Source of the DNA: Porphyrobacter sp.
GTDB taxonomy: Bacteria > Pseudomonadota > Alphaproteobacteria > Sphingomonadales > Sphingomonadaceae
Direction of reading: 5' to 3'
DNA length: 64,000 nt
Assembly: GCA_027533455.1 (NCBI GenBank)
Contig: JAPZUC010000004.1
Location: forward strand, 62,001 to 126,000
Part shown: positions 1-64,000 of the stretch, piece by piece
Layout: every line of letters begins with the position of its first letter
Numbering within the stretch: position 1 is the stretch's first letter
Notes under the pieces: generated by a model
What the model was told of the DNA's origin: nothing
The model's database searches: none
The model's input: the letters and a program-made list of their open reading frames with translations, nothing else
Made by a program: the position numbers and the translations under genes

Positions 1-1214
<1,214 letters not shown>

Positions 1215-1282
1215 TCCCGTTCCATAATCGGTGGCCGCCGATTGTCACCAGCGGATTCGGACAGGACCATGAGGAGGGAGCG

Positions 1283-2182
1283 ATGTTTCACGCGAAACAT
1301 GATTCTGGCGGGGGTCTAGAGTGGGTCTGGAAGGGGTCTAAGGCGAGGCAAACCCGCGCGAAGGCCCACTTTGCGCGGGCGAGCGGGGTGCTGGCGCTGG
1401 CGATCCTCGCGGCCTGTTCCTCGCCCGAGGAGCTTGCCGCCAAAACCGGCGCCGCCCCGCCCGAAGCGCCTGCCGCCCCCGCTCCTCCGCCCGCGCCTGC
1501 GACGGACAAGGTCGAATTCACCGACTACGCCGAACAGGGCGTTGCCAAGCGCACCTTTGGCTATTCCTGGCTCGCCGCGGTCGCCGCCCTTCCGCCGCTT
1601 GCAAGCCACCTCATGGCCGAGCGTGACGCGATGCTCGCCGAACAGAAGGCCGATTGGCAAAGCGCGCTTGCCGAAGTCGGCGACAAGGACTGCGTCAGCT
1701 GCGTCAATCGCGATATCGAAAAGACCTGGGATGTGGTTGCCAACCTCCCGCGCTTTCTCTCGCTGTCGGCAAGCTGGTACGACTATTCCGGCGGCGCGCA
1801 CGGCAATTTCGCCTTCGACACTTTGGTGTGGGACCGCCAGACCCAGCGGGCCATCGATCCCAAGACCATGTTCCGTTCACCCGCTGCCTTGCAGGCTGCA
1901 CTCGGCGAGGCATGGTGCAAGCGGCTCGGCGCGGAGCGGCAGAACAAGCTGGGCGAAGAATACAGCGATGACGGCTTCTTCGGCTGCCCGCCCATTGCGG
2001 ATCTGACCGTGCTGGTCGGTTCCTCCGACAGAAAGCATTTCAACCGCATCGGGCTGATCGCCGCGCCCTATGTGGCGGGCTCCTATGCGGAGGGGGAGTA
2101 CGAGGTAACGCTGCCCGTCACACCCAAGGTGCTTGCGGCAGTCAAACCCGAATTCAAGGCAGCTTTCGCACTCGGAAAGTAG
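1283..2182 (+). CDS. lipoprotein with DUF3298/RsiV-like C-terminal domain
   Basis: 299 residues. A basic N-region (about 1-33) is followed by a hydrophobic stretch and the lipobox LAAC near residue 45, then a Pro/Ala-rich linker, so this is probably a lipoprotein anchored in the envelope. The globular part contains SGGAHGN, a pattern typical of DUF4163/DUF3298 (RsiV/PdaC-type) domains. The ATG at 1283 has a strong ribosome binding site (AGGAGG, 5-base spacer). Unusually, the start codon lies inside a parS-like palindrome, so the first residues MFHAKH are encoded by it. The gene reads away from pepA and is followed closely by map. Function unknown. Confidence 0.75.
   Translation: MFHAKHDSGGGLEWVWKGSKARQTRAKAHFARASGVLALAILAACSSPEELAAKTGAAPPEAPAAPAPPPAPATDKVEFTDYAEQGVAKRTFGYSWLAAVAALPPLASHLMAERDAMLAEQKADWQSALAEVGDKDCVSCVNRDIEKTWDVVANLPRFLSLSASWYDYSGGAHGNFAFDTLVWDRQTQRAIDPKTMFRSPAALQAALGEAWCKRLGAERQNKLGEEYSDDGFFGCPPIADLTVLVGSSDRKHFNRIGLIAAPYVAGSYAEGEYEVTLPVTPKVLAAVKPEFKAAFALGK
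1284..1299. promoter_or_regulatory. parS-like ParB-binding site overlapping a start codon
   Basis: The 16-mer TGTTTCACGCGAAACA differs at one central position from the conserved bacterial parS consensus (TGTTTCACGTGAAACA). It overlaps the ATG at 1283. A second site at 52870 supports a real centromere-type signal. ParB binding is inferred from the match. Confidence 0.72.
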
Positions 2183-2214
2183 CTTTTCGGGGCGCCAGTC
2201 GCTATGTGGGCGCC

Positions 2215-3042
2215 ATGCACGATTATCAACTCGTTGACGGCGACCAGACCGTCTACCGCGATGGTTCCATCAAGCTCCACACCAAGGAGGGCTTCGAGGG
2301 GATGCGCAAGGCCGGCAAGCTTGCCGCCGAAATCCTCGACGCCTGTGCGGAGCTGGTGAAGCCCGGCGTCACCACCGGCAGCATCGACGATGCGGTGCGC
2401 GGCATGATGCTCGATGCGGGCGCGGTGCCCGCGACCCTCGGTTACCGCGGCTATGCGCACAGCTCGTGCATCTCGATCAACCACGTGATCTGCCACGGCA
2501 TTCCGGGCGACAAGGTGCTGAAGGATGGCGACATCCTCAACATCGATGTGACCCCGCTGGTCGATGGCTGGCACGGTGATACGTCGCGGATGTTCTATGC
2601 TGGCGAGCCTTCGCTGAAAGCCAAGAAGCTGGTCGAAGTGACCTATGAGTGCCTGATGCTCGGCATCGCGGCGGCCCAGCCCGGCGCGCGGCTCGGCGAT
2701 ATCGGCGCGGCGATCGAGGCGCACGCCAACCAGTTCCGCTATGGCGTGGTGCGCGAATTCTGCGGCCACGGCCTCGGCCGCCTGTTCCACGATGCCCCCG
2801 AAGTGGTCCACGCCGCCCGCGCCGGCACAGGCCCGGAAGTGCGTCCCGGCATGTTCTTCACCATCGAGCCGATGATCAACCTCGGCAAGCCTTGGGCCAA
2901 GGTGCTGGGCGACGGCTGGACGGCCGTGACGCGGGACAAGAGCCTGTCGGCGCAGTTCGAACACTCGATCGCGATCACCGAGACAGGCAACGAGATCTTC
3001 ACGAAGAGCGCGACCGGGCGGGATTGTCCGCCTTACGTTTAG
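2215..3042 (+). CDS. map: methionine aminopeptidase, type I
   Basis: 275 residues. A cytoplasmic metalloprotease that removes the initiator methionine from nascent proteins. The pita-bread fold is recognisable throughout: GYRGYAHSSCISINHVICHGIP (about 78-99), the metal ligands in NIDVTP and DTSRMF, the His in CGHGLGRLFHD, and the Glu ligands in FTIEPMI and FEHSIAI. Length is normal for MetAP1. I chose the ATG at 2215; a GTG three codons upstream is also in frame. The gene ends directly in a structured repeat that begins at its TAG stop. Confidence 0.95.
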   Translation: MHDYQLVDGDQTVYRDGSIKLHTKEGFEGMRKAGKLAAEILDACAELVKPGVTTGSIDDAVRGMMLDAGAVPATLGYRGYAHSSCISINHVICHGIPGDKVLKDGDILNIDVTPLVDGWHGDTSRMFYAGEPSLKAKKLVEVTYECLMLGIAAAQPGARLGDIGAAIEAHANQFRYGVVREFCGHGLGRLFHDAPEVVHAARAGTGPEVRPGMFFTIEPMINLGKPWAKVLGDGWTAVTRDKSLSAQFEHSIAITETGNEIFTKSATGRDCPPYV

Positions 3043-3146
3043 GTTTTTCGCACGCCCCTCCGGGCGCGCGATCCTTGCTAGACGGGCAGCAAAGCTGCCC
3101 CCGCTGCGGACGGTCAATCGCCCTTGCGGCCCTGCGGGCCGAATTA
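3040..3146 (+). repeat. dispersed three-hairpin repeat, copy A
   Basis: It starts at the map stop codon (TAGGTTTTT) and contains three hairpins: 3049-3070 (CGCACGCCC/GGGCGCGCG), 3084-3100 (GGGCAGC-AAA-GCTGCCC) and 3127-3141 (CGGCCC-TGC-GGGCCG). Copy B (6650-6754, minus) has the same order, the same flanks and the same placement at a stop codon, but different paired arms in hairpin 2. It may act as a 3'-end processing or termination element. Confidence 0.7.
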
Positions 3147-3158
3147 CCCCCTTCGTCA

Positions 3159-3177
3159 TCCCGGGCTTGACCCGGGA
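3159..3177. repeat. short palindromic repeat in convergent intergenic region
   Basis: Perfect inverted repeat TCCCGGG-CTTGA-CCCGGGA inside CGTCATCCCGGGCTTGACC. From memory, this kind of palindromic unit occurs repeatedly between genes of alphaproteobacteria. It lies between the convergent map and membrane-protein genes, where it could serve as a terminator hairpin for either strand. No other copy was noticed in the window. Confidence 0.55.
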
Positions 3178-3192
3178 ACCAGCTTTCTTGGT

Positions 3193-3816
3193 CTAGAGAA
3201 ACAACGCCGCCAGCACCGCGCTCATCACCACGATGAGCCCGACCGAGAACCCCAGCATCGCCAGCACCGGCTTGGTCACGCGCCCATGCAGCACCCAGTC
3301 GTATCCGGCGGCGATCGCAATCGTGATCGGCGGCTGGACCGCGATGGCGACCGGATCGGGCAGGCCGAGGACCTGCACCACGCGGGCGTAGGCGGGGGTC
3401 ATCAGCGCCAGCGTCGCGATCAGCATCGCCTGCCGGTGCGCGGCGATGTCGCGGCGGCGGGCGAAGTGCAGGGCGGCGAAATAGAGCGGCAAGAAGGTCG
3501 CAAAGGCGGCGAGGTTTACCACAGTCACCTCGGGGCGGCCGAGCTCCAGCCCGATGCGCCACGATATCACCCCGCCGCTCACCAGCATGGCACCGACCAG
3601 CGCGATCGAGGCGCGGCCCGTGGCGCGGTGCGACGCGAATTTGAAGCGCGCGGCAAGGAAGCTCTGGCTGGCGAGCAGGATCAGCCACGCGATCATGCTC
3701 CCGGCGTGAAACACCACGATGGGGGTGTAGCGCGCCAGCACGTGCGGGTGGAGCACGGCCTTCAGCGCAAAGGCGGCCAGCGTGAAGCCCAGCAGCCCCA
3801 ACGCGATCTTGCCCAT
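3193..3816 (-). CDS. conserved integral membrane protein of unknown function
   Basis: 207 residues from an ATG at 3816, with five or six hydrophobic segments (for example residues 5-20, 28-50, 65-85, 95-115, 130-150 and 180-205). It is rich in Ala and Leu, has no catalytic motif I recognise and no signal peptide beyond the first membrane helix. It lies 38 bases downstream of ccmB on the same strand and may be co-transcribed with ccmAB, but it lacks the WG-rich haem-handling motif of CcmC, so I do not call it ccmC. The frame is open well upstream, but that part overlaps ccmB, so the internal ATG is the likely start. Confidence 0.7.
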   Translation of the reverse strand: MGKIALGLLGFTLAAFALKAVLHPHVLARYTPIVVFHAGSMIAWLILLASQSFLAARFKFASHRATGRASIALVGAMLVSGGVISWRIGLELGRPEVTVVNLAAFATFLPLYFAALHFARRRDIAAHRQAMLIATLALMTPAYARVVQVLGLPDPVAIAVQPPITIAIAAGYDWVLHGRVTKPVLAMLGFSVGLIVVMSAVLAALFL

Positions 3817-3854
3817 CAATCTGTTGGCCCGAACGTGACTTTCAGGTGCGCGCA

Positions 3855-4505
3855 CTAATTCTCCCTTGCCGCCCGGATCGCGGCTCCGGCGGCAAACGGA
3901 GCAAGTGCCACCAGCGCGAGGCTTATTGCCCCAACGAAGCCGAGGCTGACTTGATCCTGACGGGCGAGTGCGCCGGCGCCGAAAATCAGGATGGGGAGGG
4001 CGAGCGGGATGAGCAGCAGGCCCGAGAGCGCCGCGCCTGCGCGCAAGGAGGCGGTGAGCGCGGCGATCATCAATCCGATGGCGGCCAGCCCCGGGGTGCC
4101 CGCCAGCAGGCCGAGCAGGAGGATAGAGAAGGTCTCGCCCTCGATTTTCAGCAAGGCGGCAGCGGGGAAGGTCGCCAGCAGCAGGGGCGGGCCGAAGCTG
4201 AGCCAGTGGGCGAGCAGGCGCACGGCCATCATTGCTTCCTCCGCGACCCCACGCAGGCGGAGCTGGTCGAAGAACCCGAGCTGGATGTCGCGCGCGACCA
4301 GCTTTTCGAGCGGCAGGATCGCCGCCAGCAGCGCCGCGATCCACACCACCCCGCCGCCGGTTTTCGCCAGCACATTGGCGTCCGGTCCGACGGCAAACGG
4401 GAACAGCATGGCGACCGCGACGAAGAACACGACAGGCAGCGCCGCGCCGCTTCCGGTGAAGGGGAAGAACTGCGCGAGGTCGCGGCGAAGCAGGGCGGCG
4501 ATCAT
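3855..4505 (-). CDS. ccmB: haem exporter protein CcmB
   Basis: 216 residues with about six membrane helices; the membrane subunit of the CcmAB(CD) complex of system I cytochrome c maturation in the inner membrane. It begins MIAALLRRDLAQFF and carries the CcmB-like stretch LEKLVARDIQLGFFDQLRL after the first two helices, which matches the family. The start ATG at 4505 overlaps the ccmA stop by four bases (ATGA), so translation is probably coupled. A longer in-frame extension runs through ccmA and is not real. ccmC and the other ccm genes are not in this window. Confidence 0.9.
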   Translation of the reverse strand: MIAALLRRDLAQFFPFTGSGAALPVVFFVAVAMLFPFAVGPDANVLAKTGGGVVWIAALLAAILPLEKLVARDIQLGFFDQLRLRGVAEEAMMAVRLLAHWLSFGPPLLLATFPAAALLKIEGETFSILLLGLLAGTPGLAAIGLMIAALTASLRAGAALSGLLLIPLALPILIFGAGALARQDQVSLGFVGAISLALVALAPFAAGAAIRAAREN

Positions 4506-5113
4506 GCCTCGTCCTCTTGCGGCGCGGGCGCGAAATCCTCGATGGCGAAGCTGGTCATACCCGGCACATCCAGCGGCTGGTGCGAAGCGATCAGCGCGAT
4601 CCCGCCGCCCGCACAATGCTCGCGCACAAGCGCGCTGAAGGTGTCTTGCGAGGCGGTGTCGAGGCCGGACAGGGGCTCGTCCAGCAGCCACACAGGCGCG
4701 GCCTGTCCGAGCACGCGGGCGAGGGTGGCGCGCTTTTTCTGCCCGGTGGAAAGATAGCGCACGGGCACCTCGGCGAGCGGATCAAGCCTGAGCCGCTCCA
4801 TGATCGCCGCCGCGTCTGCCACGCCGTCGAGCGCGAACCAGAACGCCAGCGCCTGTCCCAGCGGCAGATCGGGATCGAGGCCGATGCGTTCGTCCAGCAG
4901 GGCCAGCGCGCCCTCCCGCGTCACGCTTCCTGCATAGGGTGTTTTGAGGCCCGCCAGAGCGCGGATCAGCGTCGTCTTTCCCGCCCCGTTGGCCCCCGTC
5001 ATATGGCACGCCGCGCCGCCTTCGAGCCGGAACGACAGCCGCCGGAACAGCAGCCGTTCGCCCCGGCGGCAGGCCAGGTTTTCGGCAATCAACAGGGGCG
5101 AGGGCGCTTGCAT
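4502..5113 (-). CDS. ccmA: cytochrome c biogenesis haem-exporter ATP-binding protein CcmA
   Basis: 203 residues, the usual length. An ABC ATPase that powers release of holo-CcmE from CcmCD during cytochrome c maturation, acting on the cytoplasmic face with CcmB. Walker A is GANGAGKTT (about 40-48), the ABC signature is YLSTGQKKR (about 119-127), Walker B is VWLLDEP followed by the D-loop LSGLDTAS, and the H-loop His is in ASHQP. It is the first gene of a minus-strand unit with ccmB, and is divergent from the PCD gene at 5178 across 64 bases. Confidence 0.94.
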   Translation of the reverse strand: MQAPSPLLIAENLACRRGERLLFRRLSFRLEGGAACHMTGANGAGKTTLIRALAGLKTPYAGSVTREGALALLDERIGLDPDLPLGQALAFWFALDGVADAAAIMERLRLDPLAEVPVRYLSTGQKKRATLARVLGQAAPVWLLDEPLSGLDTASQDTFSALVREHCAGGGIALIASHQPLDVPGMTSFAIEDFAPAPQEDEA

Positions 5114-5177
5114 TGGGCCGAAGCGTTAGGGAAAAGGGGCCGCGCAAACAAGCGACCCGATCCAAGGAATTGCTCCC

Positions 5178-5477
5178 ATGTCCGTGCCTGAACTCTCCGC
5201 TGACGAAATCACTGCGCTGCTGGACGCGCATCCCGCATGGGAGCTGGCGCGCGAGGGCAAGGCAATTGCGCGCACCTTCCGCTTCGAGGATTTCTCCGAG
5301 GCCTGGGGCTTCATGTCCCGCGTCGCCCTGCTGGCCGAGGTGCAGGACCACCACCCCGAATGGTTCAACGTCTACAACCGCGTGGAGGTCACGCTGACGA
5401 CGCACGATGCGGGAACAAGCGGGGGGCTCTCGGCGCGAGACGCCAGGATGGCCGCCAGCATCGACGCGCTGGCGTGA
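5178..5477 (+). CDS. 4a-hydroxytetrahydrobiopterin (pterin-4a-carbinolamine) dehydratase
   Basis: 99 residues, normal for the PCD/DCoH/PhhB family, which dehydrates 4a-hydroxy-tetrahydropterin to recycle pterin cofactor. The active-site pattern is present as [21 protein letters not shown], with the conserved His-His-Pro and the later Asn/Val strand; [16 protein letters not shown] matches the first strands. No aromatic amino-acid hydroxylase gene lies nearby, so the physiological substrate is open. The stop overlaps the next gene's ATG by one base. Confidence 0.92.
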
Positions 5478-6646
5478 TGCGAGGGGTGGGTCTCCTCGCT
5501 GCGCTGGCGCTGGTGTCAGCCTCCGCGAACGCGCAGCCGTTGCCCGAGCATGGGCGCATCTGGAAGGGCACGCTCGGAGACGAAGCGATCACAGTCTGTT
5601 TGCCGGATGAGCGCCCTGGAACCGGCGTGTTCTACGCAGATGCCACGCTTGAGCCGGTTCGCTTGGAAGCGGAGAACACGGCCGAACCGGACACCTTGCG
5701 TGAGATGAAGGGTTATGACGATCCGACAGGCGCAGTCTGGACCCTGATCACCGCTGAGGACCGCGCGACTGGCGAATGGCGCAAGGGTGCCGACACCCGG
5801 CGGATACGCCTTACCGCGCAAGCAGTCGAGCTGCCGGAATATGGCTCGGCCTGTGGCAGCGGCGCGTTCCTCGATCCGGTTCTGGCGGGCGGCCGTATCG
5901 AATCTTCCCGCGAGGCCCTAGATGGCACGGCTTACACTGTGCTTGACTATACCGGACCGCAGCGCTCCGGGCTGGCGAATTACGGTGTTACCGCCTTCGC
6001 GCTTGATCCGGTTCGCCCCGGTGACGCAGCCATCAACCGTGCGCTGGCGAAGGCACTGCCAGATGACACAGCCGGGCACGAAGCGGGGCAATGCCTTGCA
6101 GGCAGCTTAACCTGGTCGAACGGCCCCGGTGATTACGGCCACCTGTTGAAGCCCGAGCTGATCACCTCCCGCTGGCTCAGCCTCACCTCGTCGGGCAGCA
6201 GGTATTGCGGGGGCGCACACCCGACCCACTTCCTGATGAAACAGGTCTATGACCGCGGCAACGGGGCAGAGGTCGATCCGGGAACATGGTTCAAGCGCGG
6301 CGCGGTCGTCTATTATGAATTCGATACCGTCGCAGTTGAGGGGCGGCGCGAGATCGCGGGGCTTTCCGAAGCACTGACAAAGGCGGTGCTGGCGCACTGG
6401 GCGGACGGTCAGACCGCCGAGGATGCTGAAAGGCGCAGGGAGTGCGCGGACATGATCGACGGCAACAGCTGGCAGATCGGTCTGACCCGCGAAGGCCCAG
6501 TCTTCGTCCCCCAGCTGCCTCACGTCATCTTTGCCTGTTCCGACGAAATCGTGTTGCCGTGGATGGCCGCGCGCCTGTTCCTCTCAGCCGAGGGGCTGGC
6601 GGTGATGGCGAGCCTCCGCTCGGCGAAGCCGGGGGCCGCGCGCTGA
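5477..6646 (+). CDS. secreted protein with a DUF3298-like pattern
   Basis: 389 residues starting [20 protein letters not shown], a classical signal peptide with predicted cleavage after ANA, so probably periplasmic. The middle region contains YCGGAHPTHF, similar to the GGAH pattern of the lipoprotein at 1283 and of DUF3298 domains. Two C-terminal Cys (about 319 and 353) might pair. The frame is open further upstream inside the PCD gene; I chose the ATG at 5477, which overlaps the PCD stop and begins the signal peptide. No enzymatic motif recognised. Confidence 0.7.
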   Translation: MRGVGLLAALALVSASANAQPLPEHGRIWKGTLGDEAITVCLPDERPGTGVFYADATLEPVRLEAENTAEPDTLREMKGYDDPTGAVWTLITAEDRATGEWRKGADTRRIRLTAQAVELPEYGSACGSGAFLDPVLAGGRIESSREALDGTAYTVLDYTGPQRSGLANYGVTAFALDPVRPGDAAINRALAKALPDDTAGHEAGQCLAGSLTWSNGPGDYGHLLKPELITSRWLSLTSSGSRYCGGAHPTHFLMKQVYDRGNGAEVDPGTWFKRGAVVYYEFDTVAVEGRREIAGLSEALTKAVLAHWADGQTAEDAERRRECADMIDGNSWQIGLTREGPVFVPQLPHVIFACSDEIVLPWMAARLFLSAEGLAVMASLRSAKPGAAR

Positions 6647-6649
6647 TAT

Positions 6650-6754
6650 CGGCCCGCAGGGCCGCAAGGCCGAACAGCCGCCCGCAGCGATGCGATCTTC
6701 CGATCGCATGAGCGAGGATTTCGCACGCCGGGGGGCGTGCGGACAAAAAACCTA
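6650..6754 (-). repeat. dispersed three-hairpin repeat, copy B
   Basis: On the minus strand it begins at the TAG stop of the SDR gene, followed by six T residues. Hairpins are 6722-6741 (CGCACGCC/GGCGTGCG), 6690-6709 (ATGCGATC-TTCC-GATCGCAT on the plus strand) and 6650-6664 (CGGCCC/GGGCCG). Order, conserved flanks and position at a stop codon match copy A at 3040. The hairpin-2 arms differ in sequence from copy A yet stay fully paired. Confidence 0.7.
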
Positions 6755-7561
6755 CTTCCCCAGCAAGCCCTGCCGCCCGGCGGCACGCTGCTGCTTGCGC
6801 ACCTTGCCCGGCATCCAGCGCTTGCTGAAAGCCAGACGGCGCGCCGTCGCCCCGACCAGATAGTGCAGCTCGTGCCCGTGGACGGCATCCCAGATCGCCT
6901 GCGCGACTTCCGAAACCGGCGTGATCTCCAGCCCGGCGGCGGTCACGCGGGTGCGGATGTTCTCGTTGGTGTTGCGGTTGCTGGTGCCGTCGAGCAGCGG
7001 GGTATCGATGAAGCTCGGGCAGATCGAGGACACCGTGATCCCGTCCGATACCCATTCGGCATCGAGGCTTTCGGCGATCCCGCGCACCCCGAACTTCGTG
7101 GCGGAATAGACGCTCATCCCGCTGCCGCCGGTGATCCCGGCCGCGCTCGCAATGTTGACCAGTGCCGATCCCGGGCCGCTTGCCTTGAGGTAGGGGTAGA
7201 CCGCCTGTGCCCCGTAGAGCACCCCGCGCAGATTGATGTCGAGACAGGCGTCGATCTCGTCCTTGCTGAGCTCGGCAAGCGGGCCGCCGGTGCCGATCCC
7301 GGCATTGTTGACCATCGCGTCGATACGGCCACCGGCAGCGGCGGCGAAGGCGGTTAGGCTCTCGTCCCACCGCGCCCGGTCGCGAACATCGAGCTTGCCC
7401 GACCACTTGGCATCGCCCGCGATCATCCCGAGCGTTTCGGCCATCCCGGCCTCGTTGATGTCAGCGACGCCCACGAACCAGCCCTTGGCCGCAAAGTGCA
7501 GCGCGGCGGCGCGCCCGATGCCGGAGCCGCCGCCGGTGATGAAGATGCTGCGCTGTGTCAT
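6752..7561 (-). CDS. short-chain dehydrogenase/reductase (SDR), classical type
   Basis: 269 residues from the ATG at 7561. An NAD(P)-dependent oxidoreductase with a single Rossmann domain. The cofactor motif is TGGGSGIG (about 9-16), the NNAG motif is present (VNNAGIG), and the catalytic Tyr-x3-Lys is YSATK. FVGVADINE after strand 2 has an acidic residue, which favours NAD over NADP. The C-terminal tail is basic (KRWMPGKVRKQQRA). Substrate cannot be predicted. The upstream region holds a perfect 6+6 dyad that may be an operator. Confidence 0.88.
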   Translation of the reverse strand: MTQRSIFITGGGSGIGRAAALHFAAKGWFVGVADINEAGMAETLGMIAGDAKWSGKLDVRDRARWDESLTAFAAAAGGRIDAMVNNAGIGTGGPLAELSKDEIDACLDINLRGVLYGAQAVYPYLKASGPGSALVNIASAAGITGGSGMSVYSATKFGVRGIAESLDAEWVSDGITVSSICPSFIDTPLLDGTSNRNTNENIRTRVTAAGLEITPVSEVAQAIWDAVHGHELHYLVGATARRLAFSKRWMPGKVRKQQRAAGRQGLLGK

Positions 7562-7609
7562 TGGGGGGTCCCTCTTCCCGATTGCTATTTGCAACCTGTC
7601 TAGAACGGA

Positions 7610-7625
7610 CTGACACGCTTGTCAG
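7610..7625. promoter_or_regulatory. candidate operator dyad upstream of the SDR gene
   Basis: CTGACA-CGCT-TGTCAG, a perfect inverted repeat 49 bases upstream of the SDR start codon. Size and placement suit a dimeric repressor such as a TetR-family protein, but no regulator gene is adjacent. The remaining 7626-7785 shows no gene. Confidence 0.35.
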
Positions 7626-7785
7626 CAGCTTGAGTGTGGCAGTACACAAGCGGCGGATTTTGGGCCGGTCCGTGCCATGGTCGAATGACCGAAAGTGGGT
7701 GGGAAGCGGACGTGGTTCGCCATGTCGCTACGGCAGGTGTACACAGGGTTGGCCAAGCGCAGCGGCAAGCGCATTGCGGACCAGG

Positions 7786-8664
7786 TCAGACCCGGTGAAG
7801 TTCGGCGAACGCGCGCGCCTTTTCGTCTGTCGCCTTCACCAGTGGCCACACCATCTCGATCACCTCTTCGTTCGCGCGCCACTTGTCTCGTGCCGGCTCC
7901 GACACGGTCGTTTTCGATCTTGGGAGATGGGCACCCAGCACACGATCCCAGGAGAAGTCCAGGGATGCCGAAAGATCCTCCATGGCGCGCTGAGGTGCAG
8001 CAATGACAACGTCGTAGCTGATCGATCGCACCCGCTGCGGAGGCAAACTGGCGAGGTCGTCGATGAGGGCATTCATCGCCGTCACCCATTGCTGGGCCAC
8101 GATGTGCGGCAGTGGGAGCCCCTTGAGCTTTTCCCAGCCGGGAACGAGCAGAAGTGACCAGGGATCACCAGTCCAACCGGGCAGTCGCGGATAGGTCCGG
8201 AACATGCCCGATAGCCACGCCTCGATCATGCTGGCGATTGTCTGGCGTGCGTCGCGGTAGAGGAAGAGGAAAGTGGCGTCAGGCCAGGCAGCGGCGAAGA
8301 ACGGAACCCTTAGTGCGTTCTTCGGGGTCTTCTCGAGCATCCTCACGCGGCCGCTGGCCTGGCATCCGTCACGATCGTGCAAACGTTCGTAGAAGCCTTG
8401 GGCCAGCAACTCGATCAGGCCGGGCTCGGCGTCCGCTTCGACCAGCCGGTTGGACTTGAAGCCTCTCGCTCGCGTTGAAAAGGCGGGGATGCCCTCGATC
8501 ACATTATGGCTTTCCCGACCGATAGTGAACAGGTCGGGCGACTGGGCGAGCGTTTCGAACAACAGGGTCGAGCCCGATCGCGGCGCACTCATGATGAAGA
8601 TGGGCCGGTCGATCCGCGCACGGAAGCTGTCCGCAGGCAATGTGTTGGTCCGCGAGATCGTCAC
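7786..8664 (-). CDS. sulfotransferase family protein
   Basis: 292 residues. Sulfotransferases move sulfate from PAPS to hydroxyl or amine acceptors. The 5'-phosphosulfate loop is APRSGSTLLFETL (about 27-39); the second PAPS-contact region is around FLFLYRDARQTIASM (about 153-167), with the expected Arg. The gene starts with GTG at 8664, overlapping the hydroxylase stop (GTGA), so the two are translationally coupled. The acceptor is unknown; the partner suggests a modified peptide or small molecule (inference). Confidence 0.85.
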   Translation of the reverse strand: MTISRTNTLPADSFRARIDRPIFIMSAPRSGSTLLFETLAQSPDLFTIGRESHNVIEGIPAFSTRARGFKSNRLVEADAEPGLIELLAQGFYERLHDRDGCQASGRVRMLEKTPKNALRVPFFAAAWPDATFLFLYRDARQTIASMIEAWLSGMFRTYPRLPGWTGDPWSLLLVPGWEKLKGLPLPHIVAQQWVTAMNALIDDLASLPPQRVRSISYDVVIAAPQRAMEDLSASLDFSWDRVLGAHLPRSKTTVSEPARDKWRANEEVIEMVWPLVKATDEKARAFAELHRV

Positions 8665-9677
8665 GATGCCAGAGAAACGGAGGCAGTTGCCCGTGATCCC
8701 GGCTCCGCCCGGGTCCTGGTCAAGGCGTTGGCGAAGATCAGCGCATCGAGTGCGTAGGCGAACGGCACATTGTTGTTGAGGATCATGTCACCCGCGCCAA
8801 GGGCCTTGAGATCGGTGCGTGCGGTCTCGATGAGCTGGCGGTAGGATGCTTGACCCTCCTCATGTTCGCCAAACTGCGCCCAGGTCGCGTGCCAGGTCGA
8901 GATGAACCGTTCCATCCGGCCGAGCGCGTCGCGGGCCGGGGCGCCGACGGGCAGATGGCCCGCGAGATAGTCCAGATGGCACCTCATTTCCCAGGGAGTC
9001 ATGACCCATGGCGTATTGACCCGCTCGAAGCTCAGGGGTGGGAGTTCTCGGGCACCCGGCATCCAGGGTTGAGACGGAACGCTGTCGCGTCCGGCTGCGT
9101 CCAGCAGCGCCCACAATCGCTCACCACCGACAGTGTCGAGCACGAGGTGGACGCGCTTCTCCGTACCCTTGTTCTGGACATTGTGGCGCTGGAAGGAATC
9201 GAATGTCCAGCATTCTCCGGCCGCCATATGGACGCTCTCGTTGCCGCAGGTGAAGGTGACCTGCGGGTTCGTGATCACCGGAATGTGGATCCTGATGTGG
9301 GTGCGCCAATAGTAATTGGTGTCAACATGGCCCGGTACTTCGGCCCCGGCTCCAAGACCCATCAACCGGCTCCGCCCCCATACGCCGCCGAGTTCGGCCA
9401 TCAGAGCGACGATATACGGACAGCGCGCGAGATGTTCGGTCGGCGCCATCACGCCGCGCAACCGATCGTTGAGCCCCCCATCGGCGGCAACGAGCGGAAC
9501 GGCATCGTTGCCGGCAAATCCCTGCGGATGTGGCATCCACGCCGATGACGGCAAGGCATTCACCTCGGCCGCAAGTGTCTCCGCGCAGAAGGTGATGGGT
9601 AGTCGCAGCAGGGGCTTGTCAAATCGCATCCTCGGAGTTTCGCGGTCTTCGTCCCAGAAATCAAGCGCCCGGCCCAT
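8661..9677 (-). CDS. aspartyl/asparaginyl beta-hydroxylase-like Fe(II)/2-oxoglutarate oxygenase
   Basis: 338 residues. The central region (about 110-200) resembles the Asp/Asn hydroxylase double-stranded beta-helix fold: the proximal metal His lies in VPGHVDTNYYWRTHIRIHIPV, the distal His in FQRHNVQNKG, and an Arg (KRVHLVLD) is placed to bind 2-oxoglutarate. The C-terminal 120 residues are less conserved. The start could be the ATG at 9677 or an internal Met about 17 codons later. It overlaps and is coupled to the sulfotransferase gene. The substrate of the pair is unknown. Confidence 0.8.
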   Translation of the reverse strand: MGRALDFWDEDRETPRMRFDKPLLRLPITFCAETLAAEVNALPSSAWMPHPQGFAGNDAVPLVAADGGLNDRLRGVMAPTEHLARCPYIVALMAELGGVWGRSRLMGLGAGAEVPGHVDTNYYWRTHIRIHIPVITNPQVTFTCGNESVHMAAGECWTFDSFQRHNVQNKGTEKRVHLVLDTVGGERLWALLDAAGRDSVPSQPWMPGARELPPLSFERVNTPWVMTPWEMRCHLDYLAGHLPVGAPARDALGRMERFISTWHATWAQFGEHEEGQASYRQLIETARTDLKALGAGDMILNNNVPFAYALDALIFANALTRTRAEPGSRATASVSLAS

Positions 9678-9784
9678 AGCGGTAAATCAAAGCTCTGATC
9701 CGACAGATGACCGCAAAAGGAATCGCTTGCTGCCCCGCGGCTTTTTGAATGCACCCTGGATACCGGACGCAACCGCGAACCGCC

Positions 9785-10402
9785 TCACAGCGCCGGGTTG
9801 GCGTAGAAGTGCCACGTGAAGATCGCCATCGCCCCGCGCTGGGGCGACCAGCCCTCCGCCAGCGCACGGGTGGACTTTTCCGCCGGGCGCTCGTCCAGTC
9901 CCAGCAGCCGCTTCACACCTTCTTGCACCGCAAGGTCACCTGCAGGCCAGATGTCGGGGCGGCCTTCGGCGAACAGCAGGTAGATCTCCGCCGACCAGCG
10001 CCCGATGCCCTTGATGCGGGTGAGCAGTTCGATGGCTTCCTCGTCGTCCGCCGGGAGCCCTTCGAAATCGAGTTCGCCTGCCTCGACCAGCTCGCACAAT
10101 GACCGCGCGTAGCCCTGCTTCTGGCGCGAGAGGCCGCAGGCGCGCAGGGCGTCGAAATCGCGCTTCAGCAGGCAGCCGGGGGTGAAATCCGCGCCCAGCT
10201 CCGCCTCCAGCTTGCCCCACATCGAAGCCGCCGCCGCGATCGAGACCTGCTGGCCGACGATGGTGCGCAGCAGTGTCTTGTAGCCGCGTGAACGCAGGCG
10301 CGGTTTGGGATAGCCGATCCGCGCGAGTTCCACCGCCAGACGCGGCTCGCGCAGCGCAACGGCATCGAGGTCTTCACGCAATTTTTCGGCTGACAGCCCC
10401 AC
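9785..10402 (-). CDS. DNA-3-methyladenine glycosylase II (AlkA-like, HhH-GPD)
   Basis: About 205 residues. A base-excision repair glycosylase of the helix-hairpin-helix superfamily. The early motif [12 protein letters not shown] (about 47-58), the hairpin [19 protein letters not shown] and the catalytic Asp in [11 protein letters not shown] are all present. It lacks the N-terminal domain of E. coli AlkA, as many short bacterial forms do. GTG at 10402 has AAGGA eight bases upstream; GTG at 10408 is the alternative. The next gene is divergent. Confidence 0.88.
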
Positions 10403-10509
10403 TCGCACTTTCCTTAACTTGCACTGGCACCAAGAGTATCTTAGCAGCGCGGGCGAACCTCTCACAGCGCCCGTTCTTGCGCGCAATAGCCGAAAAGGAA
10501 TTCCGATCC

Positions 10510-10827
10510 ATGCCCAGACTGGTCGTCACCAACCGCGAAGGCGCCACCAGCGAGATCGAGGTCAGCGAAGGCCTCACCGTGATGGAAGCGATCCGCGACA
10601 ACGGCTTTGACGAACTGCTGGCGCTGTGCGGCGGGTGCTGCTCGTGCGCGACATGCCACATCCATGTCGATGCCGCCTTCGCCGACAAGCTGCCCAAGAT
10701 CAGCGAAGACGAGGACGATCTGCTGGAATCCTCCGATCACCGCGCGCCCACCAGCCGGCTGTCGTGCCAGATCCCCTTCACCGCCGAGCTTGACGGCCTG
10801 CACGTCACCATCGCTCCGGAAGATTGA
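10510..10827 (+). CDS. 2Fe-2S ferredoxin (adrenodoxin/putidaredoxin type)
   Basis: 105 residues, a small soluble electron carrier. Cluster ligands are Cys-x5-Cys-x2-Cys in [10 protein letters not shown] (about residues 38-47) plus a fourth Cys in SRLSCQIPF near residue 86; the acidic [10 protein letters not shown] helix between them is typical of ferredoxins that partner P450s or oxygenases. The ATG at 10510 follows AAAAGGAATTCCGATCC. An in-frame extension reaches upstream into the glycosylase promoter and is rejected. No partner oxygenase lies beside it. Confidence 0.93.
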
Positions 10828-10866
10828 TTTCAGGCCGGGCGAGGGACTAGGAGCGGGCTACCTCCG

Positions 10867-11253
10867 GTGGACGCTGACCTCGCCCGATGCCTGCGTGACG
10901 AACTGGGCCATGCGCCCGATGGTGGCGTGGGCGGCCCGTGGCCAAAGAGCTGGAACGTGCGCGGGCCTGTCTGGTTGTGGCAGGGCAGCGACGGCGCGCC
11001 TGCCAAAGGCAGTTGGTATTTCCTCACCATCGATGGCGAGACCGCGAACGCGATCCGTGCGAACGCGGTGAACGCGGCGGCGTGGGGCTCGGTCTATGTC
11101 GAGGTCACCATCGGCGCGACGACATGGCGCACATCGCTGTTCCCGTCCAAACAGGTGGGCGGCTGGCTGCTCCCCCTGAAAGCCGCTGTGCGCAAGGCCG
11201 AGAAGATCGCCGACGGCAGCGTGGTCGAGGCGGTATTGGCGCTGCCAATCTAG
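10867..11253 (+). CDS. DUF1905 domain-containing protein
   Basis: Up to 128 residues. VWLWQGSDGAPAKGSWYFLTIDGETANAIRA and SVYVEVTIGATTWRTSLFPSK...GGWLLPLKAAVRKAEKI match the DUF1905 pattern, a small beta-rich fold of unknown role. The first 30 codons (GTG at 10867) are not conserved-looking and have no good ribosome binding site; GTG codons at 10927 or 10957 are alternative starts. It follows the ferredoxin gene by 39 bases on the same strand. Confidence 0.65.
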   Translation: MDADLARCLRDELGHAPDGGVGGPWPKSWNVRGPVWLWQGSDGAPAKGSWYFLTIDGETANAIRANAVNAAAWGSVYVEVTIGATTWRTSLFPSKQVGGWLLPLKAAVRKAEKIADGSVVEAVLALPI

Positions 11254-11304
11254 GCCAGGGACTTCACCGTTGCCCCGCGCGCCTGCAACGCCTAATTCAG
11301 TCCC

Positions 11305-12327
11305 ATGAACATCACCCGCCCCTTTGGCGACACGCTCGCGCTCATCGGTAATACGCCCCTCGCCCGCCTCGCCGGGCCGTCTGCAGCGGCAGGCTGCGAC
11401 ATTTACGGCAAGTGCGAATTCGCCAATCCCGGCTCCTCGGTGAAAGACCGCGCGGCCTTGTGGATTGTCCGCGATGCCGAAGCGAGCGGCGAGTTGAAGC
11501 CCGGCGGCACGGTGGTCGAAGGCACGGCGGGCAACACCGGGATCGGTATTGCGCTGGTGGCCAATGCGCGCGGCTACAAGACGATCATCGTCATGCCCGA
11601 CAACCAGTCCAAGGAGAAGATGGACACCCTGCGCGCGCTGGGCGCCGAGCTGGTGCTGGTGCCGCCGACCAAGTTCGCCGATGCGGGCCACTTCGTCCAC
11701 ACCTCGCGCCGCCTGGCCGAAGAAACGCCCGGCGCCGTCTGGGCCAACCAGTTCGACAACATCGCCAACCGCCGCGCGCATATCGAAGGCACCGCGCCCG
11801 AGATTTGGGAGCAGCTGGGCGGGAGGGTCGATGGCTTCACCTGCGCTGCGGGCACCGGCGGGACGATTGCGGGCGTGGGCCTCGGCCTCAAGGCCTTTGA
11901 CGAGAACATCCGCATCGCGCTCACCGATCCGCACGGCGCGGCGCTGTACAACTATTACGCGCATGGCGAATTGCGGGCCGAAGGCTCCTCGGTTGCCGAA
12001 GGGATCGGGCAGGGGCGCATCACCGCCAACCTCGAAGGCGCGCCGATCGACACCCAGTACCGCATCTCCGACGAGGAAGGCCTTGTCTGGGTCGAACGCC
12101 TGCTGCGTGAAGAAGGCCTGTGCCTCGGCCTGTCCTCCGGCATCAATGTCGCGGGCGCGGTGATGCTGGGCAAGGAGCTGGTCGCCGAAGGCCGCGCCAA
12201 CCCGCAAGTCGTCACGATCCTGTGCGACACCGGCTTCCGCTATCTCTCGACCCTCTACAACCCCGAATGGCTGGCCTCCAAAGGCCTGCCCTCGTTCGAA
12301 TGGCTTCAGCAGGGAGCAGCGGCATGA
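11305..12327 (+). CDS. cysK: cysteine synthase A (O-acetylserine sulfhydrylase)
   Basis: 340 residues. A PLP enzyme joining sulfide to O-acetylserine to make cysteine. The Schiff-base Lys lies in NPGSSVKDRAA (about 47), the substrate/phosphate loop is EGTAGNTGIG (about 72-81), the glycine loop is CAAGTGGTIAGVG, and the C-terminal SSGINVAGA and CDTGFRYLSTLYN are typical. It would use the sulfide made by the cysI/cysH operon at 44-48 kb. It overlaps the next gene by four bases (ATGA). Confidence 0.94.
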   Translation: MNITRPFGDTLALIGNTPLARLAGPSAAAGCDIYGKCEFANPGSSVKDRAALWIVRDAEASGELKPGGTVVEGTAGNTGIGIALVANARGYKTIIVMPDNQSKEKMDTLRALGAELVLVPPTKFADAGHFVHTSRRLAEETPGAVWANQFDNIANRRAHIEGTAPEIWEQLGGRVDGFTCAAGTGGTIAGVGLGLKAFDENIRIALTDPHGAALYNYYAHGELRAEGSSVAEGIGQGRITANLEGAPIDTQYRISDEEGLVWVERLLREEGLCLGLSSGINVAGAVMLGKELVAEGRANPQVVTILCDTGFRYLSTLYNPEWLASKGLPSFEWLQQGAAA

Positions 12328-12752
12328 GCGGACTTTCGTGGCGTGAACGGATGCGGCGGATGAACCAGCGCAGCCTGTTCGCTCCGGGCAGCACCCTGGC
12401 GATCACGCCCGGCGATCTGGCGGGCGATCCGCTGGATGCGCCGCCCCCGGCCACCGTGCGCGCCGAGGCGGTCCAGCGGCTCCAGGTTGGTCTGGCCGGG
12501 ATTGGCACCATGGTGCTGCTGGTGGGTCTGGCGAGCATCATCGGCGGGCAGGCCGAGCGCAATGACCAGATGGCGGTGCCCGAAGCTGCACCCACGACCG
12601 AGCCGAGCGCGGCCGCCGCGCAGGCCAATCCGCTGGCGGACGCGGGCGTGGTGCCCGATATCGCTGCCGAACCGAGCCCCTCGCCGAGCCCCAAGCCGCT
12701 CGACCTGCCTCCGCCGCCGGGCTCTGCAGGCAATGCCGCGCCGCCGCAGTAG
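12324..12752 (+). CDS. single-pass membrane protein, Ala/Pro-rich
   Basis: 142 residues: a charged N-terminal tail (about 1-50), one membrane helix (VGLAGIGTMVLLVGLASIIGG, about 52-72) and a low-complexity Ala/Pro/Ser tail ending GNAAPPQ. No family recognised. The start ATG overlaps the cysK stop and the end overlaps the next gene by 20 bases, so the three are probably translated from one message. Confidence 0.7.
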   Translation: MSGLSWRERMRRMNQRSLFAPGSTLAITPGDLAGDPLDAPPPATVRAEAVQRLQVGLAGIGTMVLLVGLASIIGGQAERNDQMAVPEAAPTTEPSAAAAQANPLADAGVVPDIAAEPSPSPSPKPLDLPPPPGSAGNAAPPQ

Positions 12753-13509
12753 CGCGCTCGCGCTGGCGCTGTGCGCGGCTCTGAATGCGTGCGACGTCGC
12801 TCCCGGCGCGCCCGCCCCGCAACAGAGCGCCGCACCCCGCGAGAAGCTCGGGCTGATGACCAGCCTGCCGCTCTACTGGCCGCTTGGTGCAGCGATGGAG
12901 GATATTGCCGGCGGCACAGCAGCAGTGCCGTGGCAGCGCACCGCGATTGAGGCGGCCTATGTCATCGAACCGCTCGATACTCTTGCGAGCGTGCCCGGCC
13001 TTTTCCCCGATGCACCCAAAACCGACCCGCTGGCGGGCCTTGACCGGCTGGCGGTGATCCAGCCGCGCGGGCTGTCGCCTGCCGATAATGTCGCGCTGGA
13101 CCAGTGGGTGAGGACGGGCGGGCATCTTCTGCTGGTGCTCGATCCGGCGCTGACGGGGGAATATGACCTGCCGCTGGGCGATACGCGCCGCCCGGTGGAT
13201 TCCGCTCTGATCCCGCCGGTGGTGGCGCGCTGGGGGTTGGCGGTGCGGTTCGAGGAGGCGCAGCCCGATGGGGTCAGTCAGCAGTCGCTTGGCGGTGCTG
13301 CGCTCCCGCTGGTGCTTGCGGGGCAGGTGACAATCGCCGATCCAGCGGCGGCTGGATGCACGCTCGAAGCCGCAGGCGCGGCGGCGCGCTGCCGCGTGGG
13401 TGAGGGACAAGTGATCCTGATCGCCGATGCCGCTGTGTTCGAGCATCCCGAACTCGCGGGCGAGGGCGGAGCGGCCTTGCAGGGACTGATCGCTTCAGCC
13501 TTGCCCTGA
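12733..13509 (+). CDS. putative lipoprotein with GldG/DUF4350-like domain
   Basis: 258 residues from an ATG at 12733. It starts MPRRRSSALALALCAALNAC, a signal peptide with a possible lipobox (LNAC). The body includes GLSPADNVALDQWVRTGGHLLLVLDPALTGEYDLPLGD, resembling the Rossmann-like GldG/DUF4350 fold of ABC-associated envelope proteins, and GEGQVILIADAAVFEHPEL near the end. The two Cys at about 207 and 216 may pair. Function unknown; the family suggestion is tentative. It is the last gene before the mraZ leader. Confidence 0.65.
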   Translation: MPRRRSSALALALCAALNACDVAPGAPAPQQSAAPREKLGLMTSLPLYWPLGAAMEDIAGGTAAVPWQRTAIEAAYVIEPLDTLASVPGLFPDAPKTDPLAGLDRLAVIQPRGLSPADNVALDQWVRTGGHLLLVLDPALTGEYDLPLGDTRRPVDSALIPPVVARWGLAVRFEEAQPDGVSQQSLGGAALPLVLAGQVTIADPAAAGCTLEAAGAAARCRVGEGQVILIADAAVFEHPELAGEGGAALQGLIASALP

Positions 13510-13909
13510 CAGCGCGGGAAAATGCGGGAGACGGGGGACTCGGAGTGGCGGCAGTCCTGAGATCCAGCAGAATATTCCTGATTTGTTCTCATAAAATCAG
13601 AGTTTTGTTGAAGGGATTGCGCTCACCGCGCGAACAGCGGGAAAGGGGAATTCACAGCTAATTCAGTTTTTTACCAAGTTTTCCCGTAAAATCCCTGAAA
13701 AATCCCTTCCATCCCCGCCCCATCCCCGATATGACCGGGGTCCATCAGACATGCCTGTATGTCGTGCTGTCAGCCGGTGGGGCTGACGCAGGCCGTGCCG
13801 CTTGCGTGCGGCCGGGGCGGGGAAGGCGTGTCAGGGGGAATTTGAGTGCGTCATTCGGGGGATTGCCGCTCGCCGGCACCGCCAGGGGTTTAGAGGGGAT
13901 CGCAGGCAC
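13510..13909 (+). promoter_or_regulatory. mraZ leader region with 10-bp-phased GGGA/TCCC repeats (candidate MraZ boxes)
   Basis: 400 bases without a convincing gene. TCCC begins at 13682, 13692, 13703, 13712 and 13723, five copies about 10 bases apart (GGGA on the minus strand). On the plus strand GGGA begins at 13516, 13526 and 13535. Tandem GGG-containing repeats with 10-bp period before mraZ are the hallmark of MraZ autoregulatory boxes (TGGGN repeats in E. coli). Also present is a short hairpin, CCCCG/CGGGG, at 13724-13740. Promoter hexamers were not assigned. Confidence 0.5.
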
Positions 13910-14407
13910 GTGTCTGCATTTGGAGGATATAACGGCCAAGCTTACTCGCCCGCGGGCGAGAAGGGCCGCTTTGTGCTCCCGCCCGCCTTCCGCAAGGCCG
14001 TGAAGGAAAGCTCCGGCGGCAACCGCACTCTCTGCCTTGCCGCCCACGACCGCTTCGATTGCCTGATCGGTTTCGGCCTCTCGCGCACCGAGAAGCTGGG
14101 TGACCAGCTCGACCGCGAGGAAGAGCGGGCGATCCGCCTGGGCCAGCACGATTTCGACCGCGAAGTGCGCGCCGCGCAGCTTTTCGGCTTCGAGCAGCTG
14201 CCCTACGACGACAGCGGCCGCTTCGTGATGCCCGAGCACCTCAAGGAACTCGGCAAGGTCGAGGATGGCCTCTACTTCCAGGCAGCGGGCGATTTCTTCT
14301 TCGTCTGGGCGCCGCAGCAATTGAAGCTGATGGGCCCGGAATGGAAAAGCGCGCAGGCGGCCTGCGAAAAGCTGCTTGCCGGCGCGAAGAAGGGAGGCGG
14401 TGAATGA
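13910..14407 (+). CDS. mraZ: transcriptional regulator MraZ
   Basis: About 165 residues, two tandem AbrB-like swapped-hairpin units. The first contains [14 protein letters not shown] (about 17-30), the second [17 protein letters not shown] (about 100-116), each with the DNA-facing Gly-Arg-Phe turn. MraZ forms ring oligomers and represses the dcw operon through repeats in front of its own gene. The GTG at 13910 gives [16 protein letters not shown], aligned with the usual MraZ N-terminus; upstream in-frame codons look non-coding. First gene of the dcw cluster, overlapping rsmH by four bases. Confidence 0.92.
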
Positions 14408-15348
14408 CCGCCGCAGCCCCCCACATCCCCGTGCTGCTCGATGAAGTGGTGGCCGCGCTCGCCCCGCGCCCGGGCATGACCATCGTCGATGCGACCTTCG
14501 GCGCGGGCGGTTACACCACCGCGCTGCTGGAAGCCGGGGCGAACGTCCACGCCTTCGACCGCGATCCCGATGCGATTGCCGCCGGGCAGGCGCTGGTCGC
14601 GCGCTTCGATGGCCGCCTTGCGCTGCATCCCGCGCGCTTTTCGGCCATGCGCGATGAATTGGCGGCAGCGGGCGTGCCGCATGTCGATGCCGTGGTGATG
14701 GATATCGGCGTCTCCTCGATGCAGCTCGACCAGGGCGACCGGGGCTTTGCCTTCATGCATGATGGCCCGCTCGACATGCGCATGAGCCAGGCGGGCGAGA
14801 GCGCCGCCGATTTCCTCAACACCGCCGACGAGGAAGCGATTGCCGACGTGCTGTATCGCTATGGCGAGGAACGCCAGTCGCGCCGCGTTGCCCGCGCGAT
14901 TGTCGCCGCGCGCCCGCTGGTCACCACGGGCGAACTCGCCCGCGTGGTGCGCCGCGCGCTAGGCTACAAGCCGCATGACAAGAAGGACCCGGCGACCCGC
15001 ACCTTTCAGGCGGTGCGCATCCATGTGAACGATGAACTCGGGGAGCTGGAAGCGGGGCTTGCAGCTGCCGAAGCGCTGCTGACCGAAGGCGGAATCCTTG
15101 CCGTGGTCAGCTTCCACAGCCTTGAAGACCGGATCTGCAAGCACTTCCTACGCGAGGCTTCGAGCACGGGCCGTGCCGCTTCGCGCCATCTGCCCGGGGA
15201 AATTCCCGGACCGCCCCCTACCTTCGCGCAAGTTTCGAAGGCTATCCGTCCGTCAGAGGCCGAGATCGCCCGCAACCCGCGCGCCCGTTCATCGACCTTG
15301 CGCCATGCAGTCCGCACCGGCGCCCCAGCGAGGAGCCTTGCCGCATGA
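14404..15348 (+). CDS. rsmH: 16S rRNA (cytosine(1402)-N4)-methyltransferase RsmH
   Basis: 314 residues, usual length. A SAM-dependent enzyme that methylates N4 of C1402 in the ribosomal decoding centre. Motifs: [10 protein letters not shown] at the N-terminus, SAM loop [10 protein letters not shown] (about 30-39), [11 protein letters not shown] (about 100), [15 protein letters not shown] and the late [14 protein letters not shown]. It overlaps mraZ and ftsL by four bases at each end. Confidence 0.96.
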
Positions 15349-15896
15349 TGACCAGCTCTCAGGCCCGTTCGCTTGGCTGGGCCGCTGTGCTCGCTGTCTG
15401 CTTCGCGCTGGTGGTGGTGCTCAGCTTCAGGGTGCATGCGGTGAAGAGCGAAGTGCTGCTCGCCGAACGCCAGCTGATTTCGCTCCAGCGCGAGACGCTG
15501 CTGCTCGAAACCGAGTTTGAAACCCGCGCCAGCCAGCGCCAGCTTGCCGAATGGAACCAGGTCGAATTCGGCTATGAAGCGCCGCGCGCCGGGCAGTTCC
15601 TCGACGGCGAGCGCCAGTTGGCGAGCCTTGGCGAGGTGCGCGGACCGAATGCGCCTTCGCCGATCCGTCTTGCCAGCGCCGATGCTGACGATGTGGCTGC
15701 CGCGGCTGATGCGCCGATGCGCTCGCCCGTGTCGGGCACCAAGGTGACGCTGGCTTCGGCCCCGTCCGAGAAGGATGCGGGCGCGGTCTTCGCTCAGGCC
15801 TTCGGTGACTTCTTGATTGACGCCTCGCCGATCCGCCCCGCCAAGGCGGAAAGCCCGACGCGCGCGGTTGCTGCCATGAAGGGATCCGGCGAATGA
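15345..15896 (+). CDS. ftsL: cell division protein FtsL-like (bitopic)
   Basis: 183 residues. One membrane helix near the N-terminus ([18 protein letters not shown], about 13-30) precedes a helical region with coiled-coil character ([34 protein letters not shown] written in parts: about 34-67), as in FtsL, which with FtsB bridges FtsQ to FtsW/FtsI. The C-terminal 100 residues are low-complexity. Identity rests on topology and position between rsmH and ftsI, not on sequence motifs. Confidence 0.78.
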
Positions 15897-17626
15897 ACAC
15901 GCTGGCGGCACACGCCGCCACGCCTGTCATACCCGCCGGACGCCTGCCAAGTGCCGGTCTGCGTGCGCAGTTGCTGTGGTCGGCAAGGATGCGCCTGCTG
16001 GTGCTGTTTGCCGGCTTTGTGGTCATCGCCCTGATCGCCCTGGTGCGGATCGTCTCGCTCGGGATCGGCGGCAACGCGCCGCAGCGCACCAGTCTCGAAG
16101 AAGCCCTGCTGCCCCCTCGCGGCGAGATCACCGACCGCAACGGCACGCCGCTGGCGCGCGCCTTCCCTGCCTATTCCCTGTGGTTCGAACCCAAGGCGAT
16201 GGGCGACACCGGCACGCCGCTGGTGCGCGGCCCGGCCGAGGTTGCCCGCGCATTGAAGGCGATCTTCCCGGACATCGACGAAGCGCGCATGACCCGCCGC
16301 CTCGCTTCGGGCAAGCCGGGCTACCTGCGCCGCCGGATTCTGCCGGAAGAGGCCAACAAGGTCTTCGCCCTGGGCGAGATCGCGCTGGAAATCCCGCGCG
16401 AGACCGACCGCTATTATCCGCAAGGCACCCTTGCCGCGCACGTGCTTGGCTATGTGGTCGAGGACGAGGGCGGAAAGGTGGGCATGGAGCAGGTGCTTGA
16501 AGAGCGCCTCAGCCACCCCAATAAGCGCACCGCACCGGTGGCGCTGTCGCTCGACGTGCGGGTGCAGGGCGCGCTCGAGGACGAACTGCGCCGCGGGATG
16601 CTCGCCACCAACGCCATTGGCGCTGCCGGGATCGTGCTGGATGTCGACACCGGCGAAGTGATGGCGCTTGCCTCCTTGCCCGAATTCGATCCCAACACTG
16701 CCGGGGCAGCGGGCGCGGTCAATGTCTTTAACCGGGCGACCAACGGCGTGTTTGAGCTTGGCTCGACCTTCAAGCCGCTGAGTGTCGCCGCCGCGATTGA
16801 TGCCGGCGTCGTGCGCGATCTCAGCAAGCAGTGGGATGCCAGCCCGGTGCCGGTCGGCAGCCGGACGATCAAGGATTCCCACCCGCTCGGGCCGAGCCTC
16901 AACATTCCGCAGGCGCTGGTGCATTCCTCCAACACCGTCACCGCGCGGGTGGCCGATGCGCTGGGGGCGGAACGTCTGCGTCGCACCATGATGGATCTGG
17001 GCATGGACCGCCGCCCGTTCATCGAACTGCCCGCCAAGGGAAAGCCGCTTTGGCCGAAGGGCGACTGGAGCCGCGTCACCAACATGACCGTCGGCTTCGG
17101 CCACGGTCTGGCGGTCACCCCGCTGCATCTCGCATCCGCTTATGCGGCGATGGTCAACGGCGGCATCTTGCGTCCGGCTACGCTGATGAAGCTTGCGCCG
17201 GGCGACGTGCCGCAGGGGCGGCGGGTTTTCAAGGAATCGACCTCGTCCAAGATGCGCCAGATGCTGCGCATGATCTCGCTCTACGGCACCGGGCGCAGCG
17301 CAGATGCCCCCGGCTACCGGATTGGCGGGAAGACCGGCTCGGCTGAAAAGCCGGGCGTGGGCGGCTACAACAAGACCAAGCTCGTCTCGTCCTTTGCCGC
17401 TGCCTTCCCGATGGATGCACCGCGCTATGTCGTGGTGGTGGTGGTGGACGAGCCAAAGGGCACGATGGCCTCGAGCTTTCAGCGGACCGCCGCTTACACC
17501 ACCGCGCCGATCGTCGGCAAGCTGGTGCCGCGCATCGGCCCGATGCTGGGCGTACAGCCTGACGATACCCGCGACGTCGATATCTCGGATCTGCGCTATC
17601 TGGTCGACAAGGGGGAAGCTGAATGA
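15893..17626 (+). CDS. ftsI: peptidoglycan D,D-transpeptidase FtsI (PBP3)
   Basis: 577 residues. The septal class B penicillin-binding protein. One membrane helix (about 35-57), a pedestal/dimerisation domain beginning PPRGEITDRNGTPLAR, then the transpeptidase: active-site Ser in GSTFKPL (about 290), SSN motif (VHSSNTVT, about 344) and KTG motif (GGKTGSAEKP, about 479). It pairs with FtsW, encoded downstream. Start overlaps ftsL (ATGA), end overlaps murE. Confidence 0.95.
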   Translation: MNTLAAHAATPVIPAGRLPSAGLRAQLLWSARMRLLVLFAGFVVIALIALVRIVSLGIGGNAPQRTSLEEALLPPRGEITDRNGTPLARAFPAYSLWFEPKAMGDTGTPLVRGPAEVARALKAIFPDIDEARMTRRLASGKPGYLRRRILPEEANKVFALGEIALEIPRETDRYYPQGTLAAHVLGYVVEDEGGKVGMEQVLEERLSHPNKRTAPVALSLDVRVQGALEDELRRGMLATNAIGAAGIVLDVDTGEVMALASLPEFDPNTAGAAGAVNVFNRATNGVFELGSTFKPLSVAAAIDAGVVRDLSKQWDASPVPVGSRTIKDSHPLGPSLNIPQALVHSSNTVTARVADALGAERLRRTMMDLGMDRRPFIELPAKGKPLWPKGDWSRVTNMTVGFGHGLAVTPLHLASAYAAMVNGGILRPATLMKLAPGDVPQGRRVFKESTSSKMRQMLRMISLYGTGRSADAPGYRIGGKTGSAEKPGVGGYNKTKLVSSFAAAFPMDAPRYVVVVVVDEPKGTMASSFQRTAAYTTAPIVGKLVPRIGPMLGVQPDDTRDVDISDLRYLVDKGEAE

Positions 17627-19107
17627 GGCTTGGCGAACTTCTCGCCAAGGCCGGGCTTTCCGGCACGGGCGAGGCAGCGGTAACGGGTTTTGCCATCGAC
17701 CATCGCAAGGTTGCGCCTGGCACGGTGTTCGGCGCCTTCGAAGGTGCGAGCGTCAACGGCGAGGACTTCATCCCCGCTGCTATCGAGGCTGGGGCAATCG
17801 CCGTCGTCGCCCGCCCGGAAGCCCGGGTCGAAGGCGCGCTCCACATTGCCGACGCCAATCCCCGCCGCGCCTTTGCACGCCTGGCTGCGGGCTTTTTCGC
17901 CCCGGTACCGGCCACGCTGGTCGCAGTGACGGGCACCAACGGCAAGACCTCTTGCGTAGAGATGACCCGCCAGATCTGGCGCATGGCTGGCGAGCGCGCG
18001 GCGAGCATCGGCACGCTGGGTGTGACCACGCCTGATGGTTCGGTTTCGACCGGGCTGACCACGCCCGACATCGTAACCTTCCTGTCGAACATGAGCGGCC
18101 TTGCGCGCGAAGGCGTGACCCATGTCGCCTACGAGGCATCGAGCCACGGTCTCGACCAGTACCGCAATGAAGGCCTGACCGTTTCGGCCTCGGCCTTCAC
18201 CAATTTCAGCCGCGACCATCTCGACTACCACGGGACGATGGAGGCCTATTTCGCGGCCAAGATGCGGCTTTTCACCGAGGTGGTCGCGCCTGGCAGTCCG
18301 GCAGTGATCCATGATGCGGGCGAGGGTTCGGAATGGACGGCCAAGGCCATCGTGCAAGCCGAGGCGCGCGGGCTCAAGGTGATGACCGTGGGCGAGGGCG
18401 GCAGCTTCCTGAAGCTAGTCTCGCGAGAACCCGGGCAGTTGGGGCAGCTTCTTCACATTGAACATGAAGACACGGTCCGCAAGGTCAACCTGCCGCTGAT
18501 CGGGGCCTATCAGGCGGCCAATGCGCTGGTATCGGCGGGGCTGGCGATGGCGACCGGCGTTGCGCCTTCGATGGTGTTCGATGCGCTTTCCCGGCTTCAA
18601 CCCGTCCGCGGGCGGCTGGAGCGTGCGGCAATCAATGCCGCAGGCGCGCCTGCCTATGTCGATTATGCCCACACCCCCGATGCGCTTGAGGCGGCCATCG
18701 CCGCGCTGCGCCCGCATGTGGCGAACGGCGGCAAGCTGATCGTCGTCTACGGCGCGGGCGGGGACCGCGACACAGGCAAGCGCCCGCAGATGGGCGAAGT
18801 CGCCGCGCGCGCTGCCGACATCGCGATCGTCACCGACGACAACCCGCGCTCCGAAGATCCCTCCGCGATCCGGGCTGCGATCATGGTGGGCGCAGGGTCA
18901 ATCGAAGGTTCGGACACCCGCGAGATCGGCGACCGGCGCGCAGCCATAGCTGCCGCAATTGGGGAAGCCGGTCCGCGCGATATTGTGCTGATTGCGGGCA
19001 AAGGCCACGAGCAGGGTCAAATATTCGGGTCTGGAGAAAACATGCGGATCGAAGCGTTCGACGATGTCGAAGTGGCGCGCCAGTGCGCCGGAGGGCAGTG
19101 TTCATGA
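17623..19107 (+). CDS. murE: UDP-MurNAc-L-Ala-D-Glu:meso-diaminopimelate ligase
   Basis: 494 residues. A cytoplasmic Mur ligase adding the third residue of the peptidoglycan stem peptide. ATP loop VTGTNGKTSCVEM (about 104-116), the carbamylated-Lys region in SRDHLDYHGTM, and the DNPR motif (VTDDNPRSEDP, about 405-415), which marks specificity for meso-diaminopimelate over lysine. It overlaps ftsI and murF by four bases each. Confidence 0.96.
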   Translation: MRLGELLAKAGLSGTGEAAVTGFAIDHRKVAPGTVFGAFEGASVNGEDFIPAAIEAGAIAVVARPEARVEGALHIADANPRRAFARLAAGFFAPVPATLVAVTGTNGKTSCVEMTRQIWRMAGERAASIGTLGVTTPDGSVSTGLTTPDIVTFLSNMSGLAREGVTHVAYEASSHGLDQYRNEGLTVSASAFTNFSRDHLDYHGTMEAYFAAKMRLFTEVVAPGSPAVIHDAGEGSEWTAKAIVQAEARGLKVMTVGEGGSFLKLVSREPGQLGQLLHIEHEDTVRKVNLPLIGAYQAANALVSAGLAMATGVAPSMVFDALSRLQPVRGRLERAAINAAGAPAYVDYAHTPDALEAAIAALRPHVANGGKLIVVYGAGGDRDTGKRPQMGEVAARAADIAIVTDDNPRSEDPSAIRAAIMVGAGSIEGSDTREIGDRRAAIAAAIGEAGPRDIVLIAGKGHEQGQIFGSGENMRIEAFDDVEVARQCAGGQCS

Positions 19108-20561
19108 ATATGCCGCTTGCCCATCCGATGCTGCATCAATGGCCCGTAACAGCCCGCGACACGCTCCCGCTGGCGCTGTGGAGCGCCGCCGAGATCGAGG
19201 CGGCCACCGGCGGCATCGCGAGCCATGATTTCCAGGCATCGGGCGTGGAAATGGATTCCCGCGATGTGAAATCGGGCGACGTTTTCATCGCCTTGAAGGG
19301 CGAAGCGATGGACGGTCACAAGTTCATCGCACAGGCCTTTGAAAAGGGTGCGATTGCCGCGATAGTCGACCGGCCAGTCGATTATCCGCACGTGCTGGTC
19401 AAGGACACGACCGAGGCGCTCCTTGCGCTTGCTCATGCTGCGCGGGATCGTGCGGTGCAGGCCGTTCGGATCGGAATCACCGGATCGGTCGGCAAGACCG
19501 GCGTCAAGGAGGCGATGTTCGCCTGCCTCGACCGCGCGAGCCGCGGCGCGGCGCACCGCTCCGTGCGCAGCTATAACAATCATGTCGGCGTACCGCTTTC
19601 GCTCGCCCGGATGCCCGCGCGCAGCAAGTTCGGCGTGTTCGAGATGGGGATGAACCACCAGGGCGAGATCGCGCCGCTCTCGGCCCACGCTAGGCCCCAC
19701 GTCGCGCTGATCACCACCATCGCGCCCGCGCATATCGAGAACCTCGGCAGCCTCGAGGCGATCGCGGACGAAAAGTCGCAGATCTTCACCGGCCTTGTCC
19801 CCGGCGGCGTCGCGATCATCCCGGCAGACAGCGAGTGGGCTGAACGGATGATCAGCCATGCCAAGGCCTGCGGAGCAAAGGTCGTGACCTTTGGGCGTGC
19901 GGCAAATGCGGACGTCCGCCTGCTCGACGCCATTCCGGCAGCGGGCGGCGGTTCGCTCGTCACCGCCGATCTGGGCGACCGGCGCATCTGCTACACCATC
20001 GCCGAGCCGGGCGAGCACTGGATCGTCAACTCGCTCGGCGTGATGGCGGCGGTGCGCGCGGCGGGCGGCGATCTCGCCAGCGCCGGACTGGCTCTGGCCG
20101 AAATGGGCGGCCTCAAGGGTCGCGGTGCACGGCATACGCTGAACGTCGCTGGCGGCACCGCGCTGCTGATCGACGAAAGCTACAACGCCAACCCTGCTTC
20201 CATGCGCGCAACGCTCAAGGCGCTCGCCGCCACGCCTGCTACCCGGCGCCTTGCGGTGCTGGGCAGCATGAAGGAACTGGGCGATTTCGCCGATGCCTTC
20301 CACCGCCAGCTGGCTGAACCGATCACCGAAGCCGGTGTCGTCCACGCGATCCTGGTTGGCGACGAGATGCGCGCGCTGGCCGACGAGTTGGGGAAACTGT
20401 CCACAGGGCCGCTTGGCAAGGCTTTAACCTTCGCCCATTGCGAGGGACCTGCCGAGGCGATTGCGATGCTCGGGCAGTTCGGCCTCGCCAATGGGGATGC
20501 AGTGCTGGTCAAGGGCTCCAATTCCGTGGGGCTTGGCAGGCTGGTGTCACACTTTACGTAA
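19104..20561 (+). CDS. murF: UDP-MurNAc-tripeptide:D-Ala-D-Ala ligase
   Basis: 485 residues. Adds the D-Ala-D-Ala dipeptide, completing the UDP-MurNAc pentapeptide. ATP loop GITGSVGKTGVKEAM (about 124-138; the usual second Ser/Thr before GKT is Val here), then SYNNHVGVPLSLA, EMGMNHQGEI, TTIAPAHIENLGS and DESYNANPASM, all standard for MurF. The ATG at 19104 overlaps the murE stop; seven codons upstream are also in frame. A 63-base gap to mraY is among the larger ones in the cluster. Confidence 0.95.
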   Translation: MNMPLAHPMLHQWPVTARDTLPLALWSAAEIEAATGGIASHDFQASGVEMDSRDVKSGDVFIALKGEAMDGHKFIAQAFEKGAIAAIVDRPVDYPHVLVKDTTEALLALAHAARDRAVQAVRIGITGSVGKTGVKEAMFACLDRASRGAAHRSVRSYNNHVGVPLSLARMPARSKFGVFEMGMNHQGEIAPLSAHARPHVALITTIAPAHIENLGSLEAIADEKSQIFTGLVPGGVAIIPADSEWAERMISHAKACGAKVVTFGRAANADVRLLDAIPAAGGGSLVTADLGDRRICYTIAEPGEHWIVNSLGVMAAVRAAGGDLASAGLALAEMGGLKGRGARHTLNVAGGTALLIDESYNANPASMRATLKALAATPATRRLAVLGSMKELGDFADAFHRQLAEPITEAGVVHAILVGDEMRALADELGKLSTGPLGKALTFAHCEGPAEAIAMLGQFGLANGDAVLVKGSNSVGLGRLVSHFT

Positions 20562-20624
20562 GATTGCCCGCGCCCGGGGCGCTGGCCGAGGCTCAGGCCC
20601 TACACGGGCACAAGGGACGACCGA

Positions 20625-21695
20625 ATGCTCTACCTGCTTGCCGAGTGGCTTGGCTTTGAAGGCATCCTCAATCTGGTGCGTTACCAGAGCTTCCGCGCGG
20701 GCGCGACGCTGATAACCGCGCTGGTCATCGGCCTGCTGATCGGCGAGCGGTTCATCAACTTCCTGCGGGTGCGGCAGGGCAAGGGCCAGCCGATCCGCGA
20801 GGACGGGCCGCAATCGCATCTCGCCAAGCGCGGCACGCCGACGATGGGCGGGCTGATGATCCTCGTCTCGCTGACGCTCTCGCTGCTCTTGTGGATGAAC
20901 CTCACCAGCCCCTTCGTCTGGGCTTGTCTGGCGGTGACGCTGGGCTTCGGGGTGATCGGCTTTCTCGATGATTACGACAAGGTGTCGAAGAACAGCCATG
21001 CCGGCGTGCCGGGGCGGGTGCGCCTGCTGGCCGAGTTCGTGGTGGCCGGGATCGCCAGCTGGCTGATCGTCAGCCAGATCAACACCAACCTCTACCTTCC
21101 CTTCCTGACCGGCGTCAGCATCCCGCTGGGGCCAGCCTATTACGTCTTCGCCGCCTTCGTGATCGTGGGCGCGGGCAATGCGGTAAACCTGACCGACGGC
21201 CTCGATGGTCTTGCGATCATGCCGGTGATCATCGCGGCCGGCACCTTTGCGATCATCGCCTATCTGGCGGGCCGCGCCGACTTTTCGACCTATCTCGGCA
21301 TCCCGCATGTCCCGGGCGCGGGCGAGCTGGCGATCTTCTGCGCGGCGATCATGGGAGCGGGGCTTGCCTTCCTGTGGTTCAACGCGCCGCCTGCCGCGGT
21401 GTTCATGGGCGACACTGGCAGCCTTGCCCTCGGCGGTGCGCTCGGCGCGATCGCGGTTGCGTCGCACCACGAAGTCGTGCTCGCCATCGTCGGCGGGTTG
21501 TTCGTGCTCGAGGCGGTCAGCGTGATCGTGCAGGTCTTCTGGTTCAAGCGCACCGGCAAGCGGGTGTTCCGCATGGCACCCATCCACCACCATTTCGAAC
21601 AGCTCGGCTGGAGCGAGAGCAAGGTCGTGATCCGCTTCTGGATCATTGCCATCGTGCTTGCGCTGATCGGCCTTTCGACCTTGAAGCTCAGGTAG
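20625..21695 (+). CDS. mraY: phospho-N-acetylmuramoyl-pentapeptide transferase MraY
   Basis: 356 residues, about ten membrane helices. Transfers phospho-MurNAc-pentapeptide to undecaprenyl phosphate, giving lipid I. Conserved signatures: GTPTMGGL (about 65-72), the Asp pair in GFLDDYDKV (about 114), [11 protein letters not shown] (about 187) and the cytoplasmic [15 protein letters not shown] (about 316-330). Standard length. Follows murF and precedes murD by 16 bases. Confidence 0.97.
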
Positions 21696-21711
21696 AGGAG
21701 GGGCGCGCGGC

Positions 21712-23094
21712 GTGATCACCTCTCCCGTTTTCAAGGGCAAGCGCTATGCCGTGCTCGGCCTCGCCCGTTCGGGCGCGGCGGCGGCCGAAGCCTTGCTGGC
21801 GAGCGGAGCGGAAGTGATCGCCTGGGACCGTCAACCCCACGCGCGCGAAGTGTTTGAGGGGCGCTGCCGCCTGATCGACCCGCTGGAGCTTGATCTTACC
21901 GGCTTTGCGGGCGTGGTTGTCTCGCCCGGGGTGCCCCTCAATTCTCACCCCATCGGGCCGCATGTGTGGCAATATGGCCTGCCGGTCATCGGCGATATCG
22001 AACTGTTCGCAGCCGCGCGCGCATGCCTTCCGCCACACAAGGTGGTCGGCATCACCGGCACCAACGGCAAATCGACCACTACCGCACTGGTCCATCACAT
22101 TCTGCAAACCGCAGGCGTGCCCACCGTCATGGGCGGGAATATCGGCGATCCTATACTCGGGCAGGCGCCTTTGCCCGAAGGCGGCGTCTATGTGCTTGAA
22201 CTGTCGAGCTTCCAGATCGACCTCACCTTCACGCTCGATTGCGATGTGGCCGCGCTGACCAACATCACGCCCGATCACCTCGATCGCTATGCCGATTTTG
22301 CGGCCTATGCCGGATCGAAGGAGCGCCTGTTCCAGATGCAGGAGAGCGGAACGGCGATTATTTGCGACGAGGATGCCGCCACCACGGCGATCGCCGACCG
22401 GCTTGCGGCAGCGGCCCGACCGCTGGTGCGAGTGAAAACCGGCGATCTTTACGTGGCGGGACTGGCCGACGGTCGCTCTCCATCACTTGCCGGGCCGCAC
22501 AATGCCCAAAACGCCGCCGTGGCTGTGGCGATCTGCCGCCAGCTGGATCTCACCGACGCGCAGATCGCCGAGGGTCTCGCCTCCTATCGCGGGCTGCCGC
22601 ACCGGATGGAGCGGGTGTGCGAGGTGGACGGCGTCGCCTACATCAACGACAGCAAGGCGACCAACGCCGCATCTGCCGCGCCTGCGCTGGCCGCGTTCCC
22701 GCCCGACCCCGCGATCAACGGCGGCGCGCCTCGCATCCACTGGATTGTCGGCGGCCTTCCCAAGGATGACGGCCTCGGCGCCTGCGCCGACCATGTCGCC
22801 AACATCGCTGCTGCCTACACCGTGGGCGAGGCCGGGCCGATGTTCGCCGAACTGCTCGAAGGGCAGGTGAGGGTCGAACGCTGCGAGCTGATCAGCGAAG
22901 CGGTGCGCCGTGCGGTCGAAGCCGCGCATCCGGGCGACATCGTGTTGCTGAGCCCCGCCTGCGCTTCGTATGACCAGTTCCGCGATTACGAGAAGCGCGG
23001 CCTCCACTTCCGCCAGATGGTGGGCGCGATCACCGGTTGCGAAACCTGCGTTGATATCTCCTCAAGCAGCGCCAGCCCGAGCCTCCTGCCATGA
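21712..23094 (+). CDS. murD: UDP-MurNAc-L-alanine:D-glutamate ligase
   Basis: 460 residues. Second Mur ligase of the pathway, cytoplasmic. N-terminal LGLARSGAAAAEALL (UDP-binding Rossmann), ATP loop GITGTNGKSTTTALVHHIL (about 114-132), GGNIGDPI, ELSSFQID and NITPDHLDRY follow in order; C-terminal SPACASYDQFRDYEKRGLHF is typical of MurD. It starts with GTG at 21712 behind a GAGGAGG sequence. A Ser-rich tail extends past the usual end. Four-base overlap with ftsW. Confidence 0.96.
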   Translation: MITSPVFKGKRYAVLGLARSGAAAAEALLASGAEVIAWDRQPHAREVFEGRCRLIDPLELDLTGFAGVVVSPGVPLNSHPIGPHVWQYGLPVIGDIELFAAARACLPPHKVVGITGTNGKSTTTALVHHILQTAGVPTVMGGNIGDPILGQAPLPEGGVYVLELSSFQIDLTFTLDCDVAALTNITPDHLDRYADFAAYAGSKERLFQMQESGTAIICDEDAATTAIADRLAAAARPLVRVKTGDLYVAGLADGRSPSLAGPHNAQNAAVAVAICRQLDLTDAQIAEGLASYRGLPHRMERVCEVDGVAYINDSKATNAASAAPALAAFPPDPAINGGAPRIHWIVGGLPKDDGLGACADHVANIAAAYTVGEAGPMFAELLEGQVRVERCELISEAVRRAVEAAHPGDIVLLSPACASYDQFRDYEKRGLHFRQMVGAITGCETCVDISSSSASPSLLP

Positions 23095-24326
23095 CCGCAC
23101 CGGCCTACACATCGCCTGCGCGTGCTAGGGGGAGCGGTAACTACCTTCCGCCCGCTCCGGTGCAGAAGCGCTGGCGCGATAGCATCCGCGTCTGGTGGCG
23201 CGAGATCGACAAGCTGCTGCTGTTGCTGATCGGCCTGTTGATGGCGGTCGGCATCATTGCGGTTGCCGCAGCTTCGCCTGCGAGCGCGGACCAGCTTTCC
23301 ACCATCAAGGAGCGGGTGCCCGATTTCATGTTCTTCCAGCGGCACATCGTGTTCCAGCTGATGGGCCTGACGCTGATGATCGGGCTCAGTTTTCTCGAAC
23401 GTGATCAGGCACGACGCCTCGGCATTCTCGTGGGCGCGGTAATGCTGGCGCTGCTGTTCGTGGTGCCGATCATCGGGGAGGAAAAGAACGGCGCCAAGCG
23501 CTGGATCAAAGTCGGCATGAGCCTTCAGCCGTCCGAGTTCCTCAAGCCCGGCTTCGCGATCATCTGCGCATGGATCCTCAGCTGGCGGCTGCGCGACCCG
23601 GGACTGCCGGTGATTGCCTTTGTCACCGGCTTCTTCGTGCTGATCGCGGGGCTGCTGATGCTCCAGCCCAACCTTGGCGATGCGATCCTGTTCGGCGGGA
23701 TCTGGCTCGTCATGGTGCTGCTGGCCGGGCTACCATGGCAGCGGATCGTGGGCGTGGGCGTTGCGGGCGTGGTCGGGCTCAGCCTCGCCTATATGTTCTA
23801 CGACAACGCCCGCCATCGCATCGACGGCTTTCTGGGCGGCGGCACGGCGTTCGACCAGGTCGATCTCGCCCAGCGCACCATCACCGCAGGCGGGTGGACG
23901 GGCACGGGCCTGTGGCTCGGCATCCGCAAGATGAACCTGCCCGAAGCCCATACCGACTACATCTTCTCGGTGATCGGCGAGGAATTCGGACTGATCATGT
24001 GCGGCATTATCGTGCTGCTCTACTGCGCGCTGGTGCTGCGCGCACTGATGCGGCTGACGGGGGAAGATAACCTCTTCGCGCTGCTGGCGGGCGCGGGCCT
24101 GATCACCCAGTTCGGCGGGCAGGCCTTCATCAACATCCTCGTCAACCTCAAGCTGTTCCCCTCCAAGGGGATGACCTTGCCGCTGATTTCCTACGGCGGT
24201 TCATCGACGCTGGCGGTGTGCTTCACGCTTGGGCTATTGCTGGCGATCACCCGGCGCAATCCGTTCCTCGCCCGCGAGGGGACGAGCTTGCGCGACCTGA
24301 TCGAACGCAAGGAAAGCGGCGTATGA
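23091..24326 (+). CDS. ftsW: septal peptidoglycan glycosyltransferase FtsW
   Basis: 411 residues, about ten membrane helices. A SEDS glycosyltransferase polymerising lipid II at the division site with FtsI. Family marks: GAKRWIKVGMSLQPSEF (about 128-144), MLQPNLGDAILF (about 190), the Asp-containing loop EAHTDYIFSVIGEEFGLI (about 286-303) and PLISYGGSSTL (about 364-374). A 45-residue cytoplasmic tail precedes the first helix. Start overlaps murD, end overlaps murG. Confidence 0.96.
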   Translation: MTAPAYTSPARARGSGNYLPPAPVQKRWRDSIRVWWREIDKLLLLLIGLLMAVGIIAVAAASPASADQLSTIKERVPDFMFFQRHIVFQLMGLTLMIGLSFLERDQARRLGILVGAVMLALLFVVPIIGEEKNGAKRWIKVGMSLQPSEFLKPGFAIICAWILSWRLRDPGLPVIAFVTGFFVLIAGLLMLQPNLGDAILFGGIWLVMVLLAGLPWQRIVGVGVAGVVGLSLAYMFYDNARHRIDGFLGGGTAFDQVDLAQRTITAGGWTGTGLWLGIRKMNLPEAHTDYIFSVIGEEFGLIMCGIIVLLYCALVLRALMRLTGEDNLFALLAGAGLITQFGGQAFINILVNLKLFPSKGMTLPLISYGGSSTLAVCFTLGLLLAITRRNPFLAREGTSLRDLIERKESGV

Positions 24327-25549
24327 CCAGCTCCACCCCCTCAGGTGCTTCGCGCCATTTCGTGCTGGCGGCCGGTGGCACCGGCGGCCATCTGATCCCC
24401 GCCTTCGCGCTCGCCGCGGAACTGCATCAACGCGGGCATCATGTCGCGCTGATCACCGACGAGCGCGGGGCGAACATCCCCGGCAAGCCCGACTTCATGC
24501 CGGCTCACGTGCTGCCCGCTGGCCGGTTCGGCAAGAACCCGCTGGGCTGGATCGGAGGCGTGCGCGCCGTGCTCGAGGGCCGGACGATGGCGCTGCGGTT
24601 GTTCGACCATTTCGAGCCCTCGGCCATTGTCGGCTTTGGCGGCTATCCGGCGCTTCCTGCACTGTTGGCCGCGACCTCGGCCGGGCTCCCGAGCGTCGTC
24701 CACGAACAGAACGCCGTGCTGGGCCGCGTCAACCGTCTGCTGGCGGGACGGGTGGATGCGATCGCGACCTCCTACGACGTTGTTGATCGCCTCGCGCCCA
24801 AGCACGCCCACAAGGTGCGTCTGGTCGGCAATCCGGTCCGGGCCGAGGTGCTCGCCTTGCGCGAACAGGATTTCCCCGCCTTCACTGAAGAAAGCCTGCT
24901 GCGCATCCTCGTCACCGGCGGCTCGCAAGGCGCGCGGGTGCTGTCCGAGGTGGTGCCGGATGGCCTCGCCATGCTTCCCCCCGCACTGCGCCAGCGTCTG
25001 CAGGTCACCCAGCAATGCCGCGCCGAAGACCTCGAAGCGGTGCGCAAGCGCTATGCCGAGCATGACATTCCGGCCGAACTGGGCACCTATTTCGAGGACA
25101 TGCACGAACGCCTCGCCGATGCGCATCTATTCATCGGCCGCGCGGGCGCTTCGACCATTGCCGAACTGACCGCGGTTGGCCGTCCGGCGATCCTGATCCC
25201 CCTACCGATCGCAACCGACGACCACCAGGCCGCCAACACCCGCGAGATGGTGCGGGCGGGCGGCGCGCGCATGATCCGGCAGGAGGCGTTCCATCCCAAG
25301 GAACTCGCCAAGCAGATCCAGGTCATGGCGATGAACCCGCAGAGCCTCGCCAACGCGGCGCACTGCGCGTTCAACTGCGGCCGCCCCGATGCCGCGAAGG
25401 ATCTCGCCGACCTCGTCGAGAGCATGAGCGGCATCGATCTGATGGACGTGATCCGTGTGGGCGAGGGCGCGCCTGCCGCAGCTGCAGCCGCTGTGCGCAC
25501 CGCCACCGGCACGGCGCGCAAGGCGGCAAAGGACAGCATCGAATCATGA
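24323..25549 (+). CDS. murG: UDP-GlcNAc:lipid I N-acetylglucosaminyltransferase MurG
   Basis: 408 residues from the ATG at 24323 (overlapping the ftsW stop). A peripheral inner-membrane GT-B enzyme converting lipid I to lipid II. Gly-rich loop [15 protein letters not shown] (about 17-31), the QN pair in [16 protein letters not shown], second loop [13 protein letters not shown] and donor-site [10 protein letters not shown]-type segment ([14 protein letters not shown]). About 40 residues longer than usual owing to an Ala-rich C-terminal tail ([14 protein letters not shown] onward). Confidence 0.95.
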
Positions 25550-26976
25550 AGGGTGTAGGCACCGATATCGGCATCATCCATTTCGTCGGCATCGGCGGGA
25601 TCGGAATGTCCGGCATCGCCGAGGTGATGCACAACCTTGGGTACAAGGTGCAGGGCTCGGACATCGCGGAGGGCCCGAGCGTCGAGCGTCTGCGCGCGCG
25701 CGGCATGGTGGTGCATATCGGGCACAAGGCCGAGAACGTCGAAGGCGTGGCGGTGGTGGTCACCTCCACCGCCGTGCGCCGCACCAACCCCGAAGTTGCC
25801 GCGGCGCTGGAAGCCCGTGTCCCGGTCGTGCGCCGCGCGGAAATGCTGGCGGAACTGATGCGGCTCAAGTCCACCGTCGCGGTGGCGGGAACACATGGCA
25901 AGACCACCACCACCTCGATGATCGCGACGCTGCTGGATGCAGGCGGGATCGACCCCACTGTCATCAACGGCGGGATCATCGAACAATATGGCTCCAACGC
26001 GCGGCTCGGCGATAGCGATTGGATGGTGGTCGAGGCCGACGAGAGCGACGGAAGCTTCCTGCGGCTAGACGGCACCATCGCGGTCGTCACCAATATCGAC
26101 CCGGAGCATCTGGATCACTACGGCGATTTCGACGGGGTCAAGCGCGCCTTTGTGGAGTTCATCCATAACGTGCCCTTCTATGGCGCAGCGGTGCTGTGCG
26201 TCGACCATCCCGTCGTGCAGGCCGTGATCGGCGACGTGCGCGATCGCAAGGTCGTCACCTACGGCTTCTCGCTCCAGGCCGATATCTGCGGGGTCAACAT
26301 CCGCTCCGAGGACGGGGGCAACACCTTCGATGTGATCGTGCGCCAGCGCGGGTTGGAAGATCGCCGGATCGAGGGCGTGCATCTGCCCATGCCGGGGCGC
26401 CACAATGTCCAGAACGCGCTCGCTGCCATTGCTGTGGCGATCGAGATGGGGTGCAGCGACGAAGTGATCCGCACCGGTTTTGCACGCTTCGGCGGTGTGC
26501 GGCGGCGGTTTACCAAGGTCGGCAGCGTGACAATGGACGGCGGCAACGTAACCGTGATCGACGATTACGCCCACCACCCGGTCGAGATCCGCGCCGTTCT
26601 GTCCGCCGCGCGCGAGGCTGTGGCAACAGGAGGCCGCGTGATCGCGGTCGCCCAGCCGCACCGCTATTCGCGGCTCAACGACCTGATGAATGATTTCCAG
26701 TCGTGTTTCGATGATGCCGACATTGCCTATGTCGCGCCGGTCTACCCCGCGGGCGAAGAGCCGCTGCCGGGGGTCGATCACGCCGCGCTGGTGGCCGGGA
26801 TGAAGGCGCGCGGGCACCGTGCCGCGCGCGAGATCGCCGGCGCGGATGCCTTGGCAGCAACGCTCGCGACCGAGATCCAGCCGGGTGACATGGTGGTGTG
26901 CCTTGGCGCGGGCGATATCACGCGCTGGGCTGAGGGCCTCCCCCATGCGATCACCGCCAAGCGAGGGGCTGCATGA
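25546..26976 (+). CDS. murC: UDP-MurNAc:L-alanine ligase
   Basis: 476 residues. First Mur ligase, adding L-Ala to UDP-MurNAc. N-terminal [17 protein letters not shown] (about 8-24), ATP loop [15 protein letters not shown] (about 114-128), [27 protein letters not shown] and [10 protein letters not shown] follow in the correct order. Length normal. Overlaps murG and murB by four bases each. Confidence 0.97.
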
Positions 26977-27938
26977 ACCAGCCGGACGACACCTTCATCT
27001 ATGACGATGGATCGGCCCCGACCTGCGCGGTCGGCGGATCGGTCGGTGCGCCCGTGCCGCTCGACAATATTCGCGGCAAGCTCACCTGCAAGGCCCCGCT
27101 CGCACCCTATACCTGGTTCAAGACCGGCGGCCCGGCTGACTGGTTGTTCGAGCCTGCCGACATGGATGATCTCAGGGCCTTCCTCGAACGGCTCGATGGC
27201 GAGATTCCGGTGATGGCACTGGGATTGGGCTCCAACATGATCGTACGCGATGGCGGCGTGCCCGGCGTGGTGGTGCGGCTCGGCAAGGCCTTCGCGCGGG
27301 TCGAACATACGGGCGAGATGGAACTGACCTGCGGCGGCGGGGCTAGCGGCATTCTGGTCGCCTCCACCGCGCGCGACCTCGGCATTGCCGGCCTCGAATT
27401 TCTGCGCGGCATCCCCGGCACGGTCGGCGGCTTCGTGCGCATGAACGGCGGCGCTTACGGGCGCGAGGTCGCTGACGTGCTGCTCGACTGCGCGGTGATC
27501 CTGCACGATGGCAGCTTCATCACCCTCTCCGCCGAGGAGCTCGATTACTCCTACCGCCACTCGGCCTTGCCCGAGGGGGCGATCGTGGTATCGGCGCGGT
27601 TCCGCGGGCATCCGGGCGATCCCAAAGAGATCGGCGCCGAGATGGACCGCATCGCCGCCGCGCGCGAAGCCTCGCAGCCGCTGCGTACAAAGACCGGCGG
27701 TTCGACCTTCAAGAACCCCGAGGGCCATAAGGCGTGGCAGTTGGTCGATCAGGCCGGATGCCGCGGCCTTACCCTCGGCGGCGCACAGGTCTCCGAGAAG
27801 CACACCAACTTCCTCATCAACACCGGCACCGCCACCAGCGCCGATATCGAAGGGCTGGGCGAAATGGTGCGCGACAAGGTGTACGCCGCGACCGGCGTGA
27901 GCCTCGAATGGGAAATTCAAAGAGTGGGACGTCCGTGA
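26973..27938 (+). CDS. murB: UDP-N-acetylenolpyruvoylglucosamine reductase
   Basis: 321 residues. An FAD/NADPH enzyme reducing UDP-GlcNAc-enolpyruvate to UDP-MurNAc. [14 protein letters not shown] (about 45-58), [13 protein letters not shown] and [19 protein letters not shown] form the FAD domain; the catalytic Ser lies in [21 protein letters not shown] (about 246-266) and the C-terminal Glu side in [15 protein letters not shown]. The first 28 residues ([17 protein letters not shown]) are a non-conserved extension. Confidence 0.95.
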
Positions 27939-28924
27939 GCCTCGACAGAAAACTTCACGTTGCAGTCCTGATGGGCGGCTGGGCGAATGAACGCCCGGTC
28001 TCGCTGACGAGCGGCGCGGGTGTTGCTGACGCGCTGGAATCGCGCGGGCACCGCGTCACGCGGATCGACATGGAGCGCGATGTTGCGCTGCGTCTGAATG
28101 AAGCCAAGCCCGATGTCGTCTTCAACGCGCTCCACGGCGTGCCGGGCGAGGATGGCACGGTGCAGGGAATGCTCGACCTGATGGGGCTGCCCTATACGCA
28201 TTCGGGCCTCGCCACCTCGGTGATCGCGATCGACAAGCAGCTTACAAAGCAGGCGCTGGTCCCCCACGGCATCCCCATGCCGGGCGGGCGGATCGTGACG
28301 CGTGATGAGCTTTACGAGCGCGACCCTCTGCCTCGGCCCTACGTGCTAAAGCCTGTCAACGAGGGTTCTTCCGTGGGCGTCGCCATCGTCACCGCTGACA
28401 GCAATGTCGGCAACCCGATCAGCCCCGATGCGACCGGCCCGTGGCAGGAATTCGCCGAACTGCTCGCCGAGCCCTTCATCAAGGGCAAGGAACTGACCGC
28501 CGCGGTGCTCGATGGCCCCGATGGCCCGCGCGCGCTGGGCGTCACCGAGCTGGTGATCGACAACGGCTTCTACGACTACGAGCACAAGTATACCGCAGGC
28601 CGGACGGAGCATATCTTCCCCGCCGAGCTGCCGTCCGAAATCACCGCTCTGTGCGAAGCCTATGCGGTCAAGGCGCATCAGGTGCTGGGCTGCCACGGCA
28701 CCAGCCGCACCGATTTCCGCTGGGACGAGGAGCTGGGCGAGGACGGCCTGTTCGTGCTCGAAACCAACACCCAGCCCGGTATGACGCCCTTGAGCCTCGT
28801 GCCCGAACAGGCGGCGGGCTGCGGGATCAGCTACGCCGATCTGGTCGAGATGCTAGTGGCCGAGGCGCTGCGGGTCCATGCCCTGAAAAAGGGAGGCACG
28901 CATGGCGCAGCAGATCAGGCGTAA
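27935..28924 (+). CDS. ddl: D-alanine--D-alanine ligase
   Basis: 329 residues. An ATP-grasp enzyme making the D-Ala-D-Ala dipeptide used by MurF. Motifs: VAVLMGGWANERPVSLTSG (about 8-26), NALHGVPGEDGTVQGMLD, LKPVNEGSSVGV (ATP loop), DFRWDEELGEDGLFVLETN (Mg ligands) and TQPGMTPLSLVPEQA. I prefer the GTG at 27935 that overlaps the murB stop (GTGA), as in the rest of the operon; an ATG at 27909 would add nine residues. Confidence 0.95.
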   Translation: MSLDRKLHVAVLMGGWANERPVSLTSGAGVADALESRGHRVTRIDMERDVALRLNEAKPDVVFNALHGVPGEDGTVQGMLDLMGLPYTHSGLATSVIAIDKQLTKQALVPHGIPMPGGRIVTRDELYERDPLPRPYVLKPVNEGSSVGVAIVTADSNVGNPISPDATGPWQEFAELLAEPFIKGKELTAAVLDGPDGPRALGVTELVIDNGFYDYEHKYTAGRTEHIFPAELPSEITALCEAYAVKAHQVLGCHGTSRTDFRWDEELGEDGLFVLETNTQPGMTPLSLVPEQAAGCGISYADLVEMLVAEALRVHALKKGGTHGAADQA

Positions 28925-29828
28925 CGGCACGGCCGGCGTGCGCCGCGCCGCCAAGGCGCAGAGCCGCGCGGTCACCGTGCGCAAGGCGCGCGGGCAGGCA
29001 GGCGGCGTGCTCGACAGCATTATGGGCGTGCTGCCCTTCACCGAGGACCAATGGAGCCGCATCTGGCTCGCCATGATCATCGGCGGTGGCGTGGCCATTG
29101 CCTTCGTCATCGCGAGCCTTGCGGGCGTTCCTGCGCTGGCGCAGGCACAGATCGCGGCAATTGCGTCCGATGCCGGATTCGAGGTTCGCCATGTGCGCGT
29201 CACCGGCACCAGCCGAATGGACGAGCAGCAGGTCTATGCCCGCGCACTCGCTACCCGCAATCAGGCGATGCCTGATGTCGATATCGCCAGACTGCGCGAG
29301 GAACTGCGCGCGCTACCGTGGGTCAAGGACGCGCGCGTTTCGATCCAGCTGCCCCACACTCTCGCCATCGACATTGTCGAGCGGACCCCGCATGCGGTGC
29401 TCGAACGGCCCGACCGGCTGATGCTGATCGATGCTACCGGCGTGGAACTTGAGCCGGTCGCGGCCGACAAGGCCAAGGGGATGCTACGGCTCGCCGGGCC
29501 AGGCGCGGGCAAGCAGGCCCAGGCGCTGGAGACATTGCTCGCTGCCGCCCCCGCGCTGGCGCCCAAGGTGGAGGCCGCTGAATGGGTGGGCAACCGCCGC
29601 TGGAACCTCACTTTCACGACCGGGCAATTGCTGGCGCTCCCCGAAGGCGAGGTCGAGTCCGCGACCGCGCTCGTCAAGTTCGCGCGGCTGGACGGCAAGA
29701 ACCGCCTGCTGGGCGGCAAGGTGATCGCCTTCGACATGCGCACGCCGCCGCGGCTTTACCTGCGGCTGCCCGATGCAGTCGGCAAGCCCAAGGTCGTGGC
29801 TGCCGGCGATGAAGGGGAGACGACCTGA
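28902..29828 (+). CDS. ftsQ: cell division protein FtsQ
   Basis: 308 residues. Bitopic divisome protein: a basic cytoplasmic tail of about 50 residues, one membrane helix (IWLAMIIGGGVAIAFVIASL, about 53-72), then a POTRA domain starting FEVRHVRVTGTSRMDEQQV and the FtsQ beta domain containing LPWVKDARVSIQLPHTLAIDIVER (in two segments, about 142-166). The ATG at 28902 lies 23 bases inside ddl. Overlaps ftsA by one base. Confidence 0.93.
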   Translation: MAQQIRRNGTAGVRRAAKAQSRAVTVRKARGQAGGVLDSIMGVLPFTEDQWSRIWLAMIIGGGVAIAFVIASLAGVPALAQAQIAAIASDAGFEVRHVRVTGTSRMDEQQVYARALATRNQAMPDVDIARLREELRALPWVKDARVSIQLPHTLAIDIVERTPHAVLERPDRLMLIDATGVELEPVAADKAKGMLRLAGPGAGKQAQALETLLAAAPALAPKVEAAEWVGNRRWNLTFTTGQLLALPEGEVESATALVKFARLDGKNRLLGGKVIAFDMRTPPRLYLRLPDAVGKPKVVAAGDEGETT

Positions 29829-31189
29829 TGGCCCCGAACGCGGCCGGGCGCGCAGCCCCCAAAACCTCTGGCAGTCAGCGCCGCCTCGCGCGGACTTATG
29901 CCGCGGTCAATGTCGGATCCTTCCGCATCAGCGCCATGATCATGGGCGAGACCGAGAACGGCGAGTTGCAGGTTCTGGGCTCAGGCCACCGCGCCAGTGC
30001 CGGGATCAAGCGCGGCTATGTGACCGATATGGCCGCAGCCAGCCATGCCATCCGCGACGCGGTGGAACGCGCTGAAAAAAGCGCCAACACCCCTGTCAGG
30101 AGCGTGTGGATCGCATGCGCAGGCGCCGGGCTCGCCAGTCATGTGGTCGCAGTCGATATCGAGATCGGCGGGCGGCGGATCGAGGACGAGGATGTCGAGG
30201 CACTGCTGGTCGAGGCGCAGGACATGATCCAGCCCGATGGCCGCAAGGTGCTGCACGCGCAGCCGGCGCATTACACCCTTGATGGCGCCCACGGTGTTGC
30301 CAATCCGCGCGGTCTCCATGCCGAGCGGCTGGGCGTCGATATCCACGTGATGCTTGCCGATGGCGGGCCGGTCCGCAATCTCACCGAAGCGGTGCAGAAC
30401 GCGCATCTTGAAGTCGAGGGCGTGGTCGCCGCGCCGCTGGCCGCAGGGCAGGCCTGCCTCACTCCGGAAGAGCGCGAACTGGGCGTGGCTCTGGTCGAGA
30501 TCGGCGCGGACATCACCAATGTCGCGGTGTTTGCGGGCGGAATGCTGCTCGGCCTCCAAGCCATCCCGATGGGTTCAGGCTCGATCACAGATGCGATCGC
30601 CTCCAGCTTCGGCATCCGCCGTTCGCAGGCCGAAAGGCTCAAATGCGTGGCGGGGTCGGCGGTTGCAAGCCCTTCGGACCACCGCGAGCTGATCCCGGTC
30701 AGCGGACCTGCGGAAGGCACCGGCGAGGGGGGAGACGGCGCGCCTGTCGGTCCGCTCGCGCGCGGGGCGGACGACAAGAACCGCATTGTGCGCGCCGAGC
30801 TGATCGCGGTAGTGACGCAGCAGCTCTCGGTGCTGACGGGCGAAGTCGGAAAGGCGCTCAAGGCGATGGGATTTGCCGGAAGCCGTGCAGGGCAGGTCGT
30901 GCTTACCGGCGGGGGAGCCGAACTTGCCGGAATGGCGGATTTCATGCAGGGTGCACTGGGACAGCCGGTACGGCTCGGTCGGCCGCCGCAGCTGCCTGGA
31001 ATGCCCGAGGCACACCACGCGCCCGGCTTTGCGACCCTGGCAGGCCTGTGCCTTTATGCTGCCGACGATCCGGTCGATATCCGCGCGGTAGGCGCGCGGC
31101 GCGCGGGATTGTACAAGGCCTTCACGCAGGAGAGCGGGATCATGGCGCTGGGTGAGCGCCTGTTCCGGGCGCTGCGGGAGTATTTCTGA
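29828..31189 (+). CDS. ftsA: cell division protein FtsA
   Basis: 453 residues. An actin-like ATPase tethering FtsZ to the membrane and recruiting later divisome proteins. Visible: phosphate-1 region AAVNVGSFRISAMIMGE (about 20-36), SHU/1C region beginning KRGYVTDMAAASHAIRDAVERAE, phosphate-2 VEIGADITNVAVFAGGMLLG, adenosine motif VVLTGGGAELAGMADFM, and a C-terminal amphipathic helix ALGERLFRALREYF. Somewhat longer than usual because of an acidic insert around GTGEGGDGAPVGPLARG. Confidence 0.95.
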   Translation: MAPNAAGRAAPKTSGSQRRLARTYAAVNVGSFRISAMIMGETENGELQVLGSGHRASAGIKRGYVTDMAAASHAIRDAVERAEKSANTPVRSVWIACAGAGLASHVVAVDIEIGGRRIEDEDVEALLVEAQDMIQPDGRKVLHAQPAHYTLDGAHGVANPRGLHAERLGVDIHVMLADGGPVRNLTEAVQNAHLEVEGVVAAPLAAGQACLTPEERELGVALVEIGADITNVAVFAGGMLLGLQAIPMGSGSITDAIASSFGIRRSQAERLKCVAGSAVASPSDHRELIPVSGPAEGTGEGGDGAPVGPLARGADDKNRIVRAELIAVVTQQLSVLTGEVGKALKAMGFAGSRAGQVVLTGGGAELAGMADFMQGALGQPVRLGRPPQLPGMPEAHHAPGFATLAGLCLYAADDPVDIRAVGARRAGLYKAFTQESGIMALGERLFRALREYF

Positions 31190-31244
31190 GCGGTGCGGCG
31201 GCCGGTTGACGTAGCGGCCGCCTCAATAAACCCGCGAGCGATGC

Positions 31245-31253
31245 TGTGGATAA
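31245..31253 (-). promoter_or_regulatory. DnaA box in the ftsA-ftsZ intergenic region
   Basis: TGTGGATAA on the plus strand is TTATCCACA on the minus strand, an exact high-affinity DnaA box, 102 bases upstream of the ftsZ start. A -10-like TATAAA lies at 31266-31271. DnaA activates ftsZ transcription in Caulobacter (established there); the same role here is inference. Confidence 0.5.
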
Positions 31254-31354
31254 GGGTTTTGCCGCTATAAAATGTGCAGCCCGAGTATGTCAGAGACGAT
31301 AATTGCGGGGGACCAAGGAAAAATGACCTATCCCCGCCCCTGGAGGACCAGCTG

Positions 31355-33103
31355 ATGAGCATCAATATCGGACCCGCGGCGAGTGACGATCTTCGCCCAC
31401 GCATCACCGTCATCGGGATCGGCGGGGCCGGTGGCAACGCGATCGCCAATATGATCGCGGCCGAGATTGAAGGCGTCGAGTTCATCGTCGCCAACACCGA
31501 TGCGCAGGCGCTGGCGACCTCGCCGGCTGAAAAGCGCATCCAGCTCGGGCCGGACCTCACCGGAGGCCTCGGCGCAGGCGCGCGTCCGGAAGTGGGCAAG
31601 GCTGCCGCGGAAGAAACCGTCGCTGAAATAGAAAAGGCGCTCGCAGGCGTCAACATGTGCTTCATCGCTGCCGGCATGGGTGGTGGCACCGGCACCGGCG
31701 CTGCCCCCGTTATCGCCGAAGCTGCGCGCCGTATGGGCGTGTTGACTGTGGGCGTCGTCACCAAGCCGTTCCTCTTCGAAGGCACGCGCCGGATGCGCTC
31801 TGCCGAGGCAGGGATCGACGAGCTGCAGGCCCATGTCGACACGCTGATCGTCATTCCCAACCAGAACCTGTTCCTTGTCGCCAAGGCGGAAACCACCTTC
31901 AAGGAGGCGTTCCAGCTCGCCGACGAAGTGCTCCAGCAAGGCGTGCGCTCGATCACCGACCTTATGGTCATGCCGGGCCTCATCAACCTCGACTTCGCCG
32001 ACGTGCGTTCGGTCATGAGCGAGATGGGCAAGGCGATGATGGGCACCGGCGAGGGCGAGGGCGAAAATCGCGCGCTCGACGCGGCCGAACAGGCGATCGC
32101 CAATCCGCTGCTCGACGGTGTCAGCATGGCGGGCGCCAAGGGCGTCATCATCTCGATCATCGGCGGCGAGGATATGCGCCTGCTCGAAGTCGACGAAGCC
32201 GCCAACCACATTCGCGAACTCGTCGACGAGGACGCGAACATCATCTGGGGCTCGGCCTTCAACCCTGATCTCAAGGGCAAGATCCGCGTTTCGGTGGTTG
32301 CTACCGGTATCGAACAGAGCGCCATTGGCCATTCGGAACGCCCGCAGCCAGTCTCGCTTGGCGGCGCGCGTGCGCCCAAGCGCCCGGTGCTGGAGCTGTC
32401 GGACGATGACGGCTTCGGCGAACTCCCGGCGGTGGAAGCTCCCGCGCCCGCACCGATCTTTACGCCTGTCACTCCGGCAGCCTCCGCCTTTGATGCGGAA
32501 GGCCAGGCCACCATCGCTGGCGCTAGCCATGGCGATGAGCCGCTCGATCTCGCCGAGGAAGCCGATGGTGACGAGGATTCCGATTATCCCTCTGCTGCCC
32601 CGTTCGAACTGACCGGCATGCAGGCCGGCGATGACTATGGTGAGGAATACGAGGACGATGTCGACGGGATCGTCGATCCGCTCGCGGGTTTGCGGGGTGC
32701 CGAAGGCGACGTCGGCTTCGGCTACGCTGCGCCCTCTACTGCAGACGAGCCGGAGGACGAGGAAGATACGCTCGAGCTTGGCAATGGTTACATGGCCTAC
32801 ACCGATGCCGAAGATGAACGGCCGGTGCAGGACGATCTCCTCGCCAGCGCCGACCGGCTCGCGGCGGAAGACCGGCCGATCGAAGCCAAGCTTGGTGGCG
32901 GGCGTCGGCGCGGATTGTTCGGCGGCGACAGTGGCGGCGGTGCCGGTGCAGGCGACGCCGGCGGCGCCGGCGGCAGCACGCTGTTCGAACGTATGGCCAA
33001 CCTGTCGCGCAGCACCGCGCGCGATGACGAGGACGATGACGAGGGCGATGACGGCCCGGCGCTCAGCATTCCGCGCTTCCTCGGCCGCCAGAACAACCAG
33101 TAA
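31355..33103 (+). CDS. ftsZ: cell division GTPase FtsZ
   Basis: 582 residues. A tubulin homologue forming the Z-ring. GTP-binding: [10 protein letters not shown] (about 19-28), the tubulin signature [10 protein letters not shown] (about 108-117) and T7-loop region [11 protein letters not shown]. The C-terminal domain ends [18 protein letters not shown]. Then comes an unusually long acidic linker of about 240 residues and a conserved C-terminal peptide ([13 protein letters not shown]) that binds FtsA and others. The ATG at 31355 has GGAGG nine bases upstream; a 27-codon in-frame upstream extension is not conserved-looking. Confidence 0.97.
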
Positions 33104-33168
33104 CCGCGCGCCAGCCGCGCCGTGTCGCAAGGCTGGTGGCGGCTTCGTGACAGCTTGCTAGAGACCCG

Positions 33169-34641
33169 ATGATGGCGTCGCGCTCCTGTGTCTCCTGTGT
33201 CCTCGCGCTCGGCGCGGCGCTGCTCCCCGTGGGGGCGGCAGCGCAGGACGTTGTGGCGCGTCCAGTGGTGCAGGCGCTTCCCTCGGTTGAAGTCCAGCGC
33301 CTTAACCGTGCGCTCATCGCGCTCGCCAAGGCGCCGCGCGATCGGGACGCACTGGTCGAGGCCGGGCAGGCGGCGCTCGGGGTGGACGATCTCGAGGCGG
33401 CTATCGGCTTTTTCGGACGCGCCGCGGAGGTCGATCCGGGCAGCGCTGCAGTCGCGCAGGGACTTGGCGCCGTGTATCTGCGCGCAGGCCGGGCTGGCGA
33501 GGCTTTGGTGCAGTTCGACCGCGCGCTGGCAGGGGGGGCGGACGAACGCGCTGTGCTGCCTGACCGTGCGCTGACACTCGATCTGGTGGGTGAGCAGGCG
33601 GAGGCACAGGTCGCTTATACCCGCGCGCTCCAGCTCGATCCCGCCAATGACGAGGCGCGGCGGCGGCTCGCGGTCAGCCACGCCATTTCGGGCAACCGCG
33701 CGCGCTTCGAGGAAACCTTGCGCCCGCTGATCGACCGCCGCGATCTGGCGGCGCAGCGCGCCCGGGCCTTCGGCCTCGCGATCATGGGTGAAAGCGAGCG
33801 CGCCAGTGCGATTGTAGAGCAGGTGATGCCGCGCGATCTGGCGACCCGGCTGGTGCCCTATCTCGGCTATATGCCCCGCCTTACCAAGCCGCAGCAGGCC
33901 GCTGCCGCCAATCTCGGGATATTCCCGCGCGCGGCAGATATCGGGCGTGATGACCCACGCCTTGCGCGCTTCGCGGCGGAAGAGCGCGCGGACAGTCGCC
34001 TTGCGCCTTCGGGTGCGCCACTCGGCTTGCGCACTGCGCCGGTAGCGGTTCCGACCCCGGCGCCGACCGCCACGGTCTACACAGTTCCGGTTTCGGCATC
34101 GGCCATCGGGTCTGCACCTGCACCGACTCGGCCTACGCCTGCGCCTGCTCCCGCACCTGCGCCCGCCCTCAGGGCGGCGGTACAGACGCTACGTGTTGCT
34201 GATGCTTTCGCGGACTTAGGCGCGCCGCTTCCGGATGCACGGGTCAGAGGCGATGCGGTCGATCTCACGCGAATCGAGGTGCGGCGCGAGGTCGCGGCCG
34301 CCCCTGCGCTGCCCGCTGCCAAGCCGGCCGAAAAGGCCAAGCCCAAGCCCAAGGAGCCGCCCAAGCCGGTTTACCCCAGCCGCGTCTGGGTGCAGGTGGC
34401 CACCGGCAAGAAGATCGATGCGCTCGCGTTTGACTGGAAGCGGATTGCCAGAGAGGGCGGCAAATCGCTCGCCCCCTACAAGCCGCACACCGCGCGTTGG
34501 GGTGCGACCAACCGCCTTATTGTCGGCCCCGTCTCTAGCCGCGACAAGGCCGAGGCACTGGTCCGCGATCTCAAGAAGCAGGGCATGGACGTGTTCCTCT
34601 GGTTGAGCGCGGAAGGCGAGGCAGTTCAACCGCTTAAGTAA
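33169..34641 (+). CDS. secreted TPR and SPOR domain-containing protein
   Basis: 490 residues. Signal peptide (cleavage near GAAAQD, about residue 26), then tetratricopeptide-like repeats: DLEAAIGFFGRAAEVDPGSAAVAQGLGAVYL and EAQVAYTRALQLDPANDEARRRL (each spanning about 30 residues between 60 and 170), a Pro/Ala-rich linker, and a C-terminal SPOR domain (VWVQVATGKKIDALAFDW to KKQGMDVFLW, about 410-480). SPOR domains bind denuded glycan at the division septum, which fits the position right behind ftsZ. No catalytic residues seen. Two adjacent ATG codons can serve as start. Confidence 0.85.
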   Translation: MMASRSCVSCVLALGAALLPVGAAAQDVVARPVVQALPSVEVQRLNRALIALAKAPRDRDALVEAGQAALGVDDLEAAIGFFGRAAEVDPGSAAVAQGLGAVYLRAGRAGEALVQFDRALAGGADERAVLPDRALTLDLVGEQAEAQVAYTRALQLDPANDEARRRLAVSHAISGNRARFEETLRPLIDRRDLAAQRARAFGLAIMGESERASAIVEQVMPRDLATRLVPYLGYMPRLTKPQQAAAANLGIFPRAADIGRDDPRLARFAAEERADSRLAPSGAPLGLRTAPVAVPTPAPTATVYTVPVSASAIGSAPAPTRPTPAPAPAPAPALRAAVQTLRVADAFADLGAPLPDARVRGDAVDLTRIEVRREVAAAPALPAAKPAEKAKPKPKEPPKPVYPSRVWVQVATGKKIDALAFDWKRIAREGGKSLAPYKPHTARWGATNRLIVGPVSSRDKAEALVRDLKKQGMDVFLWLSAEGEAVQPLK

Positions 34642-34803
34642 CGCCCGGGCGCTGTCCCCGGCTTTCTGTGCACAGGCTTTGCACAGGTCTATCCGGTTCT
34701 CCCCAGCCGCTCTGACTCAGGTGATTGCCAATCCCCCCTTTCCGCGTCCATCCCTCCTCCCGATGGTGACACAGCCCAAATCCCACCCCGCTTGCCCCCT
34801 GCC

Positions 34804-35310
34804 ATGAGAGCGCAAGACATGGACTTTTCTGCCGAGGACGATGCCGCCCCCGTCGATATGCTGGCGAGCCTGTTCGTTGCGCGTGGCTGGCCATGCGAGC
34901 TGGTGTCGGACGACGAGATGACCGGCGAGGTCCAGGGTAGCTGGGCCAATTACCAGCTCCGCGCGATCTGGCGGCCCGAGGACGGCGTCTTGCAGTTCCT
35001 CTGCCTGCCTGACGTCCGCGTCACCGAGGACAAGCGCGCCGCCGCCTATGAACTGCTGTGCCTCGTCAACGAACAGATGTGGCTCGGGCATTTCGACATC
35101 TGGTCGAACGGCGATGTCCTGCTCTACCGCCACGGCGCTCTGCTGGGCGATCACGGGCGGCTCAGTCTCGACATGGCGCAGGCGCTGGTCGAAAGCGCGA
35201 TCGACGAATGCGACCGCTTCTACCCCGCCTTCCAGTTCGTGCTGTGGGGCGGCAAGAGCCCGCGCGCCGCGCTCGAAGCGGCGATGGTCGATGCGGCAGG
35301 CGAGGCCTGA
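34804..35310 (+). CDS. YbjN domain-containing protein
   Basis: 168 residues. The region from MLASLFVARGWPCELVSDDEM to NGDVLLYRHGALL matches the YbjN/DUF1790 fold, related to type III secretion chaperone-like proteins, of unclear role (E. coli YbjN influences motility and stress). Acidic, soluble, no signal peptide. The ATG at 34804 or the one at 34819 could start it. It lies 12 bases before proC, an arrangement I recall in other sphingomonads. Confidence 0.82.
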   Translation: MRAQDMDFSAEDDAAPVDMLASLFVARGWPCELVSDDEMTGEVQGSWANYQLRAIWRPEDGVLQFLCLPDVRVTEDKRAAAYELLCLVNEQMWLGHFDIWSNGDVLLYRHGALLGDHGRLSLDMAQALVESAIDECDRFYPAFQFVLWGGKSPRAALEAAMVDAAGEA

Positions 35311-35322
35311 GGCGCAGCGCCG

Positions 35323-36114
35323 ATGAACCATCTTCTGATCATCGGCTGCGGCAATATGGGCGGTGCGATGCTGGCCGGATGGCTGGCGGCGGGCGAGGCT
35401 CCGGCGCGCTTTTCGGTGCTCGATCCCGCCTTGCCGGAAGCGCCGGAGGGTGTGGAGCTCTACCGCGATGCTGCCAGCGTGCCCGGAACGCATGACACGG
35501 TGCTGCTCGGGTTTAAACCGCAGCAGCTCGGAGCGCTTGGTCCGGGTCTGCAAGAGCTTACCGCGGGGCGGACCGTCTGTTCGCTGCTCGCCGGGATCAC
35601 ACGCGCACAGCTGGCGGCGTCCTTCCCTCGAGCCGCTGCGCATATCCGCGTGATGCCTAACCTCGCCGCGCGGATCAACAAGTCGCCTGTGATCCTCGCC
35701 GAGCAAGGCCTGGACGCCGATAAGCGCGCCGCTGCCTTCGCGCTGTTCGACCAGCTCGGCAGCGCCGTGTGGCTGGAGGACGAGGCGCAGTTCGATCTCG
35801 TCACCGCGCTGGCCGGTTCGGGGCCCGGCTTCGTCTACCGCTTCATTGATGCGCTGGCGGGCGCGGCCATCGATCTCGGGCTCGACGAGGCCACTGCGGC
35901 GCGGTTGGCGCTGGCGACGGTCGAGGGCGCGGCGGCGCTCGCTGCTGCTTCGGATGTCAGCCCCGCCACGCTCGCTGATCGCGTTGCCAGCCCCGGCGGA
36001 ATGACCCGCGAGGGGCTCAATGTGCTCGACGAGGGCGAGGCCCTGTGCCGCTTGCTGACTGACACCCTGCGGGCCACTGCAGACAAAGGCGCGGCGCTTT
36101 CCAAGGCAAGTTAA
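35323..36114 (+). CDS. proC: pyrroline-5-carboxylate reductase
   Basis: 263 residues. Last step of proline synthesis, NAD(P)H reduction of 1-pyrroline-5-carboxylate. Rossmann loop IIGCGNMGGAMLAGW (about 6-20), RVMPNLAARINKSPVILA (about 110-127) and the C-terminal signature ALAGSGPGFVYRFIDAL (about 165-181) plus VASPGGMTREGL are standard. proB lies at 41.9 kb; proA is not in the window. Confidence 0.95.
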   Translation: MNHLLIIGCGNMGGAMLAGWLAAGEAPARFSVLDPALPEAPEGVELYRDAASVPGTHDTVLLGFKPQQLGALGPGLQELTAGRTVCSLLAGITRAQLAASFPRAAAHIRVMPNLAARINKSPVILAEQGLDADKRAAAFALFDQLGSAVWLEDEAQFDLVTALAGSGPGFVYRFIDALAGAAIDLGLDEATAARLALATVEGAAALAAASDVSPATLADRVASPGGMTREGLNVLDEGEALCRLLTDTLRATADKGAALSKAS

Positions 36115-36253
36115 GATTAACAATCGTCAAGCTGAACGAATTGCACGCTTTGCAATCCGGTTTCGCTTGAAATGCGCAACCGAAACCCCGATATTCGCTG
36201 ACATGGAGAGCGCGGCGTTTCGCGCTCCGATGCAAGGACCAAAGGGTTTCGCA

Positions 36254-36994
36254 ATGGCTGACTGGAATGACACTTCGCGCAATGCGCAGCGCCTAGGCTC
36301 GGTGCCGCGCGCCGGTGGCGATGTCGCTGGCCGTTATGACGAGGGCCTGCGCAAGCACATGCTCTCGATCTACAATTACATGACCTCGGGCATCTTGCTG
36401 ACCGGGATCGTCGCGTTGCTGGCCTTCACCAGCGGTGTGGCTGAAACAATCTTCACTGGCGGCATTCTGCGCTGGATCGTCGCGCTTTCGCCGATGGCAA
36501 TTGTCTTCGCGATGAGCTTCGGCGCGAACAAGTTCAGCACTGGCACGCTCCAGCTGCTGTTCTGGGGCTTTGCCACGCTAATGGGCCTGTCGCTGTCTTC
36601 GGTGTTCCTCGTGTACACCGGCGGTTCGATCGCCACGACCTTCTTCGCCACCGCGGCGGCCTTTGCCGGTCTGTCGCTCTATGGCTACACCACCAAGAAG
36701 AGCCTGTCCGGCATGGGCAGCTTCCTGATCATGGGCCTGATCGGGCTGATCGTAGCGATGGTGATCAACCTGTTCCTGCAGTCGCCTGCGTTCCATTACG
36801 CGATCAGCTTCATCGGCGTCCTGATCTTCGCCGGTCTGACCGCCTATGACACGCAGCGCCTGAAGGACGAATATCAGTACCTGCGCGGTACCGAATTTGC
36901 GGGCAAGGCAGTGATCCTTGGTGCGCTCAGCCTCTATCTGGACTTCATCAACATGTTCCAGTTCCTGCTCAGCTTCCTCGGGAACCGCGAGTAA
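36254..36994 (+). CDS. Bax inhibitor-1/YccA family membrane protein
   Basis: 246 residues with seven hydrophobic segments after a 35-residue cytoplasmic N-terminus. The UPF0005/BI-1 signature is recognisable as FIGVLIFAGLTAYDTQRLKDE (in part, about 200-220) and ALSLYLDFINMFQFLLSFLGNRE at the end. BI-1 proteins conduct or leak cations; the bacterial role is not settled. The start ATG at 36254 follows an AAGGACCAAAGGG sequence. A terminator follows. Confidence 0.92.
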   Translation: MADWNDTSRNAQRLGSVPRAGGDVAGRYDEGLRKHMLSIYNYMTSGILLTGIVALLAFTSGVAETIFTGGILRWIVALSPMAIVFAMSFGANKFSTGTLQLLFWGFATLMGLSLSSVFLVYTGGSIATTFFATAAAFAGLSLYGYTTKKSLSGMGSFLIMGLIGLIVAMVINLFLQSPAFHYAISFIGVLIFAGLTAYDTQRLKDEYQYLRGTEFAGKAVILGALSLYLDFINMFQFLLSFLGNRE

Positions 36995-37043
36995 CCTCGA
37001 CCTGCGGCGGGCAACCGCTCACCGCAAGAGTGTTGAAATGTCG

Positions 37044-37084
37044 AATGCCCGGGAGCCTCAGGAGGCCTCCGGGCATTTGCTTTG
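37044..37084 (+). terminator. intrinsic terminator after the BI-1 gene
   Basis: Stem ATGCCCGGG...CTCCGGGCAT (arms 37045-37053 and 37068-37076, with an inner GC-rich loop) followed by T-rich TTTGCTTTGCC. It lies 50 bases past the BI-1 stop. Confidence 0.6.
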
Positions 37085-37191
37085 CCGGCGTGCGAGGCTA
37101 TCGCTGCGCTTAAGGCTTCAGTAAGCTGCGCGCTGGCATCCTCGTACCCGCTGGCGGCTAGCACAGTCGCACCAGGAGAGAGACACCCCCG

Positions 37192-38100
37192 ATGAGCCCG
37201 GCCCCGCACACATCCCCCTCAGCCGTCACGCGCGCGCCTTTCCGGCTTGCCATCACCACGCTTGCCGCGGGCACAGCCTTGCTTGGCGCTTGCGCCACGC
37301 CGGCTCTGCCCCCGCCGCCTCCGCCGCCGGCTGCGCGCCCGCCGGCGGTGGTCGAGGCCGTGCCCTACCGCCCGCTGCCGCCCGGCGGCGCGCATTACGT
37401 CATAAACCTGCCCGCACGCGGGCCTGACGGGCGGCGCATCACGGTCAATTCGAACCTGTCGAACGACCAGCTGGTCTGGAACCTGCGCTCGGCCTGGAAT
37501 GTCGCCGCGCTCAATTGCCTTGCGCCGGAATATGATCCGATCCTGCAAGGCTACCGCGCGTTCCTGACGAAGAACGTCAAGGGGCTGAAGGCGGTCAACG
37601 ACCGGCTCGAGACAAGCTACGCGAGCCGCTTCCGCACCCGCCGTGACGCGATAGTCGCGCGCGATGGTTACACCACGCAGGTCTACAACTTCTTCGCCGA
37701 GCCTGCCGCGCGCGCCGGGTTCTGCCGCGCCGCGCTCGACATGTCGAACCGCGCCCTGGCCGCCCCGCCGAGCGATCCGCTGGCCTTTGCGCAAGCGAAT
37801 TTCGACGGGTTGATGATGCCGTTCGAAGCGTTCTTTAACGAATACGAGGCCTATCAGCGCGCGTCGGGCGAATGGGACGCAAAGTGGGGGGCGATGTACG
37901 GCGCCTCGCAGCCGGGCTGGGTGGCGGTGCAGCAGCACCGCGCGGGCCTTGCCGCCGATCCGATGTCGGGTGCGAAGCAGTCCGTCATCGATCCGGTCAC
38001 GGGCCTGCCGGTACCCGTCATTCCGGTCAACGAAGGCGTCACCTCGCAACCGGTGGTCCAGCCGATCGCGCCTGCGACAGGCACCGCGCCGGGCAAGTAG
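37192..38100 (+). CDS. hypothetical lipoprotein
   Basis: 302 residues. N-terminal hydrophobic stretch and lipobox LLGAC (Cys at about 34), then a polyproline tract (PPPPPPPAARPPA), so a surface or periplasmic lipoprotein is likely. The body has YASRFRTRRDAIVARDGYTTQVYNFFA and an Ala/Pro-rich tail. Two further Cys (about 109 and 179) may pair. No family I recognise. The ATG at 37192 follows a GGAGAGAGA sequence. Confidence 0.65.
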   Translation: MSPAPHTSPSAVTRAPFRLAITTLAAGTALLGACATPALPPPPPPPAARPPAVVEAVPYRPLPPGGAHYVINLPARGPDGRRITVNSNLSNDQLVWNLRSAWNVAALNCLAPEYDPILQGYRAFLTKNVKGLKAVNDRLETSYASRFRTRRDAIVARDGYTTQVYNFFAEPAARAGFCRAALDMSNRALAAPPSDPLAFAQANFDGLMMPFEAFFNEYEAYQRASGEWDAKWGAMYGASQPGWVAVQQHRAGLAADPMSGAKQSVIDPVTGLPVPVIPVNEGVTSQPVVQPIAPATGTAPGK

Positions 38101-38208
38101 CAATGGGCAATCGCGGCGCAAAAACGCCGTTGCAAGCCTTTTTGCTAACCGCTAATGCCCGCCCTCACTTGTCGACCTACGGGGTGTGACGGGCGCGAAA
38201 ACTGGAAC

Positions 38209-38280
<72 letters not shown>

Positions 38281-38284
<4 letters not shown>

Positions 38285-38337
38285 GTTAAACGCATGAGGC
38301 CTCCCCCCTGTGGGGAGGCCTCATGCGTTTAACTGGT
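38281..38337 (+). terminator. 26-bp perfect hairpin overlapping the tRNA-Ala 3' end
   Basis: Arms 38281-38306 and 38312-38337 are exact reverse complements around a 5-base loop (CCTGT). The left arm begins with the tRNA's ACCA. A T-rich stretch (TTCTTGTTTT) follows at 38341. Probably the tRNA terminator, though far longer and more perfect than needed. Confidence 0.65.
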
Positions 38338-38343
38338 CGGTTC

Positions 38344-38456
38344 TTGTTTTAGCCCTCAGACGCCGGGCGCAGCGCGTCCGCGCTGCTTGGCTTTCCTCGC
38401 ATAAGCTCGGGCGGCCGGTCGGCCTTGGGGCGCTGCGCGCCGCATATGCGCTCCCA
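38344..38456 (+). repeat. diverged copy C of the three-hairpin repeat
   Basis: It shares the TCCTCGC spacer, CGGGCGG...CGGCCTTG and the final hairpin with a TGC loop (GGCGC-TGC-GCGCC, 38429-38441) with copies A and B, in the same order. The first hairpin is GCAGCGCG-TC-CGCGCTGC (38369-38386). No gene is seen in this stretch. Confidence 0.45.
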
Positions 38457-38509
38457 ATCTTGGTATTCCCCACACTGCTTGCCGTCAGCTTGACCTGACG
38501 CTATCGCTG

Positions 38510-38690
38510 CTCCCGCGCCAAGGTAACGGGAATGCGGTTTGATGCCGCAGCTGTCCCTGCAACTGTAAGCGGTGAGTATGCGGTGCGCGCCCCTTTTTCG
38601 CGAAGGGGCAGCCACTGGAGCGGCGACGTTCCGGGAAGGCGAGCACCCCATGCGTTGATCCGTGAGCCAGGAGACCGACCGGGGCGTGTC
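38510..38690 (+). ncRNA. cobalamin (B12) riboswitch
   Basis: Conserved elements appear in order: GGTAACGGGAATGCGGT, GATGCCGCAGCTGTCCCTGC, AACTGTAAGCGG, AGCCACTG (38610), GGGAAGGCGAG, and the B12 box AGCCAGGAGACC (38665-38676). Adenosyl- or aqua-cobalamin binding normally reduces expression of the gene behind it, here a BtuB-like receptor starting at 38815. The inverted repeat TGTCGCTC (38687)/GAGCGACA (38743) may belong to the expression platform. Exact ends are approximate. Confidence 0.93.
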
Positions 38691-38814
38691 GCTCTTTGCT
38701 TGGCTCAGGGATTGGCCAGGCGCGGAAAAGCACTTCTGTTGTGAGCGACATCACCGGGCTGTGAGGGATGGGATCCCCTCGCGGCCTTCGTGTTGCTGAT
38801 GACGGGAGGAATCC

Positions 38815-40764
38815 GTGAAGAATTTGAAATTGTTGTGCAGCGTCGCCGGGGCGGCGCTGGCTTGGGCTGTGCCTGCCTATGCGCATGATGCTGGCATTCA
38901 GGATGAGGGCTCCGTAGGCCCCGAGGTCCGCACGGCTGCCGCGCGTGACGATATCATCGTCACCGCCAGCCGCTCAGGGCGGCTCGACCTGCCCGCGCGC
39001 TACCCTGGCTCATTGACCCTCATCACTGCCGACGACCTCGACAACCGGCAGACCCACGACATCGCCGATGTGCTGCGCGATGTCCCCGGCGTGGCGGTGG
39101 CAGGCATTGCAGGGCAGACCCAGATCCGCCTGCGCGGCAGCGAGGCCAATCATGTCCTGGTGCTGGTCGACGGGATCGAAGTCTCCGATCCTTTCGCGGG
39201 CGAGTTTGACGTTGGCACCCTGCAATCCGAACCCGGCGCGCGGGTTGAGGTGCTGCGCGGGCCGCAGTCGGCCCTCTACGGCTCTGATGCGATCGGCGGC
39301 GTGGTCGCTTATCAGAGCGCCAGCGGACGCAGCCAGCCGGGCTTTGCCGCAAGGCTGGAAGGGGGCACGCAAGGCACTGCCAACGGCGCGCTGCGTTATG
39401 GGGTGCATGGCGATATCTGGGACGCGGCACTTTCCGCCGTGGTGGTCAGCACCGATGGCCAGCCCAATGCGCGCGGTGGCACCCGCGATATCGGGCGCGA
39501 CAGCTACACGCTGGCAGGCAAGGGCAATCTTAAGGTGACGGAGACCCTCACCCTGCGCGCCGTCGCCCGTTTCATCCGCACCGAGGGGCAAACCAACGAC
39601 AGCGACTTCGACCCCGCCAGCCCCACCTTCGGCTTCACCATCGATAGCCCCGGCGTGACCTTCACCAACGAGGCGATCTACGCCCTCGTCGGGGCGCGGC
39701 TGGACACGCTCGGCGGACGTTGGACGCATGACCTGTCCGCCCAGATCGCCGAAGTGGACCGCGAAACGGATAGCCCCTTCGGCCTGACCTCGGCCAGCGA
39801 AGGCGACCGCGTGAAGGCTTCCTATGTCACTGCCTTCAACCCGGCTGACGAACATAACCTGACCTTCGCGGCGGATTACGAGCGTGAGAGCTTCCGCAAC
39901 GCACTGGCGGCGAGTGGCGGGTTCACCGGGCGGCGCGCAATCGAGCAGATCGGCCTTGTCGGCGAATATCGCTATGCAGGTCAGGACGTCGACCTTTCCG
40001 CAGCGCTGCGCCACGACATCAACGACCTGTTCCGCAATGCGACCACCTTCCGCGTCGGCGCAGGCTACCGCATCACCGAGACCACCCGCCTGCGCGCCGC
40101 GGCGGGGAGCGGCGTCAAGAACCCCGGCTTCTTCGAGCTTTACGGCTTCGTCGATGGCCGCTTCATCGGCAATGCCGCGCTGCGGCCCGAAAAGTCGACG
40201 GGTTGGGAAGTGGGCCTCGACCAGCAGCTTGGCGATCGTGCCACCGTTGCAGTGACCTATTTCGACAGCGAGCTGGAAGGCGAGATCTTCACCACCTTCC
40301 TGCCGCCGACCTTCATTGCCACGCCTTCCAACCGCACGACCTCGAGCCAGCAGCGCGGGGTGGAGGTATCGCTCAGCGCGCGGCTGGCCGACCAGTGGAG
40401 CCTCGATGCGGCTTACAGCTACCTCGATGCCGAGGAGAACAGGGTGCGCGAAGTGCGCCGCCCGCGCCATATCGCCAGCGCCGCACTGACGTGGAGCGCG
40501 CCCAGCGATGCCGCCTCGGCCACGCTGGTGGTGCGGCACAATGGCGCGACACCGGATGTGGCCTTCACCGATCCGAGCTTCGTTCCGGTGCGGGTCACGC
40601 TGGATGACTACACCCTCGTCAATCTCAACGCCCGGGTGAAGCTGACCGACAGCCTCAGCGCCTTCGCGCGGGTCGATAACCTGCTCGATGAGACTTACGA
40701 GCAGGTGTTCAGCTTCGTCTCTCCCGGCCGATCTGCGGTCGTGGGGGTTGAAGCGAGGTTCTGA
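38815..40764 (+). CDS. btuB: TonB-dependent vitamin B12 receptor BtuB
   Basis: 649 residues. Outer-membrane beta-barrel importing cobalamin with TonB/ExbBD energy. Signal peptide (cleavage near AYAHD), TonB box DDIIVTASR (about 43-51), plug domain with ADVLRDVPGVAV, IRLRGSEANHVLVLVDGIEV and RVEVLRGPQSALYGSDAIGGVV, then a barrel ending in VVGVEARF with the terminal Phe needed for insertion. It starts with GTG at 38815 behind GGGAGGAAT. The riboswitch upstream confirms B12 as the likely substrate. Confidence 0.93.
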   Translation: MKNLKLLCSVAGAALAWAVPAYAHDAGIQDEGSVGPEVRTAAARDDIIVTASRSGRLDLPARYPGSLTLITADDLDNRQTHDIADVLRDVPGVAVAGIAGQTQIRLRGSEANHVLVLVDGIEVSDPFAGEFDVGTLQSEPGARVEVLRGPQSALYGSDAIGGVVAYQSASGRSQPGFAARLEGGTQGTANGALRYGVHGDIWDAALSAVVVSTDGQPNARGGTRDIGRDSYTLAGKGNLKVTETLTLRAVARFIRTEGQTNDSDFDPASPTFGFTIDSPGVTFTNEAIYALVGARLDTLGGRWTHDLSAQIAEVDRETDSPFGLTSASEGDRVKASYVTAFNPADEHNLTFAADYERESFRNALAASGGFTGRRAIEQIGLVGEYRYAGQDVDLSAALRHDINDLFRNATTFRVGAGYRITETTRLRAAAGSGVKNPGFFELYGFVDGRFIGNAALRPEKSTGWEVGLDQQLGDRATVAVTYFDSELEGEIFTTFLPPTFIATPSNRTTSSQQRGVEVSLSARLADQWSLDAAYSYLDAEENRVREVRRPRHIASAALTWSAPSDAASATLVVRHNGATPDVAFTDPSFVPVRVTLDDYTLVNLNARVKLTDSLSAFARVDNLLDETYEQVFSFVSPGRSAVVGVEARF

Positions 40765-40845
40765 AAACGCCGCTTCTGCATGCGAGGGGAAAGGCTGCGT
40801 GCCATTCTCCTCGCAATTGCAGCAGAAAATGCATAAGGGGCGCCC

Positions 40846-41910
40846 ATGCATTTTCTCGACCAAGCGAAGATCTATGTGAAGTCCGGCGGAGGCGGCCCCG
40901 GGGCCGTCTCTTTCCGGCGTGAGATGTACGTCGAATATGGCGGCCCTGACGGCGGCAATGGCGGGCGCGGCGGCGACATCGTGTTCGAAGCCGTGGCTGG
41001 CCTCAACACGCTGATCGACTTCCGCTATTCGCAGCACTTTAAGGCCCCGCGCGGCCAGCACGGGATGGGCAAGGACCGCACCGGTGCCAGCGCCAAGCCG
41101 CTGGTCATCAAGGTGCCGGTCGGCACGCAGATCCTGTCCGAGGACAAGGAAGAAGTGCTCGCCGACTTCACCGAGGTCGGCCAGCGCATCACTTTCCTTG
41201 AAGGCGGATTGGGCGGGCGCGGCAATGCCTCCTACAAAACCTCCACCAATCGCGCCCCGCGCCAGCACCAGGATGGCATTCCGGGCGAGGAAGCCTGGGT
41301 GTGGCTGCGGCTGAAGCTGCTCGCCGACGTGGGCCTTGTCGGCATGCCCAACGCGGGCAAATCGACCTTCATCAACGCGGTCTCCAATGCGCAGGCCAAG
41401 GTGGGCGATTATGCCTTCACCACATTGGTGCCCAAGCTCGGGGTGGTGCGCCACAAGGGCCGCGAATTCGTGCTCGCCGACATCCCCGGCCTGATCGAGG
41501 GCGCGGCAGAGGGCGCCGGGATCGGCGACCGCTTCCTCGGCCATATCGAGCGTTGCCGGGTGCTGATCCACCTGATCGACATCACCGGCACCAACGAAAC
41601 CGACCCAGCCGAAGCGATGCGGATCGTCGAAGAGGAGCTGATCGCATACGGCGCGGGCCTTGAAGACAAGGCGCGACTGGTGGTGCTGAACAAGCTCGAT
41701 CTGGCCGATGCTGAACTCGTCGAAGGCTTCCGCGCCGAGCTGATCGCTGCGGGCGCGGACAAGGTGTTTGCCGTGTCCGGCGCGACCGGCGCGGGCATTC
41801 CCGAACTGCTGGACGCGGTGCTCGGCTATCTGCCAGCCTCGACCTCGACCGAGACCAAGACCGTCGAAATCGAGGACGAGGACGACGCACCCGAGTGGTC
41901 GCCGCTGTAA
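40846..41910 (+). CDS. obgE: ribosome-assembly GTPase ObgE/CgtA
   Basis: 354 residues. A 50S-associated GTPase in ribosome maturation and growth control. Glycine-rich Obg fold ([17 protein letters not shown] to [21 protein letters not shown], in pieces, about 10-145), then the G domain: G1 GMPNAGKST (about 167-175), G3 [15 protein letters not shown]4 NKLD, G5 SGATGAGI. Short acidic C-terminal tail. The obgE-proB order is common in bacteria. Confidence 0.96.
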
Positions 41911-41934
41911 CTCGAGTGCGATGCTGATCCGCCC

Positions 41935-43053
41935 ATGTTGACCAAGCTGTCCAACATCACCGCCGCGCGGCGGATCGTGGTCAAGATCGGCTCTGCGCTG
42001 CTGGTCGGCGGGGGACTGCCGCGCGAGGCGTGGCTGGCGCGAATGGCAGGCGATCTGGCGATGCTGCGAGGGGCGGGCGCGCAGGTGATCGTAGTGAGTT
42101 CGGGCGCGATTGCGCTGGGCGCGGCGCGGCTGGGGCTTGCCAAGGGAGGGCGCGGCAGCCTCGCGGATGCGCAGGCGGCGGCTGCCGTGGGCCAGATCTC
42201 GCTGGCCGATCTGTGGAGCCGCGCGCTGGGCGGTGAGGGCATTACCGCAGCACAAATGCTGCTGACGCTGGGCGATCTGGAGGACCGGCGGCGCTATCTC
42301 AATGCCTCGGCCACACTCGACCGGCTGCTGGAGGCAGGGGTCATCCCTGTCATCAACGAGAACGATTCCGTCGCGACCGAGGAAATCCGCTTCGGCGACA
42401 ATGACCGGCTGGCCGCGCGAGTGGCACAGGCGGCCAATGCCGATCTGGTGCTGCTGCTCTCCGACGTCGACGGGCTCTACGACCGCGACCCGCGTGAGCC
42501 GGGGGCGGCACTAGTGCCGGTGGTTGACGCCGTGACGCCCGAGGTGATGGCGATGGCGAGCGGAGCTTCGTCCTCGGGCCTAGGTTCGGGGGGAATGATC
42601 TCCAAACTTCAGGCGGCGCAAATTGCGACGCGCGCCGGTATTGCGCTCGGCATCCTCAACGGCACGCATGACGCGCCGATTGCCCATGCTCTGGCGGCGG
42701 GGACAGGGACACTTTTCCTGCCGGTGCGCAGCGATTCCGCCCGCAAGGCGTGGCTCGGCGGGCGGCTTGCACCAGCGGGCGAGCTGCGCGTCGACAAGGG
42801 CTGCGCCGAAGCCTTGAAGGGCGGGGCGAGCCTGCTGGCGGCGGGCGTCGTCGGCGTCTCGGGCCAGTTCCGGCGCGGCGATCTTGTCAGCGTGCTGAGT
42901 TTGCGCGGCGAACGACTGGCGCAAGGTCTGGCCGAGTATGACGCGGCCGAAATGCAGATGATTGCGGGCAAGCGCGCCGAGGATCAGGCCGAACGATTGG
43001 GCTATGCACCGCGCTCCTGCGTGATCCACCGCGATCACATGGTCTTGCTGTGA
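41935..43053 (+). CDS. proB: glutamate 5-kinase
   Basis: 372 residues, full-length type: amino-acid kinase domain (VVKIGSALLVGGGLPREAW, VVSSGAIALGAARLGL, INENDSVATEEIRFGDNDRLAA, GLGSGGMISKLQAAQIATRAG) followed by a C-terminal PUA domain (about 275-365). First, proline-inhibited step of proline synthesis. Starts 25 bases after obgE; overlaps the next gene by four bases (GTGA). Confidence 0.95.
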   Translation: MLTKLSNITAARRIVVKIGSALLVGGGLPREAWLARMAGDLAMLRGAGAQVIVVSSGAIALGAARLGLAKGGRGSLADAQAAAAVGQISLADLWSRALGGEGITAAQMLLTLGDLEDRRRYLNASATLDRLLEAGVIPVINENDSVATEEIRFGDNDRLAARVAQAANADLVLLLSDVDGLYDRDPREPGAALVPVVDAVTPEVMAMASGASSSGLGSGGMISKLQAAQIATRAGIALGILNGTHDAPIAHALAAGTGTLFLPVRSDSARKAWLGGRLAPAGELRVDKGCAEALKGGASLLAAGVVGVSGQFRRGDLVSVLSLRGERLAQGLAEYDAAEMQMIAGKRAEDQAERLGYAPRSCVIHRDHMVLL

Positions 43054-43967
43054 GCCTTTTGGCGATCACTGGCGCGACCGGTTTCGTCGGGAGTGCAGTC
43101 CTATCCGAGGCGTTGGCGCAGGGGCATATCGTCCGCGCGTTGGCCCGCCGCGATCAGGCTGCCCGCGCGGGCGTGGAGTGGGTGCGCGGCGATCTTGGGG
43201 ACACAGCGGCGCTCGCGTCACTGGTCGAAGGCACAGACGCGGTGATCCACGTTGCAGGGCTGACCAACACGCCAGACCCTGCGGATTTCGACGTCGCCAA
43301 TGTAACCGGCACCGCCAATGTTATCGCCGCGATGCAGGCCGCGGGTGTCAAGCGGCTGGTGTTCGTCTCATCATTGTCGGCGCGAATGCCCGCGCTGTCG
43401 GCCTATGGCGCCTCGAAGGCCAAGGCTGAGACTCTTATGGAGGCGAGCGGGCTCGACTGGACCACGGTGCGCCCGCCCGGCGTCTATGGACCGCGCGATA
43501 TCGATTACCTCGACATGTTCCGCACCGCCAAGTGGGGCTTCGTCCCGCTCCCGCCGGGCGGGGCAAGCTCGATCATCCATGCGGATGATCTGGCGGCGCT
43601 TCTGGTGGCGCTCGCTGCGAGCAATGCCGCACCAACGAAGAAGAAGGTCTATGAGCCCGACGACGGCCGCGAGGGCGGGTGGAGCCACAAGGAGCTCGCG
43701 GCCGCGATCGGGAGAGCGGTGGGGCGGGCCCGAGTGTTCGCGCCGCATCTTCCCCGCGCCGTGCTTGCTGCTGCTGCCGTTGCTGACCGGATCGCAAGGG
43801 GCGACCGCGCCAAGCTTACGACCGACCGGGTCGGCTATATGGCGCACCCCAACTGGGTCTCGCGCTTCGACCGCAAGCCGCCGCCGGGCATCTGGCAGCC
43901 GCGCATTACCGGCGAGGAAGGCCTCAAGGCGACCGCCGAATGGTACCGTCGCGAGGGATGGCTCTAA
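43050..43967 (+). CDS. NAD-dependent epimerase/dehydratase family protein
   Basis: 305 residues. Extended SDR: ITGATGFVGSAVLSEAL (about 6-22), DAVIHVAGLTN, FVSSLSARMPALSAYGASKAKAE with the Tyr-x3-Lys (YGASK), and RPPGVYGPRD. Such proteins act on nucleotide sugars or as complex I assembly-type or oxidoreductase factors; this one resembles the NDUFA9/complex I-associated subgroup only loosely. GTG start overlapping the proB stop. Specific function not predictable. Confidence 0.82.
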   Translation: MSLLAITGATGFVGSAVLSEALAQGHIVRALARRDQAARAGVEWVRGDLGDTAALASLVEGTDAVIHVAGLTNTPDPADFDVANVTGTANVIAAMQAAGVKRLVFVSSLSARMPALSAYGASKAKAETLMEASGLDWTTVRPPGVYGPRDIDYLDMFRTAKWGFVPLPPGGASSIIHADDLAALLVALAASNAAPTKKKVYEPDDGREGGWSHKELAAAIGRAVGRARVFAPHLPRAVLAAAAVADRIARGDRAKLTTDRVGYMAHPNWVSRFDRKPPPGIWQPRITGEEGLKATAEWYRREGWL

Positions 43968-43971
43968 AGCC

Positions 43972-44757
43972 TTAGAGGAACGGCTCTTCGCCCGGCTTGT
44001 GGATGCCGCATTCGGTCTTGTCCCAGCCCTTCCAGCGGCCCGACCGCGGGTCTTCGCCCGGCGCGACCTGGGTGGTGCAGGGCGAGCAGCCGATCGACGG
44101 ATAGCCCTGCGCGATCAGCGGGTGGCGCGGCAGGTCATGTTGGATGAAGTAGCCCTCGATCTGGCCTGCGTCCCAATCGATCAGCGGGTTGATCTTGAGC
44201 CGCCCTTGCGCGTCCGAAGTGTCGATCTCGAAGCGCGGCAGATTGGCGCGGGTCGCGGCCTGGAAAGCTTTCCTGCCAGTGAAGCTCGCGTCATAATGCG
44301 CCATCGCTTTTGCAAGCGGCTTGACCTTCCGGATCTCGCAGCAGCCGTCGGGATCGTAGGACCAGCGCAAACCGGTTTCGTCCTTCTTGGAGAGGTCTTC
44401 CGCCTCCGGGGTCAGCACCACCAGATTGAGCCCGAACCGCTCAACCAGCAGATCGCGGTAGGCGAGCGTTTCGGCAAAATGCTTGCCGGTGTCGAGGAAC
44501 AGCACTGGCACCTTTGGTTCGACGCTGGCGACAAGGTGCAGCAGCACCGCGCTCTCCGCTCCGAAGCTGGAGACCACCGCCAGATCGCCCGCGAGATTGT
44601 CGCGGATCACCGCTTCCAGCATCTCCTGCGTCGAGGAGCCGCGGAACATCCGGTTGAGGCGCACGGCGTCATGCTCGGTAAAGCGCGGCGCTAGGTCGAG
44701 AATGTCGGGCGTATGCGCGATCATGCCGATCTTGGAGAGCGAAACGTCAGGCTTCAT
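43972..44757 (-). CDS. cysH: adenylylsulfate/phosphoadenylylsulfate reductase CysH (4Fe-4S type)
   Basis: 261 residues from the ATG at 44757. Reduces activated sulfate to sulfite. VVSSFGAESAVLLHLV (P-loop-like PP motif, about 64-79), LFLDTGKHFAETL, then two Cys pairs: DGCCEIRKVKPL and GCSPCTTQV, which in characterised enzymes bind a 4Fe-4S cluster and mark APS-using reductases; the catalytic Cys is in KTECGIH at the C-terminus. It overlaps the DUF934 gene by 11 bases and is the last gene of the sulfur operon. Confidence 0.94.
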   Translation of the reverse strand: MKPDVSLSKIGMIAHTPDILDLAPRFTEHDAVRLNRMFRGSSTQEMLEAVIRDNLAGDLAVVSSFGAESAVLLHLVASVEPKVPVLFLDTGKHFAETLAYRDLLVERFGLNLVVLTPEAEDLSKKDETGLRWSYDPDGCCEIRKVKPLAKAMAHYDASFTGRKAFQAATRANLPRFEIDTSDAQGRLKINPLIDWDAGQIEGYFIQHDLPRHPLIAQGYPSIGCSPCTTQVAPGEDPRSGRWKGWDKTECGIHKPGEEPFL

Positions 44758-45202
44758 GGCGCTTGTCTGCAATCGTCCGGCGCGCATCGGCGGCGCGCTG
44801 GTAGACGTTCTCCCACGTCGCAAAGGCGCGGGCTGCGTCTTCCTCGTCGAGGCGCTTGTCGGGGGCGAAGCTGTCAAAGCCGCAGCGGCGCATGTGGCTG
44901 AGCTGGTCGATCAGCACCGCGCCGACCGCGCGCAATTCGCCCGCGTAGCCCGCCTCGCGCAAGATACGCGCCGCCGAGTAACCGCGCCCGTCGCCGAAGC
45001 TGGGGAAGTTGACCTCCACCAGCGCGAGGCGATCCAGAAACGGCAGCAGCACCCGCGCATCGTCACCGGGCTCGATCCGGACGGCGGTGGCGTTGGTCTG
45101 GTCGCAGCAGGAATCGACCGTGACGGCGGCGTGATCCACCGGCTCGTCATCGCGGAAGCGGAACTGCACCTCGTCGGGGCTGGTGCCAAGATTGTCAGCC
45201 AT
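44747..45202 (-). CDS. DUF934 domain-containing protein
   Basis: 151 residues from the ATG at 45202. VRIEPGDDARVLLPFLDRLALVEVNFPSFGDGRGYSAARILRE, in segments about 45-85, is the conserved DUF934 core; the tail FDSFAPDKRLDEEDAARAF is also typical. The family is nearly always found between sulfite reductase and cysH, so a helper role in sulfate reduction is likely, but no activity is established. Overlaps cysI by eight bases and cysH by 11. Confidence 0.92.
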   Translation of the reverse strand: MADNLGTSPDEVQFRFRDDEPVDHAAVTVDSCCDQTNATAVRIEPGDDARVLLPFLDRLALVEVNFPSFGDGRGYSAARILREAGYAGELRAVGAVLIDQLSHMRRCGFDSFAPDKRLDEEDAARAFATWENVYQRAADARRTIADKRHEA

Positions 45203-46823
45203 ACAATGCCTCCTTGAACGGCTCCATGCCGATGCGGCGATAGGTATCGAGGAAGCGCTCGCCATCCGCACGGGTCGCGAGATAGATGTCGGTGACCTTT
45301 TCGACCGCGGCGATCACGCCATCCTCGTCGAAGCCGGGGCCGGTGATCTTGGCGAGGCTGACGTCCTCGGCCTCAGATCCGCCGAGCGAGATCTGGTAGT
45401 TCTCGGTGCCTTTTTTATCGACGCCGAGAATGCCGATGTGGCCCGCGTGGTGGTGCCCGCAGGCATTGATGCAGCCGGAGATTTTCAGCTTCAACTCGCC
45501 CACCACTTCGGTGCGACCGGTTTCGGCAAAACGCTCCGAAATGCGCTGGGCGAGCGGGATCGAACGCGCGTTGGCAAGGCTGCAATAATCAAGGCCGGGG
45601 CAGGCGATGATGTCCTCGATCGTGTCCATGTTGGGCGCGCCGAGGCCCGCCTCGTCGAGCGCAGTCCACACGGCGTGCAGGTCAGCGATACGGACGTGGG
45701 GCAGCAGCAGGTTCTGCGTGTGCATCACCCGCAGTTCGTCGAAGGAATATTCGCGGGCGAGCCGTGCCACGACGCGCATCTGCTCCGAAGTCGCATCGCC
45801 GGGGATGCCACCTGCGGGCTTGAGGCTGATGACCGCCGACACATAGGCGTCATGCTTGTGGCGGTGGGTGTTGCGGTCGACCCACAAGGCGAAATCGGGG
45901 TCCGAGCGGTCCACCGTCTTGGGGCCATCGACGAAGGCGGGCGGGGCGAAATACGCGGTGATCCGCGCCAATTCCTCGCGCGGCGGCTCCACCCCGACGC
46001 TCAACAAGTGCGCGAATTCCTCTTCAACTTGGCGGATATATTCCGCAGCGCCCAGTTCATGGACGAGGATCTTGATCCGCGCCTTGTACTTGTTGTCGCG
46101 CCGGCCGTAGCGGTTGTAGACCCGCAGGCAGGCCTCGGCATAGGTAATGAACTGGTCGATGGGCACGAAGTCGCGGATCAGCGGGGCGATCATCGGAGTG
46201 CGTCCCATGCCGCCGCCCGCATAGAACTGCGCGCCGACTTCGCCATCACGCGCAACGATCCGCACGCCGATGTCGTGGAGCCGCATCGCCGCGCGGTCCT
46301 TTTCGGAGGCGATCACCGCGATCTTGAACTTGCGGGGGAGGTAGGTGAACTCCGGGTGGAAGCTCGACCACTGGCGCATCAACTCTGCATAGGGGCGCGG
46401 GTCCACGACCTCGTCGGCGGCAGCGCCCGCGAAGTGGTCGGACGAGATGTTGCGGATGCAGTTGCCGCTGGTCTGGATCGCATGCATCTCGACCGTCGCC
46501 AGATCGGCGAGCGCATCGGCGCAATCTTCCAGCTTGATCCAGTTGTACTGGATGTTCTGGCGGGTGGTGAAGTGCCCGTAGCCGCGGTCATACTTGTCGG
46601 CGATGTCGGCCAGTATCTCCATCTGCCGCGCGTCGAGCGTGCCATAGGGGATGGCGACGCGCAGCATGTACGCGTGGAGCTGCAGGTAAAGCCCGTTCAT
46701 CAGCCGCAGCGGCTTGAACTGGTCTTCGGTCAGCTTGCCTTCGAGGCGGCGGCGGGCCTGATCGCGGAATTCCTCGACGCGGGCATCGACCATAGCTTGG
46801 TCATATTGGTCGTAACGGTACAT
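45195..46823 (-). CDS. cysI: sirohaem-dependent sulfite reductase (hemoprotein, CysI/ferredoxin type)
   Basis: 542 residues. Six-electron reduction of sulfite to sulfide. YGHFTTRQNIQYNWIKLED and TSGNCIRNISSDHFAG are substrate/sirohaem-side motifs; the 4Fe-4S/sirohaem ligands are CPGLDYCSLA (Cys-x5-Cys, about 427-433) and SGCINACGHHHAGHIG (Cys-x3-Cys, about 470-474). Family-typical nitrite/sulfite reductase architecture. No flavoprotein CysJ is adjacent; ferredoxin is a plausible donor. It follows the DUF2849 gene after one base. Confidence 0.92.
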   Translation of the reverse strand: MYRYDQYDQAMVDARVEEFRDQARRRLEGKLTEDQFKPLRLMNGLYLQLHAYMLRVAIPYGTLDARQMEILADIADKYDRGYGHFTTRQNIQYNWIKLEDCADALADLATVEMHAIQTSGNCIRNISSDHFAGAAADEVVDPRPYAELMRQWSSFHPEFTYLPRKFKIAVIASEKDRAAMRLHDIGVRIVARDGEVGAQFYAGGGMGRTPMIAPLIRDFVPIDQFITYAEACLRVYNRYGRRDNKYKARIKILVHELGAAEYIRQVEEEFAHLLSVGVEPPREELARITAYFAPPAFVDGPKTVDRSDPDFALWVDRNTHRHKHDAYVSAVISLKPAGGIPGDATSEQMRVVARLAREYSFDELRVMHTQNLLLPHVRIADLHAVWTALDEAGLGAPNMDTIEDIIACPGLDYCSLANARSIPLAQRISERFAETGRTEVVGELKLKISGCINACGHHHAGHIGILGVDKKGTENYQISLGGSEAEDVSLAKITGPGFDEDGVIAAVEKVTDIYLATRADGERFLDTYRRIGMEPFKEALYG

Positions 46824-46824
46824 A

Positions 46825-47124
46825 TCAGATCACCCAGTCCCAGCCGGTTTTGTTCGCAGTCGGCACGCCAAGATCGCGGCGCACCGTCGGGCCGAGCGCG
46901 CGCACCCGGTCCTTGATGTGGGCGGGGCGGACATGGCCGGCGGCGTCGATGGTGGCTTCAATCGCGTAAGGCACATTGACGCGGCGCGCCGCTTCCTCGC
47001 GGGCGAGGATTTCCTCGGCCTCGTCGCCAACGTCCACGGCATCATCGACGAACAGCGACCAGCCGGTGCCGTTCCACCATGTTACAGCGCCAGAGCGCAG
47101 GTCGTTGCCGGTGAGGATTTTCAT
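46825..47124 (-). CDS. DUF2849 domain-containing protein
   Basis: 99 residues from the ATG at 47124. SGAVTWWNGTGWSLFVDDAV and EEAARRVNVPYAIEA match DUF2849, a small protein family found beside cysI in alphaproteobacterial sulfate-reduction operons. Role unknown; acidic, soluble. The start overlaps the cobA stop by four bases. An in-frame extension runs through cobA and is rejected. Confidence 0.9.
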   Translation of the reverse strand: MKILTGNDLRSGAVTWWNGTGWSLFVDDAVDVGDEAEEILAREEAARRVNVPYAIEATIDAAGHVRPAHIKDRVRALGPTVRRDLGVPTANKTGWDWVI

Positions 47125-47879
47125 TGCGCACTCTCCTGTACGAGCGCGGCCACGGCAGCGTCTTCGCGCGCGGTCACTTCGCCGATCACGATCAACGCGG
47201 GGCTCTTGACCGCCCCGGCCTCGACCAATTGCGGCAGCCCTGCGAGCAAGCCGCGCAGTACCCGCATTTCGGGACGAGCGGCGTTCTCGATCACGGCGAC
47301 GGGCATGGAAGGGGCGAGGCCGTCGGCCATCAGCTTTTCGGCAATGGCAGCGGCTGTCGAGACGCCCATGTAGATCACCAGCGTCCGGCCCTTGCCGGCG
47401 AGGCCCGACCAGTCCTGTTCCGACAGGCCCTTGCACTGCCCGGCGACGAAACTGACGATGCTCGAGGCGTCGCGGTGGGTGAGGGCGATCTGGCTCGCGG
47501 CGGCCGCGCCATTGGCAGCGCTGATGCCGGGGACTACTTCGACCGGCACGCCAGCGGCGCGCGCGGTTTCGGCTTCCTCGCCGCCGCGCCCGAAGATGAA
47601 GGGATCACCGCCCTTGAGGCGGACCACGTCATGGCCCGCGAGCGCCTCATGCACCAGCAGGGCATTGATCTCGTCCTGCGGCATGGTGTGGCGGGCGCGC
47701 TGCTTGGCGACCGAGATCAGCCGCGCATCCGGGCGGGCAAGGTGGAGGATGTCGGGCCCGATCAGCCCGTCATGGACGATCACGCTCGCGCCTTCGATCA
47801 GGCGGGCGGCACGCAGGGTCAGAAGGTCCACCGGACCCGGCCCCGCGCCAACGAGATAGATGGTGCCTGTCTTACGCAT
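47121..47879 (-). CDS. cobA: uroporphyrinogen-III C-methyltransferase (sirohaem synthesis)
   Basis: 252 residues. SUMT, methylating uroporphyrinogen III at C2 and C7 to precorrin-2, which here should feed sirohaem for CysI. GTIYLVGAGPGPVDLLTLRA (about 5-24), VIVHDGLI, VRLKGGDPFIFGRGGEEAE (about 85-103), PGISAANGAAA and TLVIYMGV are the SUMT signatures. The CysG-type dehydrogenase/ferrochelatase half is absent, so a separate gene is needed. First gene of the operon. Confidence 0.94.
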   Translation of the reverse strand: MRKTGTIYLVGAGPGPVDLLTLRAARLIEGASVIVHDGLIGPDILHLARPDARLISVAKQRARHTMPQDEINALLVHEALAGHDVVRLKGGDPFIFGRGGEEAETARAAGVPVEVVPGISAANGAAAASQIALTHRDASSIVSFVAGQCKGLSEQDWSGLAGKGRTLVIYMGVSTAAAIAEKLMADGLAPSMPVAVIENAARPEMRVLRGLLAGLPQLVEAGAVKSPALIVIGEVTAREDAAVAALVQESAQ

Positions 47880-47945
47880 GAAAGCGAAATGGGCCAGCCG
47901 CGCAATCCGTTCCAGCGAGAATGGATTGACCCGTGCGAAGCCCAG

Positions 47946-48929
47946 CTATTGCGGGGGGTCGGCCCGGCGTTCTTCCAACGCCGCGATCACCCGGTCGAGC
48001 GCCTCGCTCTGCTTCAGGTGGATGTTGCGCTGGGGGTAGGGCAACTCCACACCGTGCTCCTTGAACAGCGCCCACAGGTGCTTGAACACATCGCTCTTCA
48101 CATTGCCGACGCCTTCCTCGGGATCGTTGATCCAGCAATGGATGGTGAAGTTCACGGCATTGTCGCCGAAGCCGTTCCACCACACGGTGGGCGGCGGTGT
48201 GGCCAGCACGCGGCGCGCCTTGCCAGCCGCCTCCAGCATCAGCTTTTCGGCGAGCGCCATGTCGGCATCGTAGCTCACCCCCACCGGAACCTGCACCCGC
48301 ACATTGCGCGAGGAGTAGGACCAGTTCTCGACCTGGTTGATCATCAGGTTTTCGTTGGGGATCAGATATTCGCACTCGTCGCGGGTGGTGACGGAGACGG
48401 CGCGGATGCCGATCTTCCTGATCTGGCCGAAGGTCTGCTGCCCGGTCTGGTCGCTGACCGCGATCACGTCGCCCGGCTTGATCGACTTGTCCATCAGCAG
48501 GATGATGCCGGAAATGAGGTTGCCGAAGGTCTTTTGCAGGCCGAAGCCGATCGCAAGGCCGAAGGCGCCGGAGAACACGGTCAGCGCGGTCAGATCGACG
48601 CCGATCAGGTCGACCCCGACAAGAAAGGTCACCACCCAGATCACGATCGTCGCTAGCTTCTCGGCAAGGACACGCTGGGTGCCGTCGAGCCGGGTCGCGC
48701 GCCGCAGGGCGCTGCGGGTCAGCCGGGTGGCGATCATTGCGATAGCCAGCACCAGCACGATGGCGGCGATGGTGAACAGCACATCGAATGCCGACACGCG
48801 CCACTGTCCGACTTCGAATGCGAGCTGGTCGAGCCGGTCGGCGATACCGCCGATGGTTTGCGAGCGCTCGCTCAGCCCCTCGCGCAGAGTGTCCGCCCCG
48901 CTGACGGTCTCGGGCGACGGGGTCGCCAT
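47946..48929 (-). CDS. mechanosensitive channel, MscS family
   Basis: 327 residues. Three N-terminal hydrophobic helices (about 45-145), the third containing the Gly/Ala-rich pore-like FSGAFGLAIGFGLQKTFGNLISGIILLMD (in segments, about 133-162), followed by the cytoplasmic beta domain KPGDVIAVSDQTGQQTFGQIRKIGIRAVSVTTRD and a vestibule domain. Gates under membrane tension to release solutes on osmotic downshock. It overlaps metC by one base. Confidence 0.92.
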   Translation of the reverse strand: MATPSPETVSGADTLREGLSERSQTIGGIADRLDQLAFEVGQWRVSAFDVLFTIAAIVLVLAIAMIATRLTRSALRRATRLDGTQRVLAEKLATIVIWVVTFLVGVDLIGVDLTALTVFSGAFGLAIGFGLQKTFGNLISGIILLMDKSIKPGDVIAVSDQTGQQTFGQIRKIGIRAVSVTTRDECEYLIPNENLMINQVENWSYSSRNVRVQVPVGVSYDADMALAEKLMLEAAGKARRVLATPPPTVWWNGFGDNAVNFTIHCWINDPEEGVGNVKSDVFKHLWALFKEHGVELPYPQRNIHLKQSEALDRVIAALEERRADPPQ

Positions 48930-50119
48930 CAGACCAGCGCCAGCCCTTGCGCGAGGTCGGCGATCAGGTCGTCGGCATCCTCGAGCCCGATGGAGAGCCG
49001 CAGCGCGGGCCGGCCGGCGCAGGGGCAGGGCATCACGGATCGATAGGTCTGCGGGGTGATGGTCAGCGCGAGGCTTTCAAAGCCGCCCCAGCTATAGCCG
49101 TTGCCGAACAGGCGCAGCGCATCGGACACGCGGGCCGAGGCCGCAGGATCGTCGCTGGCCAGCACGAAGGAGAACAATCCGCACCCGCCGGTGAAGTCGC
49201 GTTTCCACAGGGCATGGCCGGGGTCCGAGGGGAGCAGCGGGCAGAACACCTGCGCGACCTGCGGCTGGGCCTCGAGCCACGTCGCAATTTTCAGGGCCGA
49301 GCGCGTCTGCGCCTCCAGCCGCACGCCCATCGTCCTCAGCCCGCGGGCTGCCAAGGCGGCATCGTCGGGGGAGACCACCTGACCCAACTCGTGGCTGACC
49401 CGCCGCAGCGCGGTGTACCAGCGCTTGCCCGCACTCGCGCTGCCCATCATCAGATCGGAATGGCCGCCGACGTGCTTAGAAAGGCTCATCATCACGATGT
49501 CGCAGCCGTGTTCCAGCGCGGCGAAGCCGAGCGGGCTGGCCCAGGTGTTGTCGAGCATCACCAGCACGCCGTGATCGCGGGCGATGCCGGCCAGCTGCGG
49601 CACATCGGTCATCTCGAAGGTGAGGCTTCCCGGAGCCTCCAGCCACACCGCCTTCGCACCCTCGGTGACGAGCTTGCGATAGGACTCCACATCGCGCGGG
49701 TCGAAGAACGTCGTCTCCACCCCCAGCCGCGTCAGCAGGCCGGTCGCCATGCTGCGGGTGGGATCATAGGCATTGTCGCTCATCAACAGCCGGTCGCCCG
49801 GCTTCAGCACCGCGAGCAAACAGCCCGCAATCGCGGCCACACCGCTGGGGAAGAGCACCGTGCCATAGGCTCCGACTTCGAGGGTGGTGAGCGCGTCTGC
49901 TAGCGCCCACTGGGTCGGTGCGCCGCGCCTGCCATAGAAGAACTGCCCGTCGGCATTGTTGGTGCCCGCCGCCTGCCGCTCCGCGTCGGTCTCATAGAGA
50001 TGGGTCGAGGCGCGCCACACGGGCGGATTGACCACTGGCCCGGTCCATTCGGGCCGCCGACCACCGCGCACGAGCCGGGTGGCGGGTTTCAGATCCTTGT
50101 CGTCTCCGCCGCCGCTCAC
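48929..50119 (-). CDS. metC: cystathionine beta-lyase
   Basis: 396 residues. A Cys/Met-metabolism PLP enzyme. N-terminal PATRLVRGGRRPEWTGPVVNPPVWRAST, YGRRGAPTQWALADAL, VLFPSGVAAIAGCLLAVLKPGD, DNTWASPLGF and the PLP-Lys in MMSLSKHVGGHSDLMMG (Lys about 209). The overall pattern matches the alphaproteobacterial MetC group; other trans-sulfuration activities cannot be excluded. It starts with GTG at 50119, overlapping the sulfurtransferase stop. Confidence 0.9.
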   Translation of the reverse strand: MSGGGDDKDLKPATRLVRGGRRPEWTGPVVNPPVWRASTHLYETDAERQAAGTNNADGQFFYGRRGAPTQWALADALTTLEVGAYGTVLFPSGVAAIAGCLLAVLKPGDRLLMSDNAYDPTRSMATGLLTRLGVETTFFDPRDVESYRKLVTEGAKAVWLEAPGSLTFEMTDVPQLAGIARDHGVLVMLDNTWASPLGFAALEHGCDIVMMSLSKHVGGHSDLMMGSASAGKRWYTALRRVSHELGQVVSPDDAALAARGLRTMGVRLEAQTRSALKIATWLEAQPQVAQVFCPLLPSDPGHALWKRDFTGGCGLFSFVLASDDPAASARVSDALRLFGNGYSWGGFESLALTITPQTYRSVMPCPCAGRPALRLSIGLEDADDLIADLAQGLALV

Positions 50120-50973
50120 GCCTCAGGCCCTTGCTGTTTGGGCGTCTCCGGGTCGGCGCTCCATTCGCTCCAGCTGCCATCATAGAGCGCGGCGCTGTCC
50201 ACGCCGACGAGGTGCAACGCGAATAGCAGCACGCTCGCCGTCACCCCGCTGCCGCAGGTGGCGGTGAGCGGCTGCGACAGATCGACCCCGGCCCCCTCGA
50301 ACGCGGCGCGCAGTTCGGCGGGCGTCTTGTAGGTGCCATCGGCGTTCAGGACGGCGGTGAAGGGCAGGTTGAGCGAACCCGGGATCCGCCCGTTCTGCCC
50401 ACCATGCACCGGATCGATGCCGGTGCCATAGACGCGGTCGGCCCCGCGCGCGTCGAGCACCTGCTCCGCGCGGCTTTCAAGGTTGGCGAGCATGTCCGCC
50501 TTGCTCCGCACCCGGACAGGCGCGGTGAAGCTGGCGGGGACGGTGGAGGCGATGTCGGCTGTGGCGCTCTCCAGCGGACGGCCCTCGTCGCGCCACTTGG
50601 CCAGCCCGCCATCGATGATCGCGACATTGCCGCGCCCGCTTGCCGTCAGCACGAACCACGCGCGAGCTGCAGTCCGGATCGCGCTGTCATCATAGATCAC
50701 GATGGCGTCATCCGCCCCGACGCCGAGCCCCGCCAGCCGCTCTGCGATCTGTGCAGGTGTGGGGAAAGCGTAGGGGACGGGCGAGCCCGCATCATAGAGG
50801 CTCGCAAGGCCCATAAACCGCGCGCCGGGGATGTGTGCGGCGGCGAATTCGGCCTGCGGATCGCGCCCGGCCGCGGGCAGGTGGTACGAGGCGTCGAGAA
50901 CGACAAGGCCGGGGCTGCCGAGATTTGCGGCGAGCCATTGGGCAGAGACGAGCGAGGCGGGAAGCGTGGTCAT
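50116..50973 (-). CDS. thiosulfate/3-mercaptopyruvate sulfurtransferase
   Basis: 285 residues, two rhodanese domains. The inactive N-terminal domain has VVLDASYHLPAAGRDPQAEF and HIPGA; the active one has LDARGADRVYGTGIDPVHGGQNGRIPGSLNLP and the catalytic loop CGSGVTA (about 235-241), whose CG[ST]G[VS]T pattern favours 3-mercaptopyruvate over thiosulfate. ATG at 50973. Head of a three-gene unit with metC and mscS. The substrate is inferred. Confidence 0.9.
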   Translation of the reverse strand: MTTLPASLVSAQWLAANLGSPGLVVLDASYHLPAAGRDPQAEFAAAHIPGARFMGLASLYDAGSPVPYAFPTPAQIAERLAGLGVGADDAIVIYDDSAIRTAARAWFVLTASGRGNVAIIDGGLAKWRDEGRPLESATADIASTVPASFTAPVRVRSKADMLANLESRAEQVLDARGADRVYGTGIDPVHGGQNGRIPGSLNLPFTAVLNADGTYKTPAELRAAFEGAGVDLSQPLTATCGSGVTASVLLFALHLVGVDSAALYDGSWSEWSADPETPKQQGPEA

Positions 50974-50983
50974 GCCCGCAACT

Positions 50984-52144
50984 CTAGCGCGCGCTGTGGC
51001 TTGCTGCAAAGCCTGCCGCGTCAGGCAGCGGCGGAACCCGGTGGCAGCGCGACTGCTTGCGCCACCAGCCCTGCGATCCCGCCGGCGGCGTACCCAGTGA
51101 AATCGGATACAAGCGGCCCGAAGTGCCGCTCGGGGTGCCTCCCAAAGTGCTCGGCGTGCCGATCACGAAGCGCTGGACCAACGGAGGCAGGCCTTCGGCA
51201 TCGAGGGTCACATGGACGAGTGGGATGAACAACGGGGTTTGCCCCTGCCGCAAAGGGGTGATGGCCGAAAGCGGGATCTGCACGGTGCCGCTAACGCTGC
51301 GCGCCTGATGCGGGCCGACCCGTTCAACATCTGCGAGGTCCTGCGCTGTGCCTGCTGAGGGCTGGGCACCCCCGCTCGCTCGCGCACAGGCCAGTTGCGC
51401 CGCGACACGCACATCATTCACGGCGCGGGCCGAACGGTTGGCGATGACGAGCCGGTATTCCAGCGTGAACATCATCAGGCTGCGGGTCGCCCCGGTGATC
51501 TCGAGCGTCAGGTCGAGGCGCGGGGGCTCGCTGGCTGTCGGGTCACCGGCGGGGCTGCCTGCCGCATGTTCGGCGAGGCGCAGCGCCTTGGGCTTGCGGC
51601 GGCGACGAAGCAGTAGGCCCGCACCGGGGAGCCCCAGCGCACCCATCCCGCCGCTGATGGCGACCAGCTGCCATGTCGGCATGGCGACGATCGTGTCGGT
51701 GAATTCACCCTCCGGCGCGGCCAGCGTCGGCAGCGTTACCGGAGCGCCGCTGGGCACGGCTATGGGCGCACCACTTTGATCGGGAAGCGGGGCAGGGGCG
51801 ATGGTGGCCGTAGGGGCGGGGGCTGTCCCTGTTGTCGGCGCCGCTGCCGGAGCCCGCGCGGGCGCGGTGCGGACGGTGGCGGGAAGGCGCAGCGGCGGTT
51901 GGCTGGTGCCGGGCGAAGGCAGCGGCTGGATTTCTGGCGTCGCCGTCGCTTCCGGCACGGCACGCGGGGGAATGATTACGCCCGCACGCTCGTCAGCGGG
52001 CCCTGCTGGCGCGGGCGTCGGCGTGGGGCTTGCCGGCGGCAGATCGAAAGTCTGCTGCGCGGCGAGCGATGCAGCGGGCGTCAGCCACACGGCGGTGGCG
52101 GCTGCAATCGCGGCAAGGGCAGGGCGAGGGGGCAGGCGGGTCAT
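50984..52144 (-). CDS. hypothetical proline-rich single-pass membrane protein
   Basis: 386 residues from the ATG at 52144. Signal-peptide-like start ([21 protein letters not shown]), a long Pro/Ala/Thr-rich region (about 30-145), one membrane helix ([23 protein letters not shown], about 160-183) followed by RRRRK, and a cytoplasmic beta-rich domain ([39 protein letters not shown], about 212-250). A longer in-frame start exists at 52294. No family recognised. Confidence 0.65.
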
Positions 52145-52303
52145 GTTGCGAAAAGGGCTCTGGTGAATGGGGGCGAGGAAGTCCTGTGCCGGATCACGCG
52201 TGAACCGGCCCTGTCTTTCCTCGGGGCACCCCATAGAAAGGCAAGGGGTCACCCGTCCAGTTCCGGCCTTGCGCGGCGCGGCGGATCGGGGCAACAGCGC
52301 GGC

Positions 52304-52771
52304 ATGGAAAGCACACCACCCTCTTCTAAGCCCCAGTTTCTGGGCAAGGACACCCCGCTACCGACCTCGCCCGAAGAGGCGGTGCTCGACTATGTCCCCA
52401 ATCCGCGCCCGGGCCTCACCTATATGGTGCGGTTCGTCTCGCCGGAATTCACCTCGCTGTGCCCGGTGACCAACCAGCCCGATTTCGCGCATCTGGTGAT
52501 CGACTATGTTCCGGGCGAGACGATTGTCGAGAGTAAGAGCCTCAAGCTGTTTCTCGGGTCTTTCCGCAATCACAACGGCTTTCACGAGGATGTGACCGTG
52601 GGGATCGGCGTGCGCCTGTTCGAGGAAATGCGCCCGCAATGGCTGCGGATCGGCGGATACTGGTATCCGCGCGGTGGCATCCCGATCGACGTGTTCTGGC
52701 AGAGCGGCGCGCCGCCTCAGGATCTGTGGCTGCCCGATCAGGGCGTGCCCTCCTATCGCGGCCGCGGGTGA
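52304..52771 (+). CDS. queF: NADPH-dependent 7-cyano-7-deazaguanine reductase QueF (type I)
   Basis: 155 residues, the unimodular form. Reduces preQ0 to preQ1 in queuosine synthesis. The catalytic Cys and Asp lie in [14 protein letters not shown] (Cys about 55, Asp about 62); the QueF motif is [15 protein letters not shown] (about 77-91), followed by FHEDV. The ATG at 52304 is chosen; an extended in-frame region upstream runs antisense to the membrane protein gene and is not real. Convergent with the GGDEF-EAL gene. Confidence 0.95.
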
Positions 52772-52869
52772 GGCTCACTGGCGTCCAGACCCTGCCTTGA
52801 TCGCAGTTAGCCCTCCGTCAGATCCCGTTTGACCCCCTCCAGCCTGCCGTTTCTGCATCGCAGACTGCC

Positions 52870-52885
52870 CGTTTCACGTGAAACA
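52870..52885. promoter_or_regulatory. parS-like ParB-binding site between queF and the GGDEF-EAL gene
   Basis: CGTTTCACGTGAAACA contains the perfect 14-bp parS core GTTTCACGTGAAAC and matches the 16-bp consensus at 15 positions. It sits in a convergent intergenic region, itself flanked by the inverted repeat ACTGCCCG/CGGGCAGT (52864-52871 and 52900-52907 approximately). Confidence 0.82.
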
Positions 52886-52914
52886 CCGGGTCGGCGGTGG
52901 CCGGGCAGTGGCTG

Positions 52915-55155
52915 TCAGATGGGCATGCTCAGTTCCAGCTGATGGAATTTGGGAATGGTCTTGTTGGACTCGCGCCATTTGGCGAGCGGGAAGGCCCCGG
53001 CGCCCAGCGCAGCGAGCGGAATGCCCGCTTCAGCCAGCGAATAGGGCGACACGCGGTGCCGGGTCATGAACCCGCCGCTGCCGTCGGAGGTCAGCGCGGT
53101 TTCGAAATTGAGACCCTGACTGTTCTCGGTCGCATTGACGACCTTGCTGACGACCAGTTGCCCATGGCCGAGATCGAGCACCACGTCGGTCCCGACCGGC
53201 ACTCCCGCAAGGCCGGTGATGCGCGCCCCCGTCTTGGACAGGTTGCGCAGGATGACGTCGTAGTAGTGATCTTCGTGGATCAGTCCAACCTTGCGGAAGC
53301 TGGAGATGCGTTCCGCGCGGTGGCGCGGCGGGCCGCTGGGGCGGAACATCGCGTTGCCATTGGCAAACTGTTCGAGCACTTCTTCCTGCGTGATCGGCCG
53401 CGAGAAGATGTAGCCCTGCACCAGATCGGCGCCGCGTTCCTTGACTAGCTTGAGCTCGTCCATCGCCTCGACCCCCTCGGCGACGGTTTCCATCCCCAGC
53501 GCCTTGGCCAGCGCGACTATCGCTGTGATGATCGCCGGGTTTATGTCGCCGTTCTCGGTGCAACCGCGCACGAAGCTCTGGTCTATCTTTATCTTGTTGA
53601 AATGGATGTGTTTCAGGTATCCTAACGAGGAATAACCGGTGCCGAAATCATCAAGCGAGAGACGCACCCCGAGCTTCTTGAGATCCCGGAAAATCGCGTC
53701 CACCGTTTCCAGATCGCCTACGAAAACGCTTTCGGTAATCTCGAGCTCGAGCCGACCAGGCGGCAGGCCAGAGGCCTGAAGCGCCGCCGCCACTGCCTTG
53801 CGGTAACCCGCACGGATAAACTGCTTGGCCGATACGTTGACCGCCACGCGGATCGTCTCAGGCCAGGCCAGCGCATCTTTGCAAGCCTGCTTCAAGGCCA
53901 TCTCGCCGATGCGGATGATGAGGTCGTCGTTCTCGGCGACAGGGATGAACTGGGAGGGTGAGATGTCGCCCTCTTCGCTGTCGTGCCAGCGCAGCAATGC
54001 CTCGAAGCATTTGACTTCATTGGTGACCGGATCGACCAGCGGCTGGTAAGCGAGCTTCAATTCGCCCTTGTCAACGGCATCGCGCAACCGGTCGCCCAGT
54101 TCGGCTGTGCGCGATGCGGCATCGCGCAACTCGCTGGTATAGAAGCAGAACGTGCCGCCGTGGGTTTCCTTGGCGGAATACAGCGCCATGTCTGCAGCGC
54201 CGGTCAGTTCGCCCGTCTCCAGCCCGTCATAGGGCGCGATCGCGATCCCCACCGAGGTGCCGATGATCGCACGCCGTCCGTTGATCAGGTAGGGCTGCGA
54301 GACCGACTGGACGATGCGGTTGGCAAGCTCGCCGAGTGTGCCGCGATCATCCATGTCGGGCAGCAGCACCTGGAACTCGTCCCCGCCAAGGCGTCCGACT
54401 TCGCCATGGCTGCCCACAATCGACGTCAGTCGCTCGGCGACCTGCTTGAGCAACTCGTCGCCCGCGGGGTGTCCCATTGTGTCATTGATCTGCTTGAAGC
54501 GGTCGAGATCAAGCATCATCAGCGCGCAGCTGCGCCGGCTGACGCGGAATGCGGCGAGCATGGCCGAGAGGCGCTTGTTCAGCTTGCGGCGGTTGGCCAG
54601 CCCGGTCAGCTCGTCAACCTGCGATTGGCGCGCGACCTGAGTCTCATAGGCATATTGCGCGGAGATATCGACTGCACTGCCGCGATAGCCCTTGAATTCG
54701 CCATCGCCGTCAAGCAGCGGCCGCCCGTTCAGGCGCCACCAGCGGGTGTTGCCGCGGCTGGTGGCGACCGCAACGATCTGCTCCTCGAGCTTGGAGCGCG
54801 CCTTGAGCTTGAAGGCGAGGCTGCGCTGGGTGGCGGCGCCGTGCTCTTCTTCGATGTCCTTAAACACGTCCGTCAGCGGCTTGCCGATCAGCGCATCGTC
54901 ATCATTTCCGATGTCGGCAAGAGCGCGCTGCGAGAGGAAGGCGAGATTGCCTTCTGCATCGGTCGCCCAGAACATGCCGATGCCGAGCTCCTCGACCTCG
55001 CCCAGCACAACGCTGCGGTCGGGTGAAACCCCTCGCGTCGCATCACCCCCCGCGGTTGCGGAGTTTCGCGCTTCTCGAAGTGCCTTGCGAAAGCCTAGCG
55101 GCATACCTCGTCCTTGCCTGGAGCGCTCGGCTGAGACGCTTCCCTGAGCCGCCAT
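52915..55155 (-). CDS. c-di-GMP signalling protein, PAS-GGDEF-EAL-PilZ
   Basis: 746 residues. A PAS-like sensor (about 52-175; FWATDAEGNLAFLS and YRGSAVDIS), a GGDEF domain with intact GRLGGDEFQV (about 260-269), an EAL domain with CFEALLRWH, ELEITESVF, DDFGTGYSSLGYLK, IDQSFV, AEGVE and QGYIFSRP, and a C-terminal PilZ-like domain with NLSKTGARI. The EAL catalytic set looks complete, so phosphodiesterase activity is likely; the GGDEF domain lacks the RxxD inhibitory site. No membrane helix. It is divergent from the propionyl-CoA synthase gene. Confidence 0.92.
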   Translation of the reverse strand: MAAQGSVSAERSRQGRGMPLGFRKALREARNSATAGGDATRGVSPDRSVVLGEVEELGIGMFWATDAEGNLAFLSQRALADIGNDDDALIGKPLTDVFKDIEEEHGAATQRSLAFKLKARSKLEEQIVAVATSRGNTRWWRLNGRPLLDGDGEFKGYRGSAVDISAQYAYETQVARQSQVDELTGLANRRKLNKRLSAMLAAFRVSRRSCALMMLDLDRFKQINDTMGHPAGDELLKQVAERLTSIVGSHGEVGRLGGDEFQVLLPDMDDRGTLGELANRIVQSVSQPYLINGRRAIIGTSVGIAIAPYDGLETGELTGAADMALYSAKETHGGTFCFYTSELRDAASRTAELGDRLRDAVDKGELKLAYQPLVDPVTNEVKCFEALLRWHDSEEGDISPSQFIPVAENDDLIIRIGEMALKQACKDALAWPETIRVAVNVSAKQFIRAGYRKAVAAALQASGLPPGRLELEITESVFVGDLETVDAIFRDLKKLGVRLSLDDFGTGYSSLGYLKHIHFNKIKIDQSFVRGCTENGDINPAIITAIVALAKALGMETVAEGVEAMDELKLVKERGADLVQGYIFSRPITQEEVLEQFANGNAMFRPSGPPRHRAERISSFRKVGLIHEDHYYDVILRNLSKTGARITGLAGVPVGTDVVLDLGHGQLVVSKVVNATENSQGLNFETALTSDGSGGFMTRHRVSPYSLAEAGIPLAALGAGAFPLAKWRESNKTIPKFHQLELSMPI

Positions 55156-55315
55156 AAGCGCAACCTTCTTGCAAAAGCGTTACCCGTCATTTCTCGTCCC
55201 CATTGCGGCGGATGGAGGCGCGGGCGCGGCAAATCGTCCGGAACTGATTGTGAGCAACTGCGTTATGGGAGTGGAGAGTCCTCGTGGCATTTTCTTACCC
55301 ATGAAGGTTGCCCCA

Positions 55316-55321
55316 TATAAT
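55316..55321 (+). promoter_or_regulatory. candidate -10 element for the pcs-mcr unit
   Basis: Exact TATAAT at 55316-55321, with a weak -35 TTCTTA at 55292-55297 (18-base spacer). Transcription would start near 55328, giving a leader of about 75 bases. Inferred from sequence only. Confidence 0.4.
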
Positions 55322-55364
55322 TTTGATGCATAATCGCCGGCGTTCGGGATCACGCCCTTGCGAG

Positions 55365-55388
55365 TTTTGCGAGAATGTTCTGCGAAAA
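55365..55388. promoter_or_regulatory. interrupted dyad in the pcs leader (possible operator)
   Basis: TTTT-GCG-AGAA-TG-TTCT-GCG-AAAA: outer and inner arms are inverted repeats with matching GCG spacers. It lies between the candidate promoter and the start of Pcs homology, where a repressor could act. Confidence 0.35.
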
Positions 55389-55402
55389 CGGGGGATGGTG
55401 TC

Positions 55403-58400
55403 ATTTCTGTCGATACTCTGCTGGCGAGCAAGCCCGAGGCTCTGACCAATTCTGTGCGTACCCGCGCCGACTGGGACGCCATGCGCGCCGCTGCGCTGGC
55501 CGATCCGGGCGCGTTCCACAGCGCCATCGCTGCCCGCAACATGCACTGGTTCGTGGCCGAGGTCGGCCCTTCTGGCGCCTGGCTCGCCAAGGACGATGAC
55601 GGCAGTTGGCGCGGGTGGGACGCAGACACTGGTGCGGCAGTCGCGCCTGCGTTGCCTTCCGGTTTCACTCCGTGGCGCACAGGCTTTGACGGGAGCAATG
55701 CGCCGCACTGGCGCTGGTTCGTGGGCGGGCGCACCAATGCGGCGTTTTCGGAACTCGACCGCCACGTGCTTTCCGGCCACGGCGCTGAAGCCGCGCTGAT
55801 CTTCGAAGGCGATCGCTGGGACATGTCGGCAAACGGCGGCAAGGGCGCGCCGATCGATTGCTTCACGGTGAGCCGCAAGCAATTGCTGCTTGAGGTGGCG
55901 AAATGCGCCGTCGCGCTTGAAGCGCTGGGCCTTAAGCCGGGCGACCGCATCGCGCTGAACATGCCGAGCATCGTGCCGCAGATCTACTGGACCGAGGCCG
56001 CCAAACGGATGGGCGTGGTCTATACGGCGGTGTTCGGCGGCTTCTCCGACAAAACCCTGTCGGACCGCATCGCTGATACCGGCGCGCGGGTGATCGTGAC
56101 CAGCGATGGCAGCTACCGCAACGCGCAGGTCGCGGCCTTCAAGAACGCCTACACCGACCCCGCGCTCGACAATTTCGTGCCTGTAACCACGGCGCTGGAA
56201 ATCCTCGGCGGGCTCGATCTCGAACTGCCTGAAGGCGGTCACGAAACGATCCTGGACACAGTCCGTGAGTCACTCGATGGCGAGATTACGGTCGACCGTT
56301 CGGACGTGATGCGCGGTGTGGGCCGGTCGCTGATCAATCTCGGGGCGGAAGGCCGCATCACCAGTGCGGATGCCGCGCGGGTCCGGATCGCGATCGCCTC
56401 CAGCCTTGTCACCCTGCCGCCGCGGGTGGAGGCGGTGATCGTGTGCCGCCACACCCACCAGCCCGACGTGATCTGGCGCGAGGAGCGCGACCGCTGGAGC
56501 CACGAACTGACCGATGCGGCTCTCGTAACAGTGCTCGAAAAGGCGCGCGCTGCCGGCTTTGACGTTCACGGCGAGACCGATCTGCTCGCGCTACCCGACA
56601 GCGATTTCGTCCGCGCGATCTGGGCTTCTTCCAAGCCCATGCCGGTCGATGCCGACTATCCGATGTTCTTCATCTACACCTCGGGCAGCACCGGCAAGCC
56701 CAAGGGGATCGTCCATTCCCATGGCTATGCGGCAGGCGTGGCCGAGACGATGGGGGTCAGCTTCGACGCGCGCCCCGGCGATACGCTGTTCGTGGTCGCC
56801 GATCCGGGCTGGATCACCGGCCAGAGCTACCTGATCTGCGCGCCGCTGATGACGCGGGTGACTTCGCTGGTCAGCGAAGGATCGCCGGTATTCCCGCACG
56901 CGGGCCGCTTTGCGTCGATGATCGAGCGGCACAATGTCCGCATCTTCAAGGCCGGGGTGACCTTCCTTAAGGCGATCATGTCCGATCCGGCCAACCTCGC
57001 CGAGCTTGAACGTTATGACATGAGCGGGCTTCGCGTCGCGACCTTCTGTGCCGAGCCGGTCAGCCCTTCGGTGCAGGCCTTCGGGATGGAGCATGTCACC
57101 CCGCGCTACATCAACTCCTACTGGGCGACCGAACACGGCGGGATCGCGTGGACACATATGTTCGGGAATGATGATTTCCCGCTGCGCCCCGATGCCCACG
57201 CCTATCCGCTGCCGTGGATTGTCGGCGATGTATGGGTCGAAGATGCCGATGCGGGCGCTCTCGTAGATGCACCCTTCACCCGCACCGATGCGGACGGGGT
57301 GCCGTGGCGCAAGGCCGCAATGGGCGAGAAGGGCGAGATCGTCATCGCCGCGCCTTACCCTTACCTTGCGCGCACCATCTGGGGCGATATTGCGGGCTTC
57401 AAGGTCGAAGACGGCCGCGTCGATCCGGCCTGGCGCGGCGATGCCAAGCGTTGGGAAGAGGGCTATTGGAAGCGCTGGAAAGGCGCTTGGGCTTATACGC
57501 AGGGCGATTTTGCGATTGCCCACGCCGACGGCTCCTTCTCGCTTCACGGGCGTTCGGACGATGTCATCAATGTCTCGGGCCACCGGATGGGGACCGAGGA
57601 GATCGAGGGCGCGGTGCTGCGCGACAAGGCGCTCGCGCCGGACTCGCCCGTCGGGAACGTGCTGGTGGTTGGCGCGCCGCACCGCGAGAAGGGGCTGACC
57701 CCGCTCGCCTTCGTGGTGCCGGTCGCGGGCCGCAAGCTTACACACGAGGACAAGCGCCGGTTGTTCGATCTCGTCCGTACCGAAAAGGGCGCGGTCGCCG
57801 TGCCGGCGGACTTCATCGAAGTCTCGCAATTCCCCGAAACCCGCTCGGGCAAATATATGCGCCGCATGGTTCGCGCGCTGGTGGTGGGCGAGGATGTCGG
57901 CGACGTCACGACGCTGCGCAACCCCGAGGCGCTGGACGAACTGCGCAAGGTTATTGACGACTGGCAGCGCAAACAGCGTATGAGCGACGAGCAGGCCCTG
58001 TTCGACCGTCACCGCTATTTCCTGGTGCAATACAACACGGTTGCGCCGGGCAAGCAGGTAGCGACCGTCACCGTCACCAACGCGCCGGTCAACGCCCTCA
58101 ATGAGCGCGCGATTGACGAGCTGGTGATGGTCACCTCGACGCTCGCGCGTGATGACAGCGTGGTTGCAGTGGTGTTTACCGGCGAAGGCACCTCGTCCTT
58201 CGTGGCGGGCGCCGACATCCGCCAGATGCTCGAAGAGATCCACACCGTCGAAGAGGCGATGGTGCTGCCCAATAACGCGCACCTTGCCTTCCGTACCATC
58301 GAGAACATGGGCAAGCCCTGCGTCGCGGCGGTGCAGGGCGTGGCGCTGGGCGGAGGCATGGAGTTCGCGCTCGCATGTCACTACCGCGTGGCCGAACCCG

Positions 58401-60910
58401 TGGCGCGTTTCGGCCAGCCCGAAATTCGCCTGCGCCTGCTCCCCGGCTATGGCGGCACCCAGCGTTTACCGCGCCTGCTCGCCGACCGCCGCGGGGCCGA
58501 AGGTGTGCGCGACGCACTCGATCTTATTCTGGGTGGGCGGAGCATCACGGCTGATGCGGCGGCGGAAATCGGTCTCGTCGACGCGCTGGTCGAAGGTGCG
58601 GAAGATGCACTCTCCGCGGCCCATGCAGCGGTGCGCGACTTCGTGAAAAACGGTTCGGGCTCCGCGCTCGGCAAGGCCTTCGCGGAACGTCAGGCCGCCG
58701 TAACGCGCTGGGAAACGGCGGCGGATTTCAGCCTCGATACGGTGCTGGAGGACGATTTCCTCCAGCGTATCCTGCGCCAGCTCGATTGGGCCGGGCGCGG
58801 GCCTGCCGGTGCGCGGGCGCTGGAAGCGGTGCGAGTGGGCCTTGAACAGGGCATCACCGCAGGCACCGCGCGCGAAGCGACGTTGTTCGCCGAAGCGATC
58901 GTTGACCCCGAGGGCGGCAAGACCGGCATCCGGCAATTTATGGACAAGGTTGCGCCCCCGCTACCGGTGCGGCGCGACGGCGTGTGGATTGATGCCGAGC
59001 ACGAGATGCGTGCTCAGGCATTGGAGGCAGCAGGCGATCTGCTTCCTGTGGGAGCGCCCTTCTATCCGGGCGTGACCCCGATCCCGCGTCACCAATACGC
59101 CTTCGGCATCGCCCGCGATCCCGACACGGGCCTGCCCCGCTTCGGCCCGCCGGCGAGCCACGAGAAGGAGCTGATCGTCTCCGTGCCCGAGCCCGCGCCC
59201 AACGAGGCGCTGCTCTACATGCTGACGAGCGAGGTCAACTTCAACGACATCTGGGCGCTGACCGGCATACCCGTTTCGCCCTTCGACGCGCACGAGGAAG
59301 ACGTTCAGATTACCGGCTCGGGCGGCATCGCGCTGGTCGCGGCGCTGGGCAGCGAAACGCGGGCTCAGGGGCGGATCAAGGTTGGCGATCTGGTGACGGT
59401 CTATTCGGGCACCAATGACCTCCTCAGCCCCCTGGTCGGCAATGACCCGATGTATGCCGATTTCAGCATTCAGGGCTACGAGACCGAGACCGGCAGCCAC
59501 GCGCAGTTCCTGACCGTGCAGGCGCCGCAGATGCACAAGGTTCCGCCTGATCTGACGCTGGAGCAGGCGGGGAGCTATGTGCTCAACCTCGGTACCATCG
59601 CGCGCTGCCTGTTCACCACCTTGCAGATCGCACCGGGGCGGACGCTGTTCGTCGAGGGTGCAGCGACAGGGACGGGGCTTGATGCGCTGCGCTCATCGGT
59701 GCGCACGGGCTTGCAGGTGACCGGACTGGTGTCCTCGGAAGAACGCGCGAGCTTCATCATGCGGGTGCAGGGCGCAGTTGGAGCCATCAACCGCAAGGAT
59801 GCGCGCTTTGCCGATCTCTATACCGTGGTGCCCGAGGACAAGGCCGAAGCCATCGCTTGGGAAGCTGCGGGCGCGCCGCTGGTCGAGCAGTACAAGGCAC
59901 TCAACGGCAGCAAGCTCGCCGATTACGTCGTCAGCCACGCGGGCGAGACCGCCTTCCCGCGCTCGTTCCAATTGCTCGCCGAGGGCGGCACGCTCGCCTT
60001 CTACGGGGCTTCGTCAGGCTACCACTTCAGCTTCATGGGTAAGCCGGGAACGGCCATCCCCGAGGAGATGCTCCGCCGTGCGGCTCTGCGCGGCGGGGAG
60101 GCGGTGCTGATCTACTACGGCCCCGGATCGAGCGAATTGCTCGACGAAACGGGCCTAGAGATGATCGAGGCCGCGCGTCGCTTCAACGCACGCTCGGTCA
60201 TCGCCACCACCACCGACGGACAGCGCGAGTTCCTGCAATCGCTGGGGCTGGAGGACGCGATCGAAGGCATCGTCAGCCTCGAAGCGATCCGCAGGCGGGA
60301 AGGGGCCAACTTCCACTGGCCTGACACCATGCCGCGCCTGCCCGACGCGAAGGCCGATATCGAGGTCTTCAAGGCTGCGGTGCGCGACTATCAGGACCGT
60401 GTGATGAAGCCCTTCGGCTCGGCCGTGGGCAAGATTCTGCGCTCCCCCGACAATCCGCGCGGCAACCCCGATCTGGTGTTCGAGCGGGCCGGGCAGGACA
60501 CGCTCGGCATCTCGACCTCGCTCGTGAAGCCCTTCACCGGGCGGGTGATCTTCGCCGAGGATATGACCGGCTGCCGCTTCACCTTCTACGCGCCTCAGGT
60601 CTGGACCCGCCAGCGCAAGATCCTGATGCCGACCGCGAACATCTTCGGCACGCACCTGTGCAATGCCTACGAAGTGGCGCGGATGAACGACATGATCGCA
60701 GCCGGCCTGCTCGAGGTGACGGAGCCCGAAGTGGTGACGTGGGACGGGCTACCGGAAGCGCACCAGGCCATGTGGGACAACCGGCACACGGGATCGACCT
60801 ATGTGGTCAATCACGCACTGCCGGAAATGGGCCTCAGGAGCCGGGATGCGCTGCTTGAAGCATGGGCTGCCGCGCAGGCCTCGGTCACGGTCGGGGAACC
60901 CGACACGTAA
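55403..60910 (+). CDS. pcs: trifunctional propionyl-CoA synthase
   Basis: About 1835 residues. Converts 3-hydroxypropionate, ATP, CoA and NADPH to propionyl-CoA. Three fused domains: an acyl-CoA synthetase (about 20-870; AMP motif YTSGSTGKPKG near 423, HGRSDDVINVSGHRMG, acyl-adenylating Lys in SGKYMRR near 817), an enoyl-CoA hydratase (about 890-1190; FVAGADIRQML, GVALGGGMEFALACHYR, PGYGGTQRLP), and a Ccr-like enoyl-CoA reductase (about 1260-1820; EVNFNDIWALTGIP, EGAATGTGLDA, VNHALPEMGL). Length and order match the Chloroflexus enzyme (about 1820) and the Erythrobacter NAP1 enzyme. No ATG or GTG lies at the expected N-terminus: homology begins near an ATT at 55403; in-frame TTG codons lie at 55358 and 55367. 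Confidence 0.96.
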   Translation: MSVDTLLASKPEALTNSVRTRADWDAMRAAALADPGAFHSAIAARNMHWFVAEVGPSGAWLAKDDDGSWRGWDADTGAAVAPALPSGFTPWRTGFDGSNAPHWRWFVGGRTNAAFSELDRHVLSGHGAEAALIFEGDRWDMSANGGKGAPIDCFTVSRKQLLLEVAKCAVALEALGLKPGDRIALNMPSIVPQIYWTEAAKRMGVVYTAVFGGFSDKTLSDRIADTGARVIVTSDGSYRNAQVAAFKNAYTDPALDNFVPVTTALEILGGLDLELPEGGHETILDTVRESLDGEITVDRSDVMRGVGRSLINLGAEGRITSADAARVRIAIASSLVTLPPRVEAVIVCRHTHQPDVIWREERDRWSHELTDAALVTVLEKARAAGFDVHGETDLLALPDSDFVRAIWASSKPMPVDADYPMFFIYTSGSTGKPKGIVHSHGYAAGVAETMGVSFDARPGDTLFVVADPGWITGQSYLICAPLMTRVTSLVSEGSPVFPHAGRFASMIERHNVRIFKAGVTFLKAIMSDPANLAELERYDMSGLRVATFCAEPVSPSVQAFGMEHVTPRYINSYWATEHGGIAWTHMFGNDDFPLRPDAHAYPLPWIVGDVWVEDADAGALVDAPFTRTDADGVPWRKAAMGEKGEIVIAAPYPYLARTIWGDIAGFKVEDGRVDPAWRGDAKRWEEGYWKRWKGAWAYTQGDFAIAHADGSFSLHGRSDDVINVSGHRMGTEEIEGAVLRDKALAPDSPVGNVLVVGAPHREKGLTPLAFVVPVAGRKLTHEDKRRLFDLVRTEKGAVAVPADFIEVSQFPETRSGKYMRRMVRALVVGEDVGDVTTLRNPEALDELRKVIDDWQRKQRMSDEQALFDRHRYFLVQYNTVAPGKQVATVTVTNAPVNALNERAIDELVMVTSTLARDDSVVAVVFTGEGTSSFVAGADIRQMLEEIHTVEEAMVLPNNAHLAFRTIENMGKPCVAAVQGVALGGGMEFALACHYRVAEPVARFGQPEIRLRLLPGYGGTQRLPRLLADRRGAEGVRDALDLILGGRSITADAAAEIGLVDALVEGAEDALSAAHAAVRDFVKNGSGSALGKAFAERQAAVTRWETAADFSLDTVLEDDFLQRILRQLDWAGRGPAGARALEAVRVGLEQGITAGTAREATLFAEAIVDPEGGKTGIRQFMDKVAPPLPVRRDGVWIDAEHEMRAQALEAAGDLLPVGAPFYPGVTPIPRHQYAFGIARDPDTGLPRFGPPASHEKELIVSVPEPAPNEALLYMLTSEVNFNDIWALTGIPVSPFDAHEEDVQITGSGGIALVAALGSETRAQGRIKVGDLVTVYSGTNDLLSPLVGNDPMYADFSIQGYETETGSHAQFLTVQAPQMHKVPPDLTLEQAGSYVLNLGTIARCLFTTLQIAPGRTLFVEGAATGTGLDALRSSVRTGLQVTGLVSSEERASFIMRVQGAVGAINRKDARFADLYTVVPEDKAEAIAWEAAGAPLVEQYKALNGSKLADYVVSHAGETAFPRSFQLLAEGGTLAFYGASSGYHFSFMGKPGTAIPEEMLRRAALRGGEAVLIYYGPGSSELLDETGLEMIEAARRFNARSVIATTTDGQREFLQSLGLEDAIEGIVSLEAIRRREGANFHWPDTMPRLPDAKADIEVFKAAVRDYQDRVMKPFGSAVGKILRSPDNPRGNPDLVFERAGQDTLGISTSLVKPFTGRVIFAEDMTGCRFTFYAPQVWTRQRKILMPTANIFGTHLCNAYEVARMNDMIAAGLLEVTEPEVVTWDGLPEAHQAMWDNRHTGSTYVVNHALPEMGLRSRDALLEAWAAAQASVTVGEPDT

Positions 60911-60974
60911 TCCGTGCGTTGCGATTTTTGAAACGTTCTTAGCTCTCCTCCCCAGGGTTTGAACGAAACACAAA

Positions 60975-60991
60975 GCGAAGCGCAGCTTCGC
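60975..60991 (+). promoter_or_regulatory. hairpin in the pcs-mcr intergenic leader
   Basis: GCGAAGC-GCA-GCTTCGC, a perfect 7-bp stem with a 3-base loop, 25 bases before the mcr start and without a T-tract. It could stabilise or process the message between the two genes. Confidence 0.35.
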
Positions 60992-61015
60992 AGTAATTCT
61001 GTGAGGAGAGGGCTT

Positions 61016-64000
61016 ATGGCCAAACTGAAAACTGTTGCCGCTGCGCCTGCCTTGCAAGGCGATGTTCCGGGCCGCCTGGCGGGCAAGATCGCCGTCGTTA
61101 CCGGCGCGGCAGGCAATCTGGGCGGGCATATCGTTACCCACTACCTTGCAGAAGGTGCAACCGTGGTGATGACGGGGCGTACCCCCGATCGCACCAAGGC
61201 CGCTGCCGAAGCGCTGCTGAAGGCCACCGGGGCCGATCCGGCGCGGCTTGCCACAGTAGCGCTCGACGGCGGAGACATCGCATCCGTGCGCGCCGCGATT
61301 GCCGAGGTGGTGAAGCAGTTCGGGCGGATCGATATTCTGGTGAACAACGCCGGAAGCGCCGGGCCCAAGCAACCGATCGAGAACCTGCCATTGACGGCAG
61401 AGGAGCTCGCCGCCCTCCAGAAGAAGGGTAGCACCGACAGCGAGACCGTGGGCGATGCGCTGCGCAACATTTTCGGCGTTGCATGGAATGTTGCGCGCGT
61501 CGCGGCCGAGCACATCCCCGAAGGCGGCTCGATCATCAACGTTTCGACGATCTTCAGCCGCACGCCCTATTACGCGCGTGCCGCCTATGTCGTCCCCAAG
61601 GCGGCGATGAATGCGTGGAGCCGCGAACTCAGCCTGGAACTTGGCCCCAAGGGGATTCGCGTCAACCTCGTCTACCCCGGCCCGATCGAAAGCGAACGCA
61701 TCCGCAACGTCTTCGCCGCGATGGACACCGCGCGTGGCGATGCGGCGGGGACTACCGCGACGCAGTTCTTCGACATGATGAGCCTCGAACGCGCGACCGG
61801 CGGGAACGACAAGGCCAAGACTTTCCCGACGCCGAACGATATCGCCACGACCTGCGTGTTTCTCGGCTCGGACGAAAGCGCTGCCTATAATGGCCACGAT
61901 TTCGAGGTCACCCACGGCATGTCCGTGCGCAAGGAACAGCGTTCGACCTATCTGGCGCGTCCCACCATGCGCTCGATGGACGGCACCGGCCTTGCCGTGC
62001 TGATCGCAGCTGGCGACGATTGGGAGGAGGCGCTTGAAATCGCGCAGGTGCAGCTTGCCTGCGGGGCCGAAGTCGTGCTCGGCCTGCCGCGCGCTGCCGA
62101 TGTTGCCATTTCCGAGAAGCGCTGCGCGGCGCTCGGCCTGTCGGACAAGCTCAGCATCATCCGTTTCAGCCGCAAGGACCCGGCAGCGATGGAAGCCGCG
62201 CTGGAGGATTACACCGCCAAGGGCACACCCGTCAGCGGAGCGCTGTTCCTTCCCGCCTTGGGCGCGGGCGAACTCAGCGGCGCGATTACTACTGCTGATG
62301 ATGGCGTGGTCGAGGCGCTGATGGATGCCGAACTCGCTGGCAATATGGCGCTCGCGCGGACAATGAGCCGCTACTGGAAGCGCCACGACAACCTTCTCCA
62401 GCCGCCGCGCTTCGTCTTCGTCAGCCATGCGAGCGACGGGAAGGGCGATATCTACGGCCACATCCTGCGCGCCGCGACCGAGCAGCTGATCCGCATCTGG
62501 CGCGACGAGAGCGAGATCGACACCGCCCATGGCCGCCGTCGTCAGGCCGAATGGGGCAACCAGATCGTCCGCTTCACCAATACCGAGGCCGAGAACATCC
62601 GCTTCACCGCGGGCCACGCCGCGCGAATCCTGCTCAAGGAAAGCAAGCTCGGCGAGATCACCCTCTACGTCCCGTCGAACATCGGCGAGGCGACGGGTGC
62701 GCGCAAGGCGATGCCCGGCTTCTCAGAGAACATCACCGGGCTGCATCTGGGCAAAGTCGCGCTGATTACCGGCGGTTCCGCCGGGATCGGCGGGCAGGTC
62801 GCCCGTCTGTTGGCACTCGCCGGCGGCAAGGTGATGATGGTTGCCCGCCGCGAAAGCGAGCTGGCGGTCGCGCGCGCGCGGATCGTCTCCGAGCTGGAGG
62901 ATATCGGTTTCGCGGGTGTCGAGCGGAGGGTGCAGACCCTCGCCAATGTCGATGTCAGCAATTTCGAGAGCCTGAAGGGCGCGGTCGACGCGACTCTGAA
63001 GGCCTTCGGGCGGATCGACTACCTGATCAACAACGCGGGCGTTGCGGGCGCGGAGGACATGGTCGTCGACATGGGTGTCGACGCGTGGAACTACACGCTC
63101 GATGCGAACCTCGTGTCGAACTACTTCCTCATGCACCACGTCGCGCCGCTAATGAAGGCGCAAGGATCGGGCTACATCCTCAACGTCTCGTCCTATTTCG
63201 GCGGCGAGAAGTACCTTGCGGTCGCATACCCGAACCGTGCCGATTACGCCGTGTCCAAGGCCGGCCAGCGTGCGATGGTCGAAAGCATGGCGCGCTATCT
63301 CGGACCGGAAGTGCAGTTCAACGCGATTGCTCCTGGCCCGGTCGATGGCGACCGCCTCTCGGGCACTGGGGGCAAGCCCGGGCTGTTCGAACGGCGCGGC
63401 AAGCTGATCCTCGAGAACAAGCGCCTCAATGCCGTCCATGCCGCCGCGATCAAGGCGATCCGGCGCGGGGTGCGGGTCGAGGCGGTGCTGGCGCGGCTCG
63501 CCCGCAATGACACCGTCAAAATGAGCCACGACACCAACAACCCGCGCGAGTTGCGCGAACTGGCCTTGGCGTGCGCGCGCGAGGGCGATGGAACCTGCAC
63601 CTGGGACCAGTATCTACTCACGCCCACCATCGCTGCCGCGCTGATCGGACGGCTGCGGCAGGCGGGCCTGTTCCTCGATGCGCCGGAATGGAACGACCGC
63701 CCGGCCACGCCCGAGGCGGATTGCGACTGGCTGCTGCGTGTTCCGCCAGAGGACGCGCCTTTCCTCCCCGCCGACAAGATTGCGGTGGAGGCCAACAAGG
63801 TCGGCACCGGCGTGCTCTCGAAGCTCTATCTCGGCAAGATGCCGACTGAGCATGACGTGGCGCAGGCGACCGTGTTCTTCCTCGCCGACCGCGCTGTTTC
63901 GGGCGAGACCTTCATGCCTTCGGGTGGTCTCTCGGTCGAGCGCTCGACCACCGAGCGCGAGCTGTTCGGTTCGCCGAAGCAGGAACGTTTGGACCAGATG
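61016..64000 (+). CDS. mcr: bifunctional malonyl-CoA reductase (partial, C-terminus outside window)
   Basis: 995 residues visible of an expected roughly 1220. Two SDR-type halves. The N-terminal half (about 20-560; VTGAAGNLGG cofactor loop, LVNNAGSAG, Tyr-x3-Lys in YVVPK) reduces malonate semialdehyde to 3-hydroxypropionate in the Chloroflexus enzyme. The second half starts near residue 578 (ALITGGSAGIGGQVA, LINNAGVAG, DYAVSKAGQRAM) and reduces malonyl-CoA to the semialdehyde. AGGAGAGG precedes the ATG at 61016. It lies 105 bases behind pcs on the same strand, so both probably form one unit. Confidence 0.95.
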   Translation, partial: MAKLKTVAAAPALQGDVPGRLAGKIAVVTGAAGNLGGHIVTHYLAEGATVVMTGRTPDRTKAAAEALLKATGADPARLATVALDGGDIASVRAAIAEVVKQFGRIDILVNNAGSAGPKQPIENLPLTAEELAALQKKGSTDSETVGDALRNIFGVAWNVARVAAEHIPEGGSIINVSTIFSRTPYYARAAYVVPKAAMNAWSRELSLELGPKGIRVNLVYPGPIESERIRNVFAAMDTARGDAAGTTATQFFDMMSLERATGGNDKAKTFPTPNDIATTCVFLGSDESAAYNGHDFEVTHGMSVRKEQRSTYLARPTMRSMDGTGLAVLIAAGDDWEEALEIAQVQLACGAEVVLGLPRAADVAISEKRCAALGLSDKLSIIRFSRKDPAAMEAALEDYTAKGTPVSGALFLPALGAGELSGAITTADDGVVEALMDAELAGNMALARTMSRYWKRHDNLLQPPRFVFVSHASDGKGDIYGHILRAATEQLIRIWRDESEIDTAHGRRRQAEWGNQIVRFTNTEAENIRFTAGHAARILLKESKLGEITLYVPSNIGEATGARKAMPGFSENITGLHLGKVALITGGSAGIGGQVARLLALAGGKVMMVARRESELAVARARIVSELEDIGFAGVERRVQTLANVDVSNFESLKGAVDATLKAFGRIDYLINNAGVAGAEDMVVDMGVDAWNYTLDANLVSNYFLMHHVAPLMKAQGSGYILNVSSYFGGEKYLAVAYPNRADYAVSKAGQRAMVESMARYLGPEVQFNAIAPGPVDGDRLSGTGGKPGLFERRGKLILENKRLNAVHAAAIKAIRRGVRVEAVLARLARNDTVKMSHDTNNPRELRELALACAREGDGTCTWDQYLLTPTIAAALIGRLRQAGLFLDAPEWNDRPATPEADCDWLLRVPPEDAPFLPADKIAVEANKVGTGVLSKLYLGKMPTEHDVAQATVFFLADRAVSGETFMPSGGLSVERSTTERELFGSPKQERLDQM

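Follow-up and report, generated by a model that had tools for sequence, protein, structure and literature searches.

The 64,000-nucleotide stretch of Porphyrobacter sp. DNA analyzed here (the window) is part of contig C7 in a 2.88-Mb genome (G000) of 17 contigs. Its 3' end carries genes for a propionyl-CoA synthase (pcs) and a malonyl-CoA reductase (mcr), which are followed on the same contig by a gene for a carboxyltransferase subunit, accA (Table 1).

Table 1. Features of the pcs-mcr-accA locus, with positions in the window unless another coordinate is named
Feature	Position	Strand	Remark
Divergent neighbor with PAS, GGDEF and EAL domains	52915..55155	-	Not part of the unit; marks the site that the unit keeps in the clade
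EcfG-like box, GGAAC-N16-CGTT	55240..55264	+	Points at pcs; prediction only
Ribosome-binding site, GGGGGA	55390..55395	+	Seven bases 5' of the pcs ATT start
pcs, propionyl-CoA synthase	55403..60910	+	1835 residues; ATT start; stop 60908-60910
Second box, GGAAC-N17-CGTT	60895..60920	+	Spans the pcs stop, upstream of mcr
mcr, bifunctional malonyl-CoA reductase	61016..64000	+	Truncated by the window border; complete gene extends to L005:6714
accA, third gene of the unit	L005:6724-7650 (contig G000:C7:126724-127650)	+	Outside the window; nine bases after the mcr stop

Pfam matches to AMP-binding, ECH_1 and two zinc-dehydrogenase stretches were found in the pcs product, and residues 20-1827 (1808 of 1835) aligned with the structure of the Erythrobacter PCS (6eqo) at 2873 bits. 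Judged from this overall alignment, pcs encodes a full-length propionyl-CoA synthase; the three-domain ACS-ECH-ECR fusion of about 1835 residues described in a first-pass annotation of the DNA was borne out by both comparisons.

The start codon of pcs is probably AUU. Among 28 5' ends from the clade and near-clade, ATT was the first codon behind a GGGGG(A)-like motif in 17 (the present pcs and 16 of the 27 named relatives), whereas 10 had ATG there and 1 was uncalled; L100, which was missed by the motif filter, was counted as ATG by sequence inspection. In 26 of 27 genes, a conserved motif follows the start at a distance of exactly 15 residues. The isoleucine start codon of the 17 genes was always ATT, never ATC or ATA, and ATT accounts for 154 of the 1256 isoleucine codons overall in 16 of them. 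Five of 16 ATT-start genes have no ATG, GTG or TTG from the upstream stop to the ATT, and the distribution of ATT and ATG starts requires four changes on the PCS tree. A start at a downstream valine codon was rejected because 8 of the 17 ATT genes have a codon other than GTG at that place and such a start would thus not be common to the relatives. AUU starts are described for infC and pcnB of Escherichia coli (PMC9410913) and cvfC1 of Staphylococcus aureus (PMC13009471), a very short list to which pcs, the gene of a large metabolic enzyme, would be an addition.

The mcr frame continues for 714 bases beyond the window end on the same contig, and the protein has 1232 residues when read from the ATG at 61016. 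The frame opens with a TTG at 60959 and the ATG stands behind GAGGAGAG; the ATG is favored as the start by the structure of the Porphyrobacter dokdonensis enzyme, whose first residue corresponds to it. Scores against the C-terminal half (1431 bits) and N-terminal half (1172 bits) of that enzyme were far above chance. The protein aligned full-length with the four-SDR enzyme, and the Roseiflexus MCR was aligned with it as well. Since MCR consists of four SDR domains, two of them catalytic (PMC10470521), the initial description of a double-SDR protein covered only half of the enzyme. Fourteen residues (T165, Y172, R175, Y178, K182, S731, Y743, R746, Y749, K753, R785, L795, R799 and R1164 in Roseiflexus numbering) have been named as catalytic or substrate binding, shown or modeled, in the Roseiflexus enzyme (PMC10470521), and all 14 were kept when the alignment was inspected by eye. 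Thus, neither the loss of mcr catalytic residues nor the frameshift beyond position 64000 that had initially been considered was found, the frame being intact to the mcr stop. The full-length matches of PCS and MCR and the kept MCR residues support the earlier proposal that the organism may convert malonyl-CoA to propionyl-CoA.

The gene 3' of mcr encodes an AccA that scored 370.8 bits against TIGR00513 (curated cut-off, 319.3), and a transposase-like fragment, named by eye, lies 3' of it at the contig end. The genome has a second accA on contig C4, 65% identical to the linked copy, and one accD-like match. Conservation of the arrangement was followed in 78 named loci, which were collected by likeness to the present MCR, so that distant modules lie outside the sample. 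The pcs gene precedes mcr in all 72 loci with sequence upstream of mcr. Among the 73 that hold the mcr 3' end, accA adjoins mcr in 50, lies 2 kb off in 1 and is lacking in 22. Those without an adjoining accA include Sphingopyxis, Azospirillaceae, Maricaulaceae and Burkholderiales types and two metagenome-assembled genomes (L135 and L139) near groups that have the linked gene. In the 249-genome family sample, only 6 of 23 mcr-positive genomes have a linked accA; no other accA was found in G022 (67% complete, linkage read from coordinates), G030, G113 and G219, and one more accA is present in each of G000 and G173.

Comparison of 29 loci indicated that the flanks of the trio are common within the Erythrobacter/Porphyrobacter clade and mostly different outside it, while the trio itself is kept. 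The divergent GGDEF-EAL neighbor is retained in 20 of the 29. Four same-genus genomes sampled before the whole genus was searched had no mcr; the whole-genus search found mcr in 50 of 114 genomes. Recent transfer into the present strain alone was rejected on the basis of this distribution and the retained neighbor. The 50 modules fall into two types. Type A, to which the present module belongs, occurs in 42 genomes with 87-98% MCR identity (the genome's own, 100%), and type B occurs in 8 genomes with about 60-67% identity. At least two accA matches were found in 39 of the 42 type A genomes and in none of the 72 others, of which 8 are type B and 64 are mcr negative. The type A genomes have two accA matches in 38 cases, three in G285, one in G281 and G319, and none in G309; G281, G319 and G309 are 71-89% complete. 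The two types are far apart on the MCR tree, which suggests that the module was acquired twice. Five changes are required on this tree to account for linked accA. The tree was built by a quick method without bootstrap; fragment rows and four duplicate genomes were removed first, thinning of near copies then left 69 of 89 rows, and L203, whose accA is interrupted, was scored as lacking it. In that locus (G285:C1), the genome with the interrupted linked accA also has a housekeeping accA. A decaying type B pcs-mcr was observed in G326:C4 (L201), where the pcs match breaks off around residue 1504 and mcr is incomplete.

Linked and housekeeping AccA belong to separate lineages. In a tree of 61 chosen rows, which included 28 linked genes (22 of the 50 named linked-accA loci are represented) and chosen standalone genes, the linked proteins were separated from all others by a branch supported at 99/94, which was recovered in 98% of 200 bootstrap trees. 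Comparison with Erythrobacter oryzae gave a pN of 0.05 and a pS of 0.35 for linked accA, values that indicate purifying constraint. The gap between mcr and accA was -4 to 49 bases in most loci for which it was computed, apart from three odd values and the 2-kb case. The separate lineage, the overlap or near abutment with mcr, the persistence of accA with pcs-mcr where the flanks differ, the purifying constraint and the absence of a second accA from all mcr-negative genomes of the genus each argue against the possibility that linked accA is a spare housekeeping gene that was caught beside mcr and has no functional connection to it. That explanation is unlikely, even though the sole accA of G030, G113 and G219 can serve fatty acid synthesis from its position beside mcr, and the sole accA of G072, 2 kb from mcr, is of the housekeeping lineage. 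The sole accA of G030, G113 and G219 belongs to the same lineage as the other linked genes, which suggests that linked AccA may be active with AccD. A carboxyltransferase subunit dedicated to the module would show that malonyl-CoA is drawn for central metabolism apart from lipid synthesis.

The pcs-mcr module goes with phototrophy, both in the Sphingomonadaceae and in further mcr-positive genomes. A search for reaction-center genes (PF00124) gave matches in 44 of the 249 genomes of the family sample and in 85 of the 114 from the genus, with five genomes in both sets. Over the 358 distinct genomes, PF00124 was present in 69 of 72 with mcr versus 57 of 286 without it, these 57 being phototrophs that manage without the module. 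The three mcr-positive genomes in which PF00124 was not found are 67%, 88% and 90% complete. In the family sample, 9 of the 10 genera with mcr were among the 24 of 96 genera with PF00124 (P = 9e-6, with kinship allowed for by the genus count only). Named loci outside the genus led to 37 further mcr-positive genomes, for which no overlap with the earlier ones was seen, and 33 of these had PF00124; the further loci reach other Alphaproteobacteria and Burkholderiales. Reaction-center genes were also found in the present genome when the search for pufLM that had been proposed with the first annotation was carried out. A physical link between the unit and the photosynthesis cluster was rejected as a general feature: in the present genome the unit is on C7 and the reaction-center genes are on C10. 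One exception is G303, in which about 6 kb separate the trio (G303:C17, L208:9913-17591) from a second reaction-center gene pair on the opposite strand. CO2 uptake by aerobic anoxygenic phototrophs is generally held to proceed in the absence of a complete fixation cycle (compare PMC10674011), and a small conserved unit tied to reaction-center genes is a concrete target for the study of light-dependent CO2 uptake.

The region upstream of pcs contains a sequence that matches the promoter consensus of EcfG, the alphaproteobacterial general-stress sigma factor, for which GGAAC and CGTT separated by 15-17 bases have been described (PMC5869019); it is a predicted EcfG box. When the upstream regions of 25 clade members were aligned, GGAAC and CGTT stood out as conserved islands, and the exact GGAAC-N16-CGTT, 145-176 bases 5' of the start, is present in 24 of them, L096 having CATT. 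None of 13 loci whose PCS is 78-85% identical has an exact box, and of 45 loci at greater distance only 2 do, G169 (L046) and the type B locus of G271 (L204); a box with one mismatch occurs in two other type B loci. Overall, the box occurred in 26 of 83 forward strands and 1 of 83 reverse strands, compared with 0.24 expected from shuffles that keep base composition only and not dinucleotides. The second box has its exact form in 17 of 24 loci of the clade, the present one among them; six have CATT, and one has no box. It makes a weaker case because its first half lies in coding sequence. Other conserved islands between 55163 and 55380 (GATTGA.AAA.CGTTAC, TGGCAT.TT.TTGC and GTGTAATTTTG.TGCA) have matched no motif so far. 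A PpsR-type site, TGT-N12-ACA, was dropped since it occurred in 1 of 25 sequences and not in the present one, and a sigma-54 reading of TGGCA...TTGC, considered by eye, was dropped because the stretch is one base short of the consensus.

The unit may be under EcfG control, and its expression may depend on light. The general stress response of Erythrobacter litoralis is said to be activated in the dark, partly under a LOV kinase (PMC12148442), whereas the 3-hydroxypropionate genes of Porphyrobacter sp. ULC335 rise by day (PMC10674011). These two observations are not easily reconciled, so any light control could be of either sign.

The present genome contains genes that could carry propionyl-CoA further. 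Methylmalonyl-CoA mutase, one of the enzymes that were to be sought in the complete genome, was found with 1182 bits (cut-off, 876). It is clustered with two carboxylase-subunit genes and a gene for a glyoxalase-family protein, likely the propionyl-CoA carboxylase and epimerase, which are named by their linkage to the mutase. The corresponding search for carboxylase and epimerase yielded these candidates beside the mutase; the carboxylase subunits scored below the curated cut-offs, and the epimerase candidate is a generic glyoxalase-family match. The mutase part of the route is general in the family, as the gene is present in 230 of 249 genomes and in 22 of the 23 with mcr. G219 (L040, L137), which is 99% complete and has pcs, mcr and linked accA as its sole accA, had no mutase match. 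A cobalamin riboswitch followed by a gene for a TonB-dependent receptor, likely for B12 uptake, is located at 38504-40764 in the window and fits a need for B12.

No match to isocitrate lyase and, at E<=1e-60, none to crotonyl-CoA carboxylase/reductase was found in the present genome, which may therefore use MCR-PCS to make C4 acids from acetyl-CoA. As a general reason for the module, substitution for the glyoxylate bypass is unsupported: isocitrate lyase was present in 7 of 23 mcr-positive versus 33 of 226 mcr-negative family genomes (P = 0.07) and is, if anything, more common with mcr. Crotonyl-CoA carboxylase/reductase was found in 0 of 46 genomes, with and without mcr alike, and its lack is not specific to the module.

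Gene content and gene order, the existence of a second AccA lineage, the downstream mutase and the tie to reaction centers are read from sequence; the activity of the enzymes, the pairing of AccA with AccD, the flux, the expression of the unit and its control by light and EcfG we infer. On this basis it is probable that the pcs-mcr-accA operon supplies itself with malonyl-CoA and converts acetyl-CoA and two bicarbonates to succinyl-CoA with light energy, serving anaplerosis and electron disposal rather than autotrophy. AccA, with the single AccD of the genome and the biotin parts, would carboxylate acetyl-CoA with bicarbonate to malonyl-CoA, which MCR would reduce with two NADPH to 3-hydroxypropionate. 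PCS would activate, dehydrate and reduce the latter to propionyl-CoA at the expense of ATP and NADPH, and propionyl-CoA carboxylase, epimerase and B12-dependent mutase would complete the conversion to succinyl-CoA. The net result would be the formation of a C4 unit from one acetyl-CoA and two bicarbonates, with NADPH and ATP spent, and in a light-powered cell such a route would refill the citric acid cycle and dispose of electrons.

It is also conceivable, but quite improbable, that the unit chiefly detoxifies or uses outside 3-hydroxypropionate or acrylate, for example from the breakdown of DMSP, with MCR as a side activity. PCS takes 3-hydroxypropionate directly, and the ligase domain of the NAP1 enzyme has been used for the 3-hydroxypropionate step in vitro (PMC11599936). 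However, MCR, along with AccA in 50 of the 73 named loci, is kept beside pcs, which is sensible only upstream of 3-hydroxypropionate, and use of an outside substrate would leave the tie to reaction centers unexplained. Operation of the whole 3-hydroxypropionate bi-cycle, with autotrophic growth possible, is extremely improbable: both diagnostic enzymes, the mutase and carboxylase-like genes are present, but the related Porphyrobacter ULC335 encodes no full fixation pathway according to its authors (PMC10674011). The first annotation was right to leave autotrophy unclaimed. More tentatively, and with somewhat less than even expectation, the supply of succinyl-CoA by pcs-mcr-accA can be placed in a wider scheme, in which a phototrophy-bound cassette with its own malonyl-CoA supply is read by EcfG and its PCS is throttled by the AUU start, so that light, stress and carbon would meet in one CO2-fixing operon of a nonautotroph.

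For Erythrobacter and Porphyrobacter, the PCS-MCR pair itself is not new. Searches of the open-licence literature found neither the three-gene unit with linked accA nor its tie to reaction-center genes, both of which look new, and did not find the EcfG box or the AUU start, each of which was sought apart from pcs.

In the 3-hydroxypropionate bi-cycle of Chloroflexus aurantiacus, PCS and MCR are assigned the same steps as here. There, pcs, mcr and accA are apart (Caur_0613, Caur_2614 and Caur_1647) and accA adjoins accD (PMC3150298), whereas the three genes are adjacent in the present genome. Porphyrobacter sp. ULC335 has key enzymes of the bi-cycle, with CO2 co-assimilation as their likely use and daytime induction (PMC10674011); the accessible part of that report does not mention a linked accA, an EcfG box or an AUU start, which are features of the present locus. 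The PCS of Erythrobacter sp. NAP1 (PDB 6eqo) has the same domain order and aligns full-length, but the present PCS has clearly diverged from it, and comparison with NAP1 needs care because the genus has two distant module types. The MCR of Porphyrobacter (Erythrobacter) dokdonensis (PDB 6k8s and 6k8v) gave a near-identical alignment with no difference of kind. The locus of E. dokdonensis DSW-74 (L099) is 94% identical and has pcs and accA adjoining as well, its pcs starting with ATG where the present gene starts with ATT.
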